Below, piece after piece: positions 1-64,000 of a stretch of 64,000 nt of DNA (positions within the stretch are counted from its first letter, which is position 1; the number at the start of each line of letters is the position of its first letter). Below the pieces are notes generated by a model, which saw only the letters and a program-made list of their open reading frames with translations, was not told the origin of the DNA and searched no databases. Position numbers and translations under genes: made by a program. Source of the stretch: Acetobacterium malicum subsp. dehalogenans DSM 11527 (GTDB lineage Bacteria > Bacillota > Clostridia > Eubacteriales > Eubacteriaceae); assembly GCF_000472665.1 (NCBI RefSeq), contig NZ_AXAC01000022.1, positions 599-64,598 on the forward strand. The letters run 5' to 3'.

Positions 1-15
1 ACTTAATTTAATTAT

Positions 16-91
16 GACCCATTAGCTCAGTTGGTAGAGCATCTGACTTTTAATCAGGGTGTCGGGCGTTCAAGTCGCCCATGGGTCACCA
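16..91 (+). tRNA. tRNA-Lys (anticodon TTT)
   Basis: A full cloverleaf can be folded by eye. The acceptor arm GACCCAT (16-22) pairs with ATGGGTC (81-87). The D arm is GCTC/GAGC, the anticodon stem TCTGA/TCAGG closes a seven-base loop with TTT at 49-51, and the T arm GGGCG/CGCCC encloses TTCAAGT. The discriminator base is A88 and CCA is encoded (89-91). It decodes AAA/AAG lysine codons. An intrinsic terminator follows directly, so the tRNA is the last or only gene of its transcript. Confidence 0.97.
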
Positions 92-104
92 ATTTTACAT
101 TAAA

Positions 105-135
105 AAACCGCTATTTACAGCGGTTTATTTTTTTT
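105..135 (+). terminator. Intrinsic terminator of tRNA-Lys
   Basis: AAACCGCT (105-112) pairs with AGCGGTTT (119-126) around a six-base loop, followed by ATTTTTTTTT. It lies 14 bases after the tRNA CCA end. Confidence 0.9.
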
Positions 136-284
136 CATTCGATTTTTTTAAATAAGGTACCTCTACAAATAAACATAATCGAATTGATTTCTTATAACGA
201 GTATAAGATGTTTTAGAAGCCTAATCAAAAGAAATATTATAAAGAATTATAGTTTTAACTTTAAAAAGCATAAAAAACGACAAG

Positions 285-312
285 AAAGCCAGCTCTCTCA
301 AGAACTGGCTTT
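285..312 (-). terminator. Probable terminator of the copA-csoR operon
   Basis: Eight-base-pair arms AAAGCCAG (285-292) and CTGGCTTT (305-312) lie just past the csoR stop. Read leftward, the hairpin is followed by a T-rich stretch that starts a few bases late, so it is a somewhat imperfect intrinsic terminator. Confidence 0.5.
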
Positions 313-341
313 TAAATTACCGTGAAGCAAGACGATATCAG

Positions 342-611
342 TTATCGATAATATTTATCAAGGACCAGCATGATCTCGTCAATTTTTGCTTCACCATCGC
401 CTTTTTCAAAGGCATCTTTAACACAGGAATTCATATGCTTTTTCAGAATCTCCAGATTAGTTTTCTTTAAAAGAGCCTGAACTGCAAGAATTTGCTTCGA
501 AACATCGATACAGTAGCGATCACTTTCCAGCATTTTTATGATGCCATCTATCTGGCCCCGGGCAGTTTTAAGTAAGTTGAGCTCGGTTAAACGATCCTTA
601 GTTTCCATCAT
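342..611 (-). CDS. csoR: CsoR-family copper-sensing repressor
   Basis: This 89-residue all-helical protein is of the CsoR/FrmR (DUF156) type, a tetrameric repressor that leaves DNA when it binds Cu(I). The family metal ligands are visible as Cys in RYC near residue 34, His in KKH near 60 and Cys four residues later (HMNSC), i.e. the C-H-C set of copper sensors. It starts two bases after the copA stop with no good ribosome binding site of its own, which points to translational coupling with copA; the second Met (608) is an alternative start. A palindrome fitting a CsoR operator lies at the operon promoter (3213-3235), so it should repress itself and copA. Other members sense sulfur species, formaldehyde or nickel, but the copA partner favours copper. 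Confidence 0.9.
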   Translation of the reverse strand: MMETKDRLTELNLLKTARGQIDGIIKMLESDRYCIDVSKQILAVQALLKKTNLEILKKHMNSCVKDAFEKGDGEAKIDEIMLVLDKYYR

Positions 612-612
612 T

Positions 613-825
613 TTATGCGGTGATATCAGAGGACGGATAACCGGCTTCAGTAAGGGCTGCAGTCACTGCGCTGATATCGACATTTTCAGCAGCGGCAAAA
701 CTGGCCTGGCCTTCTTCCAGAGAAACCGAAACGTCTGTGATCCCTTCAAACCCATTTAAAATACCATCGACTCGTTTTACACAATGCTGACAACTCATAT
801 CAGCTACTTTTAATAATTTTTTCAT
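613..825 (-). CDS. Possible internal translation product: CopZ-like copper chaperone
   Basis: Inside the copA frame an ATG at 825 is preceded by GAAGGAA with a spacing of about six bases, as good as many true starts in this window. It sits exactly at the border between the ATPase C-terminal linker and the terminal HMA domain. Initiation here would release a 70-residue free chaperone of CopZ size with the MxCxxC metal site (MSCQHC). Free CopZ proteins are standard partners of CopA and CsoR, and no separate copZ is visible here. That this start is used is inference. Confidence 0.4.
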
Positions 826-3195
826 GGTTTTTCCTTCTTTCGTTTCTATTATTTTATTAAGAGGCAGTTCTGCCTTCATAACAGTTTGACTCGATTCATC
901 CTTACTAATTGGTAAAAGTTTTGCTTTAAAAGCCTTCAGTGACAGAGCGTTGAGAACAACCGATACCGAGCTTAAGCTCATTGCAGCAGCTGCAAACATG
1001 GGATTTAATTTCAGCGCAAAGGGAATATATAATACACCAGCGGCGAGGGGGATACCGATCACGTTATAAATAAACGCCCAAAATAAGTTCTGCTTGATGT
1101 TACGCAGTGTGGCTTTGCTTAATTGGATGGCGGCGACGATATTCATCAAATCGTTTTGCATCAGAATGACATCGGCCGATTCGATAGCGATGTCGGTACC
1201 GTTGCCGATAGCAATGCCGACGTCGCTTTGGGCCAGCGCTGGAGCATCGTTGATGCCGTCACCAACCATGATCACCTGATGCCCCTGGGACTGAAGCTGT
1301 TTAATCATCGAAGATTTCTCATGAGGGAGCACATTGGCGACCACATTTTCTATGTTTACCATATTGCCAATGGCGTGAGCAGTTCGATCATTGTCGCCAG
1401 TGAGCATATAGACCTGGATACCCATTGCTTTAAGTTGGGAAACCGCCAAACTACTGTTTTCCTTAATGGTATCAGCAACCCCGATGATGCCTTTTATGGA
1501 TTGATCCCAGCTGACCAGTAGTGGGGTTTTTCCCGAATCCGAGAGTTGCAGATAGTCTGCCATGATATGCTCAGTCGAGATCGTGTTCTGCTCCATCAAC
1601 TTGATATTACCGATCAGCATTTCTTTGGTCGCGATCTGGCCGTGAATGCCTAATCCGGACAGGGAATCAAAATGGGTGACTTCATACAATGGCAAATCGC
1701 GGGCCGCTGCTTCACTGACAATTGCTTCACTCAACGGGTGCTCTGACTTTTTTTCGAGTGAGGCAGTCAGTTTTAAGAGCTCGTCTTGATCAATTTCCGA
1801 ATCATAAAGAATGATATCGGTTATTGAGGGAGAACCGATGGTCAGGGTGCCAGTTTTGTCAAAGACTACGGTATGGGATTTTCCGAGAATCTCAAGTGCT
1901 GGTCCATTCTTGAATAAGATGCCTTTTTCAGCGCCTTTTCCGGTGCCGACCATAATTGCGGTAGGGGTAGCCAGCCCCAAAGCACAGGGGCAGGAAATGA
2001 CTAAAACAGATATGGCAGCAGATAAGGCAAAGGATAATCCATATCCCAGGAGCATCCAGATCACAAAGGTGAGCAGCGAAATGCCCATCACTGCCGGAAC
2101 AAAGTAGCGGCTGATTTCATCGGCGATTCTGGCAATCGGGGCTTTTGATGATTGCGCTTCTTCAACCAGCTGAATAATTTTGCTGAGGGTCGTATCCTCA
2201 CCGATTTTTGTCGCCTTGAATTCAAATGATCCGGTTTTATTGATACTGCCTGAGATAACAAAGTCACCAACAGATTTTTCAACTGGCAAGCTCTCGCCGG
2301 TCAACAGCGATTCGTCAACACTGGAATGACCATTCATTATTTCACCGTCAACGGGAATTCGTTCGCCGGGTCGAATGATTACAATATCGTCAATGCGCAC
2401 CTCATCAATGGTAATTTCGACCTCAGTATCATTTCGTAGAACGCGGGCGTTTTCTGGGACCAAAGCAATGAGTTTTTCAATTGCCTGAGAAGTTTTACCT
2501 TTGGCTTTAGTTTCAAGAAACTTGCCCAGGGTAATTAGTACGAGGATAACCGTGGTTGATTCAAAATATAGTTCGTGTGAATAATGATGGATCAATTGCA
2601 TGTTATCATATGAGAAACCATAGGCCAGGATGAAAAGGACTACCACGCCATAAATAAACGAGGCACTAGTACCCACGGCGACCAGCGAATCCATATTGGG
2701 GATCCGTTTAGCCAGGGCTTTAAAGCCATTGATATAAAAATGTCGACACATGTAAATGACTGGCAGGGTGAGTAACATCTGAGTTAAGGCATTGATCAGA
2801 ATGTTCTGCTCACCGGCCAGAAAAATTGGTATTGGCAGGCCGATCATTGGACCCATCGCCAGGTAAACCAGGGGGAGTGTAAAAATAAGTGAACCGATTA
2901 AGCGAAATTTGACCTCGTCGATTTGACTTTGATAACCAGGTTTTCCGGTTTCTTTTTTATTGATACGGGCAGCTTTATTCTGATCAGCCAACTCGGCACC
3001 GTAGCCCAGTGCTACGATGGTGCTGATAATCAGTGATGCCGGTGCCAGATCCGGATCGTGCTGGACAACCAGTTTTTCATTTGAAAAATTAATGACCGCA
3101 GATTCAACACCATTGATTTGCCCGACCTTTCGTTCGATGGCACTGGCGCAGGCTGTACAGGTCATGCCGTTAATATTGAATTGTATTTTTTCCAT
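613..3195 (-). CDS. copA: Copper-exporting P1B-type ATPase with a CopZ-like C-terminal domain
   Basis: This 860-residue integral membrane ATPase pumps Cu(I) out of the cytoplasm. Domains in order: N-terminal HMA with GMTCTAC (residues 10-16), transmembrane helices, actuator domain with TGES, transmembrane CPC motif (ISCPCALG), phosphorylation motif DKTGTLT, SEHPLS nucleotide-binding motif and the [10 protein letters not shown] hinge. The unusual part is the last 70 residues, a second HMA domain with MSCQHC, placed after the final helices where most CopA proteins end. The start at 3195 is chosen because AAGGAGG lies eight bases upstream; an in-frame ATG nine codons earlier has no such site. 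The promoter and a CsoR-type operator lie upstream and csoR follows directly. Confidence 0.95.
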
Positions 3196-3212
3196 AGCGA
3201 CCTCCTTAACAA

Positions 3213-3235
3213 TACACCCCATATGGGGAGGGGTA
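3213..3235 (-). promoter_or_regulatory. Candidate CsoR operator
   Basis: A GC-rich imperfect palindrome, TACACCCC-ATAT-GGGG-AGGGGTA on the plus strand, lies between the -10 box and the copA ribosome binding site. TACCCC-type dyads of this kind are the usual CsoR targets, and the position would block transcription initiation. Confidence 0.65.
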
Positions 3236-3245
3236 CCTTGTATAA

Positions 3246-3274
3246 AGCATACACCTGATCGGGAATAATGTCAA
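3246..3274 (-). promoter_or_regulatory. Promoter of copA-csoR
   Basis: On the minus strand TTGACA (3274-3269) and TATGCT (3251-3246) are separated by 17 bases. The candidate CsoR operator follows at the expected transcription start. Confidence 0.75.
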
Positions 3275-3327
3275 CTAAAAAAGTAATTTAAAGAAATTTG
3301 TAATCGGTTGCCAGAAAAAAATAGAGG

Positions 3328-3355
3328 TTGATAGAAAATTTTAAAGTGCTATAAT
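3328..3355 (+). promoter_or_regulatory. Promoter of the V/A-ATPase operon
   Basis: TTGATA (3328-3333) and TATAAT (3350-3355) with a 16-base spacer lie about 70 bases before the first ATPase gene. Confidence 0.65.
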
Positions 3356-3424
3356 GAAAATCATAATTAGTGGGTATATTAATAAGAAGTAATTGTACAA
3401 AATATTGCTGAAAGGAGACAGATC

Positions 3425-3775
3425 ATGCTACATAGTGAAGACGCTGATATTAATTTGGTCATCAGACAAGTTATTAATCTTGACTCTAAGGCAGTGCGTA
3501 TTAAAAAGAATGTAGTCCAACGGGCAGATAGAATTCTGGAGCGCACCAAAAATGATATAAAAGAAAAAGAAAAAATCGAGCTGGATGGAGCCCAGGAATT
3601 AGCAAAACGAAACTATCAGCAGGAGATTGACAAAGCTAAAGAGGAACGCCAGAAAATCATTGATTCGATGGAACAGGAACTCGTTAAAATCCGTTGCCGG
3701 TATGATGAAAAGAAAGAAGATAAAGCTAGAGAAGTTCTGGAAATACTATTCAAGAAAAAAGTCAGTGGTGTTTAA
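3425..3775 (+). CDS. V/A-type ATPase peripheral stalk subunit (H/G-like)
   Basis: This 116-residue protein is very rich in Glu and Lys, with a long charged central region (about residues 25-105) predicted to be a coiled coil. That matches the small peripheral-stalk subunit (AhaH/NtpF-like) that pairs with subunit E to hold the catalytic head against the membrane motor. It is first in a nine-gene ATPase operon, which is the main argument for its identity, since stalk sequences are weakly conserved. The start has a strong site (AAAGGAG, spacing about seven). A terminator-like hairpin lies between it and the next gene. Confidence 0.75.
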   Translation: MLHSEDADINLVIRQVINLDSKAVRIKKNVVQRADRILERTKNDIKEKEKIELDGAQELAKRNYQQEIDKAKEERQKIIDSMEQELVKIRCRYDEKKEDKAREVLEILFKKKVSGV

Positions 3776-3841
3776 AGGACATTAACTCGACAAGTCTCAT
3801 GGGTATTGCACTCAGGTGGAAACGGAATGAAAAGAAAAGAG

Positions 3842-3864
3842 ATTAGCGTCAGGCTAATTTTTTC
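3842..3864 (+). terminator. Terminator-like hairpin inside the ATPase operon
   Basis: ATTAGC (3842-3847) pairs with GCTAAT (3853-3858) and runs into TTTTTT. It lies in the 130-base gap between the stalk gene and the subunit C gene, the only long gap in the operon, so it probably allows partial read-through or processing. Confidence 0.5.
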
Positions 3865-3905
3865 TGATTTTCTTTCTTGATTTTAAAGAAAAGTGTGAGA
3901 ATCGT

Positions 3906-4952
3906 ATGTCTAAGAGTAAATATGCTTGTATAAGTGCAAAAGCACTGGCGATGAGAGCGCGTAAAATTGATGATGAAGATTTCCGGGAACTCATTAAAGC
4001 AAAGGATTTAAAGGAAGTATTTCTATATTTAAGAGACAATACCTATTACGGTGAGTTTCTAAAAATGATGAATATTGAAGATCTTCATCGAACTGAGTTT
4101 GAGGCCCATTTAAATGATTTAAAGGTACAGGAAACGGAAAAGCTGATGCATTATTTATCAGGAGAAGATAAGAACTATTTCAAGGTATTTCTGGTTCGGC
4201 TGGAAGTCGAGGCTATACGGATTCTAATCCGTGGCATTGCCAGAAATGATGACCTGGAGTCGCTCCGGGAATTGATCATCTATTCGCATCAGTATACAGC
4301 TGTTCCCTTTGATAAATTATTCAGGGCCCGGGATTGGGATGAATTTAAGAAACTGCTGATTGATACTGACTACTATCGAATTCTGGAAATCTATAAAGAT
4401 ATTCGAATCGATCAGGATCTGGTGATGGTTGAAAAAACACTGGATCGTTATTACTATGATTTGGTCAAAAATCGATTACTTAAATTAGATAAGAAAGCAA
4501 ACCGGGATTTAATTAATGCCCAGCGCCGCAATTTTGATTTGCTGAATTTAATCTGGATCTATCGTGGTAAAAAGTTTTATAAACTGTCTCGAGAAGAGTT
4601 GATTGCTTACTCATTGAGAGGCGGGCTGAAATTAAATGAAAAACGTTTGCTCGCATTAGTTGAAGCGAAGAATTTCGTTGAAATGAAAGAACAAATTGCT
4701 GATACCGATTATGCTTTTCTGTTTAATCATACCAAGACCATTGATTTGTATATGGAACGGCGGCAGGAAAGATATCTATATTTTATGTATCTTAAGCTTT
4801 TCAGTGAAGGTAATGGCTCGCTTGGACGCGTTGTTGCCTATGTTCGACTATTGGACTTTGAGATTGAAGACATTACTTCAATCATCGAAAGTAAGCGTTA
4901 TCGGATGGGATCAGACGAAATAAAAAAATATTTAATCAGGCCCATTGATTAG
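3906..4952 (+). CDS. ntpC: V/A-type ATPase subunit C (central-stalk rotor adaptor)
   Basis: This 348-residue soluble protein has the length and all-helical, charged character of NtpC/AhaC, the funnel-shaped subunit (d in eukaryotes) that sits on the c-ring and couples it to the D/F shaft. Typical features are the N-terminal stretch ISAKALAMRARKI and repeated Leu/Glu/Arg-rich helices with three internal repeats. It lies between the stalk gene and the a-type subunit I gene. The ribosome binding site before the ATG is weak, so expression may depend on the upstream transcript structure. Confidence 0.88.
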   Translation: MSKSKYACISAKALAMRARKIDDEDFRELIKAKDLKEVFLYLRDNTYYGEFLKMMNIEDLHRTEFEAHLNDLKVQETEKLMHYLSGEDKNYFKVFLVRLEVEAIRILIRGIARNDDLESLRELIIYSHQYTAVPFDKLFRARDWDEFKKLLIDTDYYRILEIYKDIRIDQDLVMVEKTLDRYYYDLVKNRLLKLDKKANRDLINAQRRNFDLLNLIWIYRGKKFYKLSREELIAYSLRGGLKLNEKRLLALVEAKNFVEMKEQIADTDYAFLFNHTKTIDLYMERRQERYLYFMYLKLFSEGNGSLGRVVAYVRLLDFEIEDITSIIESKRYRMGSDEIKKYLIRPID

Positions 4953-4972
4953 GCTGTGAAAGGAAGTATTCT

Positions 4973-6943
4973 ATGGCAATTGAAAATGTGATCATGATGG
5001 ATGTGGTCGGAAAGATCAAATATGTTGATAAATTCGCCAAAGACATTTTTCTTTTCAATGATATCCAAATAGTCGATGCCATGCAGGAAATTGATTCCGG
5101 ACGGTTCATTCTTCCCATACGTGAAGAAAATATGGGCGAACTGCTGGGATTTGCACAGCTGGTATCAGGCGAGACTATGATGGATGAGAAGAATTTTGTA
5201 AAAACGGTGAATAAGTTAAATGAACTGTACAAGGGATCGCTTAATTTAGATATGGTTTCATTAGCAAAGAGCGAGAATGACCTCGGCAAAGCGCTGGGTA
5301 AAGCTCGGGAGTTTGACAGTAATTTAGTGGTTGAATACAGTGAATTAAGGGATGTGAAAACTCAGATTGAGGCCCTGGAAAAAAGCAAAATTGCCTATTC
5401 CTATCTTGATGAGCTAGATGCTCAGATGAGCGAGCTGGATAGTCTGGAGAATTTTTCATACAGCCTTGGTTCCGTAACGAAAGATAATGCCATGCGATTG
5501 AAAAGTATCTACAATAGCGTGACCTCAATTGTCTTTCATGTTGGTAATCAGGAAGACAATGAAGAAGTATTTATGATTGTCTCACCCAAGGATCTGGAGA
5601 TCGAATCTCAACGGATTCTCAAAGCCCTCAATTTTAAACCAATTGAAGGGTTTAATAGCAAGTATACCGAATCACCAAAAGAAATTCTGGCAGCAATTGA
5701 AGCTGAAATCAAAGAGCTGCAGACTAAAAATACGGATTTAGTTCAGGAACTCAATATTCATTTAGAAGAAAACCGATTAGATGCAACGGACAGTTTTAAT
5801 ACTTTAAGTCTTTATGCCAATCTCAGTATTATTAAAAAGTATATGGCTTTCAGCGATGAGAACTTTTATTTTTCCGGGTGGATTTCCAAGCGGGATAAAC
5901 AACGGATGGAAGCAATTGCCGCCAAATATCCAGAGATGATTATTATGTTTTCGGATACCAATAAAGGCAGCGGAAAACCGCCGACAAAAATGAAAAACAA
6001 CTGGCTTTTTAAACCCTTTGAAACCCTGGTAAAGCTTTATGGCGTACCATCGTTTAATGAGCTGGACCCAACCCCTTTTTTAAGCATAACCTATATGTTC
6101 TGCTTTGGATTTATGTTTGGTGATGTGGGTCAAGGGTTGTTTTTGACTGCCGCCGGATTTATTCTGGGAAGAAGGGGAGTAGAGCTTGGGAAGGTTTTGT
6201 TTCGCCTGGGAATTTGCTCCACATTCTTTGGATTTATGTATGGTAGTTTTTTTGGTTTTGAAGAAGTGATTCATGCGGTATGGCTAAGACCCTTTGAGGA
6301 GATCAATTCGATTCTATTTGTTGCAATCGGAATCGGTATTGGCATGCTCTTTGTGGCATATATCTATAGTATCATCAATAAACTTAGAAAGAACGAAATA
6401 AAAGAGGGTGTCTTTGGTAAAAATGGCATCTGTGGCTTTGTCCTGTATGCCAGTTTACTGGCGATCGTAGGTATAAATGCCGCCGGATTTGAAGTAGCAA
6501 AGGTGCTGACGCCGGTTTTAGGGGTTCTGGCGGTGCTGCTGGTCTTTGTTGTTCTAATCAGGGAACCGCTGGCAAATTATATACAGAAAAACAAGCATCT
6601 CTACGAAGAAGCACCATCGGATTATTACATTGAAAGTGGCTTTGAACTGTTTGAAATGTTATTGGGGATGTTCAGTAATACCGTATCTTTCATTCGAATT
6701 GGTGCCTTTGCCCTTGTTCATGTGGGGCTTTTTATGGCTTTTCAGACCCTGGCTGAGATGGCTCAAAATGGCGTAATCAGCGTGGGAGTTTTAATTTTTG
6801 CCAATGTTTTTATTATCGGTTTGGAAACATTAATTGTTTCCATTCAAGCTTTGAGATTACAGTTTTATGAGTTATTCAGTAAATATTATACCGGCGATGG
6901 GGTTGAATTCAGACCCGTTGATCTGGAAATTAATTTATTCTAA
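4973..6943 (+). CDS. ntpI: V/A-type ATPase subunit I (membrane stator)
   Basis: This 656-residue protein has the two-part layout of subunit I/a. The N-terminal cytoplasmic half (about 1-340) is rich in coiled-coil sequence and binds the peripheral stalks. The C-terminal half carries about seven or eight membrane helices from YMFCFGFMFGDVGQG onward. That FGDxGxG region and the later SFIRIGAFALVHVG helix are family hallmarks; the Arg in SFIRIG fits the essential stator arginine that releases the ion from the c-ring carboxylate. The start has AAAGGAAG upstream and lies 20 bases after ntpC. Confidence 0.95.
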   Translation: MAIENVIMMDVVGKIKYVDKFAKDIFLFNDIQIVDAMQEIDSGRFILPIREENMGELLGFAQLVSGETMMDEKNFVKTVNKLNELYKGSLNLDMVSLAKSENDLGKALGKAREFDSNLVVEYSELRDVKTQIEALEKSKIAYSYLDELDAQMSELDSLENFSYSLGSVTKDNAMRLKSIYNSVTSIVFHVGNQEDNEEVFMIVSPKDLEIESQRILKALNFKPIEGFNSKYTESPKEILAAIEAEIKELQTKNTDLVQELNIHLEENRLDATDSFNTLSLYANLSIIKKYMAFSDENFYFSGWISKRDKQRMEAIAAKYPEMIIMFSDTNKGSGKPPTKMKNNWLFKPFETLVKLYGVPSFNELDPTPFLSITYMFCFGFMFGDVGQGLFLTAAGFILGRRGVELGKVLFRLGICSTFFGFMYGSFFGFEEVIHAVWLRPFEEINSILFVAIGIGIGMLFVAYIYSIINKLRKNEIKEGVFGKNGICGFVLYASLLAIVGINAAGFEVAKVLTPVLGVLAVLLVFVVLIREPLANYIQKNKHLYEEAPSDYYIESGFELFEMLLGMFSNTVSFIRIGAFALVHVGLFMAFQTLAEMAQNGVISVGVLIFANVFIIGLETLIVSIQALRLQFYELFSKYYTGDGVEFRPVDLEINLF

Positions 6944-6955
6944 GGAGAACAGAAG

Positions 6956-7396
6956 ATGAATGTACTAACGTTTATTACAATTGGCACCGCGTTACTTGTT
7001 TTGGGAACCATTTCCCTGGGTGTTTATTTTAACTATCATGGATGTGATGAAAAACAGGTAAAGATGAAAAAATTTCTAAAAATAAATCTTTCAACCTTTA
7101 TCCCAATGCTGGCTGCAGCACTGATTGTGATGGCACCAGGGGTAGTAGCGGCAGCCACTGGCGCTGAACCAGGTGGCGTTTCAGATGCTGGTTTAGGCTA
7201 TATCGCGGCGGCACTTTCGACCGGGCTTGCCTGCGTCGGGGCTGGATATGCGGTTGGTGTCGTTGGTTCTGCGGCTTTAGGGGCTGTTTCTGAAGATCCT
7301 AAGATTTTAGGAAAAACGCTGATTTTTGTTGGTCTGGCTGAAGGGGTTGCGATTTATGGTCTGGTTATTTCAATCATGATTATTGGAAGTCTGTAA
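6956..7396 (+). CDS. ntpK: V/A-type ATPase c-ring subunit K
   Basis: This 146-residue membrane protein forms the ion-translocating ring. The last 70 residues are a normal c-hairpin: a glycine-rich helix (GLACVGAGYAVGVVGS), a polar loop (SEDPK) and a helix with the ion-binding Glu129 in GLAEGVAIYG. The first 70 residues do not look like a duplicated c-hairpin. They give one helix (about 3-25), a basic segment (KMKKFLK) and a second hydrophobic stretch ending in VVAAATGA, which looks like a signal sequence. Only one carboxylate per subunit is present. The Gln and the Thr/Ser next to Glu that mark Na+-binding c-subunits are absent, so proton use is the simpler guess. Confidence 0.92.
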   Translation: MNVLTFITIGTALLVLGTISLGVYFNYHGCDEKQVKMKKFLKINLSTFIPMLAAALIVMAPGVVAAATGAEPGGVSDAGLGYIAAALSTGLACVGAGYAVGVVGSAALGAVSEDPKILGKTLIFVGLAEGVAIYGLVISIMIIGSL

Positions 7397-7398
7397 GA

Positions 7399-7701
7399 AT
7401 GAAATCTTATGTTATCAGTGAGAACCGTGATTCCTATCTGGGAATGCAGCTGGCTGGCATCGAAGGGACTTATTTAAAAACAAAAGCAGAGATTGAAGCA
7501 GCGTTTAAAGAAGCCTTGAAAGATAAGGACATTGGGATAATTTTTCTGACCGAAAAAGCATCTGCAATGATCGAAGATTTGGTTCTAGAAGCAAAAAAGA
7601 AGTATTTTTCACCTTTAATTACGGTCATCCCCGATCGCTATGGTTACCAGCGTAGCGAGGGTATGATCATGCAGTATATTAAAGAATCTGTGGGATTGTA
7701 A
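7399..7701 (+). CDS. V/A-type ATPase subunit F (central shaft)
   Basis: This 100-residue protein has the alternating beta/alpha pattern of subunit F (AhaF, NtpG in Enterococcus), a small Rossmann-like protein on the central shaft that helps coupling. Visible hallmarks are the central strand GIIFLTEKA and the C-terminal PLITVIPD followed by a terminal helix. It starts two bases after the ntpK stop, so it is probably translated by coupling. Confidence 0.88.
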   Translation: MKSYVISENRDSYLGMQLAGIEGTYLKTKAEIEAAFKEALKDKDIGIIFLTEKASAMIEDLVLEAKKKYFSPLITVIPDRYGYQRSEGMIMQYIKESVGL

Positions 7702-7713
7702 GGATGTGATAAA

Positions 7714-8331
7714 ATGATTTCAGTAGAAGAAAAACTCCGGGTATTTACCCAATATCTGTTAAGTAAAGAACGTAAATGGGGAAAAGATATCATCTACGAA
7801 GCAAAAGAAAAAAAGAAAGCGCTACTGGTTGATTCCGAAGAAAAGATTAAAAAAGAAAAGCGCGCCATCGAGGAGCGAAGTTATCATACGATATTCCGAG
7901 ATAAAAATAAAATTATTGCTGAAGGCAAGAATAAAGCTAAAACCCTGGAACTGGAAGAAAAAAATCGGATTCTGCTGGACTTCAATCAAATGATTCGGGA
8001 GAAAGCCAGAGATTATTTGACCGCAGATGTTTACAGTAATTATCTGCGCGATTGTGCAGCACAGATTCCTCAGGTGTTCGGCGATAAAAAAAATATTGTT
8101 GTCTTTGTCAATGAACGGGATTTCGAACAGATTAAAACCATCATGGATGAACAGTTGGACAGTTTCACCATCGAATACCGTCAGGAATGTATTGATTGCA
8201 TCGGTGGTTTTGTCGCGGAAGATGCCGAAGGTCGACTGCATTGTGATTTTACGGTTGAGAATCTGATTAAAACCAATTATAAACTCATCGGAATGACGCT
8301 GAACGGGTTTATGGAAAAGCAGGTGAACTAA
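7714..8331 (+). CDS. ntpE: V/A-type ATPase subunit E (peripheral stalk)
   Basis: This 205-residue protein has a Lys/Glu-rich helical N-terminal half (about 1-110) that should form the long right-handed coiled coil of the stator, and a globular C-terminal part that docks on subunit B. The C-terminal IGGFVAEDAEGR motif is the usual signature of subunit E (GG...DG type). It has a clear ribosome binding site (AAGGATG) and abuts ntpA, whose GTG follows its stop with no gap. Confidence 0.9.
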   Translation: MISVEEKLRVFTQYLLSKERKWGKDIIYEAKEKKKALLVDSEEKIKKEKRAIEERSYHTIFRDKNKIIAEGKNKAKTLELEEKNRILLDFNQMIREKARDYLTADVYSNYLRDCAAQIPQVFGDKKNIVVFVNERDFEQIKTIMDEQLDSFTIEYRQECIDCIGGFVAEDAEGRLHCDFTVENLIKTNYKLIGMTLNGFMEKQVN

Positions 8332-10119
8332 GTGGCAGTTAAGGAAGAAAACAAAGAAAAGGGCATTATATCTGCTATTAACGGTCCCGTTATCAAGGGG
8401 AAAAATATGACAACCTTTAAGATGCGGGAAATGGTAACGGTTGGTGAACAGCGTCTGATTGGTGAAGTCATTGTCTTAGAGGGCGATGTCGGCACAATCC
8501 AGGTTTATGAAGAAACCGAAGGACTGAAAACCGGCGAGGAAATTACCCCCACCGGCAGACCTCTCAGCCTCAAGCTGGGACCAGGGATGCTGAAAAATAT
8601 GTTTGATGGGATTCAGCGGCCACTGGAGAAAATCCAGGAAATTTCGCCGATTTTTATCCCCGAAGGAATCGGCCTTTTATCGATCGATGATAAAAAATTG
8701 TGGCCGGCCGTGATGACGGTTAAACCTGGAGATGTCTTATTGGCGGGCAGCATTTTTGGCACTGTCCAGGAAACCGAAGTCATTCAAAACCGCCTCCTGG
8801 TGCCACCGACTGTATCGGGAACGGTTATTGATGTGGTGCCGGATGGTTCGTATACGATTGAAGACGTGCTGGTAACCATCAGAGATGCCAAAAATGAGAC
8901 GCATGAATTGAAGATGGCCCATGAATGGCCAGTTCGGACCCCTCGGCCCAATGCCTATCGTCGGGAAACCCTGGTGCCACTGATTACCGGTCAACGGGTT
9001 ATCGATATTTTCTTTCCCATTGCCAAAGGTGGAACCGCAGCGATCCCCGGTGGCTTTGGAACCGGAAAAACGATGACCCAGCATCAATTGGCCAAATGGT
9101 CGGATGCGGATATAATTGTCTATATTGGTTGTGGCGAACGGGGCAACGAGATGACCGAGGTTATTGAAGATTTTCCCAAGCTGATCGATCCCCGCTCCGG
9201 TAAGTCGATTATGGAGCGGACCGTTTTGATCGCCAATACCTCAAACATGCCAGTAGCCGCCCGGGAAGCCAGTATCTACACCGGTGTTACGATCGCTGAA
9301 TACTATCGGGATATGGGCTATGCCGTGGCAATGATGGCGGACTCAACCTCCCGCTGGGCTGAAGCACTACGCGAGATTTCCGGTCGGCTTGAAGAAATGC
9401 CGGCGGAAGAAGGCTATCCGGCATATTTGCCGTCGCGAATCGCCGAGTTTTATGAGCGGGCCGGTAGCATCGAAACGCTGGGCGGTGATGACGGATCGAT
9501 TACGATTATTGGTGCCGTATCACCAGCCGGTGGAGATTTCTCCGAGCCAGTAACAGAAAATACCAAGCGTTTTGTCAATGTCTTTCTGGCGTTGGACAAA
9601 AGCCTGGCTTATGCCAGACATTACCCGGCCATTAACTGGCTGGAAAGTTATAGCGGTTACATTAAAATATTATCAGACTGGTATGAGGATAATGTAGCCG
9701 AGGATTGCATCTCTCTTAGAAATAAAATGCTGGAGCTGATGTATGAAGAAAACAAACTTCAGGAAATGGTCATGCTGGTTGGGGAAGATGTATTGCCGGA
9801 TGACCAGCGCTGGGTTCTGGAGATCGCCAAAATCATTAAAGTCGGTTATCTTCAGCAGAATGCCTATAACAAGGACGACACCTATGTGCCGCTGGAAAAA
9901 CAATATGCGATGCTAAAAGCGATCGAATATTTATATGAACGCGGTCGGGAAGGGTTGAAACTCGGAATCCCTACGTCGCGACTTAAAAACGTGGATATTT
10001 TCAGTCAATTCATAAAAATGAAGTATACCATTCCCAATGATGATTTAAGCGGGATTGACAAGCTAAAAGACGAGATTGACCAGTATTTTGAAGTGCTCTT
10101 TAAAAAATATGAAAACTAA
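8332..10119 (+). CDS. ntpA: V/A-type ATPase catalytic subunit A
   Basis: This 595-residue subunit carries the catalytic nucleotide sites. It shows the N-terminal beta-barrel, the non-homologous bulge region, the Walker A loop GGFGTGKT near residue 243, the family block [11 protein letters not shown] and the Walker [14 protein letters not shown] block containing the helix that follows the catalytic site. The start is GTG directly after the ntpE stop, with AGGTG about seven bases upstream inside ntpE. Length and order before B and D are normal. Confidence 0.97.
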
Positions 10120-10130
10120 GGGGGAATAAA

Positions 10131-11513
10131 ATGAAAAAAGAATATTTACAAATCGACAAAGTCGTTGGCCCCCTTATTCAGATCTCGGATGTTGATGATG
10201 TTTTCTATGGCGAAGTGGTTGATATTGTCGAAATCAGCACCGGGAAAATAAAAAAGGGAAAAGTCATCAAAATTGAAGAAAAAAATGTTATCATTCAGGT
10301 GTTTCAAAATACCGCCGGTCTGGCAGCCGGGAACAGCATCATCAAGTTTACCGGGGAAGCATTTAATTTACCGATGTCGCTGGATTTACAGGGCCGGATC
10401 TTTAATGGTATCGGCGAACCGATTGACAACGGCAGCGATATTTTCAGTCTGGTTGAAGCCAACATCAATGGTCGCCCGATTAACCCGATGTCCCGGGAAT
10501 ATCCTCGTAACTTTATCCAGACCGGAATTTCTTCCATTGACACGCTGGCGACATTGATTCGTGGTCAGAAGCTGCCGATCTTTTCTGGAAATGGACTGCC
10601 ACATAATGAATTGGCGGCTCAGATTGTCAGACAGGCAAGACTGGGCGATAATGCCGATGAAGAATTTGGGGTGGTTTTTGCGGCCATCGGCGTTAAACAT
10701 GACGATGAAAAGTTTTTCAGAAAAAGTTTTGATGAAGCCAATGTTATGGATCGGGTCGTCATGTTTGTCAATTATGCCGATGACCCCATCGCCGAGCGAA
10801 TAACGACGCCACGGTGCGCCTTGACAGCGGCCGAATACCTGGCCTTTGAAAAACATATGCACATCTTGGTCGTGATGACCGATATTACCAGTTACTGTGA
10901 AGCGCTGCGGGAAATATCATCAGCTCGTGAAGAGGTTCCCAGTCGAAAAGGTTACCCCGGTTATATGTATTCGGATCTGGCTTCCCTTTATGAACGGGCG
11001 GGCATGTTAAAAGACCAGGTTGGTTCGATCACGTTCTTACCGATCCTGACCATGCCCAATGACGATATTACCCATCCGATCCCGGATCTAACCGGTTATA
11101 TCACAGAAGGTCAGATTGTTCTCGGCCGCGATTTGTTTCAACGCAGCATTTACCCGCCGGTAGCCATTTTGCCCTCGCTGTCACGGTTAATGAAGGATGG
11201 GGTTGGGGAAGGCTTTACCAGAGGGGATCATGCCGAAGTGGCCAACCAACTGTTTGCGTCCTATTCCAAGGTACAGGAAGTCAGAGATTTGTCCCAGATT
11301 ATTGGTGAAGAAGATCTCAGTCAAACTGATAAAAAGTACATGGCTTTTGGCCGTGCCTTTGAAGCAAAGTTCCTGAATCAGGGTTTTGATGAAGGTCGGA
11401 ATATTATTGAAAGCCTTGATTTAGGCTGGAAGCTGCTGGCACTGCTGCCATTAACGGAACTGGATCGTCTCAGTCCCGAAAATATTGATAAGTATTTTCC
11501 CAAGGAAGCATAG
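10131..11513 (+). CDS. ntpB: V/A-type ATPase regulatory subunit B
   Basis: This 460-residue non-catalytic head subunit alternates with A in the A3B3 ring. It has the barrel domain, the block [17 protein letters not shown] in place of a true Walker A loop (as expected for B), the [15 protein letters not shown] block and the [15 protein letters not shown] block. GGGGAATAAA precedes the ATG. It lies 11 bases after ntpA. Confidence 0.97.
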
Positions 11514-11521
11514 GTGGTGTC

Positions 11522-12136
11522 ATGGCCATTAAAATAACACCGACCAAGGCGAATCTGATCAAGGCCAAAGGCCGGCTGAAGTTTTCGATCAAGGGTTATG
11601 AGCTGCTGGATAAAAAAAGAACCATCCTGATTCAGGAAATCATGCAGCTGGTCAAAGAAGCCGAGTTGATCGAAAAAGAAATTGGTCAGATGTTTCGGGA
11701 TGCCTATGAGGCGCTACAGCAGGTATGTATCAGCATGGGGCTCAATCATCTGGAAGAGTTTGCGCTTTCGGTAACCCCGGAGATCCCGTTCGAAATTCGG
11801 GCCAAAGGGGTTATGGGGGTTGATATTCCCGAAGTCATTTATACGGAACGGCGGGAACGAAACCTGGCCTTTGGTTTTAATGAAAACAACCCGGCTCTGG
11901 ATATTGCCATTAAAAAATTTAACGATGTAAAATTTTTATCTTACCAACTGGCACAGGTGGAGACGACCGCCTACAAACTGTCGCTGGAAATAAAAAAGAC
12001 CCAGAAAAGCGCCAATGCTCTGGACAAGATCCAGATTCCCCGATTAAAGGCGGAAATAAAGTATATCCAGGACACCATCGAAGAAAAAGAGCGGGAAGAG
12101 TTTTTCCGGCTTAAAAAAGTCAAAAATAGACGTTAA
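11522..12136 (+). CDS. ntpD: V/A-type ATPase subunit D (rotor shaft)
   Basis: This 204-residue protein is the coiled-coil axle that turns inside the A3B3 head. It starts with the family pattern PTKANLIKAKGRL, has a long N-terminal helix with RTILIQEIMQLVKEAE and ends with a second antiparallel helix rich in Lys and Glu (IQDTIEEKEREEFFRLKK). It is the last gene of the operon and is followed by a strong terminator. Confidence 0.95.
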   Translation: MAIKITPTKANLIKAKGRLKFSIKGYELLDKKRTILIQEIMQLVKEAELIEKEIGQMFRDAYEALQQVCISMGLNHLEEFALSVTPEIPFEIRAKGVMGVDIPEVIYTERRERNLAFGFNENNPALDIAIKKFNDVKFLSYQLAQVETTAYKLSLEIKKTQKSANALDKIQIPRLKAEIKYIQDTIEEKEREEFFRLKKVKNRR

Positions 12137-12140
12137 AAAA

Positions 12141-12172
12141 CAAAGCCGGAGCAATGCTCCGGCTTTGTTTTG
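12141..12172. terminator. Shared bidirectional terminator
   Basis: A 12-base-pair stem, CAAAGCCGGAGC (12141-12152) and GCTCCGGCTTTG (12156-12167), with loop AAT. T-rich sequence follows on the right and an A6 run precedes it on the left, so it can end both the ATPase operon and the convergent ACT-domain operon. Confidence 0.92.
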
Positions 12173-12191
12173 TCTGTACTGGGTTAGCTGT

Positions 12192-12635
12192 CTAGCCTTT
12201 TTGCACGTTATAAATGGCTTCTTTGGGAATCAGGCTGAAATCCGAGGCGGTCAGCAGAGCGATGGCTTTTTCCTGATCGTCGGCTTTTAAAATAATCAGG
12301 GGTGCCCCCTGGTTATTGGGCATGACGAAGGAATAGACGTATTCAATGTTGACGTCATTATCCGAAAGTAGGGCAAAGACATCATGCAGGCTGCCGACCT
12401 TGTCGGAGGGGTCAATGGCCAGTACGTAGCTTTGTTTAACGACGTGACCGGCTTTTTTCAGGGCTTCGGCGCCCAACTCGGGTTTATCCACGACGATCCG
12501 CAAGATACCGAATTCAGCGCTGTCAAAAATGGAAATGGCCCGAATATCCACCTGGGCATCTTTCAAGACTTTGGTAATCTTGCTGAGATGGCCTTTTTTG
12601 TTTTCAATAAAAACCGACAATTGATTAATAAGCAT
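12192..12635 (-). CDS. Tandem ACT-domain protein
   Basis: This 147-residue protein consists of two ACT domains in tandem (about 1-68 and 70-140). Each starts with a beta strand and the regulatory-loop pattern (QLSVFIENKKGHLSKIT; GSLHDVFALLSDNDVNI). ACT domains bind amino acids or similar ligands. Stand-alone double-ACT proteins are often encoded next to phenylacetate-CoA ligase genes in Clostridia, as here, and are presumed to sense an aromatic or branched amino acid. The start at 12635 has AGGAGGAA upstream; a longer upstream frame runs into paaK and is not used. Confidence 0.9.
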   Translation of the reverse strand: MLINQLSVFIENKKGHLSKITKVLKDAQVDIRAISIFDSAEFGILRIVVDKPELGAEALKKAGHVVKQSYVLAIDPSDKVGSLHDVFALLSDNDVNIEYVYSFVMPNNQGAPLIILKADDQEKAIALLTASDFSLIPKEAIYNVQKG

Positions 12636-12645
12636 GGTGTTCCTC

Positions 12646-13953
12646 CTATTGATTTTCTGATCGCAGATCGATGACGCGTTTGGCTTTTCCTTCGGAGCGA
12701 ACCAGACTTTTTGGTTCGACCAGATGAATACCGGCGTGGATGCCGAGGATCGTGTGTAGTTTTGATTCAATTTCTTTGTAAAGTTGATCCAACAGGGTCA
12801 CCGAAACCAGCAGATCCTGGTTGACCACTTCCACATCGATTTCGATACGATCTAAATACCCTTTTTTGAGGACCCGAATCTGGTAATTAGAGCCAATCCC
12901 CTTAATGCCCAGAAGGACCCCTTCAATTTGCGATGGGAAGACGTTCACCCCGCCGATAATCAGCATATCGTCAGTTCGTCCAGTGATCTTCGCCATTCGG
13001 ACCGAGGTCCGGCCGCAGTCGCAGGGGGTGGTGTCCAGTCGGGTAATATCCTTGGTGCGGTAACGGATCAGCGGCAGTCCTTCTTTGGTAATCGGGGTGA
13101 TCACCAATTCACCCACCGAGCCTTCAGGAAGGACTTCCAGGGTATTGGGATCGATGATTTCGGCAATAAAGTGATCCTCATTAATGTGCATCCCTTTAAA
13201 AGCCAGACACTCACCAGAAACGCCGGGGCCGATGAGTTCGCTCATGCCGTAGTTTTCAGTGGCAACAATGCCCCAGGCTTCATTGAGCTTCGCCCGCATT
13301 TCTTCGGTGGAACCTTCGCCGCCAAACAGGCCATATTTCAGAAATAGCTCCTCTTTGGGATCAATCCCCATTTCCTGGGCGGCTTCTGCCAGATGCAGAG
13401 CATAGGAGGGGGTTCCGATCAGGACGGTGGATTGGAAATCCTGCATGATCATAATCTGTTTCTGGGTATTTCCGGCCGACATCGGGATCACCCCGGCACC
13501 GACCTTTTCCAGCCCCTGCTGTAAGCCAAAGGCCCCGGTAAAGAGGCCGAAGCCGAAGGTAATCTGGGCCGTATCTTCATTGGTGACGCCACCCATGGTC
13601 ACGATCCGGGCGATCACTTCCCGCCAGACCTTCATATCATTTTTAGTATAACCGACTACGGTTGGTTTGCCGGTGGTACCGGAAGAGGCGTGATAACGGA
13701 CGATTTTATTTTTGGGGACGGCAAAGAGTCCAAAGGGATAATTTTTCCGGAGATCTTCCTTGGTGGTCAGTGGCAATAGCCGAAGATCTTCCAGAGTCCG
13801 GATATCCACGGGCTTAACCCCGGCGGCTTTGAACTTTTCATGATAATAAGGCACGTTTTCATAAACGTGATGCAGCGTTTTCTTTAAACGCTTAAACTGG
13901 AGTTTCCGGATTTCATCCCGGGACATCTTTTCTTTATCAGACCAAATTTTCAT
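12646..13953 (-). CDS. paaK: Phenylacetate-CoA ligase
   Basis: This 435-residue member of the adenylate-forming family should activate phenylacetate or a related aryl acid to its CoA thioester with ATP. It shows the AMP-binding loop SSGTTGKPTVVGYT (about 88-101), the ENYGMSE block near the adenine site and the hinge region LIRYRTKDI. Four Cys/His-type residues at CDCG may bind metal, as in other members. The start at 13953 follows GGGGAGAAG; an ATG five codons upstream lacks a good site. It is upstream of the ACT gene by 10 bases. In acetogens such ligases usually go with indolepyruvate oxidoreductase, which is not in this window. Confidence 0.92.
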   Translation of the reverse strand: MKIWSDKEKMSRDEIRKLQFKRLKKTLHHVYENVPYYHEKFKAAGVKPVDIRTLEDLRLLPLTTKEDLRKNYPFGLFAVPKNKIVRYHASSGTTGKPTVVGYTKNDMKVWREVIARIVTMGGVTNEDTAQITFGFGLFTGAFGLQQGLEKVGAGVIPMSAGNTQKQIMIMQDFQSTVLIGTPSYALHLAEAAQEMGIDPKEELFLKYGLFGGEGSTEEMRAKLNEAWGIVATENYGMSELIGPGVSGECLAFKGMHINEDHFIAEIIDPNTLEVLPEGSVGELVITPITKEGLPLIRYRTKDITRLDTTPCDCGRTSVRMAKITGRTDDMLIIGGVNVFPSQIEGVLLGIKGIGSNYQIRVLKKGYLDRIEIDVEVVNQDLLVSVTLLDQLYKEIESKLHTILGIHAGIHLVEPKSLVRSEGKAKRVIDLRSENQ

Positions 13954-14004
13954 AACTTCTCCCCTCATCTTAAAAGCAGCATGCTGTCTGCAGTAATTTA
14001 TTAG

Positions 14005-15675
14005 TTAATTTGTCGGTTTCCAGGAACTTTTCAGTGAGACAATCTGGTTAAAAACCGGGGCGTCCGGTGTTGAATACTTGGGATCGACTGAGAAAAATCC
14101 ATTGCGGATAAACTGGAATTTTTCATAGGGGCTCGCCTTCAGCAGTTCCGGTTCAATATAAGCTTTGACAATTTCCAATGATTTCTGATTGATTCGTTCC
14201 AGAAAATTGTCCTTGTTGAGCCCGGCATCATCTTCGACCAGATAGTCGTAAAGGTGGATTTCTACTTCACTGGCATGGCTGGCATCCACCCAGTGGATGG
14301 TCCCTTTGACCTTCCGCTCGCAGCCGGCCCCGGATTTAGTGGCCGGATCGTAGGTGCATTTTAACTCAATCACCTGGCCGTCGGCATCTTTAATCACTTC
14401 CTGACAGGTGATGAAGTAAGCACCACGCAGACGGACCTCATTTCCGGGGAACAGCCGGAAATATTTTTTGGGAGGTATTTCCATAAAATCACTACGATCA
14501 ATCAGAATTTCACGACTAAATGGAGTAGCGTAGCTGCCCATTTCATCATTTTCCTGGTTAAGTGGTAGTTCAACCCATTCGGTTTGGTTTTCGGGGTAAT
14601 TTGTGATGGTCACCTTCAGGGGATCGATCACGGCCATTAAACGGGGTGCTTTAAGCTTCAGGTCGTCCCGGATAAAATGTTCGAGCATCGCGATATCCAC
14701 GGTGCTGTTGGTTTTGGCGACACCGATGGCTTCGCAGAAGGCCTGAATGGATTCGGGCGTAAAGCCGCGTCGACGCAAGCCAGAGATGGTGGCTAATCGG
14801 GGATCGTCCCAGCCGTCGACAATTTTTTCATCGACCAGTTGCTTTAGGAAGCGTTTGCCGACAATGGTTTTGGTCAGGTTGAGCTTGGCGAACTCGATTT
14901 GTCGGGGCGGTTCGTTCTTAAAATCATCGATGTTGGCCAGTACCCAATCATAGAAGGGGCGGTGATCTTCAAATTCCAGGGTACACAGGGAATGGGTAAT
15001 CCCTTCGATGGCATCCTCAATCGGATGGGCGTAATCATACATCGGATAAATATACCAGTCTTCGGTGGTGGAATGGTGTTTGGTGTGCAGAATCCGATAG
15101 ATGGCCGGATCCCGCATATTCATGTTGGGGCTGCCCATATCGATTTTGGCCCGCAGAATATAAGAGCCTTCCGGCAGTTTTCCGGCCTTCATCTGGGAAA
15201 ACAGGTTCAGGTTTTCTTCGATCGGGCGGTTGCGGTAGGGACTTTCCTGGCCGGGTTCGGTCAGGGTGCCTCGATATTGGCGCATTTCCTCGGCTGAGAG
15301 TTCATCCACGAAGGCCAGGCCTTTGCTGATCAGCTCAACGGCGTACGCGGCCATTTTATCAAAATAGCTGGATGCGAAAAAGAGTCGCTCATCCCATTTG
15401 ATTCCCAGCCAGCGGAGATCTTCCTTGATCGAATCCACATACTCCATATCTTCTTTGATGGGGTTGGTGTCGTCAAAGCGGAGATTGAATTTTCCATGGT
15501 ACTGTTGCGCGATGCGATAGTTGAGAAGTGATGCCTTTGCATGACCTATATGTAAATATCCGTTTGGTTCGGGGGGGAAGCGGGTGTGAACGCGATCGTT
15601 GCTGTAGACTTTGTTGGCAATGTCCTGATCGATTGCATTGGTGATAAAATTCGTCTTTTTTTCCGTGGTCTCCAT
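14005..15675 (-). CDS. glnS: Glutaminyl-tRNA synthetase
   Basis: This 556-residue class I synthetase charges tRNA-Gln directly. The class I HIGH motif is seen in [15 protein letters not shown] near residue 33, followed by FDDTNP. The block [18 protein letters not shown] is typical of GlnRS rather than GltX. The KMSKS-equivalent loop reads IVGKRFL instead of the enterobacterial VMSKRKL, a form I associate with other clostridial GlnRS. The C-terminal anticodon-binding barrels are complete. The start at 15675 has AGGAGGAAATT upstream; 13 extra codons before it lack support. Confidence 0.95.
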
Positions 15676-15764
15676 TAATTTCCTCCTGTTTTTCATATTT
15701 GCCAATAATACCATAAAGCCGGGTTTATTACAATAAATTGGGTGATGATAGATTTAAATGGGGG

Positions 15765-16871
15765 TTATTTTTTGATGAACAATCCGTTCTGATAAAAAAG
15801 CTCGCCGTCGGCATAAATCTCACCGCCGTCTTTCATGTCGCAGAGCATGTCCCAGTGAAGCATCGAATCGTTGATGGGGCCGCATTCCGGGTAGGATTTG
15901 CCCAGGGCCACATGAATGGTGCCGCCGATTTTTTCATCGAAAAGCATGTTGCGGGTAAATTGGGTGATACCATAGTTGGTGCCAATGGCAAATTCGCCAA
16001 CGTAGTGAGAACCGGCATCGGTATTAAGCAGGGCGTGGAGCAAGGATTCGCCGCGTTTGGCACTGGCCTGAACAACTCGACCGTCTTTAAAGGTCAGACG
16101 GATGTCCTCAATCTCCTGACCACTGTAAATACCGGGAAAGGTGAAACGAATGGTTCCGTTTACGCTTTCTTTTACCGGTGCAGTAAAGACCTCCCCGCTG
16201 GGAAAATTATGGTGGCCGTCGGAATTGATCCAGATCCGATTTTCAGTGCTGAGGGTCAGATCGGTATCTTTGGCGAGTACATGGAAGTGTGTCTGCTGAT
16301 TTAAATAGGCAACCATGGCCGCCTGCTCATCGCGGATTTTCTGCCAGGCGGCGGTGGGGTTATCAGTGTTGAGGAGACAGGCATCAAAAACGAATTCTTC
16401 ATAGTCGGACAGTGACATGTTGGCTTCCTGGGCACCGCTTTCAGTGGGGTAGAGGCACAGGGTCCAATCCATTTCACCCCGGGCGACCCGGTCATTGTAA
16501 ATTTTCGTGACCGGTGCGCCGGAACGGCGCTGTAGAGCGATGCGTTCGCTGGGAACCGCCGCCAGCGACTTCAGGTTATGGTCCCCGAGAATGTTTAGAA
16601 TCTTATCAGCTTTGCCATAGACTTCCATCATCATCGGTGCATTAAATTGTAGTTGGTCATCGTTGCCTTCCTTTAAAAGAATCTCTGAAATTCCCTCCGG
16701 GTTGAGGATCACGGTGGGATGAGCGCCGGCTTTTAAGATCTCCCGGTAGCACTCTTTAATCAGGGGCATGGCCAGATCGGAACCCCGGATCACAACCCAC
16801 TCGCCGGGCTTAACGTAGAGGGAGTAGTTGACCAGGGTTTGGGCATATTTTATCAGTCGCTGATCTCTCAT
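15765..16871 (-). CDS. M29-family aminopeptidase
   Basis: This 368-residue cytoplasmic metallopeptidase (AmpS/AmpT type) releases N-terminal residues from peptides. The N-terminal domain starts with KYAQTLVNYSLYVKPGE. The two-metal site residues of the family can be placed in the C-terminal half: Glu in GEFAIGTN, Glu in DEKIGGTIH with the following His, Tyr in GKSYPECG and the final His/Asp pair in HWDMLCDM. Length is slightly below the usual 400-410, mostly in the N-terminal part. AAGGAGATAA precedes the start. Confidence 0.9.
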   Translation of the reverse strand: MRDQRLIKYAQTLVNYSLYVKPGEWVVIRGSDLAMPLIKECYREILKAGAHPTVILNPEGISEILLKEGNDDQLQFNAPMMMEVYGKADKILNILGDHNLKSLAAVPSERIALQRRSGAPVTKIYNDRVARGEMDWTLCLYPTESGAQEANMSLSDYEEFVFDACLLNTDNPTAAWQKIRDEQAAMVAYLNQQTHFHVLAKDTDLTLSTENRIWINSDGHHNFPSGEVFTAPVKESVNGTIRFTFPGIYSGQEIEDIRLTFKDGRVVQASAKRGESLLHALLNTDAGSHYVGEFAIGTNYGITQFTRNMLFDEKIGGTIHVALGKSYPECGPINDSMLHWDMLCDMKDGGEIYADGELFYQNGLFIKK

Positions 16872-16906
16872 TATTTATCTCCTTATAATTGAAATAGTAT
16901 TAGTTT

Positions 16907-16935
16907 AATATATCCGAAAAAAGAATTTAACTCAA
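16907..16935 (-). promoter_or_regulatory. Promoter of the M29 aminopeptidase gene
   Basis: On the minus strand TTGAGT (16935-16930) and TATATT (16912-16907) are separated by 17 bases, about 35 bases before the start codon. Confidence 0.6.
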
Positions 16936-16954
16936 TAAAAAATTAAAAAAACAG

Positions 16955-16983
16955 GTGACAAATGTAAACGAACATTGTATAAT
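16955..16983 (+). promoter_or_regulatory. Promoter of the zinc-ribbon gene
   Basis: GTGACA (16955-16960) and TATAAT (16978-16983) with a 17-base spacer. This gives a 5' leader of almost 120 bases before the 55-residue gene. Confidence 0.65.
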
Positions 16984-17107
16984 GGCCATAGTATAGTTAA
17001 TGATTACAAGTTCATAAATGGTAAAAAATGTTCAGACAAAATTGTCCATGCTCCATTTAAAAAAGAATAATCAGATCCTGTACATTAAAATTAAGTGGAG
17101 GTAACTC

Positions 17108-17275
17108 ATGGAAGACAGAACTTTAATTTGTCAAGATTGTGGCGAAGAATTTGTATTTACAGTAGGTGAACAAGAATTCTACCAGGAAAAAGGTTTTGAC
17201 AATGAACCAAAAAGATGTCGTGAATGTCGAACAAAAAGAAAACAAACTAGAAGACCAAGAAACAGCAACTTCTAG
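17108..17275 (+). CDS. Small zinc-ribbon protein
   Basis: This 55-residue protein is too short for many gene finders but is well supported by GGAGG six bases before the ATG, its own promoter and its own terminator. Two CxxC knuckles, CQDC near residue 9 and CREC near residue 40, frame the conserved block EFVFTVGEQEFYQEKGF. This is the pattern of the 'probable zinc-ribbon' family (zf-trcl type). The C-terminal tail is very basic (KRKQTRRPR), which suggests RNA or DNA binding. The biological role is unknown. Confidence 0.88.
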   Translation: MEDRTLICQDCGEEFVFTVGEQEFYQEKGFDNEPKRCRECRTKRKQTRRPRNSNF

Positions 17276-17294
17276 GAATTTCAAAAAAACAATT

Positions 17295-17320
17295 AAGATC
17301 CCTTTTAGGGATCTTTTTTT
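17295..17320 (+). terminator. Terminator of the zinc-ribbon gene
   Basis: AAGATCCC (17295-17302) pairs with GGGATCTT (17308-17315) and is followed by a run of T. Confidence 0.9.
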
Positions 17321-17429
17321 CTTGCGAACCGGTAAGTGAAGGGATGGCAAGAATCATACAGAAAAGTTGATGTGATCGCTTAGACCGATAAAGAAGATTT
17401 CCCGTTAAAACGGAAAGAAAGATAAACAA

Positions 17430-17696
17430 ATGATAGACAAGGCTTACGTTTATATCGTAAAATGTAGTGATAATACACTCTATACCGGATGGACCACGAA
17501 TATTGAAGCCCGGATCAAGGTACATAATTCGGGAACCGGAGCCAAATATACCCGGGGCCGCCTGCCGGTGACGCTGGTTTATTGGGAAGCTCTCGAAACC
17601 CGGTCAGAAGCCCTCAGCCGGGAAGTTGTCATAAAAAAAATGTCCAAGGTGCAAAAAATAAAATTGATTGAGAATCATGAATCCTGCGATCAATAA
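17430..17696 (+). CDS. GIY-YIG domain protein (UPF0213/YhbQ type)
   Basis: This 88-residue protein is a single GIY-YIG nuclease-fold domain: AYVYIVKC (first strand), LYTGWTTN (second strand, with the YTG variant of YIG), then an Arg helix (IEARIKVHN) and the GAKYTRGR block, with a conserved Glu in WEALETRSEAL. Small stand-alone members such as YhbQ and YazA have been linked to DNA processing but their cellular role is not settled. It lies 12 bases before the K+ channel gene. Confidence 0.9.
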   Translation: MIDKAYVYIVKCSDNTLYTGWTTNIEARIKVHNSGTGAKYTRGRLPVTLVYWEALETRSEALSREVVIKKMSKVQKIKLIENHESCDQ

Positions 17697-17708
17697 AGGA
17701 GTTTTCAT

Positions 17709-18749
17709 ATGAATCCGTTTGTCAATGAATTCCCGGTATACGAAACCCTGGCCAATGGAAATGCCATTATCATAATCTATGATCTGTTTATCATGCTACT
17801 TTTTTTGTTTGAGCTTTTTTTATTTTACAATAAAGAGCGTATTATTGAGGAAGTAAAGCTGAATCAAACGAAAAAAATTAAGCCATTCCGGCGTTTTTTG
17901 GTAAAATTGATTGTCAATTACGAGTATCAGGGGATTTTAATGGTGACGGGCGTGTTGCTGGTTATTTCGCTGGTGGTGGTGTCCAGCCATCATCGGATCT
18001 TAGTTAGTGAGTTGTTCGGGATTTTAGGAAGTTTTGCCGTTTTCATTATCATCGTATTTCTGGTTCAGCATCTGTTTATGAAGATTGACCAGTTTCAGGA
18101 TATTGTGGTTTCGCGATTTGTCGATCTGATCTTCTATCTGGTCCTGGGTCATTACTTTGTGTTGTTTGCCAACTTTATTTCGCCGCCAAGCCTGCCACTG
18201 GGTCTGGTGGGACTTTCTTTTGCCTTGATCCTCTGTTTTTCAGTGATGATTCGGGCTATTGCCAATCCCAGTATCATCCGGAGTTCGGTTTCAAAAAGAC
18301 GAAAATATCATGAAACCGCCAGTATCTTAAAGGGAATGCTGGTGCTGGTTGTCAGCGAGATGAGCATTCTTTATCTGATGGTCTATAATTGTTTTAAGAT
18401 CGATCCGAATTTTTATGTAGCCAACTCAGACCGGGCCCTGGACGCCTTTGATATGCTCTATTATATGGTCATTTCCTTTGCCACCATCGGCTATGGGGAT
18501 ATTCACCCGGTCCGCTTTAATGGTATGATTTACGGCGAACTGGTGGCGATGGTGATCGGTTTGGCTAGTATGTTTAGTACTGCCTGCTTTGTCGGAGCGG
18601 TGGTGGCCGGGGCAGCCCAGATGAGCTGGAATCAGGGCCTGGAAGCAAAAGATCAGAACCAGGATGATTCTTCCGACCGGAATCAGCACAATGAGCGGAA
18701 AAGCATGATTACCGTGGTCCGGGAAAAATTAAAAAACAAAGAGCTGTAA
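17709..18749 (+). CDS. Potassium channel protein with two-helix pore
   Basis: This 346-residue membrane protein has about six hydrophobic segments. The C-terminal pair flanks a pore loop with the selectivity filter TIGYGD (near residue 258). No RCK/TrkA domain follows; the protein ends in a short polar tail. The N-terminal segments lack a clear Arg-rich voltage sensor. It may be a simple ligand-independent K+ channel of the Kv-like topology. AAAGGAG precedes the ATG. Its place before the Mur-ligase-like pair is not explained by function. Confidence 0.88.
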   Translation: MNPFVNEFPVYETLANGNAIIIIYDLFIMLLFLFELFLFYNKERIIEEVKLNQTKKIKPFRRFLVKLIVNYEYQGILMVTGVLLVISLVVVSSHHRILVSELFGILGSFAVFIIIVFLVQHLFMKIDQFQDIVVSRFVDLIFYLVLGHYFVLFANFISPPSLPLGLVGLSFALILCFSVMIRAIANPSIIRSSVSKRRKYHETASILKGMLVLVVSEMSILYLMVYNCFKIDPNFYVANSDRALDAFDMLYYMVISFATIGYGDIHPVRFNGMIYGELVAMVIGLASMFSTACFVGAVVAGAAQMSWNQGLEAKDQNQDDSSDRNQHNERKSMITVVREKLKNKEL

Positions 18750-18781
18750 GGTTAATTAATTATCAAGAAAGGTTATTAACA

Positions 18782-20134
18782 ATGAAATTTTATCTTGCAT
18801 TATGGTTTGCAAAATTAATGGGGATTGCCATTAAACTTGTCAGCAAGGGTCGGGGAACCAACCTTCCGGGTGAAAAGGCGTTGACAATCGACCCTGATTT
18901 TGTAAAACATTTTAAAAATATTGACTATTCAAAGGTTATTTTCATTACCGGAACCAATGGGAAATCCTCGACGACCAACCTGATCACCCATATTTTAAAA
19001 GAAAATGGAAAAAAGATTGTCTCGAATCTGGAGGGCGCCAATTTATTGGGCGGAATTGCCACGGTTCTGGCTAAAGAAGCCAGCTTATCGGGAAAACTCA
19101 AGGCGGACTACTATGTTTTTGAAACCGATGAGCGCTATCTGCCCTTGATTTATGCCCAATTGCCGGCCGAAAACATGCTGATCACCAATCTGCAAAAAGA
19201 TCAGGTCCAGAGAAATGGGGATCCGGATTTTATTATCCGTAAATTAAAAGAGGTTGTGAATCCCAGGATGACACTGATCCTCAATAACGAAGAACCGCGA
19301 TCCCGATTTTTTGAGGAAATCGCCCGTCGCTCCATATATTATGGGGTTTCCCGTCACGATGAATCATTCAACAAAGGTGCCGATTATCCAACCCAGGCCT
19401 GCCCGAAATGCCATCATGACATGAGCTTTGACTATTACAATGTCGACAGCATCGGTGCTTTTCATTGTGACTTTTGTGGTTTCGCCAGTAAAAGCACACC
19501 AGACTATGAGGTCACTGATCTGAATTTTGTTGAGAAAAGCTTTAAGCTGAAGAATGTGGTCTTCCATATGCCCTATGATCTGCCCTTTATGTTTTATAAC
19601 TATGCCGGCGCACTGGCAGTATGTGAAGAAATATGCGGGATTACGCCAGCGGCGGCGACCAAGTCTTTTGAAAATTTCAAGAACATCGGCGGTCGCTTTG
19701 AGATCTTGACCTATAAGAATAAAACTATTAAATACATGCGGATTAAGCAGGAAAATCCCGATACCCTTCAGAGTGCTTTAAATATCATGGCTTCTGACCC
19801 GAGTGAAAAAATGGTGGCGTTGGGTTTGTATGTGGTCAATGACTTCGTACCCCATTACATCAACACTTTCTATGCCTTTGACTGTGATTTCAAACCAGTG
19901 GTTGAATCAAATGTGGAGCGATATCTGTGTTTCTCTGAGCATGTTTCCTACGATACCGCCAATCGGTTGATCTATGATGGGGTTGCTAAAGAAGCGATCA
20001 CGATTATGGACAGTGACGACATTAATGAAATATTTGCCGAAATTGACAAGGCCGAAACCGATAATATTTATTTGATTACCTGGATTTCCACCTTTGAAAA
20101 GATGAAAAAATTCATTGAAGGAGGACAAAATTAA
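18782..20134 (+). CDS. MurT-like Mur ligase with zinc ribbon (divergent)
   Basis: This 450-residue protein has the MurT layout: a membrane-near N-terminal helix, the Mur ligase P-loop GTNGKSSTTN (about 57-66), a Cys4 ribbon inserted in the central domain (CPKC near 207 and CDFC near 233), and a C-terminal domain (DUF1727). In Gram-positive bacteria MurT with GatD amidates D-Glu of lipid II to D-isoGln. Two regions depart from the canonical form: the KNPAGFN block reads KQENPDT, and the Asp that contacts the GatD site in the usual DVSWIWD block appears as Asn in YINTFYAFD. Its last base is the first base of the GatD-like gene. ATP-dependent ligase activity is likely; the acceptor is uncertain. 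Confidence 0.85.
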   Translation: MKFYLALWFAKLMGIAIKLVSKGRGTNLPGEKALTIDPDFVKHFKNIDYSKVIFITGTNGKSSTTNLITHILKENGKKIVSNLEGANLLGGIATVLAKEASLSGKLKADYYVFETDERYLPLIYAQLPAENMLITNLQKDQVQRNGDPDFIIRKLKEVVNPRMTLILNNEEPRSRFFEEIARRSIYYGVSRHDESFNKGADYPTQACPKCHHDMSFDYYNVDSIGAFHCDFCGFASKSTPDYEVTDLNFVEKSFKLKNVVFHMPYDLPFMFYNYAGALAVCEEICGITPAAATKSFENFKNIGGRFEILTYKNKTIKYMRIKQENPDTLQSALNIMASDPSEKMVALGLYVVNDFVPHYINTFYAFDCDFKPVVESNVERYLCFSEHVSYDTANRLIYDGVAKEAITIMDSDDINEIFAEIDKAETDNIYLITWISTFEKMKKFIEGGQN

Positions 20135-20898
20135 TGGAACAGACCATAAAAGTCGGTTGGCTTTTTAATAATATGTTTAACCTTCATGGTGACCGGGGCA
20201 ATCTGCTGGCCATCCGGGCCGAAGGGGAACGCCGGGGCTACCGGGTTGAGGTCGAACAGATTAACCTGGAGACAGTGGTCTTTAACCCGATGGACTTTGA
20301 CTTTCTGTTTTGCCCACCGGGAGAAATTGAGCATTTTGAGGCGGTGGCAGCTTATCTGGAACCGCACCGCAAAGAACTGATGGACTATATCGAAACCCGG
20401 CCGATGCTGGTGACTGGAACGACAGTTGGTCTCTTCGGCGAAACAATCAGCCGGGATGATCAGTCCGCGATCCGAGGGCTGGGCATTATCGAGATTGAAG
20501 CCCGGGAAAATCACGCCGTTTATGGCGACGATCTTTATTACAGTTGTCAATACAATGGCAAGGAAATGGAAATTATTGGCAGCCAAATTCAGATGATCGA
20601 CCTGGATATCAAGGAAGAATCACCATTTGGCCGTTTGAAATATGGTTATGGCAATAACGGTGCAACCAAATTCGAAGGCGTTATCAGCGGCAAAGGTATT
20701 TTTACCAATACCCTGGGTCCGGTGCTGGTTTGTAACCCCTGGCTCACTGAAGAAATCATCAATTTAATTGAAGTCAATAAGAATTGGCCGATCTGGGAAG
20801 ACCATCGTGATAATTCACTGGAACAGGCATCATTAAAAACTAAGATTGTTCACATTGATAAAAAAGAAACCCGGTTGAAAGACATCGCAGTACGCTAG
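20134..20898 (+). CDS. GatD-like glutamine amidotransferase homologue lacking the Cys/His site
   Basis: This 254-residue protein is a class I amidotransferase-like partner of the MurT-like protein. Family blocks are seen at NLHGDRGN (16-23), GLGIIE (115-120), KYGYGNNG (169-176) and LGPVLVCNP (194-202). The nucleophile elbow, ICGGYQ in active GatD, reads TGTTVG here (residues 94-99), so the Cys position is Gly95. The usual YLHGP block reads NTLGP, so the His position is Leu194, and the FENHGG block is also absent. It should not hydrolyse glutamine by the known mechanism. It overlaps the MurT-like gene by one base, so the pair is surely co-translated. Confidence 0.82.
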   Translation: MEQTIKVGWLFNNMFNLHGDRGNLLAIRAEGERRGYRVEVEQINLETVVFNPMDFDFLFCPPGEIEHFEAVAAYLEPHRKELMDYIETRPMLVTGTTVGLFGETISRDDQSAIRGLGIIEIEARENHAVYGDDLYYSCQYNGKEMEIIGSQIQMIDLDIKEESPFGRLKYGYGNNGATKFEGVISGKGIFTNTLGPVLVCNPWLTEEIINLIEVNKNWPIWEDHRDNSLEQASLKTKIVHIDKKETRLKDIAVR

Positions 20899-20986
20899 CA
20901 TAAAAACAATTAAGAACTTGAATCAAGCCATTTAACCGAGGCATTTAACTTGGAATTAAAATTACATTCAGAGAAAGAAATTAATT

Positions 20987-22030
20987 GTGAAAAAGAAAAA
21001 AGTAATTATTGGATTGAGCGGCGGTATTGACAGTGCTGCCTCTGCTCATCTGTTAAAAAATGAAGGTTACGAGGTAATTGGCGTAACCTTTAATTTTTTA
21101 GATGCTGAAAATACCATTAACGCTGCCAGACTGGTGGCAGAAAAACTGGAAATTGAACATCATGTGCTGACGGCTCAAGATCAGTTTAGGGAAAAAGTCA
21201 TTGATCCGTTTATCGCTGGCTACCAGCAGGGGGAAACACCGAATCCCTGTATGCTGTGCAATCAGAACATGAAATTTAAACTGCTGGGTGAATTTGCCGC
21301 GGCTAATGGTGATGCCATGATTGCCACTGGTCATTATGCCGAAATCCGTAAGCATAAAAATGAGTATCAACTTTGGGCCAGTCCCAACCCAAATAAGGAT
21401 CAGTCGTATTTTTTATATCATCTGGATCAGGAACTGCTGGGACACTTGTTGTTTCCGCTGAATCGTTTTGAGTCCAAAGCTGCGGTACGCGAAATAATCC
21501 TCGGCTTACTGCCGGAGCTTTCCCGGGGCAAAGAAAGCCAGGGGATTTGTTTTATCCCGAAGAAGGGCCACGGTTTGTTTCTTAAAGACGCGATGTTTGG
21601 AAATAAACCCACCGCATCTGGCAATTTTGTCGATATGACTGGAAAAATATTGGGCCGACACCCGGGGATTCATCAGTTTACCCTGGGTCAAACCCGGGGG
21701 TTGGGGATTAACTGCGAGCAACGATTGGCAGTGGTCGAGGTGATACCGGCGACTAATACCGTGGTGCTGGATGAGGAAAAGGCTTTGTATCAAAGTGCTA
21801 TTTTTGTCGACGAACTGATCATCCAGTCTCCCAAGGGTCTGCCGGAAACCGGTTTCACCTTTAAAACCTGTCGCTGGGGTCACGAATATGAAGGCCGCAT
21901 CGAACGACTTTCCCGGACTCAGGCTATCGTCCACAGCGATGTTCCGGTCCGGGCGCCGGCCCCGGGTCAGGCCCTGGTCTTATATCAGGATCGTCAGGTT
22001 CTTGGCGGCGGAATCATAAAACGGTTTTAA
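20987..22030 (+). CDS. MnmA-like tRNA 2-thiouridylase (divergent)
   Basis: This 347-residue protein belongs to the MnmA/TrmU family, which thiolates U34 of tRNA-Lys, -Glu and -Gln. It has the PP-loop SGGIDS (near 10-15), the block TPNPCMLCN with the nucleophilic Cys, ATGHYA, KDQSYFLY and the second catalytic Cys in GICFI. The PP-loop Ile in place of Val, the missing Trp-rich segment after the first strand and the short length suggest a paralogue rather than the main MnmA. GTG at 20987 is the likely start with a weak GAGAAAG site. Confidence 0.85.
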   Translation: MKKKKVIIGLSGGIDSAASAHLLKNEGYEVIGVTFNFLDAENTINAARLVAEKLEIEHHVLTAQDQFREKVIDPFIAGYQQGETPNPCMLCNQNMKFKLLGEFAAANGDAMIATGHYAEIRKHKNEYQLWASPNPNKDQSYFLYHLDQELLGHLLFPLNRFESKAAVREIILGLLPELSRGKESQGICFIPKKGHGLFLKDAMFGNKPTASGNFVDMTGKILGRHPGIHQFTLGQTRGLGINCEQRLAVVEVIPATNTVVLDEEKALYQSAIFVDELIIQSPKGLPETGFTFKTCRWGHEYEGRIERLSRTQAIVHSDVPVRAPAPGQALVLYQDRQVLGGGIIKRF

Positions 22031-22053
22031 TTCCAGTGACCCTGAGGTATAAT
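22025..22053 (+). promoter_or_regulatory. Possible promoter before glmM
   Basis: A perfect TATAAT (22048-22053) has only a weak TTTTAA at -35 with a 17-base spacer. The remaining 180 bases up to glmM show no ORF or clear RNA motif. Confidence 0.4.
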
Positions 22054-22231
22054 AGAAAAGATTTGGAAGAATTAATCGCCTACCCAGCAGAAAAGATTAA
22101 CAAATGATGGGGAATGTCGATAAAAGTAAAGATAATGTCATGTTTGAAGTAAGTTGACGTGAACAACAGGTTGCAGAAACAGCGAGTTATCTTTTGGTAA
22201 ACAAGCAGACAAACTAAGGAGTTTTACATAG

Positions 22232-23602
22232 ATGGGAAAATTATTTGGTACCGACGGAGTACGTGGTGTATATGAAAAAGAATTGACATTGGAGATGGCC
22301 TATAGTCTTGGACAGGCTGGGGCCAGCGTGTTGGGAAGAAATGCCCACCGACCCAAAATTGTGATTGGTATGGATACCCGGGCGTCCGGAAAAGCATTGG
22401 AACAGGCTCTGGCCAAAGGCATTGTGTCTGTCGGCGGCCAGGTGGTTCTGGTTGGAGTTCTGCCAACCCCAGCGATTGCTGTGATTGCCAGAGCATTAAA
22501 AGCGGATGCTGGCGTGGTTATTTCAGCCTCCCATAATCCCTATGAATTTAATGGAATCAAATTTTTCAATGGTCAGGGATTTAAGCTGCCAGACGCGGTG
22601 GAAAATGAAATTGAAACCATTATTCTGGAAAAACAGGAAGTGGTATTAAAAGACGGCGGCAGTATCAGTCAACTGGAAAAACCGGAAGCATTTTATCTGG
22701 ATCACATCAAACAGGCGGTAAAAGGAGATTTTAGCGGACTTAAGGTGGTGATGGACTGTGCTCACGGAGCAGCTTATGCCATCGCACCGGAGTTCTTCCG
22801 TAGCCTGGGTGCCGAAGTAGTGGTGATTGGCGATAAACCCGATGGCAAGAACATTAATGCCGGGTGCGGCTCGACCCATTTGCAGCCATTGCAGCACCGG
22901 GTGGTGGCAGAAAAAGCTGATATCGGAATTGCCTTTGATGGTGATGCTGACCGTTGCCTGGCCGTAGATTGCGCCGGGAATATAATCGACGGCGACAAGA
23001 TCATGAATCTCATTGGCAGTCGAATGAAGGCCTGCAATACGCTGAAAAAAAATACCGTTGTGGTGACGGTGATGAGTAATATCGGTCTGGATATTGCCTT
23101 GCAAGAAGCGGGCTGCCAAACCATCAAAACTGATGTGGGCGACCGTTATGTTTTAGAGGCGATGATTGCCGGCGATTATAATCTGGGCGGTGAACAATCC
23201 GGTCATCTGATTCTACTGGATCATAATACCACCGGAGACGGCATGCTGACAGCCTTGATGCTGCTGGAATTGTTGAAACTGGATGGCCGGGATTCAAAAA
23301 GCCTAGGCGATTTAATGACAGTATACCCCCAGATTCTGGTTAATGCCAAAGTTGAGAATGGTCGCAAACAGGATTATCTGAAAGATGATCAGATTCAAAA
23401 GAAGATTCAGGAAGTTGAGGCTCATTTTCAGGGCCAGGGACGGGTGCTGATTCGACCGTCTGGAACCGAACCGCTGGTGCGGGTGATGATTGAAGGCAAG
23501 GATCAAAATGAATTGACCAGTATTGCTAAAGAACTGGCGCTTTTCATTGAAGATCGTTTAAGCAGTTCTGGGCCATCAGTCAGTCAGGTCGTGTTGGTTT
23601 AA
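22232..23602 (+). CDS. glmM: Phosphoglucosamine mutase
   Basis: This 456-residue enzyme interconverts glucosamine-6-phosphate and glucosamine-1-phosphate for UDP-GlcNAc synthesis. The catalytic phosphoserine is in ISASHNP (near residue 99-105), the metal loop is DGDADR (about 235-240), the sugar-binding block is GGEQSGH and the phosphate-binding loop is RPSGTEP. The length is normal. CTAAGGAG precedes the ATG. It lies upstream of glmS, the previous step of the same pathway, but has its own terminator. Confidence 0.97.
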   Translation: MGKLFGTDGVRGVYEKELTLEMAYSLGQAGASVLGRNAHRPKIVIGMDTRASGKALEQALAKGIVSVGGQVVLVGVLPTPAIAVIARALKADAGVVISASHNPYEFNGIKFFNGQGFKLPDAVENEIETIILEKQEVVLKDGGSISQLEKPEAFYLDHIKQAVKGDFSGLKVVMDCAHGAAYAIAPEFFRSLGAEVVVIGDKPDGKNINAGCGSTHLQPLQHRVVAEKADIGIAFDGDADRCLAVDCAGNIIDGDKIMNLIGSRMKACNTLKKNTVVVTVMSNIGLDIALQEAGCQTIKTDVGDRYVLEAMIAGDYNLGGEQSGHLILLDHNTTGDGMLTALMLLELLKLDGRDSKSLGDLMTVYPQILVNAKVENGRKQDYLKDDQIQKKIQEVEAHFQGQGRVLIRPSGTEPLVRVMIEGKDQNELTSIAKELALFIEDRLSSSGPSVSQVVLV

Positions 23603-23646
23603 TCGGTATAAATGATTATTAAAACATTAATAACATATTAAGAAAG

Positions 23647-23669
23647 GAGGGGCATACCCTCTTTTTTTT
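23647..23669 (+). terminator. Terminator of glmM
   Basis: GAGGG (23647-23651) pairs with CCCTC (23657-23661), followed by eight T residues. Confidence 0.85.
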
Positions 23670-23696
23670 GCGTTCAAAGGTCGTTTATGATAAAAT
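23668..23696 (+). promoter_or_regulatory. Promoter of the glmS ribozyme-glmS transcript
   Basis: TTGCGT (23668-23673) and TAAAAT (23691-23696) with a 17-base spacer, directly after the glmM terminator and about 80 bases before the ribozyme. Confidence 0.6.
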
Positions 23697-23782
23697 AACC
23701 CAGCTAGAACAGTTTAGCTAGATTATTACAGCATGTATTTGGGTAAAAAAAGACCATGGACCAAAACCAAAGACAGCAAAGA

Positions 23783-23925
23783 AGCGCCAGAACTCAAGTG
23801 ATGGTCCACACAATAATTGAGTTGACGAGGTCAGGGAGTATCGAAAATTCGGCGGATGCCCTGGAGAACTGCTATGTAAAACTGAAGAGTGATTTTCAGG
23901 ACAAAGATGGCATAAATAAAGAAAA
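23783..23925 (+). ncRNA. glmS ribozyme-riboswitch
   Basis: The sequence right before glmS carries the conserved core of the glmS ribozyme: AGCGCCAGAACTC with the cleavage site expected between A23783 and G23784, the complementary TTGAGTTGACGAGG, then CAGGGAGTATCGA pairing through GGCGGATGCCCTG as the P3 arm, and a following P4-type hairpin. Glucosamine-6-phosphate acts as the cofactor for self-cleavage, which leads to decay of the glmS mRNA. An open frame of 65 codons over this stretch is only a by-product of the RNA. Confidence 0.93.
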
Positions 23926-23937
23926 ACAGGTGAAAAA

Positions 23938-25761
23938 ATGTGTGGAATTGTAGGTTATATCGGCGATAAACAAGCTCAGGATGTATTAATTAGCGGTCTT
24001 TCGCGGTTGGAGTACCGAGGCTATGACTCGGCTGGAATTGCGACCCTGGAGAATGAAGTGATCCGGGTGGAGAAGAAAAAAGGTCGGCTTAAAAATCTGG
24101 AAGCGGTGCTCGAAAAAACGCCCCTATCAGGTAAGGTCGGCATTGGTCATACCCGTTGGGCCACCCACGGGGTTCCTTCTGATGCCAATGCCCATCCCCA
24201 TTCCAGTGTCAATAAAGAGATCTCGGTGGTCCATAACGGGATCATTGAAAACTATATGACCTTGAAAGATGAGCTGCAGGCTTTGGGGCATGTCTTTATT
24301 TCTGATACAGATACCGAAGTGATCGCCCATCTGCTGAATGAACTTTACACTGGTGATCTTGTTGAAACGGTTCAAATTGCCCTGAAGCGGATGAAGGGTT
24401 CCTATGCCCTGGCAATCCTTTGTGCCAGTGAACCGGATAAAATTGTGGCTGTCCGTAAAGATAGCCCGCTGATTGTGGGTCTCGGGGACGGGGAGAATTT
24501 TATCGCTTCGGATATTCCGGCGATTTTAAATTATACCCGGGAAGTCTATCTGCTGGATAACGGTGAAATGGCGGTGCTGACGGCGGACCATATTAAGGTT
24601 ATGGACAGCGCTGGTAACATCATTGAAAAAGAGATCTTTGTCGTCGATTGGGATTCCGGGGATGCCGAAAAAGGCGGTTATGATCATTTTATGATGAAAG
24701 AAATGGTGGAACAGCCCAAGGCGATGATGGAAGCCTTAATGGGCCGCTGCTGCGACAATGGGGCTTCCTTTACCGGTCTGAAGCTTGATGCTGAGATGAT
24801 GAAAAACATCAACCGGATTCAGATTGTAGCCTGTGGAACGGCTTATCATGCCGGGATGGTAGGCAAATACTATTTTGAAAAATTTGCCCGGATCAGCGTG
24901 GAAACTGAAGCAGCTTCGGAGTATCGTTATAAAAATCCGATTGTGGATGAAAATACGCTGCTGATTGTCATCAGCCAATCCGGCGAAACCGCCGATACTC
25001 TGGCGGCGATCCGTTTGGCTAAAGAACGGGGCGCCTGGGTTTTGGCGGTGACCAATGTGGTCGGCAGTTCCATCGCCCGGGAAGCGGATGACGTTATTTA
25101 CACCAATGCCGGACCGGAAATCGCCGTGGCATCGACCAAGGCTTATGTTACCCAGGTTGGTTGTATGATGCTGTTGGCCTCATTTTTGGGAAATCTCAAC
25201 GGAAAAATGAAGAAAGAAGATGCCGCCCGGATTTGTCATGGTCTGATGATGACCCCGGGACTCATCGAAAAGGCGCTGGATACCCAGGACGTGATTAAAG
25301 CATTTGCTGATCGGAATTACGAAATCGATGATCTCTTTTACATGGGACGAGGGGTGGACTTATATACCAGCATGGAGGGATCACTTAAACTCAAGGAGAT
25401 CTCCTATATTCATTCCGAGGCCTATGCGGCCGGGGAACTGAAGCACGGTCCCATCGCCCTGATCGAGGATGGCACCATTGTTGTGGCCGTCTGTACCCAG
25501 GAAAATGTATTCGAAAAAATGCTCAGTAATATCAAAGAAGTGAAGGCCCGCGGCGCTTACGTTCTGGCGATTGTCCAGGCCGGTCACGCCGATATTGCCT
25601 CAGAGGTCGATGAGGTGTGGGTGATTCCCGAGATGGACGATGATATCACTGCGATACCCACCATTGTGTATCTGCAGCTATTGGCCTATTATCTGGCCGT
25701 GGCCCGCGGTTGTGATGTCGATAAGCCGAAAAATTTGGCAAAGAGTGTGACGGTTGAGTAA
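23938..25761 (+). CDS. glmS: Glutamine-fructose-6-phosphate aminotransferase (isomerizing)
   Basis: This 607-residue enzyme makes glucosamine-6-phosphate from fructose-6-phosphate and glutamine, the first step to UDP-GlcNAc. The N-terminal Ntn glutaminase domain starts at Cys2 (MCGIVGYIG) and contains RLEYRGYDSAG and HTRWATHG. Two SIS domains follow (about 290-420 and 460-600), with SQSGETADT and the C-terminal KNLAKSVTVE tail that enters the glutaminase site. AGGTG precedes the ATG. It is controlled by the glmS ribozyme in its leader. Confidence 0.98.
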   Translation: MCGIVGYIGDKQAQDVLISGLSRLEYRGYDSAGIATLENEVIRVEKKKGRLKNLEAVLEKTPLSGKVGIGHTRWATHGVPSDANAHPHSSVNKEISVVHNGIIENYMTLKDELQALGHVFISDTDTEVIAHLLNELYTGDLVETVQIALKRMKGSYALAILCASEPDKIVAVRKDSPLIVGLGDGENFIASDIPAILNYTREVYLLDNGEMAVLTADHIKVMDSAGNIIEKEIFVVDWDSGDAEKGGYDHFMMKEMVEQPKAMMEALMGRCCDNGASFTGLKLDAEMMKNINRIQIVACGTAYHAGMVGKYYFEKFARISVETEAASEYRYKNPIVDENTLLIVISQSGETADTLAAIRLAKERGAWVLAVTNVVGSSIAREADDVIYTNAGPEIAVASTKAYVTQVGCMMLLASFLGNLNGKMKKEDAARICHGLMMTPGLIEKALDTQDVIKAFADRNYEIDDLFYMGRGVDLYTSMEGSLKLKEISYIHSEAYAAGELKHGPIALIEDGTIVVAVCTQENVFEKMLSNIKEVKARGAYVLAIVQAGHADIASEVDEVWVIPEMDDDITAIPTIVYLQLLAYYLAVARGCDVDKPKNLAKSVTVE

Positions 25762-25806
25762 ACGGGCGTTAAAAATAAAAATAATTTGAATAGCGAATAA
25801 TACCGG

Positions 25807-25842
25807 CAGATCGGATTGAGTAGTCATCCGATCTGTTTTTTT
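25807..25842 (+). terminator. Terminator of glmS
   Basis: CAGATCGGAT (25807-25816) pairs with ATCCGATCTG (25826-25835), followed by seven T residues. The A-poor left flank makes it mainly rightward. Confidence 0.92.
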
Positions 25843-25869
25843 ATGGAATTGTTTTGACAACAGAGCCCG

Positions 25870-27420
25870 CTAATTTCGTTCAATTATCAGCATCGACAAA
25901 CCCAAATAAAGCAATTCCTCATTGGAATCAAAATCAATCTTAAACAGTTGGGCCATTCTTTCCAGCCGGTTAAGAAAGGAACTGCGATGAATATAAAGAG
26001 CCTTGGCGGCGGCCGCCGCATTGAGGCGGCAGTCAAAAAAGATGCGCAGGGTGTTGTAATAGTCGGTGTGCTTTGCGGCGTCGTTTTGTCTGAGTCGTAA
26101 GAGCTTTTCACTGCAAATCTGATGGAGCGAAAAAGCACCAGGTCCGTTTTTAAGCAGATAAGTAAAGGCATGATCATTAAAATGGTGGATCCAGAACATC
26201 GGCTGACTGCGGCCACCATAATCCAGCGCAATATCCGTCTGCTGATAGGCAGCCGGCAGGTCGGCGAGAGCATGAAAAACCCGGCTTAACCCGGCCACCA
26301 GCAGGCTTTCGCGGAGAAATAAAGGCAGTTGCCGATAAAAATCACGGTCAGCTTCAGACTTGAACTGATCCAGATTTACGAGCATCAGAAAGCGGTCATT
26401 GCTGTTCAGACAGACACAAGCCTGCCACTGGCTCTCAATTTGGGAACTGAGATAGTCGGTATAGACATTTTTGGCATAGCGGGTGTTGGAACGAAACTGG
26501 ACCAGTTGCAAACGGTCATTGACCTGCCAGTGGTTTTCAAAGGCGGCTTTGTGCCATTGATCATCCGAACCCTGTACATTATTAAGCGCCTGAATCAGGG
26601 GTTCCCGAAGACTGTTGAGGGCCACTTCTTTTAAATCGAAAGACTGATATTTCTGATAAAGCTTGTCAGCTGTCACAAATAAGTGTGCTAAAACATGGCG
26701 AATATAGGCTTTTTCATATTCCTGGCAGGCATCGGTCAGTTGGATAATGAAACGGCCGACATAATCGCCCTGGTCAAAGACATTTTTACAGATCATTTCT
26801 TCCAGACCGGTCGACAAGATCACTGAGTAATCAAAAACATCGGGACACTCATATAAGGCCTGAAAGCTCGAGTCGGAGATGAAATCATTGACGATATCGG
26901 GCAGCGAATTGTTAAATTCGTCCATAAAAACAGTGCCCCCAATTGGCCTAAGAAATTTGGAATGGGCAGGGTAGTGGAAGCCTTTGTCGATCAGCAGAAT
27001 CTGCTGAGACAAGATCGGTTCGCAGGAGTCGACCAGATCCTGAAAGCTACCATTTTCATAAAAGATCTGGTTGAGCTGTTCGTCCCACTGATCAAAGCGA
27101 TTAAAGATCTCCTGAAGATAGTTAAAAAGCGAAACCGTTGAAAGCTTGGATTCGACAAGCAGGACCGTTCCATCAAGCATCTTCAGCGAACGATTGACTT
27201 TTTCAGTGCAGATAAAGAGGGTATCGGAGCCATAGTCGTGCCTTTCCATCAGCTCCTTCAATCCTTTACCGTCGATGATCACAATTGTATCATCCATCGT
27301 AAGACCATTTTCGTAAAAGACCGGACGTTTAAATCCGGTCTTATTTTCATTTTTTTTTTCAAATCGTACCGCCGTTTTTTTTACGAGCCAATAATAAATT
27401 ATCTCCTGGGAAAGCCGCAT
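25870..27420 (-). CDS. PucR-type transcriptional regulator
   Basis: This 516-residue protein has the layout of PucR/CdaR regulators: a variable N-terminal sensory part, a middle region with a GGDEF-like degenerate fold (about 310-420) and a C-terminal helix-turn-helix in NAAAAAKALYIHRSSFLNRLERM (split here as NAAAAAKALYIHRS and the rest), followed by DFDSNEELLYLGLSM. Such proteins activate catabolic operons on binding a substrate. It is divergent from the methyltransferase operon and shares a 262-base intergenic region with a dyad (27531-27551), so it is the likely regulator of that operon. GGAGG lies seven bases before the ATG. Confidence 0.87.
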   Translation of the reverse strand: MRLSQEIIYYWLVKKTAVRFEKKNENKTGFKRPVFYENGLTMDDTIVIIDGKGLKELMERHDYGSDTLFICTEKVNRSLKMLDGTVLLVESKLSTVSLFNYLQEIFNRFDQWDEQLNQIFYENGSFQDLVDSCEPILSQQILLIDKGFHYPAHSKFLRPIGGTVFMDEFNNSLPDIVNDFISDSSFQALYECPDVFDYSVILSTGLEEMICKNVFDQGDYVGRFIIQLTDACQEYEKAYIRHVLAHLFVTADKLYQKYQSFDLKEVALNSLREPLIQALNNVQGSDDQWHKAAFENHWQVNDRLQLVQFRSNTRYAKNVYTDYLSSQIESQWQACVCLNSNDRFLMLVNLDQFKSEADRDFYRQLPLFLRESLLVAGLSRVFHALADLPAAYQQTDIALDYGGRSQPMFWIHHFNDHAFTYLLKNGPGAFSLHQICSEKLLRLRQNDAAKHTDYYNTLRIFFDCRLNAAAAAKALYIHRSSFLNRLERMAQLFKIDFDSNEELLYLGLSMLIIERN

Positions 27421-27530
27421 TGTTTGCCTCCAAGTATCGGTTATTTTACAGATTGATAAACACTGATGATCTTCTTAATTCTATATTATCTGCTTTTTAT
27501 TTGCAAGGATACGTTTTCAAACTTAAGGTA

Positions 27531-27551
27531 TACCCTACACTATGTAGGATA
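27531..27551. promoter_or_regulatory. Candidate operator in the regulator/methyltransferase intergenic region
   Basis: A near-perfect dyad with CCTACA and TGTAGG arms around CTA, extended by TA at each end after one mismatch. A second small palindrome, ATGATT-A-AATCAT, lies at 27624-27636. Their position between the divergent genes fits regulator binding. Confidence 0.45.
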
Positions 27552-27682
27552 TCGAGTAGTCACAATCTGCTGATATGCTGTATTTACGAATCGCAAAAAT
27601 GCCGTTAGAATGAAAGTATGTAAATGATTAAATCATAAAAATACGTAAATTTAAGAGAAAATTGATTAAGGAGGTCTGATTG

Positions 27683-28663
27683 ATGTTAACAGCAAGGCAG
27701 AATTTAGTGGAGACTATTAAAGGCGGAAAACCGGAACGTTTTGTCAAACAGTTCGAGTTTATGGAATTTATTATGGAAGCACCTGTGGAGTTGGCGATGG
27801 CACCGCCGGGAACAACAGCCAAAAACGGGTGGGGGATAACATTCAGCTGGCCAGAAGGACAGCTTGGCGCTTTTCCAGTTCATGATCAGGAACATCTGGT
27901 TTTAAAAGAAATAACCGACTGGAAAAAATACGTCACCGCACCTTCGGTTATTTACCCTGAGGATCGTTGGGCGGCAGCTGTCGAGCATGCCAAGGCTGTC
28001 GACCGGACAGAAAAATTTGTTGCCGCTTTTTTCGCCCCGGGTGTCTTTGAGCTGACCCACCATCTGATGACGATGGAGGAAGCGCTGATGGCCCTTTATG
28101 AAGAACCTGAAGCCATGCATGAGCTGATTGATTACATTACCGATTATGAATTGGCCTACGCCAAAGAACTGATCGCCCACATTCATCCCGATGCGCTTTT
28201 CCATCATGACGATTGGGGCAGCCAGATATCAACCTTCATCGCTCCATCCATGTTTGAAGAATTTCTTTTGCCAGCATACAAAAAGATTTATGGCTTTTAT
28301 AAAGATAATGGGGTTGAGCTGATTGTTCATCACAGTGACAGCTATGCCGCTACGCTGGTACCATACATGATTGAGATGGGCATTGATATCTGGCAGGGGG
28401 CCATGAACACCAACAATCTACCCGAACTGATCCAGAAATATGGTCAGGACATTACGTTTATGGGTGGCATTCACAGCGGTGTTGTCGATCGGCCGGGCTG
28501 GACTAAAGAGGAAATCTATCAGGAAACAAAAAAAGTCTGTGAACAATGCGGTAAGCTGGCTTTTATTCCCAATCTGACCCAGGGCATGCATATGAGTTCC
28601 TTCCCCGGTGTTTATGAAACCACCGATGAAGTCATTGATCAGCTTAGCAGAGAAATGTTTTAA
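27683..28663 (+). CDS. UroD-family methyltransferase, paralogue 1 (no Cys zinc motif)
   Basis: This 326-residue TIM-barrel protein belongs to the uroporphyrinogen decarboxylase/MtaA/O-demethylase MT I superfamily. It carries the block HDDWGSQ (175-181) also found in the next gene. Where MtaA and relatives have a HxC zinc pair, this protein reads HHSDS (216-220) and has no matching C-terminal Cys. In corrinoid operons such proteins demethylate the substrate and pass the methyl group to the corrinoid protein. A methoxyaromatic or other ether substrate is likely but not provable here. ATG at 27683 is chosen because AAGGAGG is eight bases upstream. Confidence 0.82.
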   Translation: MLTARQNLVETIKGGKPERFVKQFEFMEFIMEAPVELAMAPPGTTAKNGWGITFSWPEGQLGAFPVHDQEHLVLKEITDWKKYVTAPSVIYPEDRWAAAVEHAKAVDRTEKFVAAFFAPGVFELTHHLMTMEEALMALYEEPEAMHELIDYITDYELAYAKELIAHIHPDALFHHDDWGSQISTFIAPSMFEEFLLPAYKKIYGFYKDNGVELIVHHSDSYAATLVPYMIEMGIDIWQGAMNTNNLPELIQKYGQDITFMGGIHSGVVDRPGWTKEEIYQETKKVCEQCGKLAFIPNLTQGMHMSSFPGVYETTDEVIDQLSREMF

Positions 28664-28712
28664 AAAAGGCGGTCTGCTGGCGAAATTGCAAGAATAAGAA
28701 AGTGAGAACTAA

Positions 28713-29819
28713 ATGAGAAAAAAATTTGATCCCGAAGAAATGAAAGCAGTCGGAAATTATCCCGATTATCCGACCCATTTTATGGTCGGTTTGCCACCGC
28801 TGCCCCCCCACGCCAAGTGGAATAAACCGATTACGCCAAAAGAAAACTGGCGGCTCCTGTATGAGGGGAAGAAGCCCTACTGGATTCCCGAAGCGGGCTG
28901 GTTTAATTGTGATGTACTGATTTTTCGACCGCGAATGCATCCTGATAATGCCGCCACCCACCTGGTTTTTGATCAGGAAGCGCAGATGAGCTACGACAGT
29001 GATGTCCAAAAAGGCTGGTTTGACCTTGATTGGGAATGGGTTGAAATCGCTGGTGGTGCTTCTGTTCACCCGGGCAACCCGGCCGTTACCGACATTAACT
29101 GTTGGGAAGAACAGGTTCCTTTTCCCAATCTTGATGACCTTGACTGGGAGGCCGGTATTGCGGCCAATAAAGAGTACATAAAAACCGAAAAAATGCTTCA
29201 GGCTGGCATGCTTTCCGGCTTTTGGGAACGGCTGATGTCATTGATGGATGTCGACAAGGCGGCAATGGCCATGATTGATGAGGATCAGCAGAATGGTGTT
29301 CATCGTTTGTTTGATCGTCTGGCAGATCTATATGTCGATTACGTTGACCGCTTGCATCAGCACTTTAACATTGACAGCTTCCTGATCCATGATGACTGGG
29401 GAACCCAAATGAATCCTTTCTTTTCCTTGGATACCTGTCGGGAAATGATTGTCCCGTATCTGAAACGAGTCACCGACGCCTGTCATGAACGGGGAATTTT
29501 GTTTGAGCTTCACAGCTGTGGCAAGGGCGAAAAACTTGTCCCGGCGATGATTGAGGCGGGGGTTGACCTGTGGTGCCCGCAGATTATGAACAATTATGAA
29601 GAACTTGCCCATACATACAAGGACACTCGGATCATTTTTGGTTTGACGATTTTACCGCCGCCAACAGATTCAGAAGAAGAAATACGGAAACTGGCAAAAG
29701 ACTTTGTTGAAACCTACAAAGATTGTCGCGTAGCTCTGTGTGACATGGGGGCCGGGCCAGTTTATACTGCCGCCATCTATGAATACAGTCGCAAGGCATA
29801 CGAAAATTACCAGGATTAA
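28713..29819 (+). CDS. UroD-family methyltransferase, paralogue 2 (HxC zinc motif)
   Basis: This 368-residue protein is a longer member of the same superfamily as its upstream neighbour, with an extra 40-residue N-terminal segment. It has HDDWGTQ (226-232), the zinc-type pair HSC (267-269) and a later Cys in CDMGAG (343), which together give the His-Cys-Cys ligand set of MtaA/CmuA-type methyltransferases. It may be the substrate-specific methyltransferase or act with paralogue 1 as a pair. It lies 49 bases after that gene, with a weak GTGAGAAC site. Confidence 0.82.
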   Translation: MRKKFDPEEMKAVGNYPDYPTHFMVGLPPLPPHAKWNKPITPKENWRLLYEGKKPYWIPEAGWFNCDVLIFRPRMHPDNAATHLVFDQEAQMSYDSDVQKGWFDLDWEWVEIAGGASVHPGNPAVTDINCWEEQVPFPNLDDLDWEAGIAANKEYIKTEKMLQAGMLSGFWERLMSLMDVDKAAMAMIDEDQQNGVHRLFDRLADLYVDYVDRLHQHFNIDSFLIHDDWGTQMNPFFSLDTCREMIVPYLKRVTDACHERGILFELHSCGKGEKLVPAMIEAGVDLWCPQIMNNYEELAHTYKDTRIIFGLTILPPPTDSEEEIRKLAKDFVETYKDCRVALCDMGAGPVYTAAIYEYSRKAYENYQD

Positions 29820-29864
29820 TAGGTCACAGACCAAGAATTGATTTTTAGAAAAAAGGGAGAAACA

Positions 29865-30662
29865 ATGATTATTATTGGCGAAAAAATTAACGGTGCCATT
29901 CCCTCAACCGGGAAGGCGATTGCTGAGAAGGATGCCGAATTTATCCGGAACCTGGCCATCAAACAGGCCGAAGCCGGAGCTGATTTTATCGATGTCTGTG
30001 CCTCAGTGGACGACGACATCGAACTGGAAACGATGAAATGGCTGATCGACATTGTTCAGGAAGCTACCGATATACCGATTGCGGTGGACAGTCCCAATGT
30101 TTATACCTGTATTGAATCGATGAAATACTGCAATAAACCGGGACTATTTAATTCAGTGTCGCTGGAAGGTGATAAGGTCGATGTGGCCTTCAAAGTTCTG
30201 GCCGAGACCAAATGGGAATGTGTGGCTTTATTAAACAGCGACAAGGGCATCCCGAAAACCGCTAAAGACCGATTGGACGTGTTTACTGATCTAATGGCAA
30301 AATGTAAAGAATACAAGATCGATCCCTCCCGCATGCATATTGATCCCTTGATTGAAATGCTGTGTACCTCCGAAGACGGCATCACCATGGTGACCGAAGT
30401 GATCCGGGAAATCAAAAAACAATATCCCACCATTCATGTCACCGGCGCCGTCAGCAACATTTCCTTCAACCTGCCCGCCCGCCGGATTGCCAACCAGGCT
30501 TTTGCCGTTTTAGCCATGAGCGCTGGGATGGACAGTTTTATCCTCGATCCGCTGAATAAGGATATGATGGGAATGCTCTTTGCCACCGAAGCGATGATGG
30601 GCGAAGATGAATACTGTATGGAATACATCAGTGCTTTCCGGGAAGGTATTTTTGTTAAATAG
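29865..30662 (+). CDS. Methyltetrahydrofolate:corrinoid methyltransferase (MT II)
   Basis: This 265-residue protein has the pterin-binding TIM barrel of AcsE/MtvA/MtrH-like enzymes. It starts with IIIGEKINGAIP, and the folate-site residues of AcsE can be matched: Asp in AVDSPN, Asn in LFNSVS, Asp in HIDPLIE and Asn in AVSNISF. It should move the methyl group from the corrinoid protein to tetrahydrofolate. ATG at 29865 with AGGGAGAAA is preferred over a TTG nine codons earlier. Neighbours on both sides are the other parts of the system. Confidence 0.9.
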   Translation: MIIIGEKINGAIPSTGKAIAEKDAEFIRNLAIKQAEAGADFIDVCASVDDDIELETMKWLIDIVQEATDIPIAVDSPNVYTCIESMKYCNKPGLFNSVSLEGDKVDVAFKVLAETKWECVALLNSDKGIPKTAKDRLDVFTDLMAKCKEYKIDPSRMHIDPLIEMLCTSEDGITMVTEVIREIKKQYPTIHVTGAVSNISFNLPARRIANQAFAVLAMSAGMDSFILDPLNKDMMGMLFATEAMMGEDEYCMEYISAFREGIFVK

Positions 30663-30719
30663 TTAAATCCTCCGATGCACACAGATTGAGGAAAATAAAT
30701 AAAATTCAAGGAGAAAAAA

Positions 30720-31349
30720 ATGTCAAAAATTGAAGAAGTAAAAGTATTGGTGGAAACTGGTAAATCAAAGAAGGTTGCTGCAGCGGTTCATGAAGCTCTG
30801 GATGCCGGCGATAAAGCCCAGGATATACTCGATGCAATGATCGCATCCATGGGTGTGGTGGGGGATAAATTCTCATCCGGTGAAATTTTTGTACCGGAAA
30901 TGTTAATCGCTGCCAAAGCGATGGCTAAAGGAGTGGAAGTATTAAAACCAATTATGGCTGGTGATGTGTCAAATTCATTGGGCACCTGTATTATGGGAAC
31001 CGTCGCCGGCGACCTTCACGATATCGGCAAAAACCTGGTTATCATGATGCTTGAGAGTTCAGGCTTTGACATGGTTGACCTGGGGGTTGACGTGCCAGCT
31101 GAAAAATTTGTGGAAGCCATTAAGGAAAACAACAATGTTGTTCTGGTAGCCTGTTCGGGTCTGTTGACTACCACTATGCCAGCCTTAAAAGAAGCGGTTC
31201 AAACCATTAAAGCGGCTTATCCAGATATGAAAGTGATTGTTGGTGGCGCTCCGGTTACCCAGGAATATGCTGATGAAATTGGCGCCGATGGCTATGCACC
31301 AGATGCCGGCAGCTCGGCGGCTAAAGCCAAGGAACTGATCGGGGCCTAA
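30720..31349 (+). CDS. Corrinoid methyl-carrier protein
   Basis: This 209-residue protein has an N-terminal four-helix cap (about 1-85) and a B12-binding Rossmann domain with the base-off motif DLHDIG (98-103; DxHxxG), followed by the SGLLTT and GGAPVT blocks that hold the lower-ligand tail. It receives methyl groups from the UroD-family protein and donates them to MT II. AAGGAGAA precedes the ATG. A reductive activator (RACo type), needed to rescue the Co(II) form, is not in the window. Confidence 0.95.
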   Translation: MSKIEEVKVLVETGKSKKVAAAVHEALDAGDKAQDILDAMIASMGVVGDKFSSGEIFVPEMLIAAKAMAKGVEVLKPIMAGDVSNSLGTCIMGTVAGDLHDIGKNLVIMMLESSGFDMVDLGVDVPAEKFVEAIKENNNVVLVACSGLLTTTMPALKEAVQTIKAAYPDMKVIVGGAPVTQEYADEIGADGYAPDAGSSAAKAKELIGA

Positions 31350-31432
31350 GAGGACACCGATGGCAGTCTTGCAGGCAAATGAATAAAGGTAGAAAATAGT
31401 TAGTCTTCACTTGCAGCTCAGGTTGACTATTT

Positions 31433-31466
31433 AAGAGATGGCGGTTTGAAAAAACTGCCATCTCTT
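31433..31466 (+). terminator. Long hairpin after the corrinoid protein gene
   Basis: AAGAGATGGCGGTTT (31433-31447) pairs with AAACTGCCATCTCTT (31452-31466) with one G-T pair. There is no T run, so it may be a processing or stability element rather than a true terminator. Confidence 0.45.
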
Positions 31467-31486
31467 GCAAATGACAACGTTTGCAA
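31465..31486. repeat. Inverted repeat TTGCAAA-N8-TTTGCAA
   Basis: Two perfect seven-base arms lie upstream of the interrupted chemoreceptor gene. It could be a regulator site; nothing else supports this. Confidence 0.3.
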
Positions 31487-31559
31487 AAAAAACGATCGCC
31501 TTCAATTCAGATGGAATGTCATAACTTCCTTAGTATTCGACGTTGGTGAGGAGAAAATC

Positions 31560-33869
31560 ATGCACAACGAAAAAAGAAAATGGTTACTTCAATTTGTTTT
31601 TCAGACTTTTTTGATCAATGTTTTGATCCTGTGCTTAACCTTAATCATTTTATTTCAATATGATTTTACTGAAATTTTTAAAGATAACCGGCCAATTCCC
31701 ATCCTGATGGTGCTCGGATTAGGGCTTTGTTTGAATTTGGGCTCGAGTATGATGCTGAAAGCAAAAATAAAAAAGCGATCATCTGTCCTGGTCGACATAC
31801 TTAAACGACTTTCAGAAGGTGATACCAACATCGAAGTTAATGGCTTTGATCACCATCGAGATGAATTATGGCAGGCTGTTTTAACACTGACAAATAGTCT
31901 GAAAGAATACGCAAATGCTGGGAAGCAATTAGCTGAAGGTCAACTTTCCAAAGAAATACGGCCATTGTCAAACAATGATGTTTTAGGAAAGAGTCTCCAA
32001 TCAATTGCACGATCACTGTCAATTCTGGAAGAAGAGACAGAATTATTAACTGAAAAAAACTCGGTCGATTTAGAAGCAATTTCTTCTGAACTGCCAGGAT
32101 TTTATTCGACAATACTTGCCTCTATTAATAAAACAATCAATTTTCAGGTTGAGAAAAGTATGTTGTATGAGCAAGCTATGGATGCAATTCCTTATCCGCT
32201 ACACATTCTTAATTTAAATGGGCAATGGTTATTTTTCAATAAAGTCCTGGAAGAGTTGCTGCAGAAAGCAGGATTAATTGAGAATCGGGAGACTGCATAT
32301 TATCAGAAGTGCTGTGAATTTGGAATAGCGGATTGTAACTCAAAAGAGTGTCCCGAAAGATGCAGTATTTTCCAACTGATTACGAAAGGCCTGACAACCT
32401 TCGATTTTGAGTTTATGGGATGTTACAATCAAAAAAATTCCCGCTTTATAAAAAATAGCCGGAATGAGAACATTGGCATTATTGAGATAACGATGGATTT
32501 AACACCAAGTGTGAGTGTAAATAATTATACTGAAACTGAGGTGATGAGATTACAGCAGAATTTAGTGAAATTATCAGATGGAAACTTGGAATTTGACCTG
32601 AACGTCGAAGATGGGAATGAATACACTACAAAAATTAGAGAATCCTTCGTGAAGATCAATCAAAATCTTGGCGTTGTTAAAGATTCAATTGACATGTTGA
32701 TTGCAGATGCCAGCTCCTTGTCCAATGCGATCATTAAAGGAGACCTGGCAGTACGGGCAGATGAAACCAAGTTCAAAGGTTCCTGGTAAGTGGTTATTTC
32801 TGGGATCAATAATATTTTGAAAGAAATCGAAAAACCAATTGATGAAGTTTCGAATGTGATGGATGCCATTGCTTGTGGAAATTTAAGGACTGGTATTACT
32901 GGCGACTATGAAGGTGCTTTTAATGAATTGAAGCAATCTGTTAATAAGACGGTCAATCAAATAAATCATGTGATTGACGAAATATCAACAGAGACAAGTG
33001 AGATCGGCAATGGCAACCTGGCTATCGATGATCTGGTTGGTTATCATGGCGATTTTGGTAGAATTTCGGATTCTTTAAATGTCATTATCGCAGTATTGAA
33101 TACGATGTTAACTGAAATATATACGGCGACATTGGAGGTCAATACTGGAGCTAATCAGGTCGCGATTGGCAGTCAGTCTTTAGCGCAGGGAGCAACGGAA
33201 CAGGCTAGCTCATTACAAGAACTCACGGCTTCGATTGCTGAAATTGCAGAGAAAACAAAAGAGAATGCCTATAATGCTAACAGGACTCGTGAAATAACCG
33301 ATGTGGTGCTAAAAAATGCTGATACGGGTAATCTGCAAATGGTCGAAATGCAGAATTCCATGGCTGATATTAATCAATCATCGAGGGATATTTCGAAAAT
33401 CATTAAGGTTATTGATGACATTGCTTTTCAAACAAATATTTTGGCCTTAAATGCGGCCGTTGAGGCTGCTAGAGCAGGTGCACACGGTAAGGGGTTTGCT
33501 GTGGTGGCAGAAGAAGTCAGAACATTGGCCGCCCGTAGTGCCGAAGCGGCGAAAGAGACAACGCAATTAATTGAAGAGTCAATCAGTAAGGTTCAACGTG
33601 GAACCAGCATGGCTAACGAAACCGGAGTCGCTTTAAATGACATCGTAAAAGGGGTTGGAGAAATAACCGGACTGGTGGGTAACATTGCCATGTCTTCCAA
33701 CGAACAGGCAAATGGTATTGTTCAGATTAATACAGGCATCGAGCAGGTTGCAGAAGTTGTTATGCAAAACTCAGCATCTGCTGAAGAAAGTGCCGCTGTC
33801 AGTGAAAAACTTTCAGGTCAGGTGGAATTATTAAAAGAGACCATCCAACAGTTTACCCTCAGAAAGTAA
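31560..33869 (+). pseudogene. Methyl-accepting chemotaxis protein split by an in-frame stop
   Basis: Reading from ATG 31560 (GAGGAG upstream), the frame codes for two membrane helices (about 10-65), a HAMP region, a PAS-like domain with a Cys-rich loop (Cys251, 252, 259, 264, 268), HAMP-like units and, after TAA at 32787-32789, the rest of the poly-HAMP region and a complete cytoplasmic signalling hairpin with the [13 protein letters not shown] and AAVEAARAG blocks. The frame is kept across the stop. Comparison with the receptor at 57078 shows the stop in a position held by Gln, Ala or Ala, so CAA to TAA is a one-base explanation. GTG directly after the stop could start the distal part. Confidence 0.82.
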
Positions 33870-33881
33870 GCAAGACAAAAT

Positions 33882-33900
33882 TAGATCGGCGATCTATTTT
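33882..33900 (+). terminator. Weak terminator after the chemoreceptor gene
   Basis: TAGATCG and CGATCTA are complementary around one G (33882-33896) and are followed by TTTT. The tiny loop makes it a poor terminator. Confidence 0.35.
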
Positions 33901-34044
33901 ATCAAAGCAGCAATAATACGATTCTGTCAAAAGATAAAACAACTTTCGGTTAAAAGTTATAAATGAGGTATTATCACAATAGCAGTAGCGACAAAAGTCC
34001 ATTTATAAATTTAACCAAAAATCAATTTTATATGGAGGAAAATT

Positions 34045-35235
34045 ATGAATCAGCCAGTTAAACCAATTTCTACCTTGACTATTTTGGCTATGGCCTTTTT
34101 GGGAATGGGGGTTGGGACGATAACCCCCGCTCTGAATGCTATTTTCGTTCAATTTTCAGATCTGCCGATTACAACCTTATTGTTGGTATCTACTTTGCCC
34201 TCATTGACAGTTATTCCCGCCACCCTGGTTGCCGGATCGGTTGCAGGAAGCAAGGTCGGCTACCGAACCTTAGCCATTGTCGGGATCACCCTATTTATTC
34301 TGGGCGGCGTTGCCCCCTATTTTGCTGATGACTTCACGGTCATTTTGCTGGAGCGAGCGATCTTTGGGATCGGTTTGGGAATTATGGCACCGTTAGGAAA
34401 TGCGTTGGTTATGGGTGTCTTCGAAGGTGATAAGGTTGCGACGATGACCGGGCTGGTCATGCTCTCTGGTAATATTGGGGGGATGATTCTACAATTTATG
34501 GGAGGTTATTTTGCCAGCATTGGTTGGAATTACAGTTTTCTACCTCATGCCCTGGGGATCATTTCTTTGGTACTGGTTATTTTCTTTTTACCGGAGCCGC
34601 CCAAAGCACCGGTTATGAACAATAGTCAAATGGTCAACAAGGAAAAACTACCCGTAAAGCTGTTTATCATTGTACTGGCATATGGTCTTTACACTTTAGC
34701 TATTTATCCGATGCTGGTGAACATGTCAACGCTGATTGTTGATCGAGGTTTGGGAACGACTGCGACCGCTGGCCTTGTCCTGGCGCTCCTGACCATTGGT
34801 GGAATGGTAGCCGGAAGTATTTTTGGTAAAGTTTTCAAGCTGTCGGGGCGCTTTATTATGGCTCTGGGATATGCCTTGGCAACCATTGGACTGATAATGG
34901 TGATCATTGCTAATAATATAGCTTTTCTGTCAGTGGGTGTGTTTATTGAAGGCTTTGCGATGTCAACGTTGATCCCGGCCAGCATGATGCTCATTTCAAT
35001 GACGGTTAAGCCAAGCCAGATGGCTTTAGGGGTCTCTTTCTTTATGGCCGGTATGAATCTTTTTGGATTTTTATCAACCTATTGGATTGGTCTCATTGCA
35101 GGCATCAGTGGTGATGCTGTAACCATACCGATTGCCGTTGGTGCAGGCGTCACAGCAGTTCTATTTGTTATTTATCTTGCTGTTAATCCATTGAAAGGTG
35201 GTATCCCGACAACCGAGATACCCGAAGAATCCTAA
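34045..35235 (+). CDS. MFS transporter
   Basis: This 396-residue membrane protein has twelve predicted helices in two halves, with a central cytoplasmic loop at about residues 185-215 (EPPKAPVMNNSQMV). The first half has the GSKVGYR loop between helices 2 and 3, in the place of the MFS motif A, and RAIFGIGLGIMAPLGN as motif B-like helix 4. The carrier probably imports or exports a small organic compound. Its place after the methyltransferase operon makes a methoxylated aromatic or its demethylated product a reasonable guess. TGGAGGAAAA precedes the ATG. Confidence 0.88.
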   Translation: MNQPVKPISTLTILAMAFLGMGVGTITPALNAIFVQFSDLPITTLLLVSTLPSLTVIPATLVAGSVAGSKVGYRTLAIVGITLFILGGVAPYFADDFTVILLERAIFGIGLGIMAPLGNALVMGVFEGDKVATMTGLVMLSGNIGGMILQFMGGYFASIGWNYSFLPHALGIISLVLVIFFLPEPPKAPVMNNSQMVNKEKLPVKLFIIVLAYGLYTLAIYPMLVNMSTLIVDRGLGTTATAGLVLALLTIGGMVAGSIFGKVFKLSGRFIMALGYALATIGLIMVIIANNIAFLSVGVFIEGFAMSTLIPASMMLISMTVKPSQMALGVSFFMAGMNLFGFLSTYWIGLIAGISGDAVTIPIAVGAGVTAVLFVIYLAVNPLKGGIPTTEIPEES

Positions 35236-35249
35236 TTAAGATTTAATAA

Positions 35250-35351
35250 ACCAAGGTTCCTCAGGAACTAGAAGAGATACTCAATACCCGATTACCCAAA
35301 GCACGGGATCAGATAAAAATTGTAGCCCAACACAGCGAAACGGCGGTATAA
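35250..35351 (+). pseudogene. Possible gene relic without start codon
   Basis: A 33-codon open stretch ends in TAA and reads like a normal protein C terminus (contains QELEEILNTRLPK and KIVAQHSETAV), but it is preceded by a stop and has no start codon or ribosome binding site. I do not recognise the parent family. The following 60 bases up to the hsp20 promoter show nothing else. Confidence 0.3.
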
Positions 35352-35410
35352 GAATGACAGCAAGTGAGATAAATAGCTTAAAAAAATCTTAAAATGAACA
35401 CGTTAAGATC

Positions 35411-35439
35411 TTGACAACTTTTTTCAAAAGTGGTATAAA
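35411..35439 (+). promoter_or_regulatory. Promoter of hsp20
   Basis: TTGACA (35411-35416) and TATAAA (35434-35439) with a 17-base spacer; the CIRCE element lies at the expected transcription start. Confidence 0.85.
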
Positions 35440-35449
35440 ATAATCAAAG

Positions 35450-35476
35450 TTAGCACTCATCAAGTGTGAGTGCTAA
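35450..35476. promoter_or_regulatory. CIRCE element (HrcA operator)
   Basis: Perfect arms TTAGCACTC (35450-35458) and GAGTGCTAA (35468-35476) with the canonical nine-base spacer. HrcA should repress the hsp20 promoter until heat or protein stress removes it. Confidence 0.97.
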
Positions 35477-35502
35477 CAAATCTAATTTGTAAAGGAGTGG
35501 TT

Positions 35503-35952
35503 ATGGTGACAGCACTGATTCCGTTTAACAGAAAACGAAATGATTTGATGAATACCGGTTTTGATGATTTCCAAAATATGCTTGACGACTTTTTTGCAGA
35601 AGGATGGCCTTTGAGAAGAAGTTTAGCAGGTGACACCTTCAAGATCGATTTACAAGACAATGAGAAAGAATACATTGTCGAAGCCGAGCTGCCCGGTGTT
35701 GCTAAAGGGGATATCAACCTTTCGCTTGAAGAAGGAAGACTTCAGATTTCAGTCAAGAAGGAAGAAGTTAAGGAAGAAAAAGAAAAGAATTATATTCATC
35801 GCGAAAGAAAATTTTCTTCGATGACCAGAAATGTATTTCTCGCTGATGCAGCTTCAGATGATATCAAAGCCAAACTGACAGATGGGGTTCTGACTATTAC
35901 AGTACCAAAAGCAGTGAAGCAGGAACCGTCAAAATTAATAGAAATTGAATAA
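35503..35952 (+). CDS. Small heat-shock protein Hsp20
   Basis: This 149-residue chaperone has a short N-terminal arm, an alpha-crystallin domain (about 45-135, with KEYIVEAELPGVAKGDI and the strand block LTDGVLTITVPK) and a brief C-terminal tail ending in KLIEIE with the I-x-I type anchor. It holds unfolded proteins in an ATP-independent way. The start at 35503 follows AAAGGAG. Control by CIRCE rather than a CtsR site is notable, since hsp20 genes often lack CIRCE. Confidence 0.95.
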   Translation: MVTALIPFNRKRNDLMNTGFDDFQNMLDDFFAEGWPLRRSLAGDTFKIDLQDNEKEYIVEAELPGVAKGDINLSLEEGRLQISVKKEEVKEEKEKNYIHRERKFSSMTRNVFLADAASDDIKAKLTDGVLTITVPKAVKQEPSKLIEIE

Positions 35953-35994
35953 AGGTTATCTAGTGGGAGTTAAAAACTTCCGGTTTCATGAGCA

Positions 35995-36028
35995 AAAAAC
36001 CTCGTCAGATAAGCTGATGAGGTTTTTT
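35995..36028 (+). terminator. Terminator of hsp20
   Basis: AAAAACCTC-G-TCAG pairs with CTGA-T-GAGGTTTTT around a five-base loop, with T6 at the end. Confidence 0.9.
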
Positions 36029-36088
36029 GCAGTAATCGACAATGGCCAGACAAAAAGTAGTACTTACTGTTATGTATCACAATAAACC

Positions 36089-36117
36089 TTGCTTAATTAG
36101 CAAATATAGACTATAAT
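36089..36117 (+). promoter_or_regulatory. Promoter of the DbpA-type helicase gene
   Basis: TTGCTT (36089-36094) and TATAAT (36112-36117) with a 17-base spacer. Confidence 0.75.
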
Positions 36118-36137
36118 AAAATGTCAAGTAATAAACC

Positions 36138-36177
36138 AGCTGTATCTTCTGTGAATTCCCAGTGGATACAGCTTTTT
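36138..36177 (+). terminator. Attenuator-like hairpin in the helicase leader
   Basis: AGCTGTATC (36138-36146) pairs with GATACAGCT (36165-36173), then TTTTT. It lies between the promoter and the gene, about 20 bases after the likely transcription start, so it could end transcription early. Confidence 0.6.
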
Positions 36178-36223
36178 AAATGGATTAAAATAAGTTTATA
36201 ATACAAAAAGAAAGCAGAAAAAA

Positions 36224-37714
36224 GTGATAAGTAAAAAATTTAACCAGTACCAATTAAGCGATGAGCTCCTAAAAGCCATCGAAAAACTAAATTTTGAAAA
36301 CCCGACCAAGGTTCAGGAAGCCGTGATTCCGATTGCTTTGGAGAAAAAAGATATTCTCTGCAAGGCTCAAACCGGCAGCGGTAAAACGGCGGCCTTCGGG
36401 ATTCCGATCTGTGAGCTGCTGGACTGGGAAGAGAACAAACCTCAGGCCCTGGTGCTGACCCCGACCCGGGAGCTGGCGCTGCAGGTCCACGAAGATATTT
36501 TTAACATTGGCCGCTTCAAGCGGGTTAAGGTGTCAGCCCTTTATGGAAAATCACCGATCCGCCGGCAGGAAAAAGAGCTGAAACAGAAAACCCATGTGGT
36601 GGTGGGAACCCCAGGCCGGGTTATGGATCATATTGAACGGGGCACCTTTATTACCGATGAGATCCGTTTTCTGGTCATTGACGAAGCTGATGAGATGCTG
36701 AATATGGGTTTTATCGATCAGGTTGAGGAAATCATCAATGAGATGCCTAAAAATCGGGTGACGATGTTGTTTTCGGCGACGCTGGAAAATGAGATTCAAC
36801 GGCTGTCAAAAAAATACATGAACGATCCCCAGATCATCGAGATTGAAGCCGAGGCCAAACGAACGGATGCCATTGAACAGTTTGTTTATAAAACCGGCCA
36901 TGAAGACAAACTGGATGTGTTAAAGGATGTGCTGGTAGTGGAAAATCCTGACAGCTGCATTATTTTTTGCAATACCCAGGAAATGGTCAATGCCATTTAT
37001 AATCTGCTGGGTAAGGATAATAAGGCCTGTGAAAAGATTCACGGTGGCATGGAACAGGATGACCGCACCCTGGTCATGCAACGTTTTAAAAAGGGCGCCT
37101 TCCGCTATCTGATTGCCACCGATGTGGCGGCTCGGGGGATTGATGTTCATGAGATTTCGCTGGTCATTAATTTTGATGTCCCCTGGGAAAAGGAAACCTA
37201 TGTCCATCGCATCGGCCGGACCGGCCGTCGGGGCACCACTGGTAAAGCCATTACCCTGGTTTCGGCCAAAGAAGGCCGCTTGTTCCGGGATATTGAAAAT
37301 TATACCGACAAAGAAATAATTGAAAAAGAATGTCCCACGCTTTCCACGGTCCATTCACTAAAAGCGGCCTTTATCGAAAAACTACAGGAAAAACCGGAAG
37401 AAAAGTTGGACAAAGCCCATGACTTGACCCGGGAGATCACCAAGATCCATATCAATGCCGGCAAAAAGACCAAAATGCGACCGGTGGATATTGTCGGGAC
37501 GCTGTGTAATCTGGAGGGGATGACCGCCGCGGATATCGGCGTGATCACGATTCTGGACGTCTCCACCTTTGTCGAAATCCTCAATAACAAAGGCTCCCAG
37601 GTGTTAAAAGAGCTGCAAACCCGGAATATTAAAGGACGGCCGAGAAAGGTAAGCCTGGCTGAAGATAAGCCAGTTACCATGGCCCGAAAAAAACCGATTC
37701 GTCGATTTTATTGA
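36224..37714 (+). CDS. dbpA: DEAD-box RNA helicase of the DbpA/YxiN type
   Basis: This 496-residue ATP-dependent RNA helicase has the two RecA domains with AQTGSGKT, PTRELA, VIDEADEM (DEAD), SATL, and in the second domain ATDVAARGID and HRIGRTGR. A C-terminal RNA-binding domain (about 400-475) contains KIHINAGKKTKMRPVDIVG, the DbpA-type RRM that binds 23S rRNA helix 92, so the protein should act in 50S assembly. It starts with GTG at 36224 with only a weak AAAGAAAGCAG site. A leader hairpin may control it. Confidence 0.93.
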   Translation: MISKKFNQYQLSDELLKAIEKLNFENPTKVQEAVIPIALEKKDILCKAQTGSGKTAAFGIPICELLDWEENKPQALVLTPTRELALQVHEDIFNIGRFKRVKVSALYGKSPIRRQEKELKQKTHVVVGTPGRVMDHIERGTFITDEIRFLVIDEADEMLNMGFIDQVEEIINEMPKNRVTMLFSATLENEIQRLSKKYMNDPQIIEIEAEAKRTDAIEQFVYKTGHEDKLDVLKDVLVVENPDSCIIFCNTQEMVNAIYNLLGKDNKACEKIHGGMEQDDRTLVMQRFKKGAFRYLIATDVAARGIDVHEISLVINFDVPWEKETYVHRIGRTGRRGTTGKAITLVSAKEGRLFRDIENYTDKEIIEKECPTLSTVHSLKAAFIEKLQEKPEEKLDKAHDLTREITKIHINAGKKTKMRPVDIVGTLCNLEGMTAADIGVITILDVSTFVEILNNKGSQVLKELQTRNIKGRPRKVSLAEDKPVTMARKKPIRRFY

Positions 37715-37771
37715 TTAAAATTTAGTGTTTAAGATTAATGTTTAACACGAGATGATTATAGTGAGGTGTCT

Positions 37772-38320
37772 ATGGACTATTTAACTGCTATCACTGCGTT
37801 TAAACCCCGATCTGCTCAGGAACAGGCCGATCAGCAGACATTTATCCGATTCATTAATAATAATCCGGATGTTTTGCTGCGGGAAAATAAAATTGCCCAT
37901 CTGACCAGTTCAGCCTTGATTTTTAATGAGGCTCGGGATAAACTGTTAATGATCTACCATAACATTTATCAATCTTGGTCCTGGACCGGGGGGCACGCCG
38001 ATGGTGAAGCGGATCTGCTACAGGTAGCAATCCGGGAAGCCAAAGAAGAAACCGGATTAAAACGGGTAACAGCGGCAGTGGATAAAATTATTTCACTGGA
38101 CATCTTACCGGTTTTTGGTCATTTCAAGAACAATCAACCGGTTTCGGCCCATTTGCATTTATCAGTAGCCTATTTACTTTCGGCTTCCGAGGACGAACCG
38201 CTGATGATTAAGCCCGACGAAAACAGTGGTGTCCGGTGGATTGCCATCCCCGAATTGGCCAACTATGTCAGTGAACCCCATATGCAGATAGTTTATAATA
38301 AAATTTTAAATAAGCGTTGA
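37772..38320 (+). CDS. Nudix hydrolase
   Basis: This 182-residue protein has a complete Nudix box: GHADGEADLL and REAKEETGL, i.e. G-x5-E-x7-REUxEExGU near residues 74-96, which binds Mg2+ for cleavage of nucleoside diphosphates linked to another group. The N-terminal 45 residues (helical) and the WSWTGGHADGE context resemble putative NTP or dinucleotide hydrolases; the substrate is open. TGAGG precedes the ATG by five bases. It shares a likely transcript with the next gene. Confidence 0.9.
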   Translation: MDYLTAITAFKPRSAQEQADQQTFIRFINNNPDVLLRENKIAHLTSSALIFNEARDKLLMIYHNIYQSWSWTGGHADGEADLLQVAIREAKEETGLKRVTAAVDKIISLDILPVFGHFKNNQPVSAHLHLSVAYLLSASEDEPLMIKPDENSGVRWIAIPELANYVSEPHMQIVYNKILNKR

Positions 38321-38353
38321 GTATTTTATGAGCGTTAAAATCAAGGAGGGACT

Positions 38354-38896
38354 ATGTCAATTTCGAAAGCCATTGAATTTTCTGCCAAAGCCCACGAAGG
38401 TCATTTTCGTAAGGGCTCTCAGGTACCCTATATTACGCACCCCTTTGAGGTCGCCAAAATTCTGGGTGAGGCGGTGGATCCGGAAGAAAACGAAGCCTTG
38501 ATCATAGCCGGACTGCTTCACGATACGGTGGAAGATACCAATACCAGCCTGGACACCATCCGCCGGGAATTTGGTGAAGCGGTGGCCGATCTGGTGGCCT
38601 CCGACTCGGAAAACAAACGGTTACCCTGGGAAGCGCGCAAACAGCACACCATCGATTTTCTCAAGAATGAAGCAACCCGGGACATGCAGATGCTGGCCTG
38701 TGCTGATAAACTAGCCAACCTCAGAAGTGTTAAAGCTGATTATGCCAGAATCGGCGAAGACGTCTGGGATATTTTTGTCAGAGGCAAGGAAAAGCAGGCC
38801 TGGTATTACCAGGGCGTGCTGGATGCATTGACACCTCTGGAAGGTTTAGCGATGTATGCTGAACTGAAGGCCTTGATTCAGGAGATCTTTAACTAA
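38354..38896 (+). CDS. Small HD-domain alarmone hydrolase-like protein (MESH1/SpoT type)
   Basis: This 180-residue protein is a single HD domain of the RelA/SpoT hydrolase type. It has the RKGSQVPYITHP block, the LLHDTVEDT metal motif, and CADKLANLRSVKADYARIG, all typical of (p)ppGpp 3'-pyrophosphohydrolases. No synthetase, TGS or ACT domain is present, so it would be a small alarmone hydrolase. It may act on (p)ppGpp or, as shown for MESH1, NADPH. AAGGAGGG precedes the ATG. Confidence 0.85.
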   Translation: MSISKAIEFSAKAHEGHFRKGSQVPYITHPFEVAKILGEAVDPEENEALIIAGLLHDTVEDTNTSLDTIRREFGEAVADLVASDSENKRLPWEARKQHTIDFLKNEATRDMQMLACADKLANLRSVKADYARIGEDVWDIFVRGKEKQAWYYQGVLDALTPLEGLAMYAELKALIQEIFN

Positions 38897-38910
38897 GGGG
38901 AGGAATCCTG

Positions 38911-38979
38911 TTGCTAATTAAACAACTTGAAAAAGAGAAAGTGATCAACGCTAATTCCTTGGATTGTGTAAGGAATTAG
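38911..38979 (+). CDS. Possible 22-residue small ORF
   Basis: A TTG codon follows GGGGAGGA by about seven bases and opens a 22-codon frame ending in TAG. The strong ribosome binding site is the only support. Its 3' end lies inside the inverted repeat at 38950-38980. It could be a leader peptide or a remnant of a truncated gene. I do not recognise it. Confidence 0.3.
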   Translation: MLIKQLEKEKVINANSLDCVRN

Positions 38980-38980
38980 C
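38950..38980. repeat. Perfect 11-bp inverted repeat before a consensus promoter
   Basis: GCTAATTCCTT and AAGGAATTAGC flank a nine-base loop and end four bases before a -35 box. There is no T run, so an operator or the end of the upstream mRNA are both possible. Confidence 0.6.
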
Positions 38981-38984
38981 ATGC

Positions 38985-39013
38985 TTGACAAAACTGCTAT
39001 ATACAAGTATAAT
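38985..39013 (+). promoter_or_regulatory. Consensus sigma-A promoter
   Basis: A perfect TTGACA (38985-38990) and a perfect TATAAT (39008-39013) with a 17-base spacer, the best match to consensus in the window. Confidence 0.88.
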
Positions 39014-39019
39014 TCTAAA

Positions 39020-39128
39020 CAGTTCATTAATACGAACAAGGTTACCCAATTAAACAATTGAAAATATAACTGTGATATGAAATCACTGGAAGCCATGAAT
39101 GTTGTGCAAGCACATTCATGGCTTTTTT
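39020..39128 (+). ncRNA. Candidate small RNA or terminated leader
   Basis: The consensus promoter at 38985 is followed after about 70 bases by a strong intrinsic terminator, AAGCCATGAATGT (39090-39102) with ACATTCATGGCTT (39112-39124) and T6. No open frame with a ribosome binding site lies between, so the product would be an RNA of about 105-110 bases. It is either a free sRNA or an attenuated leader of the ABC transporter operon about 280 bases downstream. Confidence 0.55.
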
Positions 39129-39305
39129 GCGTCAGGCAAACAATGATCAATTAGTGGCCAAAAGGTAATAAGCACATTTCTGGTCGTCTTGCAACAAAAT
39201 GACAGAGATGTAACAGAGATGGCAATCCCTCGAAGTAAATAAGAACATACAAAGTTAAGCAGTCCCCAAAAATCACAGACGATGTGACAGTACCAACAAA
39301 AATGT

Positions 39306-39357
39306 AACCATGAAGGTTTCAATTCCCCTGAGGGATGAACCGTTCATGGTTTTTTTA
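39306..39357 (+). terminator. Second terminator-like structure before the ABC transporter operon
   Basis: AACCATGAA (39306-39314) pairs with TTCATGGTT (39343-39351), followed by T7. Inner GGTT/AACC and CCC/GGG helices give a branched or long stem. It lies 50 bases before the binding-protein gene. Between this and the first terminator (39129-39305) I see short TGACAGAGATG/TAACAGAGATGG repeats but no gene. Confidence 0.65.
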
Positions 39358-39407
39358 TATACAAATAAATCATGATAAGAAACAATTGAAAGAAAAGAGG
39401 AGCAAAG

Positions 39408-41006
39408 ATGAAGCGAAAATTATTGTGTTTAGGATTGGTCGCACTGATGTTGACATCAGTGCTGGCAGGTTGTTCCGTTAATGGTGCAACCCAGGGCAAA
39501 ATTGAACGTGCCAAGGACGAATTGGTATTAGCCATTGGTGGCGAACCGGACGATGGCTTTGATCCCACCACCGGTTGGGGTCGCTATGGCTCACCGCTGT
39601 TTCAGAGTACCTTGCTGACCCGGGACAATGATCTTAAGATCATAAAAGATCTGGCCACCGATTATACCATCAGTGAAGATGGCCTAACCTGGACCTATCA
39701 GATTCGCCAGGATGTGAAGTTCTCGGATGGTACCCCGTTAACTGCTGCTGATGTGGTTTTCACCTATGAAACCGCAGCTAAAAGCGGGTCGGTTGTCGAT
39801 CTGGCAGTAATGGCCAGCGCTAAAGCGACTGATGACTATACGGTCGAATTCAAGCTCAATAAGCCCCAATCAACCTTTCTCTATACAACCGCCGCCCTGG
39901 GAATCGTCCCGAAAGCCACTTACAGCAGTGACTATGCTCAGAATCCGGTCGGTTCTGGTCCCTTTAAATTTGTTCAATGGGACAAAGGTCAACAGTTGAT
40001 TGTCGAAGCCAATTCTTATTACTATGGAACCAAACCCGCATTTAATAAGGTGACATTTTTGTATCTCAGTGAAGAAGCGACCTATGCAGCAGCCAAGGCC
40101 GGCGAAGTCGATATCGCATCGATTGTACCATCGTTGACCAGTCAGGAAGTGACCGGGATGACCATCAAATCGGTTGATAGTGTTGACAACCGGGGCATCT
40201 CGTTACCCTATCTAAAATCAGGCAGCACCACATCCGAAGGCTACCCGATTGGCAATGATGTAACATCAGATCTGGCCATCCGAAAGGCGATTAATTATGC
40301 CATTGACCGACAAAAGCTGGTGGACGGCGTGTTGCTTGGCTATGGTTCGGAAGCGTATTCCGTCAGTGATGGTCTGCCCTGGGGGAATGCGGCGACAGAG
40401 ATAACCGATGGCGACGTGGCCGGTGCCAAAAAGATGCTGGCCGATGGTGGCTGGGTTGACAGTGATGGCGATGGTGTTGTTGAGAAAGATGGGGTTAAAG
40501 CCGAGTTTACCCTCAACTATCCATCATCTGATAAGGTCAGACAATCCCTGGCAATTTCGGTAGTCGATATGATTTCACCAATTGGTATCAAAGTAAATGT
40601 TGAGGGAAAAAGCTGGGATGAAATTTATAAACTGATGTTTTCGAATGCGGTCTTATTTGGTTGGGGAAGCCATGATCCGATCGAAATGTATAATATCTAT
40701 TATAGCGGTAACGCTGGTGTTGAGACCAATGATCCGACCTTTTATAAAAATGAAAAGGTGGATGCCTACATGAATCAGGCCCTGGCAACGACCGACGAGG
40801 CAGTCGCCAATGAACTGTGGCAAAAAGCTCAGTGGGACGGACAAACCGGATTCAGCACCCTTGGAGATGCACCTTGGGCCTGGTTGGTTAACATTGATCA
40901 TATTTATCTGGTTGACGATCGTTTGGAAATTGGCCAGAGTCGTACTGAACCCCATGGCCACGGCTGGCCGATTACCGCTAACATCACCGAATGGCACCGG
41001 AAATAA
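39408..41006 (+). CDS. ABC transporter substrate-binding lipoprotein (peptide/nickel family)
   Basis: This 532-residue lipoprotein has a signal peptide with lipobox LAGC (Cys about 22) and the family-5 solute-binding fold (SBP_bac_5) with LATDYTISEDGLTWTYQIR, KFSDGTPLTAADVVF and VGSGPFKF. It captures its ligand outside the membrane and feeds the two permeases that follow. The family includes oligopeptide, dipeptide and nickel/metallophore binders. The C-terminal His-containing block EPHGHGWP might take part in metal-complex binding; this is a guess. GAAAAGAGGAG precedes the ATG. Confidence 0.92.
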   Translation: MKRKLLCLGLVALMLTSVLAGCSVNGATQGKIERAKDELVLAIGGEPDDGFDPTTGWGRYGSPLFQSTLLTRDNDLKIIKDLATDYTISEDGLTWTYQIRQDVKFSDGTPLTAADVVFTYETAAKSGSVVDLAVMASAKATDDYTVEFKLNKPQSTFLYTTAALGIVPKATYSSDYAQNPVGSGPFKFVQWDKGQQLIVEANSYYYGTKPAFNKVTFLYLSEEATYAAAKAGEVDIASIVPSLTSQEVTGMTIKSVDSVDNRGISLPYLKSGSTTSEGYPIGNDVTSDLAIRKAINYAIDRQKLVDGVLLGYGSEAYSVSDGLPWGNAATEITDGDVAGAKKMLADGGWVDSDGDGVVEKDGVKAEFTLNYPSSDKVRQSLAISVVDMISPIGIKVNVEGKSWDEIYKLMFSNAVLFGWGSHDPIEMYNIYYSGNAGVETNDPTFYKNEKVDAYMNQALATTDEAVANELWQKAQWDGQTGFSTLGDAPWAWLVNIDHIYLVDDRLEIGQSRTEPHGHGWPITANITEWHRK

Positions 41007-41008
41007 CG

Positions 41009-41995
41009 ATGAACTCAGCAAAATATGTATTAGGCAAAGCGCTGCGAATGATTTCATTACTCATTGCCCTATGTCTGGTCTCTTTTATTCTGGTGAAAAA
41101 CTCGCCTATCGATCCGGTTCAGGCCTATATTGGCGCGGATATGATGCGGGTTTCCGAGGAACAGAGAGAATTGATTGCCGAAAACTGGGGGCTTGACAAG
41201 CCACCCATTGAGCAATTCTTCAGCTGGGCCGGCGCCATCGTCCAGGGTGATTTTGGCACCTCGATGATTTACCGGGAGCCGGTAATCGAAGTGATCGGTC
41301 AGCGTTTTGCCGCCTCTCTGGCACTGATGGGAGTAGCCTGGGTTTTGTCCGGGATATTTGGTTTTCTGATGGGCATCATTGCCGGGATGAATCGCGGGAA
41401 ACTGATTGATCGGGCCATCAAGTGGTATTGCCTGACCCTGGCAGCGACGCCGACCTTCTGGCTGGGTTTGATTCTGCTGATAATTTTTGCCGTCTGGTTA
41501 GGCTGGTTTCCGATTGGAATGGGCGTGCCAGTGGGGGTGCTGTCAGAACATGTATCGATCTCTGAAAAGCTTTATCATCTGATTTTACCGGCTTTAACCC
41601 TCAGTATTGTGGGGGTTGCCAATATTGCCCTGCATACTCGCCAAAAATTGTTGGACGTCCTGGAAAGTGACTATGTCCTGTTCGCCAGAGCCAATGGAGA
41701 ATCTGGTTTGGGCCTGGTGTGGCAGCATGGTGTGAGGAACATTGCCTTGCCGGCAGTGACCCTGCAATTTGCATCCTTTAGTGAATTATTTGGCGGATCG
41801 GTGCTGGCTGAACAGGTTTTTTCTTATCCGGGTCTGGGTCAGGCCACTGTTTCGGCTGGCTTGCGAGGCGATGTGCCACTATTGCTGGGGATTGTTTTAA
41901 TCAGTGCTATTTTTGTTTTCAGTGGGAATCTGATTGGGGATATTATCTGCAGTGTCGTGGATCCCCGAATTAAGGAAGACAGGTCGTCAGTATGA
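41009..41995 (+). CDS. ABC transporter permease (DppB/NikB type)
   Basis: This 328-residue membrane protein has about six helices with the N-terminal helix and VKNSPIDPVQAYIG loop of the first permease in the Dpp/Opp/Nik family. The family motif block around DYVLFARANGESG is the EAA loop that touches the ATPases. The start at 41009 is two bases after the binding-protein stop; an ATG at 40991 inside that gene is an alternative. Its end overlaps the next gene by ATGA. Confidence 0.92.
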   Translation: MNSAKYVLGKALRMISLLIALCLVSFILVKNSPIDPVQAYIGADMMRVSEEQRELIAENWGLDKPPIEQFFSWAGAIVQGDFGTSMIYREPVIEVIGQRFAASLALMGVAWVLSGIFGFLMGIIAGMNRGKLIDRAIKWYCLTLAATPTFWLGLILLIIFAVWLGWFPIGMGVPVGVLSEHVSISEKLYHLILPALTLSIVGVANIALHTRQKLLDVLESDYVLFARANGESGLGLVWQHGVRNIALPAVTLQFASFSELFGGSVLAEQVFSYPGLGQATVSAGLRGDVPLLLGIVLISAIFVFSGNLIGDIICSVVDPRIKEDRSSV

Positions 41996-42864
41996 ATGTG
42001 TTAACCGATCCAGAAAACGCTATTGGCAGCGGCAGCCTTCACTTTAAACTGAATCGTCGCCAAAAGACCCTAATCATCACCGGTCTCTGTTCAGCCTTGC
42101 TAATTGGGATAATTTTAGCAGCTCAGTTAATGAGCAATGCTGGTATTGCTACTAATTTTAGTCAACAAAATCTGGCGCCATCCTGGTCCCATCCGTTTGG
42201 AACGGACTGGTTGGGTCGGGATATGTTTACCCGGACCATCAAGGGCCTGGCCATCAGTATCCAAATTGGGCTGCTGGCATCCAGCGTCAGCGTGGTAATT
42301 GCCCTGGTGTTGGGAATGTGTGCCGCAACCATGGGCGAAAAAGTCGATGCCATCATTTCCTGGCTGGTGGATTTATTTATGGGGGTTCCCCACCTGGTGG
42401 CTCTTGTTTTGATTGCGGTAGTGCTTGGCGGGGGCGCCAAAGGTGTGATCATTGGGGTGGCACTGACCCATTGGCCCAGCCTCACCCGGGTGATCCGGGC
42501 CGAGGTAATGCAGGTGCGAAGCTCACAATACGTGCTGGTTTCACGGCATCTGGGCAGAAGCCGCTGGTGGATTGCCAGCAGACATATTCTGCCGCATTTG
42601 CTACCGCAGTTTTTTGTGGGTCTGATTCTGATTTTTCCCCACGCCATTTTGCACGAGGCTTCAATTACCTTTTTAGGCTTTGGATTATCGCCGCACCTGC
42701 CAGCCATTGGCGTGATCTTGTCTGAATCGATGGGATATCTGGCCGCGGGGATGTGGTGGCTGGCGTTTTTTCCCGGCTTATCACTGTTAATTATCGTCAG
42801 AGCCTTCGATGTGATCGGCGATAATCTGCGGATGTTGCTAGACCCCCATCGTGCCCATGAATAA
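41992..42864 (+). CDS. ABC transporter permease (DppC/NikC type)
   Basis: This 290-residue membrane protein is the second permease. It has an N-terminal helix (about 32-52), the outside loop with HPFGTDWLGRDMFTR that is typical of DppC/OppC/NikC, five further helices and the EAA-type loop SSQYVLVSRHLGRSR. It starts within the stop codon of the first permease (ATGA overlap), so translation is coupled. Confidence 0.92.
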   Translation: MNVLTDPENAIGSGSLHFKLNRRQKTLIITGLCSALLIGIILAAQLMSNAGIATNFSQQNLAPSWSHPFGTDWLGRDMFTRTIKGLAISIQIGLLASSVSVVIALVLGMCAATMGEKVDAIISWLVDLFMGVPHLVALVLIAVVLGGGAKGVIIGVALTHWPSLTRVIRAEVMQVRSSQYVLVSRHLGRSRWWIASRHILPHLLPQFFVGLILIFPHAILHEASITFLGFGLSPHLPAIGVILSESMGYLAAGMWWLAFFPGLSLLIIVRAFDVIGDNLRMLLDPHRAHE

Positions 42865-42876
42865 GGAGAGAAAAAA

Positions 42877-43881
42877 ATGAACATCAAAAATAACATCTCA
42901 AATCTGCAGCATAGCAATTTGAGCGAGCAATCGCAATATCTATCCGGTACCAGCAGGAACGACCTATTGGTGGTGGAAAACCTGTCCGTTTCGTTTATTC
43001 AGTATCAGAGCGGCATGAAGCAGCGGAATCTAGAAGTTATCTGCGATTTAAATGTCAATGTCAGGAGCGGTGAAGTTGTGGCCATTGTCGGTTCCAGTGG
43101 ATCAGGAAAAAGCTTGCTGGCCCATGCCATTCTGGGGATCCTGCCATCCAATGCCAAGGTTTCCGGGACGATGATCTATAATGGCCAAGCGCTGACTGGC
43201 GAACGCCAAAAGGCGATCCGGGGCAGTGAAATTAGTCTGATACCGCAGTCGGTCAATTATCTGGACCCGCTAATGAAGGTTGGTGAACAGGTCCAAAATA
43301 CCATCAAAACAAAAGATGCCAAAGTACGGCAACAGCAAATATTTCAGCGTTATCAGCTGTCAAAAGCAGCCGGAATTTTATATCCCTTTCAGCTATCCGG
43401 GGGAATGGCCCGGCGGGTTTTGGTGGCAACCGCGGTCAGTGGCGGTGCTAAACTGATCATTGCTGATGAACCAACGCCGGGACTGCACCCGGAAGTGGTG
43501 GCAGAAACCTTATCCCACCTCAAAGAACTGGCCGATCAGGGCTGTGGCGTGCTGATGATTACCCATGACATTGAGGCCGCCATGAAAATTGCCGATCGGA
43601 TTGCGGTGTTCTACGCCGGCACCACTGTTGAGGTGGCACCGATTGAAGATTTTACAAATACTGGTGAAGCGTTGCGGCATCCTTATACCAAGGCCTTGTG
43701 GAAAGCTTTGCCGGAGAATGATTTCACACCGATTCCCGGGTTTCAACCGACCCCGGCGGATCTGCCCAGCGGATGCTTATTTGAACCCCGCTGCCAATTA
43801 AGAACCGCCGCATGTGGTGCCGGCAAACCGGAGATGGCAGAGCTCCGAGGTGGACAAGTGAGGTGTATCCATGCAACTTGA
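42877..43881 (+). CDS. ABC transporter ATPase (DppD/NikD type)
   Basis: This 334-residue ATPase has Walker A GSSGSGKS (near 72-79), signature LSGGMARRVLVA, Walker B LIIADEPT and H-loop ITHD. The C-terminal oligopeptide-transporter extension with Cys-containing block CLFEPRCQLRTAAC is present, as in DppD/OppD. The 40-residue N-terminal extension before the nucleotide-binding domain is longer than usual. GGAGAGAAAAAA precedes the ATG. It overlaps the next ATPase by 11 bases. Confidence 0.92.
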   Translation: MNIKNNISNLQHSNLSEQSQYLSGTSRNDLLVVENLSVSFIQYQSGMKQRNLEVICDLNVNVRSGEVVAIVGSSGSGKSLLAHAILGILPSNAKVSGTMIYNGQALTGERQKAIRGSEISLIPQSVNYLDPLMKVGEQVQNTIKTKDAKVRQQQIFQRYQLSKAAGILYPFQLSGGMARRVLVATAVSGGAKLIIADEPTPGLHPEVVAETLSHLKELADQGCGVLMITHDIEAAMKIADRIAVFYAGTTVEVAPIEDFTNTGEALRHPYTKALWKALPENDFTPIPGFQPTPADLPSGCLFEPRCQLRTAACGAGKPEMAELRGGQVRCIHAT

Positions 43882-44545
43882 AGCAAAAAATCTGGGCTTT
43901 GGCTATCATAAAAACAACTGGATTTTCAAACAGCTCAGTTTAACCATTGAAGCCGGCGAAGTAGTCGGTTTAACGGGCAACAGCGGCTGTGGCAAGACAA
44001 CCCTTGCCAAGGTTCTGGCCGGGTATGAAGTGCCCTGGGAAGGACGGGTCAAGCTAAATGGAAAAGCAGGGTCGGTCTCAGGCTATAATCCGGTCCAGCT
44101 GATCTTTCAGCATCCCGAAAAATCAGTGAATCCAAGATGGCGCATTCGCGATTCAGTAAATGAGGGCTGGCAGGTTGATCAGGAATTACTTTATCGGCTG
44201 GGGATTGAAGAAAGCTGGATGGACCGCTGGCCCAATGAATTATCCGGCGGTGAACTACAGCGGTTTTGCGTTGCCAGAGCCTTGTCACCAGATACCCGGT
44301 TTATCATTGCCGATGAAATGACAACGATGCTGGATGCCATCACCCAGGCCCAGATTTGGGAAGTGGTTCTGGCCCTGGCCAAGGAACGAAACATGGGAAT
44401 CCTGCTTGTCAGCCATGAAGAAAAGCTGATTCAACGCATTTGTGAGCGAGTCATTGATCTGGAAGCGGTCCAAAAAAATTGTGAAAGTGAGATTGAGGAT
44501 TTTAATACTCAGCAAGGAGGTGTCCTGGTCACTCAGCTGGAATAA
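43871..44545 (+). CDS. ABC transporter ATPase (NikE/DppF type, short)
   Basis: This 224-residue ATPase has Walker A GNSGCGKT, signature LSGGELQRFCVARAL, Walker B FIIADEMT with the catalytic Glu and the H-loop VSHE. It lacks the C-terminal Cys-rich extension of DppF/OppF and so resembles NikE in length. It ends in a short polar tail. It is the last gene of the operon and is followed by a terminator. Confidence 0.9.
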   Translation: MQLEAKNLGFGYHKNNWIFKQLSLTIEAGEVVGLTGNSGCGKTTLAKVLAGYEVPWEGRVKLNGKAGSVSGYNPVQLIFQHPEKSVNPRWRIRDSVNEGWQVDQELLYRLGIEESWMDRWPNELSGGELQRFCVARALSPDTRFIIADEMTTMLDAITQAQIWEVVLALAKERNMGILLVSHEEKLIQRICERVIDLEAVQKNCESEIEDFNTQQGGVLVTQLE

Positions 44546-44570
44546 TCTTATCTGCAGTGAAGAGAAAATC

Positions 44571-44617
44571 AAAAAGGCAAAAGCAGGCTGAAAATTCAGC
44601 GTGTTTTTGCCTTTTTT
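44571..44617 (+). terminator. Terminator of the ABC transporter operon
   Basis: AAAAAGGCAAAA pairs with TTTTTGCCTTTTT, with an inner GCTGAA/TTCAGC helix, and ends in a T run. Confidence 0.88.
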
Positions 44618-44664
44618 GTCTTTGGACAGCTGTAATCGACAACAGGAATTTAAACACAATCTAT

Positions 44665-44703
44665 TTAACAGAGTATTAACAATCTCTTTACCTTCTCAAA
44701 ACC
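44665..44703 (+). promoter_or_regulatory. TTAACA direct repeats (PhoP-box type) before pstS
   Basis: TTAACA (44665), TTAACA (44676), TTTACC (44687) and AAAACC (44698) are spaced exactly 11 bases apart. This is the layout of PhoP boxes in Firmicutes (TTAACA with five-base gaps). A -10 box TAAGAT lies at 44724. The pst operon should be induced by phosphate limitation. Confidence 0.75.
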
Positions 44704-44774
44704 TTTTATCGTTTTTTATTTGGTAAGATAGCCATGCAAACAACGAAAATTAAGGAAATATGAAGGAGAAAAAA

Positions 44775-45614
44775 ATGTCAAAAAGTTTTAAAAAAGTTTT
44801 AGTATCACTGTTAATCGGTGCAACGGTACTGACCCTGGCAGGATGCGGTTCTTCAGGATCGACAACATCAACAACTAAAGAGGCCATTTCAGGCGAAATC
44901 AACGGTGGCGGTTCCACATCGGTACAGAAAATTATTGATGCTGCCGGTTCAGAATTTACTGCCTTAAATCCGGAAGCCAAGTTCACTTACAGTGGCACGG
45001 GTTCATCTGATGGAATTAAAGGCGCAACTGCTGGTACCTATTCCTTTGGCTGTGCATCGCGAGAATTAAAAACCGAAGAAAAGGGTAGCTTAACCGAACT
45101 GATCTTTGCCTATGATGGAATCGCAGTGGTGTTAAACCCGGCCAATACGGTAACAAATCTGACCAAAGACCAGGTAGCGAAAATCTACATGGGTGAAATC
45201 ACCAACTGGAACGAAGTTGGCGGAGCCGATGCCCCCATCGTCGTTGTTTCCCGGGAAGATGGATCAGGAACCCGAGATGCAGTGGAAGAACTAGTTGGTT
45301 TTAAAGAAAAACTGAAAGCCGATGCCACCATTAAAGAAGGTAACGGAAACGTTCAAACGACGGTAGCCGGCAATACTAATGCGATTGGCTATGTTTCATT
45401 AACCTTTGTTGACAAAACCGTTAAAGCGATCGATGTTGATAGCGTGAAAGCGACTGTGGACAATGTTAAAAACAAAACCTACCCAATTTCACGACCTTTC
45501 CTGGCAATGTACGATGAATCTAAGGTTGATGATGCAACTCTGGCATTCCTTGACTTCCTGATGAGCACCGAGGGACAGGCAATTGTTGAAGAACACGGCG
45601 GTATCGCAGTTTAA
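44775..45614 (+). CDS. pstS: Phosphate-binding lipoprotein
   Basis: This 279-residue protein binds phosphate outside the membrane. It has a lipoprotein signal with LAGC (Cys about 24) and the PstS pattern: GGGSTSVQKI and TYSGTGSSDGI for phosphate contacts, then SREDGSGTRDA. The start at 44775 follows GAAGGAG; an in-frame ATG five codons upstream also has AAGGAAAT, so either could be used. First gene of the Pst operon. Confidence 0.95.
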   Translation: MSKSFKKVLVSLLIGATVLTLAGCGSSGSTTSTTKEAISGEINGGGSTSVQKIIDAAGSEFTALNPEAKFTYSGTGSSDGIKGATAGTYSFGCASRELKTEEKGSLTELIFAYDGIAVVLNPANTVTNLTKDQVAKIYMGEITNWNEVGGADAPIVVVSREDGSGTRDAVEELVGFKEKLKADATIKEGNGNVQTTVAGNTNAIGYVSLTFVDKTVKAIDVDSVKATVDNVKNKTYPISRPFLAMYDESKVDDATLAFLDFLMSTEGQAIVEEHGGIAV

Positions 45615-45626
45615 TATCAGAAAACT

Positions 45627-45688
45627 GAGACTCCTGAAAAGGAGTCTCTCTTCATTAAAATAATCCCATGACAGGCGACCAGCATGGG
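45627..45688 (+). other. Two stem-loops between pstS and pstC
   Basis: GAGACTCC/GGAGTCTC (45627-45648) and CCCATG/CATGGG (45665-45688) lie in the longest gap of the operon. Neither has a T run. They may stabilise the pstS part of the mRNA so that the binding protein is made in excess. Confidence 0.5.
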
Positions 45689-45708
45689 TAGGAAAAGGAG
45701 CGTTTATT

Positions 45709-46590
45709 TTGCAGGCAATTAAACGTAAGAAACAAAAAGAGACAATCATCGAAGGCTTTTTTCTGATCTGTGCTTTCGTAGCTGTAATCAGTGTTCTGGC
45801 GATTACAGTTTTCGTTTTTTTCAATGGACTTAAACCATTTATTTCTAATAGTTATTCCCTTTGGGATTTTTTAACCGGCGTTGAATGGCGACCGGGTTCA
45901 AACATGTTTGGGATCTTTTATATGATCGTGGGATCCATTTTTGCGACACTGGGGGCCATTCTGATCGGTGTGCCAGTAGCGATTTTCACGGCGGTTTATA
46001 TATCCGAACTGGCTGGTTCCCGGATTGGCAAGATGATCCGCTTTGCGGTGGAATTGCTGGCAGGGATCCCATCGGTTTTATATGGGGTTTTTGGTTTGGG
46101 AATCATCGTTCCCTATGTGCTGAAAATTTCACCGATGGCTCAGGGCGAATCTCTACTGGCGACCATTCTGGTTCTGGCGATTATGATTTTGCCGACGGTG
46201 GTCAGCATTTCGGAGACATCCATCAGTGCGGTTCCAAAAGAGTATCGGGAAGGTTCCTATGCGCTGGGAGCTTCTAAAATCCAGACCATCTTCAAGGTCG
46301 TGCTGCCGGCCGCCCGATCCGGTATTATGACCGGTGTAATTCTGGGGATTGGCCGGGCCATTGGCGAAACCATGGCCGTCATGCTGGTTTGCGGCAATCC
46401 CATCGCTGGTATACCCACCAGTCTGTTTGATCAGATTCGGCCCCTGACCACCAACATTGCCCTGGAAATGGGCTATGCCTCCGGAGTTCATCAAGAACTT
46501 TTGTATTCAACCGGGGTGGTATTATTTATCTTCATTATGATCATTAATCTGGCAGTGAATAAACTGGTTAAGGCAAAGGTAGGCAGTTAG
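45709..46590 (+). CDS. pstC: Phosphate ABC transporter permease PstC
   Basis: This 293-residue membrane protein has six helices with the PstC block around AGIPSVLYGVFGLG and the EAA loop KEYREGSYALGASKIQTIF, which contacts PstB. The start is TTG at 45709, supported by GGAAAAGGAG eight bases upstream and by no better codon nearby. pstA begins directly after its stop. Confidence 0.93.
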   Translation: MQAIKRKKQKETIIEGFFLICAFVAVISVLAITVFVFFNGLKPFISNSYSLWDFLTGVEWRPGSNMFGIFYMIVGSIFATLGAILIGVPVAIFTAVYISELAGSRIGKMIRFAVELLAGIPSVLYGVFGLGIIVPYVLKISPMAQGESLLATILVLAIMILPTVVSISETSISAVPKEYREGSYALGASKIQTIFKVVLPAARSGIMTGVILGIGRAIGETMAVMLVCGNPIAGIPTSLFDQIRPLTTNIALEMGYASGVHQELLYSTGVVLFIFIMIINLAVNKLVKAKVGS

Positions 46591-47796
46591 ATGGGAAGAA
46601 AAGCAAAAGATAGTTTAATTAAAGGTGTTATTTATCTGGCCACCGGCATTACCTTAAGCGTCTTGCTCTTTATTGTCGGATTCATTTTTATCAAAGGAAT
46701 TGGGCTGGTTAACTGGGATTTTCTGACCCGGGATTTCAACGAAAATGTGGTTTATGCCTTTATTGAGTCCAACGATGTGCCGCTAACCATTGACGAAGAA
46801 ACCTTAAACGGAAAGAATCCCTATGATAAACGGTATGAAACACACTTAGAAGGACCCATTTATGTGGAAAATATTGGCGCCGCCATTGCTAAGGTCGCTT
46901 ATAAAAATCACAGCACCGAGCGGGAGCAGTTTGTGATTACCTATATTGAAAAAGACTCGCCGTTTAATCGTGCCATCGACTCAACCGGAAAAAGTATCAC
47001 GATCGGCACCGACTATATTTTACAGAGTATCAATGGCAATGATTTTACCAGTTTGACCCTGGCTGAGGTGGCAGAAACAATTTCGGCTGAATCCGGTGAA
47101 CTGAAAATAAAAGTCGTCCAACCCGGCGGTGGGATTAAGTCCAACATTATCACTACCCTGTATATGGTCTTACTGTCGCTTATTGTGGCACTGCCGCTGG
47201 GGATATTTGGAGCGATTTACCTGACCGAATATGCTAAACCCGGAAGACTGGTAAACATGATAAGATTTGCGGCTGAGTGTCTGGCCGGGATTCCATCGAT
47301 TATATTTGGTTTGTTTGGGATGGCGTTCTTTGTGGTCGCGCTGAAATTTCAAATCTCGCTGATCTCGGGAAGTTTGACTGTGGCCATCATTCTGCTGCCA
47401 GTCATCATTCGAAGTACCGAAGAAGCGCTCAAAACTGTGCCAATGGCCTTTCGGGAAGGTTCACTGGCGCTTGGAGCCACCAAGCTTCAAACCATTTTCA
47501 AGGTGGTGCTGCCCTGTGCGGTACCCGGTATTGCCACAGCGGTGTTGCTTAGTATCGGCCGGGTAGTCGGGGAGTCGGCGGCGTTATTATTAACCGCCGG
47601 AACGGTCGCACAAATTCCGGGAACCCTCTTTTCGCCTGGCAGTACTTTGACGGTCCAAGCCTACTATGTGGCCAAAGAAGAAGGTAACATCGAATTGGCC
47701 TGTGCCATTGGAATAGTCATAATTGTAATTGTTATTGTACTGAACATCTTGTCCCGTGTCACTTCCGACAAGTTGGATGTCTTTAATAAAAAATGA
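46591..47796 (+). CDS. pstA: Phosphate ABC transporter permease PstA with a PDZ-like insert
   Basis: This 401-residue protein is about 110 residues longer than usual PstA. Helix 1 (about 12-38) is followed by a 130-residue extracytoplasmic region and then the normal permease core from residue 183 ([16 protein letters not shown]), with [12 protein letters not shown] and the EAA loop [18 protein letters not shown]. The insert (about 92-178) reads like a PDZ domain: a DSPFNRAI segment where PDZ has GSPAxxAGL, then [14 protein letters not shown] where PDZ has GDxIxxxNG, and a final strand [10 protein letters not shown]. The role of the insert is unknown; binding of PstS or a sensor partner is possible. 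Confidence 0.92.
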
Positions 47797-47804
47797 GGAG
47801 TAAT

Positions 47805-48563
47805 ATGGACACAAATATAAAGTTTAACACCAAAAATCTGGATTTGTTTTATGGCGATTTCCAGGCCCTGAAATCAATCAATATGGAAATTCGTGAAAAG
47901 GAAGTAACTGCTTTTATCGGCCCCTCCGGTTGCGGCAAGTCAACCTTCCTGCGTTGTCTCAATCGTATGAATGATCTGATTGATTCGGTAAAAATAAAGG
48001 GTGAAATTATTTTTGACGGAAAAGATATTAACGGTCCGATCGACGTCATTAATTTACGGACCCGGGTGGGAATGGTTTTTCAGAAACCCAATCCCTTTCC
48101 GATGAGTATTTATGAAAATATTGCCTATGGCCCTAAATGTCAGGGAATGAAGGACAAAAATCAATTGGACAACCTGGTCAAAGAAAGTCTGATGAAGGCG
48201 GCTCTCTGGGATGAAGTTAAAGATCGGCTGAACAAATCGGCTCTGGGGCTGTCCGGTGGTCAGCAGCAGCGGCTTTGTATCGCCCGGACCATTGCCATGA
48301 ATCCGGAAGTTATTTTAATGGATGAACCAACCTCGGCCCTGGATCCCATTGCGACAGCAAAGATCGAAGATCTGATGTCTAGTTTAAAAAAAGATTATAC
48401 CATTATTATTGTCACCCATTCGATGCAGCAGGCCGGGCGAATATCTGATAAAACCGCTTTCTTTTTGATGGGAGAGGTGATCGAATTCAATGACACCCCG
48501 ATAATTTTCACGAACCCCCATGATAAACGGACAGAGGACTACATTACCGGACGTTTCGGTTGA
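47805..48563 (+). CDS. pstB: Phosphate ABC transporter ATPase
   Basis: This 252-residue ATPase has Walker [10 protein letters not shown], the PstB-typical [11 protein letters not shown] block, signature [14 protein letters not shown], Walker [13 protein letters not shown] and H-loop VTHSM. The start at 47805 follows GAGGAG; four codons of a longer frame are not supported. Confidence 0.97.
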
Positions 48564-48580
48564 TAAGGAGAAAATAAACC

Positions 48581-49312
48581 ATGCGAGTAGAGTTTAACGA
48601 AGAATTAAGAATGATCAAAGATCAGATCCTGCTGATGGCGGCAATGACTGAAAAAATGCTGTCAGATTCAGTTTTAGCTTTAAAAAGCCAAAACAATGAG
48701 TTGGCCCGTTCGGTAATTGAGCGGGATGATCTGGTGGATGCCAAAGAAATCGAACTGCAGCTGGTGGTTAGTCAGGTAATTGCCACCCAGGGTCCGGTAG
48801 CCACCGATCTGCGACGATTGGCTTCTACCTATAAAATTATTACCAATCTGGAACGGATTGCCGATCTGGCGGTGAATATTTCCAAGCGGGTACTGGAGTT
48901 GTCAGATGTTGTATATATGAAGCGACTTATCGATATTCCCCGGGCCTGTGAGCTGGCCCAAACCTTATTGAAGCTGTCGATGCAAGCCTTTGTTCACGAA
49001 GATATCACCTGCTTACGAGAAGTGGTGGATCTGGAAGACGAGATTGATGCGCTGAATATTCAGATCCATCATGACTGTCTGGCCTATATGATTGATAATA
49101 CTAAAAATATCCATCAGGGTTCAGTGTTCATTTTTGTTGGTAGTTATCTGGAGCGGATTGGCGATCATGCTACCAATATTTTTGAAACAGTCTTCTATAT
49201 TGTCACCGGTGACTATATTGATTTCAATGACTTGGATGAAGAAACGATTGAACAGACCCTTGCACTACAAAAAAAGATCAATGCCATCGAAAATGAAAAT
49301 TTGACGGAATAA
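48581..49312 (+). CDS. phoU: Phosphate transport regulator PhoU
   Basis: This 243-residue helical protein has the two three-helix PhoU repeats. Metal-binding E/D-x3-D type motifs are seen in ITNLERIADLAVNIS (first half) and YLERIGDHATNIFE (second half). PhoU links Pst to the PhoR kinase and limits phosphate uptake. It is the last gene of the operon and a terminator follows. Confidence 0.95.
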   Translation: MRVEFNEELRMIKDQILLMAAMTEKMLSDSVLALKSQNNELARSVIERDDLVDAKEIELQLVVSQVIATQGPVATDLRRLASTYKIITNLERIADLAVNISKRVLELSDVVYMKRLIDIPRACELAQTLLKLSMQAFVHEDITCLREVVDLEDEIDALNIQIHHDCLAYMIDNTKNIHQGSVFIFVGSYLERIGDHATNIFETVFYIVTGDYIDFNDLDEETIEQTLALQKKINAIENENLTE

Positions 49313-49339
49313 GCGCTTTCAAGAAATAATCACATGACA

Positions 49340-49371
49340 AAGTCGGAGAATTAACTCTTCCGGCTTTTTTT
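49340..49371 (+). terminator. Terminator of the pst-phoU operon
   Basis: AAGTCGGAGA pairs with TCTTCCGGCTT with one bulge and one G-T pair, and is followed by T7. Confidence 0.8.
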
Positions 49372-49594
49372 ATTTAGTAAATCGAAGCTTATTTGATAAA
49401 ATCGCGCTGATTTGGGTAAATTAAGTACTTAGGTAAGAAGTGTGATCGGGTTGAAATAAATAAGCGGAAAGCGGATAAAAGTATGGTAATTTCATCGAAG
49501 TCTGATTATAATTATTATAGGCAGAAAATGATTCTTAATTATTTTGATTGAGTCATTTCCGGATTGAATTTTTTCAAAAGGACTGGAAGATAAA

Positions 49595-51871
49595 ATGAAT
49601 AAAAAGGATGCACGAAATGCTACAACAGTAAGTAATTGTAACAAAGACAGTGAAGAAAGATTAAGAAGGCTGGTGGATATCCTGCAGCATCCTTCCGATT
49701 CCATTCAGGAATTTTTGGATTATGCCTTAAAACAGGCCATTGAACTGACAGAAAGTCAGATTGGCTATATTTATCATTATCATGAAGATCGGAAAGAATT
49801 TGTTTTGAATACTTGGTCGGTGGAGGTCATGAAAGATTGTAAGGTCGAAAAACAGGAAACGACCTATAAGTTAGATAAAACCGGCATCTGGGGGGAAGCA
49901 GTGCGACAGCGGCGGCCCATTGTAATGAATGACTATCAGGAAAGAAATCCGCTGAAAAAGGGATGTCCCAAAGGACATGTTCCGTTGACAAATTTTTTGA
50001 CGGTGCCAATTTTCAAGAATAAAAAAATTGTTGGGGTCGTGGGATTGGCCAATAAAAAAACCGATTTTAATGAATCTGATATTCTTAATATTACATTGCT
50101 AATGGAAGCTGTCTGGACGGTTACTGAGAGTAAAAAAGCAGAGCAGGATTTATTAGAGAGCAATGCCCGATATGATAAGCTGGTCCAGCGAATTCCAGTC
50201 GGGATCTATACCATGCGCATCAAGACCTCAGGAGAAAACCAGTTTGAATACTGTAGCGAGAGGTTTTGTGAAATGTTGGGCCTGACTGAAGAAGACGTTT
50301 TAAATAACCCGGAATCGGTTCATGGTCAAATACATCCGGATGATCGGGCTGCTTTGGATGAAGCAAATCGAAAGGCTAATCTGTGTCTTGAGAGTTTCAG
50401 ATGGGAGGGACGCAGTCTGATTGGGGGAGAAATCCGGTGGATACGGATTGAGTCAGAACCTATTTTTTTAGCTAATGGTGATAGTTTGTGGAATGGTGTT
50501 ATTTTCGACATTTCTAATCAGAAAAAAGCGAAAGAAGAACTCAATCAGACGTCAACCCGGCTTACTTTGGCGACTCGGGCTGGTCGGGTCGGAATTTGGG
50601 ATTGGGACATCAAATCGGATAAAATGCTATTTGATGATTTAATGCTGGAATTGTACGATTTGCCAGCAAAAAATTATTGGGTTGAAGATAAAGTGTGGCA
50701 AAAAGCGATACACCCAGATGATTTAGAACCGTTGAATAAAGAGCTAAATAGGGCTATTCAGGAAAAAACGGAGTATAATTTTGAGTTCCGGGTTGTCTGG
50801 CGAGATGCTTCCATTCACAATATCCGGGCCCTGGCTACTGTACAGTATGATGATTTAGGCAATGCGGTCCGCATGATTGGGACAAACTGGGATATCACCG
50901 AAGCGAAAGAATCCCATGCTAAAACAATTGAAACAAACCGGCGCCTGCAGGATGAAATTATTGAGCGAAAATATATTGAAGAAGCGCTCCGCAGCAGTGA
51001 AGAAAAACTGAAGACCATTATTGAAACATCACCGGACGGCATTGCTATTTCATCGATGGACGGAATGGTTGAATTTGTTACGGCTCAATCGGTGGCAATG
51101 TGGGGATATGACTCGCCCGATGAGATGATTGGCCGGAATATTCTGGAGTTTGTTCATGAGAGCTATCACGAAAAAGCCATTTATTTTATGACTGAAATGA
51201 TCAACGGTCATTTAACGGGTGCGGCAGAATATCTGATGGTTAAAAAAGACGGTAGTTTGTTTTACTGTGAAACCAATGCGAATGTACTCAAAGATAAGAA
51301 TAAAAATGCAATTGGGGTTCTTCATATCGAACGCGATATTACTGAACGAAAAAAACTGGAAGAGGAACTAAAAGATCTGGCTATAAAAGATCAGCTCACG
51401 GGTCTTTATAATCGTCGTAAAATTGATCAAGTGCTGATGAAAGAAAAGGATGAGTCCGACTATTTATCAGTGATTATGGCGGATATTGATATGTTTAAAC
51501 TGGTGAATGACGAATATGGTCATTTAGTCGGGGATCAGGTATTGATGGAGATTGCGGCAATTCTGACAAAGGGTATCCGGAAAACAGATATTTTAGGTCG
51601 TTGGGGTGGTGAAGAATTTATTATTATCTGCACCGATACAGATCTGGAAGGGGCAACCGTTCTGGCAGAAAAACTAAGGGAATTAGTGGCTGCACATTAT
51701 TTTATTGGAGTTGGAAAGAAGACCTGTTCGTTTGGAGTCGCCCAGTTGCGAAAAGATGAAACCATTGATGAATTGCTGCTCAGGTCTGATCTGGCCCTGT
51801 ATCAGGCCAAAGAACGGGGCAGAAACCGAGTCGAACAAGAGATGTGTCGAGTGAATACAATAAAGAAATAA
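49595..51871 (+). CDS. GAF-PAS-PAS-PAS-GGDEF diguanylate cyclase
   Basis: This 758-residue soluble sensor has, in order, a GAF domain (about 25-180, with GWGEAV-like region TGIWGEAVRQRRP and a Cys in KKGCPKGH), three PAS domains (about 195-310, 325-440, 470-590) and a GGDEF domain (about 600-750). The active-site loop GGEEF and the inhibitory I-site RKTD five residues before it are intact, so it should make c-di-GMP with product control. No membrane helices are seen. AAAAGGACTGG precedes the ATG. Signals are unknown. Confidence 0.92.
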   Translation: MNKKDARNATTVSNCNKDSEERLRRLVDILQHPSDSIQEFLDYALKQAIELTESQIGYIYHYHEDRKEFVLNTWSVEVMKDCKVEKQETTYKLDKTGIWGEAVRQRRPIVMNDYQERNPLKKGCPKGHVPLTNFLTVPIFKNKKIVGVVGLANKKTDFNESDILNITLLMEAVWTVTESKKAEQDLLESNARYDKLVQRIPVGIYTMRIKTSGENQFEYCSERFCEMLGLTEEDVLNNPESVHGQIHPDDRAALDEANRKANLCLESFRWEGRSLIGGEIRWIRIESEPIFLANGDSLWNGVIFDISNQKKAKEELNQTSTRLTLATRAGRVGIWDWDIKSDKMLFDDLMLELYDLPAKNYWVEDKVWQKAIHPDDLEPLNKELNRAIQEKTEYNFEFRVVWRDASIHNIRALATVQYDDLGNAVRMIGTNWDITEAKESHAKTIETNRRLQDEIIERKYIEEALRSSEEKLKTIIETSPDGIAISSMDGMVEFVTAQSVAMWGYDSPDEMIGRNILEFVHESYHEKAIYFMTEMINGHLTGAAEYLMVKKDGSLFYCETNANVLKDKNKNAIGVLHIERDITERKKLEEELKDLAIKDQLTGLYNRRKIDQVLMKEKDESDYLSVIMADIDMFKLVNDEYGHLVGDQVLMEIAAILTKGIRKTDILGRWGGEEFIIICTDTDLEGATVLAEKLRELVAAHYFIGVGKKTCSFGVAQLRKDETIDELLLRSDLALYQAKERGRNRVEQEMCRVNTIKK

Positions 51872-51879
51872 ATTAGCGC

Positions 51880-51907
51880 AAAAAAACAAGGGGTTAATAA
51901 ACCCCTT
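51880..51907 (-). terminator. Terminator of the 76-residue orphan gene
   Basis: On the minus strand AAGGGGTT and AACCCCTT form the stem with a four-base loop, followed by GTTTTTTT. It points leftward, against the cyclase gene. Confidence 0.85.
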
Positions 51908-51915
51908 GGACATGT

Positions 51916-52146
51916 TTAAAGACTTCGGTTTTTAATTTCTTCGTCGCACTCGGTGATAAATTCTTTGAGTTTTTTCGATTCGGCGTCAAATTCTTCCATT
52001 TGAGCGACAATTTTTCCGCTTGATACATGCATCCCGGATTGCTTAAAAATAAAGCTGCGTTCATTTTCAACATCTTCTAGGTCTTCTTTTAATTTGGCCA
52101 TTCTATTTTTGAGTTCAACGTCGCTTAGTTTACTTAATTCTTCCAT
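51916..52146 (-). CDS. Small coiled-coil protein of unknown function
   Basis: This 76-residue protein is almost wholly charged and helical, with heptad-like Leu/Glu/Lys spacing in the first 30 residues (SKLSDVELKNRMAKLKEDL) and again near the C terminus. It has no Cys and no membrane segment. AGGAGAACAAAT before the ATG and its own terminator show that it is a real gene. I do not recognise a family. It is transcribed against both flanking cyclase genes. Confidence 0.7.
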   Translation of the reverse strand: MEELSKLSDVELKNRMAKLKEDLEDVENERSFIFKQSGMHVSSGKIVAQMEEFDAESKKLKEFITECDEEIKNRSL

Positions 52147-52416
52147 ATTTGTTCTCCTGTTATTTAAAATGATTCTTCTCTTAAGTATAACATGGTCAAA
52201 TTTTTAATGCAACCGGTTAAACACGTGACATTAAAATCGATTTAATTATTATCAAGTGTAAATCTTTCGCTTTTTTGTCAGACAGACGGTATAATAGAAT
52301 TATTGAAATGAGGAATCCTGACCATCAAGAATATCAAAAAGTAACGAACAGGTATATCCGGTTTGTTAAACAATTCGGATGAACACTTGAATAAATGAAA
52401 GGAAGAAGGTATAAAA

Positions 52417-53580
52417 GTGGCGATTTCAGAAAAACCGCTATTTAAAAAATTAATTCAATTTCTAAAAGAAGACAGCATTTTAAATCGAACAGTAAAAAAT
52501 GAAATGCTGACAAAGAATATGCAGCGGATCATCGGCTTTGAATTAGTCACCCTGCTGGTGAATCTGACAGTGATTGCAATCTTGTCATTTGCGTTTCAAC
52601 CGACGACGTCAGTCGAAACATGGTGGGCCAATCGCATTGTGATGCTTCATAGCGTAAGTGCAATCTGGGTCAGTCTGATGTGTCTGATAACAATGTATGG
52701 CAACCGCAAAAAAAATCGTCTGTTCAATACGAAGATTATCCAGAATATATTTTTTATGTACATTCTGGTCTTCGGGATTGCGTTGGTGACGGTTGATCAG
52801 GCGATTACCAGTAATATCACGCCATTTCTGCTGGTGTGTACGATTATTGGAGTATTCATCCTCAACCGGCCCATCGATGCGTTTCTCCAATACCTGGTGG
52901 CATACATTTTCTTTTTTATTGCCATTGCTCAATACCAGACTGAACCGGCAGTTTTAACCAGTAATCGCCTCAATGGGCTGGTCTTTGTGGCAATTGGTAT
53001 TTGTGCCACAACGCTAATCTGGTATTCGGAAAGAAGTAATATCCTGCAAAAACGGGAGATTCTGGATCAACAGAAAAAACTGGAATCGGTGGCTTACTAC
53101 GATGATCTGACCGGACTCATTAACAGGCGCAAATGGATTGAACTTCTTAATGAGGAGATTGAGCGAATGAAACGGTATCGTCATTCGAGCAGCATATTAT
53201 TACTGGATATCGACAATTTTAAGGTAATTAACGATCAATATGGGCATCCGGTCGGAGATATCGTTCTTCAGGAAATAGCTGCTCTGGTAAAAAAAGAATT
53301 GCGGATTTGCGATCGTATTGGTCGATGGGGGGGCGAAGAATTTATTATTTTGCTCGTTGAAACCCCGATCAAAGAAGGCATTGCCATCGGCGAAAAAATG
53401 AGAACCGCGATTGAAACAATGGCGATAGCGGTCGATTCACATTCGATTAAGATAACCCTCAGTATTGGAGTTGCCAGTCTGGATTGTGAAAAGGACTTTT
53501 TAACGAGTTATAAGAAGGTTGATCAAGCCCTTTATCTGGCCAAAAATAATGGTCGTAACCGGGTCGAATTTTGTCAATAA
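52417..53580 (+). CDS. Membrane-bound GGDEF diguanylate cyclase
   Basis: This 387-residue protein has about six membrane helices (35-200) and a C-terminal GGDEF domain (about 225-385). The loop GGEEF and the I-site RICD five residues before it are present, and so are the FKVINDQYGHPVGD and KNNGRNRV blocks, so it should be an active c-di-GMP synthase. It starts with GTG at 52417 after GGAAGAAGG. A good -10 box TATAAT lies at 52290-52295 with only a weak -35, giving a leader of about 115 bases in which I see no c-di-GMP riboswitch. Confidence 0.92.
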   Translation: MAISEKPLFKKLIQFLKEDSILNRTVKNEMLTKNMQRIIGFELVTLLVNLTVIAILSFAFQPTTSVETWWANRIVMLHSVSAIWVSLMCLITMYGNRKKNRLFNTKIIQNIFFMYILVFGIALVTVDQAITSNITPFLLVCTIIGVFILNRPIDAFLQYLVAYIFFFIAIAQYQTEPAVLTSNRLNGLVFVAIGICATTLIWYSERSNILQKREILDQQKKLESVAYYDDLTGLINRRKWIELLNEEIERMKRYRHSSSILLLDIDNFKVINDQYGHPVGDIVLQEIAALVKKELRICDRIGRWGGEEFIILLVETPIKEGIAIGEKMRTAIETMAIAVDSHSIKITLSIGVASLDCEKDFLTSYKKVDQALYLAKNNGRNRVEFCQ

Positions 53581-53613
53581 AAATTATAAATAAGAAATTA
53601 ACAGGAGGATTAT

Positions 53614-53910
53614 ATGGAAACCATTCATGAACAAAAAAATAAATTTTATATGGGTGCCAACGAAGAAGAACCCATCGGTTTATTGAATTATCATATTGAA
53701 GGTGAGCTATTTATTATCGAGCATGTCTATGTGACCAGAGAACTCAGAGGGCAGGAACTTGGGGTTAAGCTGGTGGCCAAGGCGGTGGCATTTGCCCGGG
53801 AAAACAAGCTGAAAATTATCGCTTACTGCTCCTATGCCGAAAAGGTGCTGACTGAAAATCAGGACTATCGGGATGTTTTTTTAGTCAGTAACGACGAATC
53901 AACAAAATGA
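53614..53910 (+). CDS. GNAT-like N-acetyltransferase (YjdJ/CG-type)
   Basis: This 98-residue protein is a minimal GNAT fold of the Acetyltransf_CG type. The central strand IIEHVYVTRELRGQELGVKL carries the acetyl-CoA loop (R-G-Q-x-L-G), followed by a helix and the strand KIIAYCSYAEK. Members of this small family act on unknown targets. ACAGGAGG precedes the ATG. It lies between a cyclase and a two-component system without clear link. Confidence 0.85.
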   Translation: METIHEQKNKFYMGANEEEPIGLLNYHIEGELFIIEHVYVTRELRGQELGVKLVAKAVAFARENKLKIIAYCSYAEKVLTENQDYRDVFLVSNDESTK

Positions 53911-53966
53911 CAGAAATACAATTAGCTTATTGAAAAGTAAAAATAAACTGACTCAGGGAGTTTCAT

Positions 53967-54665
53967 ATGAATGTTTTAGTTGCTGAAGATGAAAACGATA
54001 TCCGAAACCTTTTAAAACTTCATCTTGAAGAAAATGGTTATACCGTCTTTACTGCTGTTGATGGTTTGGAAGCCTTGGCGATTTTTAGAAGTAATTCAAT
54101 CAATATAGGGATTTTTGATGTGATGATGCCCCGGCTGGATGGCTTTAATCTGCTGCGAAAAATCCGGGAAACCAGTCAGATGCCGGTTATCTTTCTGACC
54201 GCCCGGGGAAACGAAATGGATAAGGTGCTGGGGTTGGGTCTTGGCGGTGATGATTATCTGGTCAAGCCTTTCAGTATAGCCGAACTCATTGCCCGGGTTA
54301 GCGCCCAGCTCAGACGTAACTATGAATACTCAGATAATAATCAGATGATGAAGTCCCATCTGAATGTCGGGAACTTATATCTTGACGAGGATGGCTGTTG
54401 TCTTTATGTGAATGGCGTATTGGTAGAACTCAGCGCCAAGGAGTATTTGATACTGCAGTTTTTAATGAAAAACCCGGACAAGGTTTTTACTAAAAAGCAG
54501 CTCTACCGGCAGGTTTGGGAAGAAGAGCTTTACTATGATGATAACACCATCATGGTTCATATCAGCCGACTGCGCAACAAATTAGAAGTGGACCCCAGAA
54601 ATCCGGAGTATATCAAGACAATTCGCGGAATTGGCTATAAATTCCAACTACCCAAGGTTCCCTAG
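53967..54665 (+). CDS. OmpR-family response regulator
   Basis: This 232-residue DNA-binding regulator has an N-terminal receiver domain with the acidic pair (AEDEND), phosphoacceptor Asp51 in FDVMMPRLDG, the Thr in FLTARG and Lys in LVKPF. A winged-helix domain (about 130-228) follows with TIRGIGYKF. It pairs with the kinase gene that starts one base after its stop. TCAGGGAG precedes the ATG. Confidence 0.95.
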   Translation: MNVLVAEDENDIRNLLKLHLEENGYTVFTAVDGLEALAIFRSNSINIGIFDVMMPRLDGFNLLRKIRETSQMPVIFLTARGNEMDKVLGLGLGGDDYLVKPFSIAELIARVSAQLRRNYEYSDNNQMMKSHLNVGNLYLDEDGCCLYVNGVLVELSAKEYLILQFLMKNPDKVFTKKQLYRQVWEEELYYDDNTIMVHISRLRNKLEVDPRNPEYIKTIRGIGYKFQLPKVP

Positions 54666-54666
54666 A

Positions 54667-56070
54667 ATGAAAAAAAGAATTCAAAATCGCTTTGTCGCAG
54701 ACTATATCCTGATGTTTTTAATCTCAACCCTGATTGGTGTTTTTGCAGTGACGCTGTTAAGCTTTGCCAGCGATGTGATCTCCAAAAATCTGGTCAATCA
54801 CAACTACACCGCAGCAAAAATCATGACGGATGACCTGTCAGTTATGGACGTGGAGCCAGTGCTGGTAAATGGCGGTGGGGTTCAAGTGGTCACTAAAGAT
54901 TACGAGGTCATTTTCAGCCAGGGAATTAACAATTTACCAGAGATGTTAAACCCGGAAACATTCACCGACTTTTTAACCGCCAGTCACGCCAAGGGTAACC
55001 CCTATAGTTACAGTATTGCTTATAATCCCAGAGCGGAATTCTGGTTAGTGGTAACCTTTCCCACCTCCATTCGCATTGATTTTGCGATTGTTCATAATCC
55101 TGATTTTTCATCGGTGGATACCCAGGGGGTTGTCGGCGTCATTCTTGCCATCATTTTGTTTTACTTAATTTTATTGGGAATCAGTACGGTTATTTATTCA
55201 AAGCTGACCTCACTGAGTATCATTAATCCCCTTAAAAAGTTGTGCAGCAGTGCCAGCCGGTTAAAAGCAGGGGATTATACATCACGGGTTGACTTGAATC
55301 TGGATAATGAATTCGGAGAACTGGAAACCATTTTTAATGAAATGGCCGATGAAATTGAAAAAGAAATTGCTTTAAGAAAACAAAGCGAGGAAAATCGGAA
55401 GAAGCTGATTTTGGATATTTCTCACGATCTCAAAAATCCTCTGGCCAGTATTATGGGCTACGCAGAACTCTGTTTAATAAAAAAAGAAATGACCACCGAA
55501 CAATTGCGGACTTATCTGACCACGATTTATAATAACAGCAGTCGGGCTAACCGCCTGATGAGCGATCTGTTTGAACTGTCTAAAATGGAAGCCTCGGACT
55601 ACATATTAGTTAGGGAAAAGCTGGATTTCGTTGAATATCTGCGGGAACAAATGGGTGCAGCCGTGGCAGGTCTGGATAGCGCCGGATTTTTTTATGAATT
55701 CGAGCTTCCCGATCACGAGATTACGGCAACAGTGGACAGACAGCAGATGAGTCGGGTGTTTGAAAATCTTGTTGATAACGCCATCAACCATAACCCCGTC
55801 GGCACCCGGATTGACCTGACTATGTTAAATCATCCCGGACTAATTGAGATTCGTTTTAAGGATAATGGGGTCGGAATCCCCATGGAGTTAAGCGATCAGG
55901 TTTTTGAGCCCTTTGTTAGGGGCGATCCGGCCAGGTCTTCAGAAAACGGGGGGACCGGTTTGGGTTTAGCCATCGTCAGAAAAGTGATGGAAGCTCATGG
56001 CGGATCCATCAAACTGGCAATTGAGAACACGGTCGGGAGTGAATTCATTTTGCTTTTACCAAAGAGTTAA
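54667..56070 (+). CDS. Sensor histidine kinase
   Basis: This 467-residue membrane kinase has two helices (about 12-35 and 155-180) around an extracytoplasmic domain of about 120 residues, a HAMP domain, HisKA with His253 in DISHDLKNPLAS, and a HATPase domain with N box (VDNAINHN), DNGVGIP and GGTGLGLAIVRK. It phosphorylates the upstream regulator. The extracytoplasmic domain is not one I recognise. The start is ATG 54667, one base after the regulator stop. Its target could be phosphate (Pst is 5 kb upstream), antibiotics or envelope stress. Confidence 0.93.
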   Translation: MKKRIQNRFVADYILMFLISTLIGVFAVTLLSFASDVISKNLVNHNYTAAKIMTDDLSVMDVEPVLVNGGGVQVVTKDYEVIFSQGINNLPEMLNPETFTDFLTASHAKGNPYSYSIAYNPRAEFWLVVTFPTSIRIDFAIVHNPDFSSVDTQGVVGVILAIILFYLILLGISTVIYSKLTSLSIINPLKKLCSSASRLKAGDYTSRVDLNLDNEFGELETIFNEMADEIEKEIALRKQSEENRKKLILDISHDLKNPLASIMGYAELCLIKKEMTTEQLRTYLTTIYNNSSRANRLMSDLFELSKMEASDYILVREKLDFVEYLREQMGAAVAGLDSAGFFYEFELPDHEITATVDRQQMSRVFENLVDNAINHNPVGTRIDLTMLNHPGLIEIRFKDNGVGIPMELSDQVFEPFVRGDPARSSENGGTGLGLAIVRKVMEAHGGSIKLAIENTVGSEFILLLPKS

Positions 56071-56091
56071 GATCGAGTTAAGATTAACAAC

Positions 56092-56148
56092 AGCTTCATG
56101 TATGAATCGCTTGCTATAGTAATAGCAAGGGATTACATGAAGCTTTTT
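56092..56148 (+). terminator. Two-part terminator of the two-component operon
   Basis: AGCTTCATGTA (56092-56102) pairs with TACATGAAGCT (56134-56144), enclosing a second helix CTTGCTA/TAGCAAG, and ends in T5. Confidence 0.8.
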
Positions 56149-56181
56149 ATGTGACTCCATTAAAATTTGGAGGTTGAGAAA

Positions 56182-56793
56182 TTGGAAACATTGGATAGTC
56201 ATTTTTATAATTGGTTTGGGGTTGTATTCTTTGCGGTACTTTATGGCGTGATCTTGTTGTTCATGCCATTTTATAAAAAAATGGATCGGAAGCCGGCGGG
56301 TACCTATCTTGCGTTCGTGATCGCTTTTGCCATCGAAATGCATGGGATTCCCTTCAGTATGTATGTGATTTCCTGGTTGATTGGAAAAAATCTTCCCGAA
56401 GGGGTTTTATGGGGCCACACGCTTTTTGATACCATCGGTTATTGGGGGATGTATATTAATATTGCCTGTGGGACAGTCGGCATCTTTTTAATTATGAATG
56501 GCTGGTACAATATTTACAAAAAATACTGGTCCCGGGAAACCGGAACGGGAACCCTGGTGGAAACTGGGATTTACAAATACATCCGTCATCCCCAGTATAC
56601 CGGTTTGCTGTTATTATCCTTTGGGATGATGGTGGAATGGGCTACCTTACCCTTGTTGATTCTATATCCGGTGATGGTTTTTATGTATGTACGGCTGGCA
56701 AAAAAAGAAGAACAGGATATGATTGAAGAATTTGGAATAGATTATAAAAATTATATGGAGGATACAAAGATGTTTATTCCGCATCTTATTTAA
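56182..56793 (+). CDS. Isoprenylcysteine methyltransferase-like membrane protein
   Basis: This 203-residue protein has about five membrane helices and the C-terminal block of the ICMT/PEMT family: YKYIRHPQYTG (cofactor site), then KKEEQDMIEEFGIDYKNYM. Bacterial members methylate unknown lipids or small molecules with S-adenosylmethionine. The start is TTG at 56182, supported by GGAGG eight bases upstream; an in-frame TTG at 56167 overlaps that site and is rejected. It lies behind the kinase terminator. Confidence 0.82.
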   Translation: METLDSHFYNWFGVVFFAVLYGVILLFMPFYKKMDRKPAGTYLAFVIAFAIEMHGIPFSMYVISWLIGKNLPEGVLWGHTLFDTIGYWGMYINIACGTVGIFLIMNGWYNIYKKYWSRETGTGTLVETGIYKYIRHPQYTGLLLLSFGMMVEWATLPLLILYPVMVFMYVRLAKKEEQDMIEEFGIDYKNYMEDTKMFIPHLI

Positions 56794-56813
56794 TATGTCA
56801 ATAGAACTATAAC

Positions 56814-56867
56814 ATGGCAAAACAGCAAAAAGACAGGTATTTACCTGTCTTTTTGCTGTTTTGCCAT
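56814..56867. terminator. Perfect 26-bp hairpin, probably a bidirectional terminator
   Basis: Bases 56814-56839 and 56842-56867 are exact reverse complements with only TT between. The arms have A5 and T5 runs inside, so read-out from either side meets a GC stem followed by T. It follows the ICMT-like gene by 20 bases. Confidence 0.8.
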
Positions 56868-56948
56868 TGCTTTTAGTAATTTACAACCATATAATAAGCG
56901 AGCATTAGAAAAAATAACAATGAAATCTATATAAATTAGCGAATAACG

Positions 56949-56977
56949 TTTACATGAAATTAAAAGTGGTATATTAT
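56949..56977 (+). promoter_or_regulatory. Promoter candidate of the poly-HAMP chemoreceptor
   Basis: TTTACA (56949-56954) and TATTAT (56972-56977) with a 17-base spacer, 100 bases before the gene. No sigma-28 motility promoter was seen. Confidence 0.5.
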
Positions 56978-57077
56978 TACAGCAAGTTTGTTTAAATTTT
57001 ATTGACAAAGTGCTTCGCTAAGCTAAGTAGAAACTAATTGAAATTAAATTATAAAAAGGGAAAAGGAAGGGGAAACT

Positions 57078-60002
57078 ATGAAGTCAATCCGATTACGTCT
57101 GATCACATTGTTTACCGCACTCATTTTGGCAGTCACAGGTATTTTAGGGGTGGTTGTCGTCAACCAGTTCACCAGCGTTCTGGAGGAGGATGCTCATGAA
57201 GAATTACAAAATATGGCGGAGGTCCAGGCGAGGTACATTGAAGCCAGAATAAATACCCAATTGAATTATATGGAAAGTCTATCTCAAAATTCAATTATTC
57301 TGGATCCGGCCGTGGCTCAGGAACAGCGGGTGGCCTTTTTTGAGGCGGAAGCAGCAAGAGTAGGTTATGATGCCTTTGTTTTAGCAGATCTGGCTGGCAA
57401 TGGCGTCACTCAGAGTGCTGCCGGAGATGTGGTTAATGTCGCCGATCGGAGTTATTTTAAAGGAGCTGCTGCCGGCGTTCCTACGGTGTCTGATATTACC
57501 ATCAGTCGGGTAACTGGCGAGCCGGTATTACTATTTGCAACACCAGTCTATCAGAATGGTGCGATTGCAGCCGTTCTTTATGGAAGAAAAGAAGGGAAAA
57601 CACTAAGTAGCATTGTCGGTGAGGTGACCTATGGTGAAACTGGTTTTGGCTCGCTGATCAACAATGATGGGGTTGCGGTGGGCAACGCGAATCTCGATCT
57701 GGTCAAACAGCAGTTTAACTTTGCCAAAGCTGACGAAGAAAATCCGGATTATGCTCAATTGGCAGAACTGGTGCGTAGTAAGATGACAACCCGGGAACCG
57801 GGTTTTGGAGACTACAGCCTGGAAGGAAAAGATTTTCTGGTTGGTTTTGCACCGGTAGAAGGCACCCTCTGGATTTTATCAGTGGCCATGGATCAGGCTG
57901 AGCTGGATGCCCAGGTAGCGGAAGTCAGAAATACGATTATTACGGTGATCATACTGGCTATTATTGCCGCAGCTTTCGCCGTATTCCTGATCAGTGGCAC
58001 CATCGCCAAACCGATTGTGGCAACCACCGAGGAATTAAACCGGCTGGCTGGCTTTGATTTTAGACACAATGCACATTCTAATGCTGGTAAATATATTAAT
58101 CGGCAGGATGAAATAGGTACGATGCTTAAAGCGGTGGCGACCATGCAGCAGAATGTTCAAGATAATCTGATCGACAAACTCGAGCATATTTCCCGGGGGA
58201 ATCTGGATGATGAAATTATCATGGTTGGTGATAATGATCAGGTTGGACCGGCTTTACAGGATACCCAGGGAGCGATCAAAACGCTGGTAACAGACACCAA
58301 TATGTTAGTAACCGCAGCGGTTGAAGGCCGGCTGGATGAGCGGGCTGATGCTTCAAAATACAGTGGCGATTATCAAAAGGTTATTGCAGGGGTCAACCAG
58401 ACCCTGAATGCGGTTGTCGAGCCCATTAAAGAGGCCTCCAGCGTTCTGGAGGCGATGGCCCGAGGGGATCTTGAACAGGATATGCAGGGAGATTACAAGG
58501 GGGAACATGCCGCCATCAAAGTCTCCGTCAACAAGACCTTCGCCAGCATTAAAATGCTGGTCAGCGATACCAATGGTCTCGTTGAAGCTGCCGTCGCCGG
58601 CGAGCTGGACACCCGGGCTGATCAATCCAAACATCAGGGTGAATACGCCAAAATCATCACTGGGGTCAATGCCACCCTGGATGCCATGGCAGAACCGATC
58701 CAAGAAGCCTCCGGGGTGCTCGAAGAAATGGCTCAGGGGAATCTTGACCAGGGTATGGAAGGCGATTATAAAGGGGAATATGCAGTCATTAAAGACTCTG
58801 TAAATAAGACCTTTGATAGTATCAAAATGCTGGTGGGTGACACCAACAGTCTGGTGGAATCGGCAGTTGCCGGTGATCTCAACGCCCGGGCCGACACCTA
58901 CAAACACAGCGGTGAATATGCCCGAATTGTGGCCGGTATCAACGCTACTCTGGATGCGATGGTGGCACCGATACAGGAAGCCAATACCGTGTTGGAAGAA
59001 GTGGCCAATGGCAGTCTGAAACTGAGAATGGAAGGGGAATACAAGGGCGAGCATTCAGCCATCAAAGATTCCTTGAACAGTACTCTGGACTTCTTACAGG
59101 GAGTCGTTGATGAAGTGTCTGACATTCTCGACCAGATGGCCAATTCAAATATGGCGGTCAGCATCACGGGTGACTATAAGGGCGATTTTGAACCAATTAA
59201 AACGGCGCTTAACCACATTATCGAATCTTTCAATGAAATCTTAAAAGATATGAACGAAGCGGCAGATCAGGTATCAGCCGGGGCTTCTCAGGTGTCCGAT
59301 GGCAGTCAGATGCTGGCTCAGGGTTCCACCGAACAGGCCGCCGCCATCCAGCAATTGAGTTCGTCCATTGATGAAATAGCGGATAAAACTAAAGATAACG
59401 CCAAACGGGCCAGCGAAGCCAATATGCTTTCCACCACCGCCCAGGAAAAAGCTCAAAAAGGTAATGACAGTATGCGCCAGCTCCAGGAATCGATGGATGA
59501 AATCAACCAGGCGTCAGGAAATATCTCAAAAATCATCAAGGTCATTGATGATATAGCCTTCCAGACTAATATCCTGTCCCTTAATGCTGCCGTGGAAGCC
59601 GCCAGAGCTGGTCAGCATGGCAAGGGCTTTGCTGTGGTAGCGGAAGAGGTCAGAAGCCTGGCTGCCAGAAGTGCCGAAGCCGCCAAAGAAACCACTGTTC
59701 TGATTGAAGGCTCAGTGAAAAAGACGGAAGACGGGACCGCCATCGCTGATGAAACAGCCAATGCTCTGGAAGAAATTGTGGTAGAAATTACCAAGGCTGC
59801 TCAATTAGTTCAGGAAATTGCCGAAGCATCCAATGATCAGGCCACCAATATTACCCAGATTAATCTGGGCGTAGATCAAGTATCCCAGGTTGTTCAGGGA
59901 AATACCGCGACAGCCGAACAATCTGCGGCAGCCAGCGAAGAATTATCGGGGCAGTCTCAGTTACTCAAGGAAATGATCTCACGATTTAAACTTAAAAGAT
60001 AA
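57078..60002 (+). CDS. Methyl-accepting chemotaxis protein with Cache domain and poly-HAMP array
   Basis: This 974-residue transmembrane receptor has helix 1 (about 8-28), an extracytoplasmic dCache-type ligand domain (about 35-275), helix 2 (about 285-310), a HAMP domain, then three tandem 91-residue repeats (residues 400-672) each made of two HAMP-like units, one further partial unit, and a cytoplasmic signalling hairpin (about 730-970) with [13 protein letters not shown] and [19 protein letters not shown]. No C-terminal CheR pentapeptide is visible. AAAGGAAGGGG precedes the ATG. It should couple to CheW/CheA; the ligand is unknown. Confidence 0.95.
58275..59093 (+). repeat. Three exact-length 273-bp tandem repeats in the chemoreceptor gene
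   Basis: Repeats start at 58275, 58548 and 58821, each beginning with an IKxLVxDTNxLV segment and ending in a KxSxNxTxxx segment, with no length change. Each codes for 91 residues. The units are clearly similar but not identical at DNA level. Confidence 0.88.
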
Positions 60003-60022
60003 AATACCAAGTAAAAACTAAA

Positions 60023-60059
60023 ACAAAAAGACAAGGAAAAAAATTCCTTGTCTTTTTGT
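60023..60059. terminator. Bidirectional terminator between the chemoreceptor and the 199-residue orphan
   Basis: ACAAAAAGACAAGGAA (60023-60038) and TTCCTTGTCTTTTTGT (60044-60059) are exact reverse complements around A5. The genes on both sides converge on it. Confidence 0.85.
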
Positions 60060-60111
60060 CGATAAAAGTGCTTTATCTCGGGTAAATGGGAACACCGTCA
60101 GGTAAAAAGGT

Positions 60112-60711
60112 TTATTCTTCTTTGGCCCAATCATCAAAACCCTGCATGACCTTATCATAAGTCTGTTGGGAGATGTCAGGAAGTTCTCCGCCAAAGGCTT
60201 CTTTGGCGCTTTCAAAACCTTCTTTGAAGGCATTTCGGAGGGTTTCAAGCTTACTCTTATCACCACCGGAGAGGGCTTTGGCAAAATCGACAATTCGTTC
60301 TGATGTTTTATTAACCCCAAAATAACCGTCTTCAGAAATCGCTTCCTGGGCGGCAGCCTGGGTTTCAGAATCGATTGTGATATCGACGTCTTTTCCTTCG
60401 GCCAGATCTTTTAGAACCTGATTAACTTTCTTGCCTTGCTTTTCAATCATGGCTTCAACCATTTTCTTGAATGACTCGGTATTACGGGCAAAATCCGCCT
60501 TGATTTCGTCTATCTTTTTACGGTCGACAGTGTAGGTTCCGATGTCTTCAGAAGTTGTGGTGCCAAGTTCGATGGAGTCGAGTTTTTGCACAACTGGTTG
60601 CACTTTGTCAGCAGTCTCGGGCTCCACTTTAACGTCGGCATTTTGCGTAACGCCTTTTGTCTGAATCGCCTGATTCAGAGCTTTGTTTGCATCAATTGCA
60701 TTGGTATTCAT
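60112..60711 (-). CDS. Conserved protein of unknown function
   Basis: This 199-residue soluble, acidic protein has a low-complexity N-terminal 60 residues and a helical C-terminal domain (about 135-199) with GYFGVNKTSERIVDFAKALSG and LPDISQQTYDKVMQGF. I recall this C-terminal pattern in other uncharacterised bacterial proteins but cannot name a function. The start at 60711 follows AAGGAGGC; a longer frame to 60789 has no site. No signal peptide or membrane helix is seen. Its position after a chemoreceptor may be by chance. Confidence 0.8.
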   Translation of the reverse strand: MNTNAIDANKALNQAIQTKGVTQNADVKVEPETADKVQPVVQKLDSIELGTTTSEDIGTYTVDRKKIDEIKADFARNTESFKKMVEAMIEKQGKKVNQVLKDLAEGKDVDITIDSETQAAAQEAISEDGYFGVNKTSERIVDFAKALSGGDKSKLETLRNAFKEGFESAKEAFGGELPDISQQTYDKVMQGFDDWAKEE

Positions 60712-60814
60712 AACAGCCTCCTTATTAAATATTAAAATAGTTACGTGCTTCTCTAAACTATATCGACAAAATTCAGCTAAAAATAACATTATTTTATAAA
60801 TAATAACAGATTCG

Positions 60815-60860
60815 ATAAAAAATGTCCCTTCAGCCGTTACACTGAAAGGACATTTTTTAT
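60815..60860. terminator. Bidirectional terminator at the end of the 89-residue orphan gene
   Basis: ATAAAAAATGTCC (60815-60827) pairs with GGACATTTTTTAT (60848-60860); an inner helix extends it with one mismatch. It overlaps the stop codon of the leftward gene and has T runs on both sides. Confidence 0.8.
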
Positions 60861-61126
60861 AGTACTTGTTTTAAGGGTGACAGGGCTCTTAATGGTTCAG
60901 AATGTTTGGCGTCAACTTCACAGCTGTCAATGTGTTTTTTATATGAAAGATCATTTTCGCAGGAAACTGGTTTAAGTTGATCAGCGGCCACATTTTGCAG
61001 GTAAGTCGCAAAGTACGCATTAATTATGGCGGTATCATCTGGTTCATCAGAGGTGCTCGCCACAAACCCGGATAAAAAAGCCAACCATGGCCGGGTGTTT
61101 GCTTTTATGTCTTTTATCCACTTCAT
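60857..61126 (-). CDS. Small orphan protein
   Basis: This 89-residue protein starts with a basic Trp-containing segment (MKWIKDIKANTRPW) and has two Cys (in SCEND and SCEVD) in its C-terminal half. AGGAGG nine bases before the ATG and the terminator at its end support a real gene. I recognise no family. There is no clear signal peptide or membrane helix. Confidence 0.6.
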   Translation of the reverse strand: MKWIKDIKANTRPWLAFLSGFVASTSDEPDDTAIINAYFATYLQNVAADQLKPVSCENDLSYKKHIDSCEVDAKHSEPLRALSPLKQVL

Positions 61127-61404
61127 TTTTATGAACCTCCTGTTTTAAAGTAATAATTTTTGTAAAGGGAGACTTGGTTAGTCGGTGTGGTTTGGATCAG
61201 AAATGGTCTGATTTATTTGCTCATTCGTTCATACTATTAATATCGCCATGTTTCGAAATTACTTTAGGATAAACGATGAAACAGCATAATTCTGGCAAGA
61301 ATATTAAAAGAATTAAGCGTTGTGGATGAGATAACCCAATCAGAAAACAAGTTATAGCTAACGATCGTTTGAAAAGCTTATGGAGAAACAATTAATAAAA
61401 GCAC
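61127..61404. other. Gene-free stretch
   Basis: No open frame with a ribosome binding site, no RNA motif I know and no clear repeat. It holds the divergent control regions of the orphan at 61126 and the cyclase at 61517. Confidence 0.6.
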
Positions 61405-61433
61405 TTGATAAAAGAAAAACAGAATGGTATACT
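61405..61433 (+). promoter_or_regulatory. Promoter of the cyclase/HD-GYP/FeoA operon
   Basis: TTGATA (61405-61410) and TATACT (61428-61433) with a 17-base spacer. Confidence 0.75.
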
Positions 61434-61436
61434 AAA

Positions 61437-61472
61437 ACACGGAAGTTAGGAAATGCTAACTTCCGTGTTTTG
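61437..61472 (+). terminator. Hairpin at the transcription start of the cyclase operon
   Basis: ACACGGAAGTTAG (61437-61449) and CTAACTTCCGTGT (61456-61468) are exact reverse complements, followed by TTTTG. It begins four bases after the -10 box, so nearly the whole stem is at the very 5' end of the RNA. Confidence 0.6.
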
Positions 61473-61516
61473 TAGTAAACGAGTTTAGACTAATCATGAA
61501 AAAGCAGGAGTCGTCG

Positions 61517-62569
61517 ATGGAGAATACACAAAAGGATCATATTTTCACTGAAATATACATGGGGATCCATACCGTTATGGTGTTAATGGTACTGGTTTAT
61601 CACGTTTATTCCCAGACAATGGCGGGAATGATGACGGTGATGCTGGTTATTTACGGGATCTATATTGGCTTTGAACTATACTTGTTTGCCACCAGACAAA
61701 TACTAAAATTGGAAAGCATGTTAGGTGGATATTTTCAGAGCATCATGGATATTCTTTTAATTTCCATTTGCAGTATTTATCTGGAAAACTACTTCTTTAT
61801 TACTCTGCCAATCTTTTGTCTATTTATCTTAACCGCCAGTTTGGCCAATCATCGCACTAAAAGTATTATCCATGGTCTGCTGACAACCCTTGGTTATCTG
61901 GCGGTCGGAATATTAAACGGATATTTCCCGCTGGGTGTTGTTTTATTTCAGGGGGGACTCCTGATTGGTTTCAGTTTTTTTGTGGGTGAACTGAATCAAC
62001 TTATCAGTGATGTGTACAAAAGAAACCACTATGCCATGGAAGAAATTGAATATAAAAATCAGTTACTGGAATACCGGGCGACCACTGACTTTCTGACTGA
62101 TTTATCTAATCATCAGGCGTTCTATCAGTCGCTGGAAGTGATTGCTGAAAAACACGCACCAATTACTTTGATCCTCCTTGATATTGACGATTTTAAGGCA
62201 GTCAATGACGTTTATGGCCACCTCTCTGGAGATTATGTTATCCGGGAGGTTTCACAGATTATTAAAAAACAGCTTCGCACCTCAGACATCGGGGCCCGAT
62301 ATGGCGGTGAAGAGTTTGCAGTGTTACTACCGGGAACTGGGGAACCCTTTGGTCAGCGAATCGCCGAACGGATCTGTACTGTTGTTGCGGAATACCCCTT
62401 TGAATTTGATAATCAAAAGATGAGGATCACCCTTTCTGCCGGCGTTTGTCATTCAACGGTGGCATTGAATCGGGGGGAACAGACCATGTTGGTGGATCAG
62501 GCAGATGAACTGCTTTATTATTCAAAAAGAAACGGCAAGAACCGGGTTACCAGCGCTCAATTCAAATAA
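61517..62569 (+). CDS. Membrane-bound GGDEF diguanylate cyclase
   Basis: This 350-residue protein has about six membrane helices in its first 165 residues and a GGDEF domain (about 190-348) with GGEEF and the I-site RTSD five residues upstream, plus FKAVNDVYGHLSGD. It should be an active c-di-GMP synthase. The start at 61517 follows AGGAG; an ATG seven codons upstream has no site. The next gene is an HD-GYP phosphodiesterase, so synthesis and breakdown are encoded together. Confidence 0.92.
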   Translation: MENTQKDHIFTEIYMGIHTVMVLMVLVYHVYSQTMAGMMTVMLVIYGIYIGFELYLFATRQILKLESMLGGYFQSIMDILLISICSIYLENYFFITLPIFCLFILTASLANHRTKSIIHGLLTTLGYLAVGILNGYFPLGVVLFQGGLLIGFSFFVGELNQLISDVYKRNHYAMEEIEYKNQLLEYRATTDFLTDLSNHQAFYQSLEVIAEKHAPITLILLDIDDFKAVNDVYGHLSGDYVIREVSQIIKKQLRTSDIGARYGGEEFAVLLPGTGEPFGQRIAERICTVVAEYPFEFDNQKMRITLSAGVCHSTVALNRGEQTMLVDQADELLYYSKRNGKNRVTSAQFK

Positions 62570-62596
62570 GGTCTAATGCAATGAAAGGATATTCAG

Positions 62597-63373
62597 ATGA
62601 CTGAAAAAAAAGCATCCCGTGATATATATGTATTTTCACAATATTTAAACGAAGTGTACCGATTGTATGGCTTAGCTGGTAATCAGGAAATATTTACCGA
62701 TAAATTCAGGACCTATCTGAAACGGATGATTGTAAAACTAAAAGATGCATCATTCAGAGATCTCGAAAAGTATCGGAATGCAAACTGTGCCAGCAATTGC
62801 CTGCCGGGACATTCAATCCGAACCGCTTTGCTAGCCATGGGTCTTGCTAAAGAGCTGGGTTTAAAGGAATCAGAAATCACTGAAGTAGGGGTGGGGGCCT
62901 TACTTCATGATATCGGCAAACTCTTTCTACCCAGAGAGATTTTGGACAAACCCTGTAAACTGAGTGAAATCGAATTTGATGTGATCAAAAGCCATTCAGA
63001 AATCGGGTTTCAGGTACTCAGAAACGAGAACTGGTTGCCTGGACCCTGTATTGAAATTGTCCATAATCATCACGAACGTTTAGACGGCAGCGGTTATCCA
63101 AATCACTTATGCGGGGATGAGATTCATCAATACGAACGCATTGTAGGGGTCGCTGATGTTTTTGATGCGATGACCAGTAAGCGTAATTATAGGGAGGCTC
63201 TGAGTTATGAGTTGGCTTTTCAGGAAATTAAAAAAGAGTCACCCCTACTGCTGGATCGACAAATCGTTTTTGTGTTAGGTGATCTTATCAAGAAATACAG
63301 CTATCCCAAACGGGAATTAACAGAGCGATTAGAAATGAGGAGAGAAATATGCCATTATCCATGTGCCGAATAG
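62597..63373 (+). CDS. HD-GYP domain phosphodiesterase
   Basis: This 258-residue soluble protein has a short helical N-terminal region (about 1-65) and an HD-GYP domain (about 70-240) with HSIRTALLA, the HDIGK metal motif, HHERLDGSGYP (the GYP signature) and GVADVFDAMTSKRNYR. It should hydrolyse c-di-GMP to pGpG or GMP. Its last 25 bases overlap the FeoA-like gene. AAAGGATATTCAG precedes the ATG. Confidence 0.92.
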   Translation: MTEKKASRDIYVFSQYLNEVYRLYGLAGNQEIFTDKFRTYLKRMIVKLKDASFRDLEKYRNANCASNCLPGHSIRTALLAMGLAKELGLKESEITEVGVGALLHDIGKLFLPREILDKPCKLSEIEFDVIKSHSEIGFQVLRNENWLPGPCIEIVHNHHERLDGSGYPNHLCGDEIHQYERIVGVADVFDAMTSKRNYREALSYELAFQEIKKESPLLLDRQIVFVLGDLIKKYSYPKRELTERLEMRREICHYPCAE

Positions 63374-63579
63374 GAAGTACGGTTGTTGTAAAAAATCTAA
63401 GCGTGGAGGAAGCCTTAGCTAAAAGGCTTTACAGCATGGGTTTGATTAAGGGCGCCTTTCTCAAGGTAATCTCGACAGAGCATCAGGGTCCCATGACCAT
63501 TGAACTATTGGGCAGTCAATTGGCACTGGGATATGAGATAGCCTCGCAAATACAAGTGGTGACGGCAAAATATCATTAA
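63349..63579 (+). CDS. FeoA-domain protein
   Basis: This 76-residue protein is a single SH3-like FeoA domain, with AKRLYSMGLIKGAFLKVIS and the C-terminal strand block. FeoA normally helps the FeoB ferrous iron carrier, but no feoB follows here. It starts inside the HD-GYP gene after GAGGAGAGA. Its stop overlaps the stop of the convergent membrane protein gene by two bases. Confidence 0.88.
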   Translation: MPLSMCRIGSTVVVKNLSVEEALAKRLYSMGLIKGAFLKVISTEHQGPMTIELLGSQLALGYEIASQIQVVTAKYH

Positions 63580-64000
63580 AGTGTTAGCTTTAAATAGGCA
63601 ACCATAAAAGCAAAAAATAAGGTGATCGAGAGACAGATTTCATTAAAGCCAAGTTCAAATGAAGTAATGAAAGCCAGACGATTTGTTTTTTTGAATAAGC
63701 CGCGATAAATAAGGATACCCAGGAATATAGATCCAATGAAAAGTAGCATTTTTATACTGTAAGACAATCGATCGACAGTCAATTTGACGTTAAAAAGGAT
63801 GGCGATCAGCTCGCTGCCAAAAATACCACCGAGAAAACACAACATGCTCAGAGTTAAGACCACCGCTTTCTCCAGAATATCGGAGTCAGCGGTTTCTTTT
63901 TTGCCCGAACTGCCGAAAAGAAGTTGGCCATATTTAATAAAGACGACAATGGTTCCCAGATTAATCAGAATCAGTCCAGATTCGATCCAGGTTCCGCTTG
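63576..64000 (-). CDS. C-terminal part of a polytopic membrane protein (antiporter/complex I-like?)
   Basis: The frame is open from the right edge of the window to a stop at 63576, so 141 C-terminal residues are visible and the start lies outside. Four hydrophobic segments are separated by short polar loops; GSSGKKETADSDILEKA is the largest. The helix INLGTIVVFIKYGQLLFG and the tail resemble the ends of NuoL/M/N or Mrp-type ion-translocating subunits, but this is uncertain. It converges on the FeoA gene with no terminator between. Confidence 0.5.
   Translation of the reverse strand, partial: SGTWIESGLILINLGTIVVFIKYGQLLFGSSGKKETADSDILEKAVVLTLSMLCFLGGIFGSELIAILFNVKLTVDRLSYSIKMLLFIGSIFLGILIYRGLFKKTNRLAFITSFELGFNEICLSITLFFAFMVAYLKLTL

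Follow-up and report, generated by a model that had tools for sequence, protein, structure and literature searches.

We analyzed a 64,000-nucleotide stretch of DNA from Acetobacterium malicum subsp. dehalogenans (the window), in which two adjacent genes resemble murT and gatD. (All of the features described below are on the + strand.) The first gene (18782–20134) encodes a MurT-like Mur ligase subunit of 450 amino acids, with matches to MurT_C (E = 2.2e-16) and Mur_ligase_M (E = 3.7e-9). Its Mur_ligase_M domain and GTNGK[ST] motif place it in the Mur ligase superfamily. The second gene (20134–20898) encodes a GatD-like subunit of 254 amino acids that lacks the glutaminase site, as judged from its reading frame, its NCBIfam score, and its fold. 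The two reading frames share one base (position 20134). An ion-channel-like reading frame lies upstream of the pair.

Both proteins have low identity (22–24%) to solved MurT and GatD proteins. The GatD-like protein did not match any Pfam family at E = 0.1, and it scored 60 bits against the NCBIfam model for GatD, whose curated cut-off is 400. Similarly, the MurT-like protein was below the curated cut-off of 800 for the NCBIfam MurT models (151 and 173 bits). When we modelled each subunit alone as a single chain with AlphaFold2 (both models confident, mean pLDDT 94.2 and 88.5), the best solved match for the GatD-like protein was GatD from S. aureus (6h5e_A; Z = 31.4, rmsd 1.9, 241 residues aligned), and for the MurT-like protein it was MurT from S. 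pyogenes (9sqj; Z = 34.0, rmsd 3.5, 386 residues aligned). The window thus has adjacent murT and gatD genes with the folds of those families. An initial interpretation from the letters of the window (the sequence-only reading) had described this gene order, the one-base overlap, the P-loop, and the Cys4 ribbon, and all of these hold in the reading frames, domain matches, and alignments.

In a profile search of the source genome, the only match to MurT_C was the window copy, so a second, canonical pair (which the sequence-only reading had suggested looking for) was not found. The same genome has four matches to GATase_3, all on contigs other than the window's. No FemAB bridge transferase (PF02388) was found in it.

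The glutaminase and ligase sites

We aligned the pair to the solved proteins. Gly95 of the GatD-like protein (20416–20418) is opposite the nucleophile Cys94 of S. aureus GatD, and Leu194 (20713–20715) is opposite the catalytic His189. The third residue of the triad, Asp349 of S. aureus MurT, is replaced by Asn361 of the MurT-like protein (19862–19864). The ENHGG block of GatD is altered as well, with Gln151-Ile152 (20584–20589) where canonical proteins have Glu-Asn. KNPAG of canonical MurT has become KQENPDT in the MurT-like protein, which includes a two-residue insert in the K-N-P loop (Lys322-Gln323-Glu324-Asn325; 19745–19756) that serves as a marker for the class. (The K-N-P loop of MurT is reported to be a possible contact for the ribose of ATP; PMC6085368.) These replacements, the loss of the FENHGG block, the altered KNPAGFN block, and the matching of the losses in the two partners had been proposed by eye in the sequence-only reading. 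The proposed residues proved correct: both pairwise and multiple alignments put Gly95 and Leu194, not a cysteine and a histidine, in the active-site columns.

We also considered substitutes for the missing residues. Cys60, Cys138, and Cys200 of the window's GatD-like protein were ruled out as the nucleophile, as none of them is conserved in the clade. No other histidine is conserved either, except for His18, which replaces a tyrosine.

In S. aureus, either GatD-C94G or MurT-D349N alone is reported to abolish or severely reduce glutamine-dependent amidation (PMC6113224, PMC3266927). Both changes are the natural state of the window pair, so it can hardly draw ammonia from glutamine, as the sequence-only reading had predicted from the known mechanism. 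S. aureus GatD-C94G with MurT is also reported to amidate lipid II if free ammonia is provided at pH 8.5 (PMC3266927). A complex with glycine in place of the cysteine can thus still act as a ligase when the amine is supplied from outside.

The residues for ligation are retained. The P-loop GTNGKS (MurT 57–62; 18950–18967) has only a change from threonine to serine at position 62. In the acceptor-carboxylate loop (Gly85-Ala86-Asn87; 19034–19042), Gly85 and Asn87 are invariant across 43 rows of the alignment, as are the acids that bind magnesium, ATP, and the acceptor (Asp116-Glu117; 19127–19132). The roles of the acceptor-carboxylate asparagine and of the acids are taken from work on MurT-GatD (PMC6085368), and by GTNGKS, Asp116-Glu117, and Asn87 the window pair has the expected sites for ATP, magnesium, and the acceptor carboxylate. 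The Cys4 zinc ribbon (Cys207, Cys210, Cys229, and Cys232; 19400–19477) is present in 105 of 105 rows from the clade.

On the donor side, residues 138–148 of the MurT-like protein (19193–19225) correspond to the ammonia-channel loop of S. pneumoniae MurT (135–143). Within this loop, the changes to Q138, K139, V142, Q143, N145, and P148 are fixed in the clade, and Asp140 and Arg144, whose S. pneumoniae counterparts are reported to matter (PMC6085368), are retained. His18 of the GatD-like protein (20185–20187) aligns with Tyr30 of S. pneumoniae GatD, which is described as the plug of the channel (PMC6085368); this column is tyrosine in all 35 canonical rows. Overall, the clade-fixed changes lie at the positions of the nucleophile, the catalytic histidine, the ENHGG block, the channel-gate tyrosine, the channel loop, and Asp349. 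Four of 16 comparisons were saturated; the remaining 12 gave dN/dS of 0.05–0.12. These ratios and the invariant residues rule out a pseudogene.

The sequence-only reading had offered three kinds of repurposing: another nitrogen source, another acceptor, or a purely structural or sensing role. The first fits best. Another acceptor is not favored because Asn87 and the acids at 116–117 are invariant in the 43 rows, and a structural or sensing role is not favored because strong purifying selection maintains the ATP site of the ligase.

A conserved class that lacks the cysteine

Across genomes, we compared loci by the type of their MurT loop. The cysteine is absent from all 122 loci that have a KQEN- or KNG-type loop and a GatD, and the histidine is absent from all 120 KQEN/KNG loci in which that stretch could be read; in the 35 loci with the ordinary K-NP loop, the cysteine, the histidine, and the aspartate are always present (these counts include some places that were reached twice). 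Because of this split and the low dN/dS, we conclude that this is a conserved class and not a single decayed gene. There are exceptions at the other positions: two KQEN rows (L115 and L133) have aspartate, not asparagine, at the position of Asp349, and four (L044, L121, L138, and L139) have a histidine one or two residues ahead of the catalytic column.

Besides the window pair, carriers in the clade include E. limosum ATCC 8486, whose pair (L025) is Cys-less, as well as Emergencia, Mogibacterium, and Anaerofustis. Several Cys-less sub-types exist, among them K-N, Q-NP, KQE, and TKGL; among the 30 loci from Bacilli that were read, 11 are of another Cys-less type. Two actinomycete genomes, one of them outside the Microbacteriaceae by its 16S (G487) and one in which no 16S was found (G523), have Cys-less pairs too. 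Pfam's MurT_C misses some of the Cys-less pairs from actinomycetes (G575 and G848 are not listed, yet matches to GatD were found). Canonical pairs occur on plasmids: one with both the cysteine and the histidine is on a plasmid of Leifsonia shinshuensis (Microbacteriaceae), and a plasmid of E. faecalis likewise bears a canonical pair.

Of 150 Microbacteriaceae genomes, 32 had no match at E = 1e-5, and 105 of the 118 with a match have a Cys-less pair. In Rhodoluna lacicola, the single match to GatD is Cys-less. The histidine is retained in 63 of 106 Cys-less loci from this family, so the site was rebuilt differently there. In a tree of 122 chosen pairs (a phylogeny of Cys-less homologs had been proposed as a check), the main Cys-less pairs of the Microbacteriaceae are set off by a branch with support 100 amid canonical actinomycete pairs, and they are separate from the Cys-less pairs of the Bacillota type (support 99). 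Two more Cys-less types from Microbacteriaceae nest inside the Bacillota-type clade, which looks as if one Cys-less pair can replace another. The tree has at least three changes of the cysteine state. There are two main separate origins of the loss, including a second loss in the Microbacteriaceae.

The flanks of 80 named loci have little in common. (An ABC ATPase forms the largest cluster, at 9 loci, followed by the racemase and a site-2-protease-like protein, at 8 loci each in that clustering.) In 13 of the 106 KQEN/KNG loci with 500 bases of downstream sequence, an ornithine racemase gene (Orr) adjoins the pair, and in 12 of these it is directly downstream on the same strand. It is not next to the pair at the window locus, in 93 of the 106 loci, in any of 35 canonical or 7 other loci, or in any of 122 loci from Microbacteriaceae. 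For the nine racemases that we scanned, the best NCBIfam match is NF040742 (E = 1e-85 to 1e-137), and all nine are under its curated cut-off (the best scores 457.7 of 480). This neighbor points to a D-diamino acid. In 82 of the 122 Microbacteriaceae loci, a sigma-factor-like reading frame clusters upstream; this indicates a stable location and gives no clue to function.

Wall types and a candidate bridge ligase

Textbooks have listed group B cross-linking as a type of cell wall since the 1970s. In group B peptidoglycan, the cross-link starts from the D-Glu at position 2, whose alpha-carboxyl carries the bridge. The walls of Acetobacterium and E. limosum are reported to be of group B at the species level (Kandler and Schoberth; Schleifer and Kandler). 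Published accounts describe the wall of E. limosum as containing Ala, Glu, Lys, Orn, and Ser (PMC4791908), assign both B2alpha and group A types to Eubacterium in a review table (PMC11382707), and give the wall of R. lacicola as type B2beta by chemistry (PMC4156110).

The Microbacteriaceae are a family with group B walls. Cys-less pairs are present in R. lacicola and most of the genomes read from this family, and also in E. limosum, whose wall is probably of group B; the solved group A species carry canonical pairs. Where wall types are known, the Cys-less class co-occurs with group B walls. Counting against a link to group B, 13 of the 118 Microbacteriaceae genomes with matches hold a canonical pair only. 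Among the matches listed in our literature searches, none was an enzyme for the first bond of the group B bridge, and we found none that links MurT with group B peptidoglycan or Microbacterium.

We propose that the pair is probably an ATP-dependent amino-acid ligase that makes the first bridge bond of group B peptidoglycan. The activity of the S. aureus C94G complex with free ammonia and the lack of a FemAB match in the source genome speak for this proposal. Points against it are the 32 Microbacteriaceae genomes with no match, the Cys-less pairs of G487 and G523, the other Cys-less type in Bacilli, the rows that depart at the Asp349 or catalytic-histidine positions, the histidine retained in many Microbacteriaceae pairs, the canonical pair on the Leifsonia plasmid, and the many loci at which ornithine racemase is not a neighbor. 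We infer its reaction, its donor, and its step as follows. The MurT-like subunit would bind the membrane-bound precursor and, like MurT, activate the alpha-carboxyl of the D-Glu at position 2. The GatD-like subunit would no longer make ammonia; instead, the former glutamine pocket, the channel gate, and the channel loop would have been remodelled so that a free amino acid can enter. The donor would most likely be a D-diamino acid, for example D-ornithine or else D-lysine; its amino group would attack the activated carboxyl of D-Glu, and the product would be the first bond of the bridge. More broadly, we lean toward a reading in which MurT-GatD pairs with a dead glutaminase supply the first-bridge ligase that has been missing for group B, with at least two origins (in Bacillota and in Microbacteriaceae). 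The ammonia route would have become an amino-acid pocket, the sub-types would match the bridge amino acids, and one type would come with its own ornithine racemase.

There are other ways to explain a ligase without a glutaminase. Isoglutamine might still be made, with free ammonium replacing glutamine. Anaerobes often live amid much ammonium, and the activity of the S. aureus C94G complex shows that such chemistry can work. We consider this unlikely, as it leaves unexplained the fixed new residues on the donor side, the linkage to ornithine racemase, and the association with group B, where the carboxyl of D-Glu carries the bridge.

Just as doubtful is the idea that the ligase chemistry is as we propose and the amino acid is a decoration (as in type A2 walls, which have glycine on D-Glu) or is joined to another carboxyl of the wall or envelope. 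The diversity of Cys-less sub-types would fit, and we know the wall type of only part of the carriers. Still, both of the lineages with the best wall data have group B walls, and the racemase neighbor points toward a D-diamino acid.

A non-catalytic remnant with a structural or sensing role, amidation being needless in group B walls, seems quite improbable. It would account for the loss of the glutaminase site in both partners, but not for the (nearly) invariant P-loop, magnesium-binding acids, acceptor asparagine, and zinc ribbon, the strong constraint on sequence change (dN/dS again 0.05–0.12), or the fact that two genomes, one of 0.93 Mb and one of 1.43 Mb, still carry the pair. Finally, despite the 22–24% identity to solved proteins, we give almost no credence to an alignment error or annotation artefact, as the pairwise and multiple alignments are concordant, the fold matches cover 241 and 386 residues, and the cysteine pattern separates 122 loci from 35 with no exception.

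The breadth of the class and its links to group B walls and to ornithine racemase go beyond the sequence-only reading. If a bridge ligase is the right explanation, then acetogens and a large family of actinomycetes use for another purpose a gene pair whose nearest curated name is isoglutaminyl synthase; the type of wall would be predictable from sequence; and the change from amidotransferase to amino-acid ligase would be a clean case of enzyme repurposing.

Comparison with known systems

The closest known system is MurT-GatD, the lipid II isoglutaminyl synthase of S. aureus, S. pneumoniae, and S. pyogenes (NF045635/NF045636). Gene order, both folds, the P-loop, the magnesium-binding acids, the acceptor asparagine, and the Cys4 zinc ribbon are alike. 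In contrast to MurT-GatD, the window pair has none of the cysteine, histidine, and aspartate of the glutaminase triad; it has the two-residue insert in the K-N-P loop and an altered ENHGG block, channel gate, and channel loop; and it scores far below both curated cut-offs.

MurC to MurF and the peptide ligases of pseudomurein resemble the MurT-like subunit in fold (Z of about 20–26) and in the ATP site, and they couple amino acids to activated carboxyls, which is the chemistry that we propose for the window pair. However, they are single-chain enzymes, and the window pair keeps a GatD-like partner and the MurT_C domain. The FemX/MurM-type transferases of group A walls perform a comparable first bridge step, but they have an unrelated fold, depend on tRNA, and act on the side chain at position 3. 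Finally, the MurT-like proteins of archaea that make pseudomurein are, like the window pair, relatives of MurT without a working GatD partner. In the account given in PMC11915815, no GatD homolog was found in archaea that bear only a MurT-like protein, whereas the window pair has kept its GatD-like partner.

The pair in the window and its class

ORF calls and family matches place a MurT-type Mur ligase at 18782-20134 and a GatD-like protein at 20134-20898, both on the forward strand and with one base in common. Confident single-chain models were obtained for both proteins, and the closest solved structures to these predictions are MurT and GatD. In alignments, Gly95, Leu194, and Asn361 of the window pair occupy the positions of Cys94, His189, and Asp349 of S. 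aureus, which agrees with the sequence-only reading that the amidotransferase site is gone. In work on the S. aureus enzyme, C94G in GatD is described as stopping glutamine-dependent amidation and D349N in MurT as abolishing or severely reducing it (PMC6113224, PMC3266927). We found no second MurT_C in the 4.05 Mb genome. (Directly 5' of the MurT-like gene, at 17709-18749, is an ORF for a membrane protein in which inspection by eye shows the ion-channel filter motif GYGD. Farther along are an ordinary glmS ribozyme ahead of the glmS gene, at 23772-23924, and consecutive ORFs that resemble uroporphyrinogen decarboxylases, methyltransferases, and corrinoid proteins, named by eye, at 27680-31349.)

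Of 61 genomes near the window's, 51 (including the window's own) supplied relatives; we read these together with the best 80 of 383 named loci and 30 loci of a phylum-wide draw. Counts are of loci, and some places were reached twice (such as L006 and L140). With the named loci being the best 80 of 383, 124 of 166 MurT-like rows have the KQEN/KNG loop; a GatD is present for 122 of these, and none has the nucleophile Cys. On the same basis (best 80 of 383), the catalytic His is absent from all 120 KQEN/KNG GatDs that are readable there (L045 and L061 are cut), and the Asp349 column of the 124 rows has Asn in 117, Asp in two (L115 and L133), and other letters in five. Again with the best 80 of 383 named loci, all 35 rows with the K-NP loop have Cys, His, and Asp, and the seven remaining rows, with a further loop type, lack Cys and His. 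Among the best 80 named loci of 383, the MurT-like protein of Acetobacterium fimetarium shares 82% identity with that of the window. In nine of the genomes from which named loci come, including Eubacterium barkeri, Anaerofustis, E. minutum, Emergencia timonensis, and Aminicella, there is a single MurT_C match each, of the Cys-less form. dN/dS between the window pair and its relatives was 0.05-0.12 in 12 of 16 comparisons (the other four were saturated). As judged from these sequences, the Cys-less pairs are a conserved class and not a decayed wreck.

Other Cys-less types exist. In Bacilli, matches came from 40 of 296 genomes, and the 30 loci that we read comprise one KQEN, 11 TGN-type, and 18 canonical pairs. 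TGN-like types occur in order-level relatives (L046-L051 and L057) and in small Bacilli genomes (L209, L212, L213, L216, L217, L219, L222, L224, L227, L231, and L237). Some genomes have several different Cys-less pairs (two in G049 and G038, three in G055), and two Mogibacterium MAGs have tandem pairs (L131, 4977-9468; L137, 4995-9396), the second being another sub-type. A fourth form is found in two actinomycete genomes: G487, which groups with Streptomyces and not Microbacteriaceae by 16S, and G523, in which no 16S was found. At L248 and L249, from two actinomycete genomes, Asp-Ala replaces the Cys motif of GatD; one of the genomes is apart from Microbacteriaceae by 16S.

A second lineage in Microbacteriaceae

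A Pfam profile search found MurT_C in 225 of 393 actinomycete-class genomes, and it overlooks some Cys-less pairs (G575 and G848, from the same draw, gave GatD matches later). Besides G459, which is of the KQEN type, we read 42 of the 225: 30 best, 9 very weak, and 3 middling matches. Cys was absent in all nine very weak ones and present in 32 of the other 33 (the remaining GatD is cut). A draw from a single family, Microbacteriaceae, to which Rhodoluna lacicola also belongs, included four of the nine (G564, G553, G650, and G790); three more of the nine are close to these by 16S (G642 and G694, 97.6% and 96.7% identical to G564; G821, 98.0% to G553).

With a Cys-less GatD profile (E 1e-5), 118 of 150 Microbacteriaceae genomes had a match (102 Cys-less only, 13 canonical only, 3 both) and 32 had none. 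The Cys is missing at 106 of 122 loci, and 63 of those 106 keep a His. One Cys-less pair (L376) is in a genome of 927,303 bases that is probably Tropheryma whipplei, given two diagnostic 16S stretches; its retention in 0.93 Mb hints that the pair is needed. (Separately, a canonical pair on a Leifsonia shinshuensis plasmid, L270 5064-8013, adjoins a VanY-like M15 peptidase, possibly as an accessory wall cassette.)

In a tree of 122 chosen pairs (trait columns left out; quick search, SH-aLRT only), a branch with support 100, placed among canonical actinomycete pairs, sets apart the 28 main Cys-less pairs of Microbacteriaceae, and another (support 99) sets apart the 53 Bacillota-type Cys-less pairs. 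The Cys state requires at least three changes. Two Cys-less types from Microbacteriaceae genomes nest within the Bacillota-type clade, and those genomes have one GatD-profile match each, as if one Cys-less pair had replaced another. L248 and L376 are long branches.

Walls, neighbors, and a proposed function

The walls of A. woodii and E. barkeri are group B. Eubacterium limosum ATCC 8486 has a Cys-less pair (L025), and a description of the type strain lists Ala, Glu, Lys, Orn, and Ser in its wall (PMC4791908); a pair of diamino acids is what a B2alpha bridge would supply. For Eubacterium (no species given), B2alpha appears in a review table beside three group A types (PMC11382707). Chemical analysis is reported to show wall type B2beta in Rhodoluna lacicola (PMC4156110), and a Microbacterium paper states that Microbacteriaceae representatives hold group B-type peptidoglycan (PMC10978784).

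We examined 106 KQEN/KNG loci whose downstream sequence reaches 500 bases or more; at 13 of them a racemase gene adjoins the pair, directly after gatD in 12 and divergently before murT in one. No racemase adjoins the window pair or the pairs at 35 canonical, 7 other, and 122 Microbacteriaceae loci. The 13 loci are related to each other, so they represent few independent events. All nine racemases scanned match the ornithine racemase model Orr best (E 1e-85 to 1e-137), below its cut-off of 480 bits. Two of the 13 loci come from MAGs that carry actinomycete names, which suggests that the cassette travels as a unit.

We favor, with moderate confidence, the view that the Cys-less pair would act as the ligase for the first bridge step in group B walls. 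It most likely activates the alpha-carboxyl of D-Glu and joins an amino acid to it. For Acetobacterium and Eubacterium the plausible donors are D-ornithine and D-lysine, and for Microbacteriaceae they are glycine and a D-diamino acid. The Microbacteriaceae exceptions count against this reading. In the library that we searched, no paper mentions MurT together with Microbacterium or "group B peptidoglycan." Two main alternatives compete with this reading: an amidase that depends on ammonia, and a ligase that adds a side residue. As for the amidase, S. aureus C94G with MurT is described as still using free ammonia to amidate lipid II (PMC6113224, PMC3266927).

Acceptor and donor residues

Across 43 aligned MurT-like proteins, P-loop residues Gly57, Asn59, Gly60, and Lys61 are invariant, as are Asn87, Asp116, Glu117, and the four zinc cysteines. 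In an account of the S. pneumoniae enzyme, binding of the acceptor carboxylate and Mg is ascribed to the counterparts of Asn87 and the acids; the K-N-P loop may contact the ATP ribose, loop 135-143 may form an ammonia channel, and GatD Tyr30 blocks the channel entrance (PMC6085368). We compared 103 and 105 clade rows with 35 canonical ones, after removing 16 near-copies, and required at least 85% of one letter. In GatD, the clade has fixed His18 (for the channel-entrance Tyr), Glu64, Gly95, Gly131, Asp133, Gln151, Ile152, Leu194, and Ser233. In MurT, it has fixed Ser62, Arg118, Ile123, Gln138, Lys139, Val142, Gln143, Asn145, Pro148, Ile151, Asn301, Arg320, a Gln323-Glu324 insert, Thr328, Gln330, Gly348, Asp354, Pro357, Tyr359, Asn361, Phe363, Tyr364, Cys368, and Phe384. 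At the level of conserved residues, then, the acceptor side of the canonical enzyme is retained and the donor side is new.
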